Of a stretch of DNA of 12,743 nucleotides, positions 1 through 12,743 are shown in pieces. Location: contig JACPKR010000014.1 of the NCBI GenBank assembly GCA_016186945.1, positions 1 through 12,743 on the forward strand, written 5' to 3'. The translations under genes were made by a program, and so were the position numbers. A model generated the notes under the pieces. The model was not told where the DNA came from and ran no database searches. It was given only the letters and a program-made list of their open reading frames with translations. Source of the DNA: Deltaproteobacteria bacterium. GTDB taxonomy: Bacteria; Bdellovibrionota_B; Oligoflexia; Oligoflexales; Bog-1112. Each line of letters opens with the position of its first letter. Positions within the stretch are counted from its first letter, which is position 1.

Positions 1-70
1 TTGCCCAACGGCGAAGAGTATCGGGGTGGATGCCAAGATGCTTTGCAGCGTCTGTGATCTTGAGAAGCAT
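1..70 (-). CDS. Helix-turn-helix DNA-binding protein, N-terminal fragment
   Basis: A leftward frame opens with ATG at 70-68 and runs off the window after 23 codons. The visible peptide starts MLLKITDAAKHLGIHPDTLR and continues RWA. This is the typical first helix-turn-helix of MerR-like regulators, excisionases and IS607-type recombinase N-termini, which share the pattern 'aA..LGv.p.TLRrW'. The match is a family-level pattern seen by eye. The rest of the protein lies outside the window, so regulator, excisionase and recombinase cannot be told apart. The start has only a weak purine-rich RBS (AAGAG). It is divergent from the helicase gene, with a 96 bp AT-rich gap between them. Confidence 0.6.
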   Translation of the reverse strand, partial: MLLKITDAAKHLGIHPDTLRRWA

Positions 71-98
71 GCTCTTATAATTATGCTGCTCAATAGAT

Positions 99-127
99 TT
101 GTCAAGAAAAATCAAATTATTTTATAT
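99..127 (+). promoter_or_regulatory. Candidate divergent promoter region upstream of the helicase gene
   Basis: In the AT-rich gap between the two divergent genes, the top strand has TTGTCA (99-104), a 17-18 nt spacer and TTATAT/TATATC (122-128), a plausible sigma-70-like promoter for the helicase gene. The bottom strand has a perfect TTGACA (105-100) overlapping the same bases, followed 16 nt later by TAATTA (83-78), which could serve the leftward gene. The shared -35 bases suggest the two promoters compete, but this is inference from motifs only. Confidence 0.4.
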
Positions 128-166
128 CAGTAACGATACCCCCTTTATCTGAAATGAGGAAAAACG

Positions 167-2272
167 ATGTCCCCCATGTCCCCGGCTATTGATCGCATTC
201 TCGAAAAATTGAACGAGCCACAGAAAGAAGCTGTCCTGCACGAGGGAGGCCCCCTTGTCGTCTTTGCGGGAGCGGGGAGCGGTAAAACACGGGTGATTAC
301 TGCACGTATCGCCTATCTGCTTGAAACGGGGGTGCCCCCGCGTTCGATCGTCGCTATGACGTTTACCAACAAAGCAGCAGGGGAAATGAAAGAGCGGGTC
401 AAACTCTGGAGCCCCCTTGGTGAATATGTTCCGATAGGAACCTTCCACTCGCTCTGCGCCCGATGGTTGAGGGAATTTGCGAAGGAGATCGGTTTTACCG
501 CTGATTTTACGATTTACGACGACCAGGATTCCAAAGCTGTTCTCAAATCCGTTTTAACCGAGATGCAGGTAAAGATTGATAAAGGGATCACAGGTGACTT
601 TCTGTCCGCCATCGGACGTGCCAAAACGTTAGGCTGGCTACCTGACGAAGCAGAAAAGCAAGCTGATTTTTTCCCCACCATGGGCGTTGCTGTTTACCGT
701 CGTTACCAGGAGATCTTGTCGCAAAGCAACGCGATGGACTTCGACGACCTGCTTATGAATATGCTCCTGCTCTTGAAACGAAATCACGAGATTCGCAATC
801 TCATGCAGGCTCGTTTCCAACACATCCTGATCGACGAATATCAGGACACCAACCCTACACAGGCGTCCCTCATCCATCACCTTATGAATGAAAAACGTAA
901 CCTGATCGTTGTCGGTGACGACGACCAGTCTATTTATAGCTGGCGAGGAGCTGATCCGAGCAACATCCTTGGTTTCGGAAAACGCTACGCAGGAACAAAA
1001 ATCATCCGACTCGAACAAAACTATCGGTGTACAGGAAACATTGTCGGCGCAGCCTCTGCGATGATCGTCAATAACAAGAAGAGAGCTGAAAAAACCCTGT
1101 GGACACAAAACGAAGCCGGCCCTCACATCACCTATCACCAGGAATTTGACGCAGCGATGGAGGCCTTCTGGGTAACGGAACAGATCAAAGCAGAAACCTA
1201 CAAATTTCCTCATGACGAGGTCGCCATCTTCTACCGTACCAACGCGCAGTCGCGTCAATTGGAAGATTCGCTTCGCAAGCAAAATATTCCCTACCGCATC
1301 TATGGGGCTTTACGCTTCTATGATCGTGCGGAGATTAAAGATCTACTGGCTTATTTCCGCCTGATCATAAATCCAAAGGATGATGTGGCCTTTCGACGGA
1401 TAATCAACGTCCCTGCGCGAGGAATCGGGAAAAAGGCGTTGGAATTGATGGAGGAACTTGCCGATACAAGAGACGTCCCCCTCGTAGACACATTGCCTTA
1501 TATTGCCCAGCAACAGCCTCGCCTGGCAGCCAGGTTAAATCAACTGCGTGAACTCCTTGAAAAACTCAAGAAATCAGACGAGAAACACGCCCTTTCCGAA
1601 GTTTTACGAACAGTTTTGAACGCGACAGACTACCTTGCTTACATTCAAAAGAAATATGCTGATTCCTACACCGATCGTGTAGGCAACGTACACGAACTGG
1701 GAACAGCACTTGCGGAATATGAGCAGGCTAACCCCGAAGCTCGTCTGCGTGACTGGTTGAACGACGTATCCCTAAGTGGGAGCGAGCAGGAATACGAAAA
1801 CGGTGTCACCCTGATGACCTTGCACTCAGCGAAAGGCTTGGAATTTTCCCGAGTCTTCATTGTAGGCGTGGAGGACGGACTGATCCCTCACTCTCACAAT
1901 CTGGAAGACAAAGAGAAATTAGAGGAGGAGCGACGCCTCTTCTATGTCGGGCTGACACGAGCAAAACAACGATTGTCCCTCCTCTCTGCGGAGCGAAGGC
2001 GTATTTTCACTTACGACATGGTCAACGGCTTGTCGCGCTTTCTGAAGGAAATTCCTCTGGAATTTTTCGACCCCACCTCTCGACGTGCCCTCGACACAAA
2101 GCCGTCTGCCGATTTCCATACCAAGATGTCTCTCGTCTTCCATCCAACCTATGGACGCGGGCGAGTGACCCGCATCGAGAGCGCTCTTGGAGTCGCCAAA
2201 GCAGTCGTCGACTTTAGCAGATTCGGAGTAAGAAAGGTGAGCGTCACCCAACTGCGACCGATCGAGAACTAA
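167..2272 (+). CDS. uvrD: ATP-dependent DNA helicase, UvrD/PcrA family (SF1A)
   Basis: A 701-residue superfamily 1A 3'-5' DNA helicase, which unwinds DNA in repair and replication-fork rescue using ATP. All hallmark motifs are visible. The Q-motif (NEPQKEAV) is near residue 16 and the Walker A GAGSGKT ends at residues 40-41. Motif Ia is TFTNKAAGEM. Walker B LIDEYQDTN has its D-E pair at 223-224. Motif III is VVGDDDQSIYSWRG and motif IV LEQNYR. Motif V is TLMTLHSAKGLEF and motif VI EERRLFYVGLTRAKQRL. The last ~50 residues (SLVFHPTYGRGRVTRIES onwards) match the UvrD/PcrA C-terminal Tudor-like RNA polymerase contact domain, so the protein looks full length (family about 700-740). ATG at 167 follows GAGGA (156-160) at 6 nt; a second ATG nine bases on is less well placed. 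UvrD versus PcrA naming is arbitrary here. The gene converges on alr, and the alr readthrough frame runs antisense to its last ~350 bp. Confidence 0.95.
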   Translation: MSPMSPAIDRILEKLNEPQKEAVLHEGGPLVVFAGAGSGKTRVITARIAYLLETGVPPRSIVAMTFTNKAAGEMKERVKLWSPLGEYVPIGTFHSLCARWLREFAKEIGFTADFTIYDDQDSKAVLKSVLTEMQVKIDKGITGDFLSAIGRAKTLGWLPDEAEKQADFFPTMGVAVYRRYQEILSQSNAMDFDDLLMNMLLLLKRNHEIRNLMQARFQHILIDEYQDTNPTQASLIHHLMNEKRNLIVVGDDDQSIYSWRGADPSNILGFGKRYAGTKIIRLEQNYRCTGNIVGAASAMIVNNKKRAEKTLWTQNEAGPHITYHQEFDAAMEAFWVTEQIKAETYKFPHDEVAIFYRTNAQSRQLEDSLRKQNIPYRIYGALRFYDRAEIKDLLAYFRLIINPKDDVAFRRIINVPARGIGKKALELMEELADTRDVPLVDTLPYIAQQQPRLAARLNQLRELLEKLKKSDEKHALSEVLRTVLNATDYLAYIQKKYADSYTDRVGNVHELGTALAEYEQANPEARLRDWLNDVSLSGSEQEYENGVTLMTLHSAKGLEFSRVFIVGVEDGLIPHSHNLEDKEKLEEERRLFYVGLTRAKQRLSLLSAERRRIFTYDMVNGLSRFLKEIPLEFFDPTSRRALDTKPSADFHTKMSLVFHPTYGRGRVTRIESALGVAKAVVDFSRFGVRKVSVTQLRPIEN

Positions 2273-3529
2273 TCCTGAGGGTAATGCGTAAGCCACTTGG
2301 GGCAAATAGGGAGAGGGGGGTTTGGGGGGGCGAGGGAACCGTCGCTCCCCCAAGGGATTTCTTGGAGGAACCAGCTGCGCAGTTTCCTCCAAACCACCTC
2401 CTTGCCCCAAGTGGCTTACGCATCTTGGAATATTAGGAGGAAGGCGCGTCACAACTTCATAGTTGATCGTCTCTGCCCAAGAGGCAAGCTGTTCGGCACT
2501 TATGGTCTCCTGCCCTTCTTTCCCAAGCAAGGTCACCTGATCGCCAGGTTTCACGCCCCGTGCGTTTTCAAGGTCGACTATCGCCATATTCATGCAAACC
2601 CTGCCAAGAAGCGGGCAGCGCTTGCCTCGAATAAGGACGTACGCCCCTCTTCCCCCTGCAATCCAGGGGTAGCCTTCGTAATAGCCGACGGAGATAACGC
2701 CGACCTTCATGTTCCTCGTAGCTTTAAAGGTACAACCGTAGCCGACGAAGTCCCCGTTCTCGATTACTTTCACCTCCATCAAACGCGTTCTCCAGCTCAG
2801 AACGGGGCGGAGGTCGAATGTATCCCTTCCCAAAAATCCGCGGTAGGACAGTTTGGTCAGCCGAGAAGGCCACAGTCCATAGAGAGAGATGCCGACCCGG
2901 CAAAGGTCCAAACGCGCTGGTTCGAGTAGAAGGGAAGAAGCGGAGGAGGCCGCATGGGTGAGGAGCTGAAATCCTTCCTGCTTAAACAATGCCTGGGCAG
3001 CCAGAAGGCGCTGCAGCTGGAGCATTGCGAACGAAGTTTCAGAGACATCTTCAACGTTTGCAAAATGAGTGGCGAGGCCCACGAACTGTTCGCGGTAAGG
3101 CTTAAGCTCTTCCGCGAGACTTGGCAATTGCTCCGGCTGAAACCCTCGGCGGGAAAGGCCGGTGTCGACTTTCAAGTGCATGCTAGGTCGGGGGGCCATG
3201 AGGCGCCAGGCTTCCAGAGTCTCTTGGTTCCCGATGATAACGTCGGCTCTTAGTTTGTGTGCCTCTTCGAGATCAACCTTTAGAACCGGCCCGACGATTA
3301 GGATGCGACCTTGGTATTTCAGCTGGCGTAATAAGGAGGCTTCTTGCAGGTAGTTGACGCATAGCCAGGAGAGAGGGAGAGAAGCGAGGGCCTGGTAAAC
3401 TTCTGCTAAACCGTGGCCGTAAGCATTTGATTTCACGACCGGAGCTAGGCGATCTTCGCCTAATAGCTCGGCATAGAGCATGAAGTTATGGACGAGAGCT
3501 TCTCTGTCAATTTCAATCCAGGTATGCAT
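1919..3529 (-). CDS. alr: Alanine racemase with aberrant C-terminal extension
   Basis: A PLP-dependent racemase that interconverts L- and D-alanine, supplying D-Ala for peptidoglycan. Start ATG 3529-3527 (MHTWIEIDREALVHNF) has AGGA about 5 nt upstream. Conserved features are the PLP lysine in PVVKSNAYGHG (K33), the substrate-binding KVDTGLSRRGF, the HAASSAS region, the GYGCTF catalytic-tyrosine region, VGYYEGYPW and GRVCMNMAIVDL. The normal domain ends at about residue 369 (...EVVTRLPPNIPR), the usual Alr length. There the frame enters a palindromic repeat without meeting a stop. It continues for about 167 residues: first repeat-encoded sequence (GQGGGLEETAQLVPP...), then antisense of the helicase gene, with TAG at 1921-1919. 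Predicted total is 536 residues. The racemase core shows no lesion, so activity is plausible, but the tail may be degraded or harmful. An earlier in-frame ATG (to 3565) would add residues with no family support. Confidence 0.93.
   Translation of the reverse strand: MHTWIEIDREALVHNFMLYAELLGEDRLAPVVKSNAYGHGLAEVYQALASLPLSWLCVNYLQEASLLRQLKYQGRILIVGPVLKVDLEEAHKLRADVIIGNQETLEAWRLMAPRPSMHLKVDTGLSRRGFQPEQLPSLAEELKPYREQFVGLATHFANVEDVSETSFAMLQLQRLLAAQALFKQEGFQLLTHAASSASSLLLEPARLDLCRVGISLYGLWPSRLTKLSYRGFLGRDTFDLRPVLSWRTRLMEVKVIENGDFVGYGCTFKATRNMKVGVISVGYYEGYPWIAGGRGAYVLIRGKRCPLLGRVCMNMAIVDLENARGVKPGDQVTLLGKEGQETISAEQLASWAETINYEVVTRLPPNIPRCVSHLGQGGGLEETAQLVPPRNPLGERRFPRPPKPPSPYLPQVAYALPSGLVLDRSQLGDAHLSYSESAKVDDCFGDSKSALDAGHSPASIGWMEDERHLGMEIGRRLCVEGTSRGGVEKFQRNFLQKARQAVDHVVSENTPSLRREEGQSLFCSCQPDIEEASLLL
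2284..2423. repeat. Palindromic repeat copy 1 (long subtype, MITE/RPE-like)
   Basis: A 140 bp element bounded by perfect 22 bp terminal inverted repeats (2284-2305, beginning ATGCGTAAGCCACTTGG, and 2402-2423). Inside are two nested hairpins. Hairpin A pairs TTGGGGGGGCGA (2322-2333) with TCGCTCCCCCAA (2342-2353), 11 of 12 matching. Hairpin B pairs TTGGAGGAA (2362-2370) with TTCCTCCAA (2384-2392) around a self-complementary CTGCGCAG. Folded, it would make a three-way junction. It starts 12 bp after the helicase stop and its far end lies directly after the last conserved alr codon, replacing the alr stop. No transposase is present and I see no clear target duplication. It could also act as a bidirectional terminator, though no T-tract follows. 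Confidence 0.9.
2309..2336 (+). other. Canonical G-quadruplex motif in repeat copy 1
   Basis: The top strand reads G3-AGA-G6-TTT-G7-CGA-G3. This is four G-runs of at least three with three 3-nt loops, meeting the standard quadruplex pattern. In the helicase transcript it would fall in the 3' UTR. It overlaps the left arm of hairpin A, so quadruplex and hairpin are mutually exclusive folds. Confidence 0.75.
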
Positions 3530-3539
3530 AATTTTTCCT

Positions 3540-3694
3540 ATGGAAACCAGGCCCGCTTGTGGCAAGGAAGTAGTTTGGAGGAAACTGCGCAGCTGGTTCC
3601 TCCATGAATTCCTTGGGGGAGCGACGGTTCCCTCGCCCCCCCAAACCCCCCTCTCCCTTATTTGCCAAAAACAGTTTCCGGGTTACGACGCCAT
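3540..3694. repeat. Palindromic repeat copy 2 (long subtype, inverted, degenerate ends)
   Basis: The reverse complement of copy 1, with a nearly identical core. Hairpin B arms are at 3575-3583 and 3597-3604, and hairpin A arms at 3613-3624 and 3633-3644. The terminal arms have diverged: CGCTTGTGGCAA on the left and TTGCC...GGGTTACGACG on the right still align with the copy 1 ends, but imperfectly, so the outer limits are approximate. It sits immediately upstream of the alr ribosome-binding site, so it forms most of any alr mRNA leader. It also separates alr from the divergent rpmH operon. Confidence 0.8.
3630..3657 (-). other. Canonical G-quadruplex motif in repeat copy 2
   Basis: The bottom strand carries the same G3-AGA-G6-TTT-G7-CGA-G3 motif as copy 1, unchanged although the repeat ends have diverged. 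It would lie about 100-130 nt upstream of the alr start codon, on the alr sense strand. Confidence 0.75.
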
Positions 3695-3707
3695 TGAACC
3701 CCTCCTT
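3683..3707 (-). other. Orphan Shine-Dalgarno plus three-codon ORF at repeat edge
   Basis: The bottom strand has a strong AAGGAGGGG (3707-3699), a 4 nt gap and ATG (3694-3692), followed by GCG TCG TAA. The stop lies in the degenerate repeat terminus (GTAACCC, matching GTAAGCC of copy 1). It may be the original translation start of alr or another gene, cut off by the repeat, or chance. No longer reading frame follows. Confidence 0.4.
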
Positions 3708-3818
3708 GCGGGACGGGGGCGAATCTGCTAGCATGGCTTTCTTTTAACGGTTAAAGCGTTATTTTTTAACTTGTTGCATGATAACAAACTGTAGCAGACG
3801 ATACAAAAGGGATTCACA
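3695..3818 (+). promoter_or_regulatory. rpmH upstream region, promoter not resolved
   Basis: The leader before rpmH is AT-rich at 3738-3790. It contains TTTAACGGTTAAA (a 6+1+6 inverted repeat) and TTGTTGCATGATAACAA at 3771-3787 with inverted TTGTT/AACAA ends. No -35/-10 pair with good spacing stands out. A promoter is expected here because the rpmH operon begins just downstream, but I cannot place it. No DnaA-box cluster is evident. Confidence 0.3.
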
Positions 3819-3968
3819 GTGAAACGAACATTTCAACCAAGTAATAAACGACGGTTACGAACCCACGGTTTCCTAAAGCGCATGGACTCTCCAGGCGGAC
3901 GTAATGTTCTCAGAAGCCGACGTGCGAAGGGGCGCAAACGGTTGACTCCAACGATTTACCAAAAGTAG
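3819..3968 (+). CDS. rpmH: 50S ribosomal protein L34
   Basis: A 49-residue, extremely basic protein read from GTG at 3819, with AAGGGA six bases upstream. It begins (M)[20 protein letters not shown] and continues through [19 protein letters not shown], matching L34 end to end (KRTxQP...R.HGF..RM...[13 protein letters not shown]). L34 is a small component of the large ribosomal subunit. It heads the cluster, with rnpA beginning 13 bp after its stop, the near-universal bacterial order. It is too short for many ORF finders and uses a non-ATG start, so it is easily missed. Confidence 0.97.
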
Positions 3969-3981
3969 TTCTTGCATTTCG

Positions 3982-4329
3982 ATGACTCAACTTGCCAAAC
4001 AGCAGCGATTGAAAACTCAGCATGAATTTAAAAATGTCCTGCAAACGGGGAAGAAATTTGTGGCTCAGCAGGTCGTTGTCTGGGGCCTTCCCAACGAGGA
4101 AGGCATCTCGCGCTTAGGGCTTATTGTTTCAAAGCGCGTGGGGAACGCGGTCGTCAGAAATCGGATTAAACGAAGGTTACGGAACATCTTTCGCCAAACA
4201 GCTCAATCCATCCAGACTCCCCAAGATATTGTGATCATTGCAAGGAAGACAGCGACTGAGGACACCTATCACGAGATCGCTCTTGCAGTTAGCAGAAGTT
4301 TCAAATGGCTTGAGAGAAAGTTGGCGTGA
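3982..4329 (+). CDS. rnpA: Ribonuclease P protein component
   Basis: A 115-residue basic protein subunit of RNase P, which helps the catalytic RNA bind and mature the 5' ends of precursor tRNAs. The family signature RNRIKRRLRNIFR is visible near residues 59-71, preceded by LGLIVSKRVGNAVVRNR, and the N-terminus has the usual 'R...eF..v...GkkF' pattern. Length is normal. The ATG at 3982 has no obvious Shine-Dalgarno sequence, so translation may be coupled to rpmH, whose stop is 13 bp upstream. yidD follows at once. Confidence 0.96.
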   Translation: MTQLAKQQRLKTQHEFKNVLQTGKKFVAQQVVVWGLPNEEGISRLGLIVSKRVGNAVVRNRIKRRLRNIFRQTAQSIQTPQDIVIIARKTATEDTYHEIALAVSRSFKWLERKLA

Positions 4330-4362
4330 AGCGAGTTTTCATTGACAAAACTGACTACAGAT

Positions 4363-4560
4363 ATGCTTGTGCGTATGATTCACGCTTACCGGCGCTTCGT
4401 GTCTCGATTGCTGGGGCCACGCTGCCGTTTTTACCCCACCTGCTCTGAGTATGCGCTTATTTGCTTGGAGCAAGATGCGCTTTCACGGGCGCTATTCAAA
4501 ATTTTTGTAAGACTTTTAAAGTGCAACCCACTTTTTGCCGGAGGAGAGGATTTACCTTGA
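4363..4560 (+). CDS. yidD: Membrane protein insertion efficiency factor YidD
   Basis: A small basic protein (65 residues from ATG 4363; 72 if TTG 4342 is used) of the YidD family, thought to sit at the inner membrane and assist YidC-dependent insertion. It has the family core YRRFVSRLLGPRCRFYPTCS with its two conserved cysteines, then EYAL, LLKCNPLF and GGED. ATG 4363 is preferred because it begins where the conserved family sequence begins (MLVRMIHAYRRF); neither start has a clear RBS. The stop TGA (4558-4560) overlaps the yidC start codon, a sign of translational coupling. Confidence 0.92.
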   Translation: MLVRMIHAYRRFVSRLLGPRCRFYPTCSEYALICLEQDALSRALFKIFVRLLKCNPLFAGGEDLP

Positions 4561-6191
4561 AACTCGATCGTACCACTATTCTAGCTATCGTCCTTTGTGT
4601 CCTTGCCTATATCGGTTATGAGTATTATCTCAACCAGAGGTATCCAGACAGGTTTCACAAAAAGCCAAAACCAGAGGCTCTTGTGTCACATGTGTCGCAG
4701 GAACTTTCCTCTCCTCGTCCGCAGGAAAGTGCTCAGTCTCTTTTTCCCGCTCAAACAAGCGAGGCAGCGAAGCTGAGCTATACCTATTTGGACGCTGACC
4801 AATTACGCATTGAAAATGATACCTCCATCTTTACATTCGACCAAAGCCTGGGAGCCATCGCCTCCATTGTTCTGAAAGAGTTTGAGAACGAGGAGCACAC
4901 AGGCAAGATGGACGTTCTCGCCCATCCGCTCAAAATTCATCCGATGCTGACGACAACGGCCCGAGATTCTCTTGGTTTTCAGGCCAAACGAGAAGGCCGT
5001 TCCCTCACATTTTCCCGTCAGGAGGGCCCTTGGCTCCTTAGCCACAGGGTGACAATGGACGAGGCAGGATATGGGGCCAGCCTCGATTTTTCGTGGAAAA
5101 ACGTAGGGCAGGTCCCCGAGGAACTGCGCTCGGTTATCATGATGAAGAATACACTCCCGACCCCTAAGGAAGGGGGAGGTTTTCTGCCAGGAATGCCGAC
5201 AGGACGTCCGTCATTGGTGGTCGCCCATACAGGGGACATTGAACGCTTTGATGCAATCGACCTTTGCAAAAAATCGGAGCAAGGGACGATTGTTCACACG
5301 GGGCAGAATTACAACCTAGGGGTTATAGGTTTTGACCAGCACTACTTCCTTACTGTTTTGCTTCCTCAATCCAAGCGAGCATCTTACTCGATATTAAAAA
5401 ACTCGGGGGGTGAGGGGCAAACTTGTAGTTTCTCTATTTTTACAGACAACGAGCAGGGAGCGGTAAAACCTGGTGAGGAAATTGTCGTCTCCTACAAAGC
5501 GTGGTTTGGGCCAAAGTCGACACACTTCTTTGCGTCCTATGACGAAGCGTTACCGAAGACTCTTGACCTCGGATTTTTCGGCAAGATTGCAAACCCCCTT
5601 CTTGCAGCTTTACGCTTTCTTCACGACCTTGTGAGCAATTGGGGACTTGCCATCATCATCATGACTCTCTTTCTAAAGATACTTTTCTTCCCGCTCACCC
5701 GTCAGGCGGCCATCTCCATGCACAAGATGAAAAAGCTGCAACCTGAGATGAACAAAATTCGTGAAAAATATAAGGGAGACAATCAAAAGATTCAGCAAGA
5801 AACAATGCGGTTCATGACGACTCATAAAGTGAACCCGATGAAAGGCTGCCTGCCTATTCTTCCGCAGATTCCCGTATTTTTCGCGTTTTATCGCGTCCTT
5901 TCGACCTCTATCGAGCTTCGACATGCGCCGTTCTACGGTTGGATCATTGATTTGTCGAGTTCCGACCCCTACTATATCACGCCGATTCTATTAGGTGTTT
6001 CGATGTTTGCTCAGCAAAAACTTACCCCGACAACAGGTTTGGATAAGACGCAGGAGCGCATAATGACAATGGTACCTTTGATTTTTGCAGTCATGATGTT
6101 GACCTTACCTGCTGGTATGGTCCTTTATATGTTGACAAACACGGTCGTTTCCATCGCACAGCAGCAATGGTTGAACAGAAGGCTTTCCTAA
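4557..6191 (+). CDS. yidC: Membrane protein insertase YidC (Gram-negative long form)
   Basis: A 544-residue Oxa1/YidC insertase that inserts and folds inner-membrane proteins, alone or with Sec. The start is TTG at 4557, with a very strong GAGGAGAGGA (4541-4550) six bases upstream; it overlaps the yidD stop. An upstream in-frame ATG inside yidD would give an implausible N-terminus. TM1 spans roughly residues 6-23 (TTILAIVLCVLAYIGYEYYL). A periplasmic beta-rich domain spans about 60-340. The conserved insertase core starts near 345 (NPLLAALRFLHDLVSNWG) and contains LQPEMNKIREKY, HKVNPMKGCLPILPQIPVFF and LPAGMVLYMLTNT. At the hydrophilic-groove position where E. coli has Arg366, this protein has Lys (about 374), a conservative substitution known in other lineages. 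The large periplasmic domain is the main evidence for a Gram-negative host. Confidence 0.97.
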   Translation: MKLDRTTILAIVLCVLAYIGYEYYLNQRYPDRFHKKPKPEALVSHVSQELSSPRPQESAQSLFPAQTSEAAKLSYTYLDADQLRIENDTSIFTFDQSLGAIASIVLKEFENEEHTGKMDVLAHPLKIHPMLTTTARDSLGFQAKREGRSLTFSRQEGPWLLSHRVTMDEAGYGASLDFSWKNVGQVPEELRSVIMMKNTLPTPKEGGGFLPGMPTGRPSLVVAHTGDIERFDAIDLCKKSEQGTIVHTGQNYNLGVIGFDQHYFLTVLLPQSKRASYSILKNSGGEGQTCSFSIFTDNEQGAVKPGEEIVVSYKAWFGPKSTHFFASYDEALPKTLDLGFFGKIANPLLAALRFLHDLVSNWGLAIIIMTLFLKILFFPLTRQAAISMHKMKKLQPEMNKIREKYKGDNQKIQQETMRFMTTHKVNPMKGCLPILPQIPVFFAFYRVLSTSIELRHAPFYGWIIDLSSSDPYYITPILLGVSMFAQQKLTPTTGLDKTQERIMTMVPLIFAVMMLTLPAGMVLYMLTNTVVSIAQQQWLNRRLS

Positions 6192-6215
6192 CATGGCAAA
6201 GACAAGGAGAATACG

Positions 6216-6917
6216 ATGAAACTGAGAGTTGAGGAAAAATCACTGGAACTCGCCATGGTCAAAGCAGCAGGGCAACTCGGTGTTACGCAAGGTGAGATGA
6301 GTTATCGGATTATTCGAGAACAAGCTGGTTTGTTTGGTCTGTTTGGGAAGAAGGTTTGTATAGAAGCCTGGGAACGTAGAAAAGACGGCAACGAGGAACG
6401 GGAAAGGGCGCCCACACTTTTGAATGACAAAGTTATCCGTGAGTTGAAGGAAGATTTACGGGAATTCTGCGCAACCCTTTGTCATAAGATGTATGGCAGG
6501 AAGGTGAAGGTGAGAGCCGATCTCGACAACGAACGCTTAGTTTTGGATATAAATGATGACTCCATCGCGGATCAGTTAGGAAAGTCCTCTCTTCTAGCCG
6601 AAGCGTTGGAGCATATTATTCGAAAGAAGCCTCGGCACCTCCGCCAGGAACTGCCCTTTCGTATTTTCGTCGATGCCAAAAGCGTTCGCGTAAAGAGGGA
6701 GAAAGACTTGATAGGGATGGCCAAAGACTTGTCCAGAAAAGTTCATGAAAACCAAAAACCTGTCGTCCTAAATTACCGCAGTCCCTATGATCGAAAAATT
6801 ATTCACATGGCACTCGACCAAGACCAACGGGTTTACACCAAATCGGTAGGGGTTGGGCAAAATCGCAAACTTATGATCCTGCCGACCAAGGAATTTTCAA
6901 ACGAAGCTAATGGATAG
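6216..6917 (+). CDS. jag: RNA-binding protein Jag/KhpB
   Basis: A 233-residue cytoplasmic RNA-binding protein with Jag-N, KH and R3H domains, typically encoded between yidC and mnmE. Residues 1-55 are a Jag-N domain (ending IIREQAGLFGLFGKKVCIEA). The middle (about 85-150) corresponds to the KH domain. The C-terminus (about 165-230) is an R3H domain, with RKVHENQKPVVLNYRSPYDR and the H-x10-Y-T-K-SVG-x4-RKLMILP pattern. The KH GxxG loop is degenerate (DQLGKSS rather than GRDG), so RNA contact by this domain may be altered. Start ATG 6216 has AAGGAG (6204-6209) six bases upstream and lies 24 bp after the yidC stop. The 3' end overlaps mnmE by 8 bp. Confidence 0.92.
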   Translation: MKLRVEEKSLELAMVKAAGQLGVTQGEMSYRIIREQAGLFGLFGKKVCIEAWERRKDGNEERERAPTLLNDKVIRELKEDLREFCATLCHKMYGRKVKVRADLDNERLVLDINDDSIADQLGKSSLLAEALEHIIRKKPRHLRQELPFRIFVDAKSVRVKREKDLIGMAKDLSRKVHENQKPVVLNYRSPYDRKIIHMALDQDQRVYTKSVGVGQNRKLMILPTKEFSNEANG

Positions 6918-8295
6918 AAATGAACTTCACTCCGACAATGAACCTATCGTCGCTCTATCTTCCGGGCAAGGGCACGGCGCCATTGCCATATTGAGGGCCT
7001 CAGGCCGAGCTTGCCACGAATTGCTTGTCCCCTGTCTACGCATGAAGAAAGCCTCCACCCCGTGGGAGGCGAGAGTTCTCACCCACTGTGATTTACTCGA
7101 TCCTACCGATGGGACTGTTCTGGATGACTGCATGGCAGTTATTTTCAAGCGTCCGCATTCGTACACAGGGCAGGACTCAGTCGAAATCTACGTGCATGGG
7201 AGTCCTTACATTGTAAAGACGGCTCTGGCTCTTTTCTACCGCTTAGGTTTTCGTCCTGCGGAGGCGGGAGAATTTACCAGACGAGCTTTTCTTTCGGGAA
7301 AAATCGACCTCAGCGAGGCGGAAGGTATCAACGCACTGATTGGTGCCAGCTCGCATCAACAATGGCTAGCCGCACGTCATCTCTATTCGGGCAGGTTGAA
7401 ACAACTTGTGGATGAGCTGGATCGTCAATTGAAGGAGGCAATGGCCTGGCTCGAAGCCTCCATAGACTTTCCAGATGAGGGGGATACTACGAAAGCTCAT
7501 CGAGCTTCGGTGCTTGAACGGGTCGACAAAATTTTTGCCTCCTTGCAGAAACTTGAAAAAAGTTATGAGGATGGACGAGTGGCTTCCCAGGGCTTACGCG
7601 TCGCACTTTTCGGGGAACCGAATGTGGGAAAATCGACCCTCATGAACACCCTTCTTGGAACTGAACGAGCCATCGTCACTGAAGAGCCAGGAACGACCCG
7701 CGACTATCTGGAAGAAGCATGCCTCGTCAATGGGCGCTTGATTCGCCTTATCGACACGGCCGGTGTGCGAGACTCAACGCAAAAAGTGGAGAAACTGGGA
7801 ATTGAGAGAACTTACGCTCTTGCCCGAGAAGCGGATCTCGTCTTGTTTCTGGCAGAAGCAAAGGCCGGGGATGAGTCATGGGCTAAATGGAAGCAGTGGG
7901 TGGAAGATGTAAAACCGTCAGCTTACTTACAAGTTCTGACAAAATGTGACTTAGTGAACAATCTTAAATCTCTGAAAACAGGATACGCGGAGATTTCTTG
8001 TCGCACAGGATTGGGGATCGAGGCACTTAAGGACAGGATCGTGGCAAAAGTAAATGAGCATGTTCGCAAATTGGAGGATGAGCCGTTTCTGAGTTCCGCA
8101 AGGCACAAGCGGGCAGTTGAGGAGGCTTTGGAAGCTCTCCGGCGTTTTTACACAGAAGCTCACGTAGGTGGTTTTGACGAAGTCCTGGCTTTTGAATTAC
8201 AGCAGGCCGCCCGAGCTTTAGTTTCCATCATTGGCCGAATTGATACAGAGGAGATTCTCGATGTTGTGTTTGCTTCCTTTTGTGTAGGGAAGTGA
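6910..8295 (+). CDS. mnmE: tRNA modification GTPase MnmE
   Basis: A 461-residue GTPase that, with MnmG (not in this window), installs the (carboxymethyl)aminomethyl group on wobble U34 of certain tRNAs. The N-terminal folate-binding domain starts [20 protein letters not shown] and has [15 protein letters not shown] and [20 protein letters not shown]. The inserted G domain has G1 GEPNVGKST (from residue 235), G2 GTTRD, G3 DTAG (282-285), G4 TKCD (344-347, a variant of NKxD) and G5-like SCRTG. The C-terminus ends in FCVGK, whose cysteine is the catalytic residue of the family, so the protein is complete. ATG 6910 overlaps the jag stop and lacks a good RBS, suggesting coupling. The last 68 bp overlap the tail of the convergent gene at 8228-8740. 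Confidence 0.97.
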
Positions 8296-8740
8296 CGTTT
8301 TCATGAACAACGTGAGAGACCCAGTGGTGATTCAACGCCTGCTGTAAGTAGATTGCCGAAGCAAGGGGGAAAACAGCAAGTAGGGCGGCAATCAAAGGTG
8401 ACGTGCGACGATACGCATCACTGACTTCCATGAGGAGGATAGATCGGGCTAAGCGATAGATGCTCAGCATATGAAGGCCCGGGATGAAAATGCGCCAATC
8501 CCCTTTGTTGTGGAGGGGAAAATCACAATGCAGGGAGGTTTCATTGCAGGCGCGCTGGTACCATTTCCACCAACCCCACCCGAGACTTATGACGATGTTT
8601 GTGACAAGAGACCACGGATGAACGATCTTTCCTAGCTTTAACCTACCTCGCAGCATCATATAGTCGAAGTAGAATTGACGTTTTCCTGAGTGTTGAAACA
8701 CTTTGATCTCATCACCAGGTGAAAACCGCTTGATTGACAA
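8228..8740 (-). CDS. Small membrane protein of unknown function, probable 5' frameshift
   Basis: A leftward frame of about 170 residues. I do not firmly recognise it. Hydrophobic segments are IVHPWSLVTNIVISLGWGWW (about residues 39-58), a weaker stretch near IFIPGLHMLSIY, and TSPLIAALLAVFPLASAIYL (about 113-132), followed by LNHHW. The layout, with basic residues between segments and a final Q.LN motif, recalls DUF4234-type small membrane proteins; this is a weak resemblance. The TTG at 8740 has no usable RBS. A frame offset by one base carries a plausible N-terminus, ATG 8805 (MEVKQTNETTTALTKEDVLP), and would join this frame at the C5T6 run at 8736-8746 if one T were added. The last ~23 residues are antisense to the end of mnmE, so the natural stop may be lost too. 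It may be real but broken. Confidence 0.5.
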   Translation of the reverse strand: MSIKRFSPGDEIKVFQHSGKRQFYFDYMMLRGRLKLGKIVHPWSLVTNIVISLGWGWWKWYQRACNETSLHCDFPLHNKGDWRIFIPGLHMLSIYRLARSILLMEVSDAYRRTSPLIAALLAVFPLASAIYLQQALNHHWVSHVVHENVTSLHKRKQTQHRESPLYQFGQ

Positions 8741-8842
8741 AAAAGGGGGAGCACATCCTCTTTCGTCAGGGCGGTCGTTGTTTCATTTGTCTGCTTCACT
8801 TCCATTTTACCATGTCGTAACAGTTTGGCAAAAATCCTTTGC

Positions 8843-8871
8843 TTGAGCGTATTTTGGGCACGTTGTAAACT
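8843..8871 (+). promoter_or_regulatory. Candidate sigma-70-type promoter for the phosphosugar mutase
   Basis: TTGAGC (8843-8848), a 17 bp spacer and TAAACT (8866-8871), matching the consensus at four of six positions in each box with ideal spacing, 54 bp before the mutase start codon. Motif evidence only. Confidence 0.4.
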
Positions 8872-8889
8872 TTCTAAACGGTCACCTTC

Positions 8890-8896
8890 AAGGAGG
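8890..8896 (+). promoter_or_regulatory. Perfect Shine-Dalgarno AAGGAGG without a canonical start codon
   Basis: AAGGAGG lies 28 nt before the mutase ATG. No ATG/GTG/TTG follows at normal spacing, and the mutase frame has TAA at 8904-8906, so it cannot serve an N-terminally extended mutase. The mutase has its own GAGGA at 8916-8920. It could be a ribosome standby site or chance. Confidence 0.35.
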
Positions 8897-8924
8897 TGTT
8901 TTATAACGAAAATTCGAGGAACCG

Positions 8925-10694
8925 ATGAAGCTTTCTAAAGACCTCATGGACAAGGTACAGTACTGGGCAAGTGCGACGGTGTTCGATGAACGGACAAGAA
9001 AGGAACTTGCTAAACTGATCGACGCGGGTGATGAGGGGGAATTGACCGACCGCTTTTACAGAGACCTCGAATTCGGGACGGGAGGCATGAGAGGAATCAT
9101 GGGTGCGGGCACCTCCCGGATGAATGTTTACAATATCCGTAAAGCGACCCAGGCCCTGGCCCTTTATCTAAAGCAGGTTTATAAGGATCAGGATGTCAAA
9201 ATTGCTTTAAGTTATGATTCCCGGCATAACTCAAAAATTTATGTGCATGCAGCCGTTGAAGTCTTGGCCGGGCATGGATTTCATTCGTTTATTACGGAGG
9301 AGATGCGACCAGTGCCTTTCTTGTCGTTCATGGTCCGACATTACGGCTGCCATGCAGGGATTTGCATCACCGCAAGTCATAATCCTCCGCAATACAATGG
9401 GTTTAAAGTTTACTGGACTGATGGTGGGCAGTTAGTCCCCCCTCATGACAAAAACGTCATTAAATTCTATAGCGAGATAAAACGGTATGAAGATATTCCG
9501 CACATTCCCTTTCCGCAACTTGTGGCGGGCCAACAATTCAGCTTGGTGGGTAAGGAGCTTGACGAAGCCTATTTCAAGACAACCGACACGTTTATGTTCT
9601 CCTCAGAAAAACGGGATATCAAAATCGCGTATTCTTCCTTACATGGAACAGGAATTTTTGCGATTCCCCCCCTTTTGGAACGATTTGGTTTCCATAATAT
9701 CTCGATTGTCGAGGAACAGTCTCGGCCTGATGGAAATTTCCCAACCGTGTCGTCTCCTAACCCGGAAGATCCGACGAGCCTGGCCCGAGTGATGGAGTTG
9801 GGTTCTACGATAAAGGCCGACCTTGTTTTGGCAAGTGACCCCGACAGTGATCGGCTGGCGATTGTGGTTTATGAAAAGGGGGATTGGCAAATCCTTTCAG
9901 GAAACCAGATTGGCTGCTTGCTCTTCGAATATGTCCTGTCTTCCTTAAAACGAACGGGTAACTTGCCTACAGACGGACTTGTGATCAAAACAATCGTCAC
10001 GACAGATTTGCAGAAAGACATTGCTGATTATTACGGTGTTGCCTGCGAGGAAACACTGACAGGGTTCAAATGGATAGCGGAGAGAGTGGAAGCATATGAA
10101 TCTGGCAAGCTGAAACCATACAAATCGTTCATCTGTGGGACGGAGGAAAGTTACGGTTTCATGACAGGCAAGTCTGTTAGAGACAAAGATGCTGTCTTAG
10201 CCTGTGCTTTAGCTGCAGACATGGTGGCTCACTATAAGGCTAACGGACTTGGTCTTGTCGATGTGTTGGAGCAGCTTTACTTACGCCACCAAGTCTATCA
10301 GGAGCGACTGGAAACGGTTACCTTGCCCGGCAAGGAGGGTGAGGAGAGAATTGCAGAGATTATGAGGACGCTTCGCGACAATCCTCCGCAAGAGATCAAG
10401 GGCTTGGCCGTAGAGACGATCAGGGATTATCTCACAGGGGAACTTAGACACCTTGAGGATGGGAACTGGGTTGTCAAAGAAAAACTTACACTTCCTGCCT
10501 CAAACGTGCTGCAATTCTGCTGTCAGGGTGCGAAACTTTCCATTCGGCCCTCGGGGACAGAACCTAAAGTGAAAGTCTATGTGTCGGTTTTCTCTCATCT
10601 TGATAAAAGCGACAAACCTAGCATGCATTTACTCAAGGACAAACTTAACGCGCTTGCCGACGATCTGGTAAAGGCCCTCATACCCACCCAATAG
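8925..10694 (+). CDS. Phosphoglucomutase/phosphomannomutase (alpha-D-phosphohexomutase)
   Basis: A 589-residue phosphosugar mutase that moves the phosphate between C1 and C6 of glucose or mannose phosphates through a phosphoserine enzyme. It connects glycolysis with sugar-nucleotide and polysaccharide synthesis. The four family loops are present: phosphoserine loop GICITASHNPPQYNGFK (Ser151), metal-binding loop ASDPDSDRLA (Asp305, 307, 309), sugar-binding loop GTEESYGF (405-412) and phosphate-binding loop RPSGTEPKVK (from 541). The N-terminal FGTGGMRGIMGAGTSRMN and the length match the long PgcA/ManB-like subfamily, about 580 residues. Substrate preference (glucose or mannose) cannot be read from the sequence, so no symbol is given. 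ATG 8925 follows GAGGA by 4 nt. It converges on the lytic transglycosylase with a 46 bp gap and no visible terminator. Confidence 0.95.
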   Translation: MKLSKDLMDKVQYWASATVFDERTRKELAKLIDAGDEGELTDRFYRDLEFGTGGMRGIMGAGTSRMNVYNIRKATQALALYLKQVYKDQDVKIALSYDSRHNSKIYVHAAVEVLAGHGFHSFITEEMRPVPFLSFMVRHYGCHAGICITASHNPPQYNGFKVYWTDGGQLVPPHDKNVIKFYSEIKRYEDIPHIPFPQLVAGQQFSLVGKELDEAYFKTTDTFMFSSEKRDIKIAYSSLHGTGIFAIPPLLERFGFHNISIVEEQSRPDGNFPTVSSPNPEDPTSLARVMELGSTIKADLVLASDPDSDRLAIVVYEKGDWQILSGNQIGCLLFEYVLSSLKRTGNLPTDGLVIKTIVTTDLQKDIADYYGVACEETLTGFKWIAERVEAYESGKLKPYKSFICGTEESYGFMTGKSVRDKDAVLACALAADMVAHYKANGLGLVDVLEQLYLRHQVYQERLETVTLPGKEGEERIAEIMRTLRDNPPQEIKGLAVETIRDYLTGELRHLEDGNWVVKEKLTLPASNVLQFCCQGAKLSIRPSGTEPKVKVYVSVFSHLDKSDKPSMHLLKDKLNALADDLVKALIPTQ

Positions 10695-10740
10695 GGGCCG
10701 AAGAAAAAGGGGGGGAGTAGTGTCACAACAGCCTCTCCTC

Positions 10741-11682
10741 CTACCTCGACATCAGGTGGGCTTCGTCTCGATTCTCCACGAAACTTGCGAGTTTGGAAGG
10801 CAGAAACACTTCGTAGGGAAAAGGAAGCTTAACATGTTTGTAACTGGAGAATGTTTTGTCTCTGATACACGGGTTGTATTTCTTGAATACTTCTATATCG
10901 ACTCCTGAGCTAAGCACCAGTTCGTCAACAGACAGTCTTTTTTTAAGTGCGAAAGCCTTCACATTTGAGGCATCTTCTGGACGAGGAATTTTCTTGAGAA
11001 GAACTAGGGTATTGTACACGTTCACAGCAGCTACAAATTCAGCGTAAAAATTCTTGCTTGCGTATTGGAAGTTGGGGGCTTCGTAAAGCTCGATGATGGA
11101 ATTGAGGCTTCTTGTGTTGAGTCTGTTGACTGCTTTGAGAATACCATTAAGTCCGTAATTGTAGCTGGTGATGGTCAAAGGCCAGGACTCCAATTTCCCA
11201 TAGCTGTTCTTAAGGAATTGAGCAGCTGCCTTGGTCGCTTTGAAGGGGGAGAGACGTTCATCCACTAGCTCATTGATGCGCAGGTATCTTTTGCCTGTCT
11301 GGGGCATGAACTGCCAGATGCCCGCGGCCCCTGCTTTCGACTTGGCCTTGATGTTGAACATGGATTCTACGAAAGCCATGCGAGTGACGACGGGGGGGAC
11401 GCCATATTCGTCGAAGATGCTTTCCATATAAGGTAGGTAATCTTTTGCCCGATAAGCTGCTTCGATGAAGCGGTCAGCCAATCCGAGTTGACTGCGCAGA
11501 CTGACTTGGCCTAGGAATAGTTTCGCGAGGGTTTGGGAAGAGGAGCCATAGACACTCCATATTCTTTTCTCGATCGCGCCATATTGGAGAGCGTCCTTTT
11601 TCTCCAATTTGAAACGCTTGATGGCCAGGTTATATCGGTCGATATAGGCTTCGGTTAGCCTTTCCTTTTCTCGATCGCTCAA
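10741..11682 (-). CDS. Lytic transglycosylase catalytic part (MltD-like), frame-split
   Basis: The main part of a periplasmic murein lytic transglycosylase (GH23/SLT family), which cleaves the MurNAc-GlcNAc bond to form 1,6-anhydro-muropeptides. The catalytic Glu is in RMAFVESMFN (E106 by this frame). It is followed by KAGAAGIWQFMPQTGKRY, WPLTITSYNYG and a long helical C-terminal part of the domain (NFYAEFVAAVNVYNTLVLLK). The last ~65 residues (LKKRLSVDELVLSSGVDIEV...YNP...VKLPFPYEVFLP) look like a LysM-like or MltD-type tail. The TTG at 11682 has no RBS and is unlikely to be a true start. The frame extends upstream into the A10 run and continues naturally from the signal-peptide ORF at 11679-11936 in the other frame. 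Confidence 0.88.
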   Translation of the reverse strand: MSDREKERLTEAYIDRYNLAIKRFKLEKKDALQYGAIEKRIWSVYGSSSQTLAKLFLGQVSLRSQLGLADRFIEAAYRAKDYLPYMESIFDEYGVPPVVTRMAFVESMFNIKAKSKAGAAGIWQFMPQTGKRYLRINELVDERLSPFKATKAAAQFLKNSYGKLESWPLTITSYNYGLNGILKAVNRLNTRSLNSIIELYEAPNFQYASKNFYAEFVAAVNVYNTLVLLKKIPRPEDASNVKAFALKKRLSVDELVLSSGVDIEVFKKYNPCIRDKTFSSYKHVKLPFPYEVFLPSKLASFVENRDEAHLMSR

Positions 11683-11936
11683 TTCTTTAATTTTTTTTTT
11701 CTGGCAAGGAAGGCAAAGTCGACAACATCGACAATAAGCTCGGGGTGTTCCCGGTCATGGATGATAGCCGAGTCGGAAGGGTACTTGAAGAAGACTTTCT
11801 CCCAGAATTGCACTTGTTTTCTGACTTCCGAGGCAACCGGAAAATCAGACGGCAATGTCACAACCACCGCTTTTGCCAAACTGGCATAAGTTAGGACAAG
11901 ACTTGCAAAAAGGATGTGCCGCAAGGTTTTTAGCAT
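11679..11936 (-). CDS. N-terminal part of the lytic transglycosylase with signal peptide
   Basis: An 85-residue frame starting at ATG 11936. Residues 1-23 are a textbook Sec signal peptide: basic MLKTLRH, hydrophobic ILFASLVLTYASL, then AKA with cleavage before VVV. The mature part ends VDVVDFAFLARKKKLKN and stops at TGA, just beyond a run of ten A. One extra A (or -1 slippage) would continue as ARKKKIKELSDREKERLTEA..., joining the catalytic frame smoothly into one exported protein of about 400 residues, a normal MltD-like size. Without slippage, this fragment has no enzyme and the enzyme has no export signal. The RBS is weak (AAGA close to the ATG). Confidence 0.8.
   Translation of the reverse strand: MLKTLRHILFASLVLTYASLAKAVVVTLPSDFPVASEVRKQVQFWEKVFFKYPSDSAIIHDREHPELIVDVVDFAFLARKKKLKN
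11691..11700 (-). other. A10 homopolymer at the transglycosylase frame junction
   Basis: Ten consecutive A on the coding strand (T on top), followed by TTAAAG. This is exactly where the two transglycosylase frames must be joined by one extra base. Runs of this length are known sites of RNA polymerase slippage, replication slippage (phase variation) and sequencing error. Confidence 0.8.
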
Positions 11937-11978
11937 TTCTTAAACCATTTTCATGAGTTGAGTTATAGATTTATTTTA

Positions 11979-12073
11979 ATCCGTAACCCACTTTATTTGC
12001 AAGGAGGTGGCTTGGAAGAAACTGCACGGCTGGTTCCTCCAAACCACCTCCTTGCCCCAAGTGGCTTACGCAT
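11979..12073. repeat. Palindromic repeat copy 3 (short subtype)
   Basis: A 95 bp element forming one long imperfect hairpin. The outer arms start ATCCGTAACCCACTT on the left and end AAGTGGCTTACGCAT on the right. A perfect 12 bp section pairs GCAAGGAGGTGG (11999-12010) with CCACCTCCTTGC (12044-12055). Inner arms TTGGAAGAA (12012-12020) and TTCCTCCAA (12034-12042) pair with one mismatch. The last 40 bp (12034-12073) are identical to 2384-2423 of copy 1. It lacks the hairpin A/G-quadruplex module of copies 1 and 2. Confidence 0.88.
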
Positions 12074-12096
12074 TACCTTACAGCTAGACAAAACCA

Positions 12097-12126
12097 TTGA
12101 CCGAAATCTTTTCCGTTTGTTACAGT
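12097..12126 (+). promoter_or_regulatory. Candidate promoter for the gene at 12213
   Basis: TTGACC (12097-12102, five of six consensus bases), an 18 bp spacer and TACAGT (12121-12126, four of six). It lies 24 bp after repeat copy 3 and about 87 bp before the start codon. Motif evidence only. Confidence 0.35.
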
Positions 12127-12212
12127 CGATACCAGTTTAACTGAACTCGAATTTCGTAATTTTCATTGGGCTTTATGTCAAATTGACGCATACTTTGCAG
12201 AGGGGGTTGATT

Positions 12213-12743
12213 GTGATTACGCATGCAGTAACTAGTGCTTTGAGGGGTCGTTCACTAAGACTATTGAGCTTGATAACGTTTTTCTTTTTATTCCTTTGTC
12301 ATGCCACCTATTCGCAAGCTTCTCTGTTAAAAGAGAGGGACCTTGATTTCGTCGTCAACGAAACGATGCTTGGAAGGGGGTACACTCAAATTTCGTCACT
12401 GGCCACACTCCCGGAAAATTTGCGGTCAGCGTCTGCCAGTTTTTCAGAGATGGATTTCGCCAAGGTGGCAAATGAACCTAACAGTATGCTTCTCATTGTA
12501 AAATTTGCTTTTTTCGTAAACAAGAGGGTCGATTTCTACTCTAAAGAAAATATTTTCAGCAAACTCGAATTCGAAAAAATCTCCCATAACACAACTGTTC
12601 TAAGAGAGAATAGGCTTTCCGCCAACAAAATCGTTTTCGACATCAAGAAAAAGGTGTCCCTCTTTTCAATCAAATCAAAAATGGATGTCGAACATTATGA
12701 CAAAGAGGAATTAGAAGGCTCGCCTTATAAGACCATCGCAACA
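12213..12743 (+). CDS. Secreted protein of unknown function, 3'-truncated by window end
   Basis: An open frame of 177 codons that runs off the window. The start is GTG at 12213, with AGGGGG (12201-12206) six bases upstream. The N-terminus has basic residues (ALRGRSLRLL), a hydrophobic stretch (LSLITFFFLFLCH) and a likely signal peptidase site after ATYSQA, so the protein is probably exported. The LFLC does not fit a good lipobox. The mature part is mixed alpha/beta, with alternating hydrophobic strands (NKIVFDIKKKVSLFSIKSKM). This faintly recalls START/SRPBCC-type beta sheets, but I do not recognise a family and do not assign a function. No repeat or known motif is seen. Confidence 0.75.
   Translation, partial: MITHAVTSALRGRSLRLLSLITFFFLFLCHATYSQASLLKERDLDFVVNETMLGRGYTQISSLATLPENLRSASASFSEMDFAKVANEPNSMLLIVKFAFFVNKRVDFYSKENIFSKLEFEKISHNTTVLRENRLSANKIVFDIKKKVSLFSIKSKMDVEHYDKEELEGSPYKTIAT

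Follow-up and report, generated by a model that had tools for sequence, protein, structure and literature searches.

At this locus the gene for alanine racemase (alr) reads on far beyond the end of its conserved enzyme, and the question is how the additional reading frame arose and what becomes of its product. In the window, i.e., the whole stretch of 12,743 nucleotides that was analysed, the minus-strand open reading frame at positions 3565–1919 comprises 548 residues from TTG at 3565, or 536 when counted from ATG at 3529, the likely start, which aligns with relatives. The racemase core occupies 369 codons (2423–3529, minus strand), contains the N- and C-terminal domains with their conserved residues (PF01168 and PF00842), scores 268.8 bits with TIGR00492 (cut-off 168), and is 47–56% identical to its Oligoflexia relatives. 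The Pfam matches (Ala_racemase_N and Ala_racemase_C) and the NCBIfam match TIGR00492 finish at residue 369–370 counted from ATG 3529. As proposed in the initial annotation, the enzyme ends at IPR exactly on the boundary of a repeat; the codon for Arg369 lies at 2425–2423, and, seen from alr, the repeat begins at the third base of this codon. The same annotation was also right that the frame continues via the repeat, and then antisense to the 3′ end of a helicase gene (uvrD), until 1919. The resulting in-frame tail (1919–2422, minus strand) has 167 codons and a stop, with about 47 codons in the repeat followed by about 119 antisense to uvrD.

A single alr copy was found in the genome. Searches of Pfam, NCBIfam and the PDB with the tail returned no homologue, and the only PDB match (E 0.32) was at chance level and was discarded. 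AlphaFold2 assigns pLDDT values of about 90 to the core and about 25–60, mostly below 50, to the tail, which is thus predicted to be disordered. The codon score of the repeat part lies below background, in a single-codon model that separates coding from non-coding sequence weakly and is only suggestive.

Alignment with Alr of close relatives had been suggested in the initial annotation as a means to locate the ancestral stop, together with the possibility that relatives share the tail as a conserved domain. Alr of relatives from the same genus, family and order lacks the tail and stops 3–8 codons past the equivalent IPR or IER, which places the native stop within a few codons of 2423 and makes the tail new. 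In a genome of the same genus (G001), Alr ends IPR-IIV-stop, the alr stop and the stop of a HEAT-like gene overlap by 4 nt, and no repeat copy is present there. As for the length of the open run, the phase antisense to uvrD that is used by alr is open for 119 codons, compared with 3 and 11 in the other two, and when synonymous codons of uvrD were resampled, this phase stayed open for 118 codons or more in 3.7% of trials. The run is unusual, not extraordinary, and because the genome holds hundreds of copies of the repeat, one such run is unsurprising.

The repeat at 2281–2423 (plus strand) resembles a miniature inverted-repeat transposable element (MITE), and alignment of copies and flanks shows that it covers positions 1–143 of a 146-bp consensus with termini GTAATGCGTAAG...CTTACGCATTAC. 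Full copies start with GTAATGCGTAAGCC and finish with GGCTTACGCATTAC, their ends being GTAA...TTAC. The left terminal inverted repeat at the locus (GTAATGCGTAAGCCACTTGGGGCAA, 2281–2305, plus strand) has an intact tip on the uvrD side, whereas the right one (2399–2423, minus strand) is, by comparison with intact copies, 3 bp short at the alr junction, lacking the terminal TAC (GTA on the alr strand), and no target duplication is found on this side. Elsewhere, direct repeats of 8 bp (e.g., TTGCCATC, AACAGTTC and GACCAAGC) or 9 bp abut the element ends exactly, and such target duplications flank 23 of 40 two-tipped copies (18 by a strict 8-bp register script and 5 with 9-bp repeats). Since inverted termini with abutting direct repeats are the characteristic traces that a non-autonomous element leaves on transposition, and because the element is short, has terminal inverted repeats of about 25 bp, occurs in many copies and with only 146 bp has no capacity to encode a transposase, it conforms to a MITE, the alr copy being one without a target duplication. 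About 17 of the 40 two-tipped copies also lack duplications, which may be a trace of further recombination events. A search for target duplications exchanged among copies, as proof of such recombination, gave no support, with 1 near-match compared with 1.0 expected by shuffling.

The draft genome (2.66 Mb in 76 contigs, 91% complete) contains 403 matches to the core hairpin of the element and 223 to its terminal 22-mer, as opposed to 0 for the control patterns, far more than chance would give, and 255 separate repeat places were counted in 1.1 Mb of sampled contigs (about 41% of the genome), or about 230 per Mb. Within the window, a second member of the family (3553–3669, minus strand), consisting of the inner part only, lies upstream of alr and is inverted relative to the first, and a third, partial copy is found at 11999–12077 (plus strand). 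Thus alr itself sits between two inverted members of the family (2281–2423 and 3553–3669) and could be flipped by recombination between them. No full-length copies were found among the 55 relatives searched, where the core hairpin alone is present in two genomes of the same family; these, from two other genera (G005 and G007), hold many core-hairpin copies (consensus about 84–132) without the outer termini. Judged from this distribution, the core may be an older repeat that was captured by a transposable form. An Rfam search of the window gave no match, and no literature on such a repeat in Oligoflexia was found. The IS66 family, with its GTAA termini and 8-bp target duplications, would fit as a possible autonomous parent, but IS66 transposase (PF03050, the sole Pfam model tried) had no match in the 91%-complete genome. 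The Correia elements (CREE) of Neisseria are of similar size and likewise have high copy numbers and terminal inverted repeats, but use a TA target and exert promoter effects upstream of genes, whereas duplications of 8–9 bp are seen here.

The missing tip is decisive for the reading of alr. The tip, GTAATGCGTAA, carries TAA in two of three frames, so that an intact one usually supplies the host gene with a new stop. The alr junction reads CCAAG followed directly by ATGCGTAAG, where an intact tip would give CCAAG followed by GTAATGCG. In the alr frame the intact tip reads AGG TAA, arginine and then stop, so it is the absence of these 3 bp that leaves the frame without a stop; because an intact copy would end alr at once, loss of the tip was needed for the tail. 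A survey of the sampled 1.1 Mb, based on frames of at least 90 codons entering an element, with a simple hexamer gene score and heuristic gene calls, gave the same picture. All frames entering an intact tip (16 of 16) stop within 12 nt, whereas 12 of 31 entering a tip-less end run through, 3 of these being overlapping stretches within one secretion-ATPase reading frame, and every run-through occurs at a tip-less copy. Other tails encoded by the element belong to a Maf protein (99 residues), a protein kinase (57), an SBP_bac_5 protein (33), an ABC transporter (21) and a GlpD-like oxidoreductase (16), and the peptide LGQGGGLEETAQLVPP is common to the tails of Alr, the ABC transporter and the oxidoreductase. 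The secretion-ATPase case is a type II/IV secretion ATPase-like reading frame (L211:820–2658, contig C15:20820–22658) with three in-frame stretches that resemble part of the element; their peptide, VPSPPQAPLSL, is reminiscent of Rickettsia palindromic elements.

The part of the tail beyond the repeat has a different origin, which becomes apparent from the gene order. On single contigs of the same-genus genome G001 and of six other genomes of the order (G008, G014, G015, G022, G024 and G025) the gene order is alr, HEAT-like, glmU-like, glmS and uvrD, with the HEAT-like gene on the strand opposite to the others. In most of these genomes a DivIC-like gene, on the uvrD strand, and a second gene follow uvrD; in G014 these last two genes are on the opposite strand, and the spacing varies among genomes. 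At our locus (contig C9), the uvrD-type helicase gene (167–2272, plus strand; PF00580 and PF13361) is inverted relative to this ancestral order, with its 3′ end pointing towards the repeat at 2281–2423 and alr approaching convergently from the other side. On contig C35, glmS and glmU are found on one strand and the HEAT-like gene on the other, followed by a 44-bp core of the repeat (consensus 82–125) and divIC on the same strand as the HEAT-like gene. Judged by gene order, the two junctions are the reciprocal breakpoints of an inversion of the HEAT-glmU-glmS-uvrD block, with the repeat exactly at each. In the simplest model, recombination took place in the core shared by two copies in opposite orientation, one of them behind alr and the other behind uvrD. 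An inversion between copies explains the absence of a target duplication at the alr copy, and it is the block inversion, and not the insertion, that accounts for those codons of the tail that are antisense to uvrD. Two features speak against this model: for TCCTGAGG, the left half of what may be a target duplication, the divIC side offers only the weak partner TCCTGTGT, and over its 143 bp the C9 copy is identical to the consensus, which would not be expected as a matter of course if it were a hybrid of two old, partial copies.

Some further features were noted around these junctions. At the start of contig C9, the minus strand of window positions 1–73 reads MLLKITDAAKHLGIHPDTLRRWA, which resembles the start of an IS607-type TnpA, and an insertion between glmS and uvrD could be the cause of the contig break. 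An attempt to join the ends of C9 and C35 via a shared insertion element found no second copy in the sampled contigs. On contig C35, L238:1998–2167 and 3000–3150 belong to another repeat family, unrelated to the first, about 167 bp long and present in dozens of copies across the contigs sampled. The glmU-like reading frame (L238:2085–2942, minus strand) also has its C-terminal end encoded by this family.

Taken together, we favor the following history, to which we assign a probability of about 80%. The high-copy, non-autonomous 146-bp element would have landed where alr and the HEAT-like gene converge with overlapping 3′ ends, and replaced the final few codons of alr and its stop. With the outermost 3 bp and the target duplication missing at alr, the in-frame TAA is gone and the frame is open through the element. 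Recombination with the oppositely oriented copy behind uvrD would then have inverted the HEAT-glmU-glmS-uvrD block and brought the uvrD 3′ end behind the element, adding about 119 antisense codons. If translated as read, the frame most likely yields a racemase that works, and its disordered C-terminal tail would be either tolerated, trimmed or degraded; the tail itself is probably neutral. The initial annotation attributed the fusion to insertion of the repeat; the repeat at the alr 3′ end did make a tail that relatives lack, but a plain insertion is insufficient, and loss of the tip and an inversion are required. Both had escaped the earlier reading, i.e., the 3 bp and the duplication lacking at the alr-side end, and the inverted gene order beyond the repeat compared with the relatives checked. 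With respect to its two proposals for the tail, a tolerated or trimmed extension or a real novelty, a tolerated accident is the most likely outcome, and evidence for a functional novelty is lacking.

The long tail might rarely be made, if the strong hairpin that the element forms in the alr transcript leads to cleavage or to an end of the message ahead of the stop, so that tmRNA rescues the ribosome and Alr is lowered or its product tagged and degraded. The RNA of the element on the alr strand is predicted to form a very stable hairpin (−87 kcal/mol, z −8.7), a tmRNA gene is present in the genome, and the same idea, a fate involving RNase III and non-stop messages, has been proposed for Coxiella enhC with its QMITE2 tail (PMC5896051). 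On the other hand, the alr strand has no clear run of U after the hairpin, as a terminator would, and because Alr is normally essential, enough product must survive. We regard this fate as somewhat unlikely; it concerns the product and not the origin of the tail, and can be compatible with the history favored above. A different concern is the assembly. Should the true genome have kept the ancestral order, with flanks exchanged within the repeat during assembly, the codons antisense to uvrD would be an artefact; the junction of alr with the repeat, and with it the loss of the native stop, would be unaffected. The draft state of the genome, the abundance of the repeat, the contig breaks near both junctions and the 139 identical bases that other sampled copies share with the C9 repeat make such an error conceivable. 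However, the HEAT-divIC junction holds only a 44-bp remnant, which is marked by a mismatch, has 34 bases identical to those of the C9 copy and is of a length that ordinary reads can cover, and the reciprocal junctions are found on separate contigs; an artefact is therefore improbable. A new, selected property conferred on the racemase by its tail is very improbable. The frame that is open over 167 codons, at a modest chance probability, would speak for it; against it are the lack of homologues, a repeat part that scores below background, the predicted disorder, and the tails from the same element that unrelated genes bear.

Events of this kind belong to the effects of MITEs that are already known from Rickettsia and Coxiella. 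In Coxiella burnetii strain Dugway, enhC has a C-terminal extension supplied by QMITE2, and QMITEs occur at gene 3′ ends, with one copy that lacks a direct repeat after an inversion (PMC5896051). Similar to alr, and by description rather than sequence, this is a MITE at a gene 3′ end that gives an in-frame extension, with an indel deciding the reading and a strong RNA stem. Unlike the alr tail, which runs about 119 codons further, antisense into a neighbor moved by inversion, the enhC tail has 33 residues and stops right after the element. Rickettsia palindromic elements are also read in frame in protein genes (PMC10969869, PMC2229807), and are alike in description in being palindromic and about 105–150 bp long. 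They are often located inside genes in open frame, whereas most contacts here are at gene ends, with the tip supplying the stop. Particular to the present locus is the combination of a stop-bearing tip, its loss, and an inversion that adds antisense codons.

A broader role of the tip can be envisaged, in which it serves as a portable stop that makes insertions at gene ends harmless, so that copies accumulate there, while tip loss and recombination between copies repeatedly create long C-terminal tails in this lineage, the alr tail being truly translated. We consider this extension rather unlikely as a whole, but the underlying rule, that frames stop at an intact tip and run on where the tip is lost, can be checked over several hundred copies in one genome. 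As for alr, the tail is most likely a tolerated, probably useless accident. The locus nevertheless keeps a stepwise sequence record of how a small mobile repeat takes the stop of a gene, loses it, and through an inversion changes what lies downstream, the enzyme affected being one that should be intolerant of damage, and it is a warning that annotators may mistake such tails for real domains.
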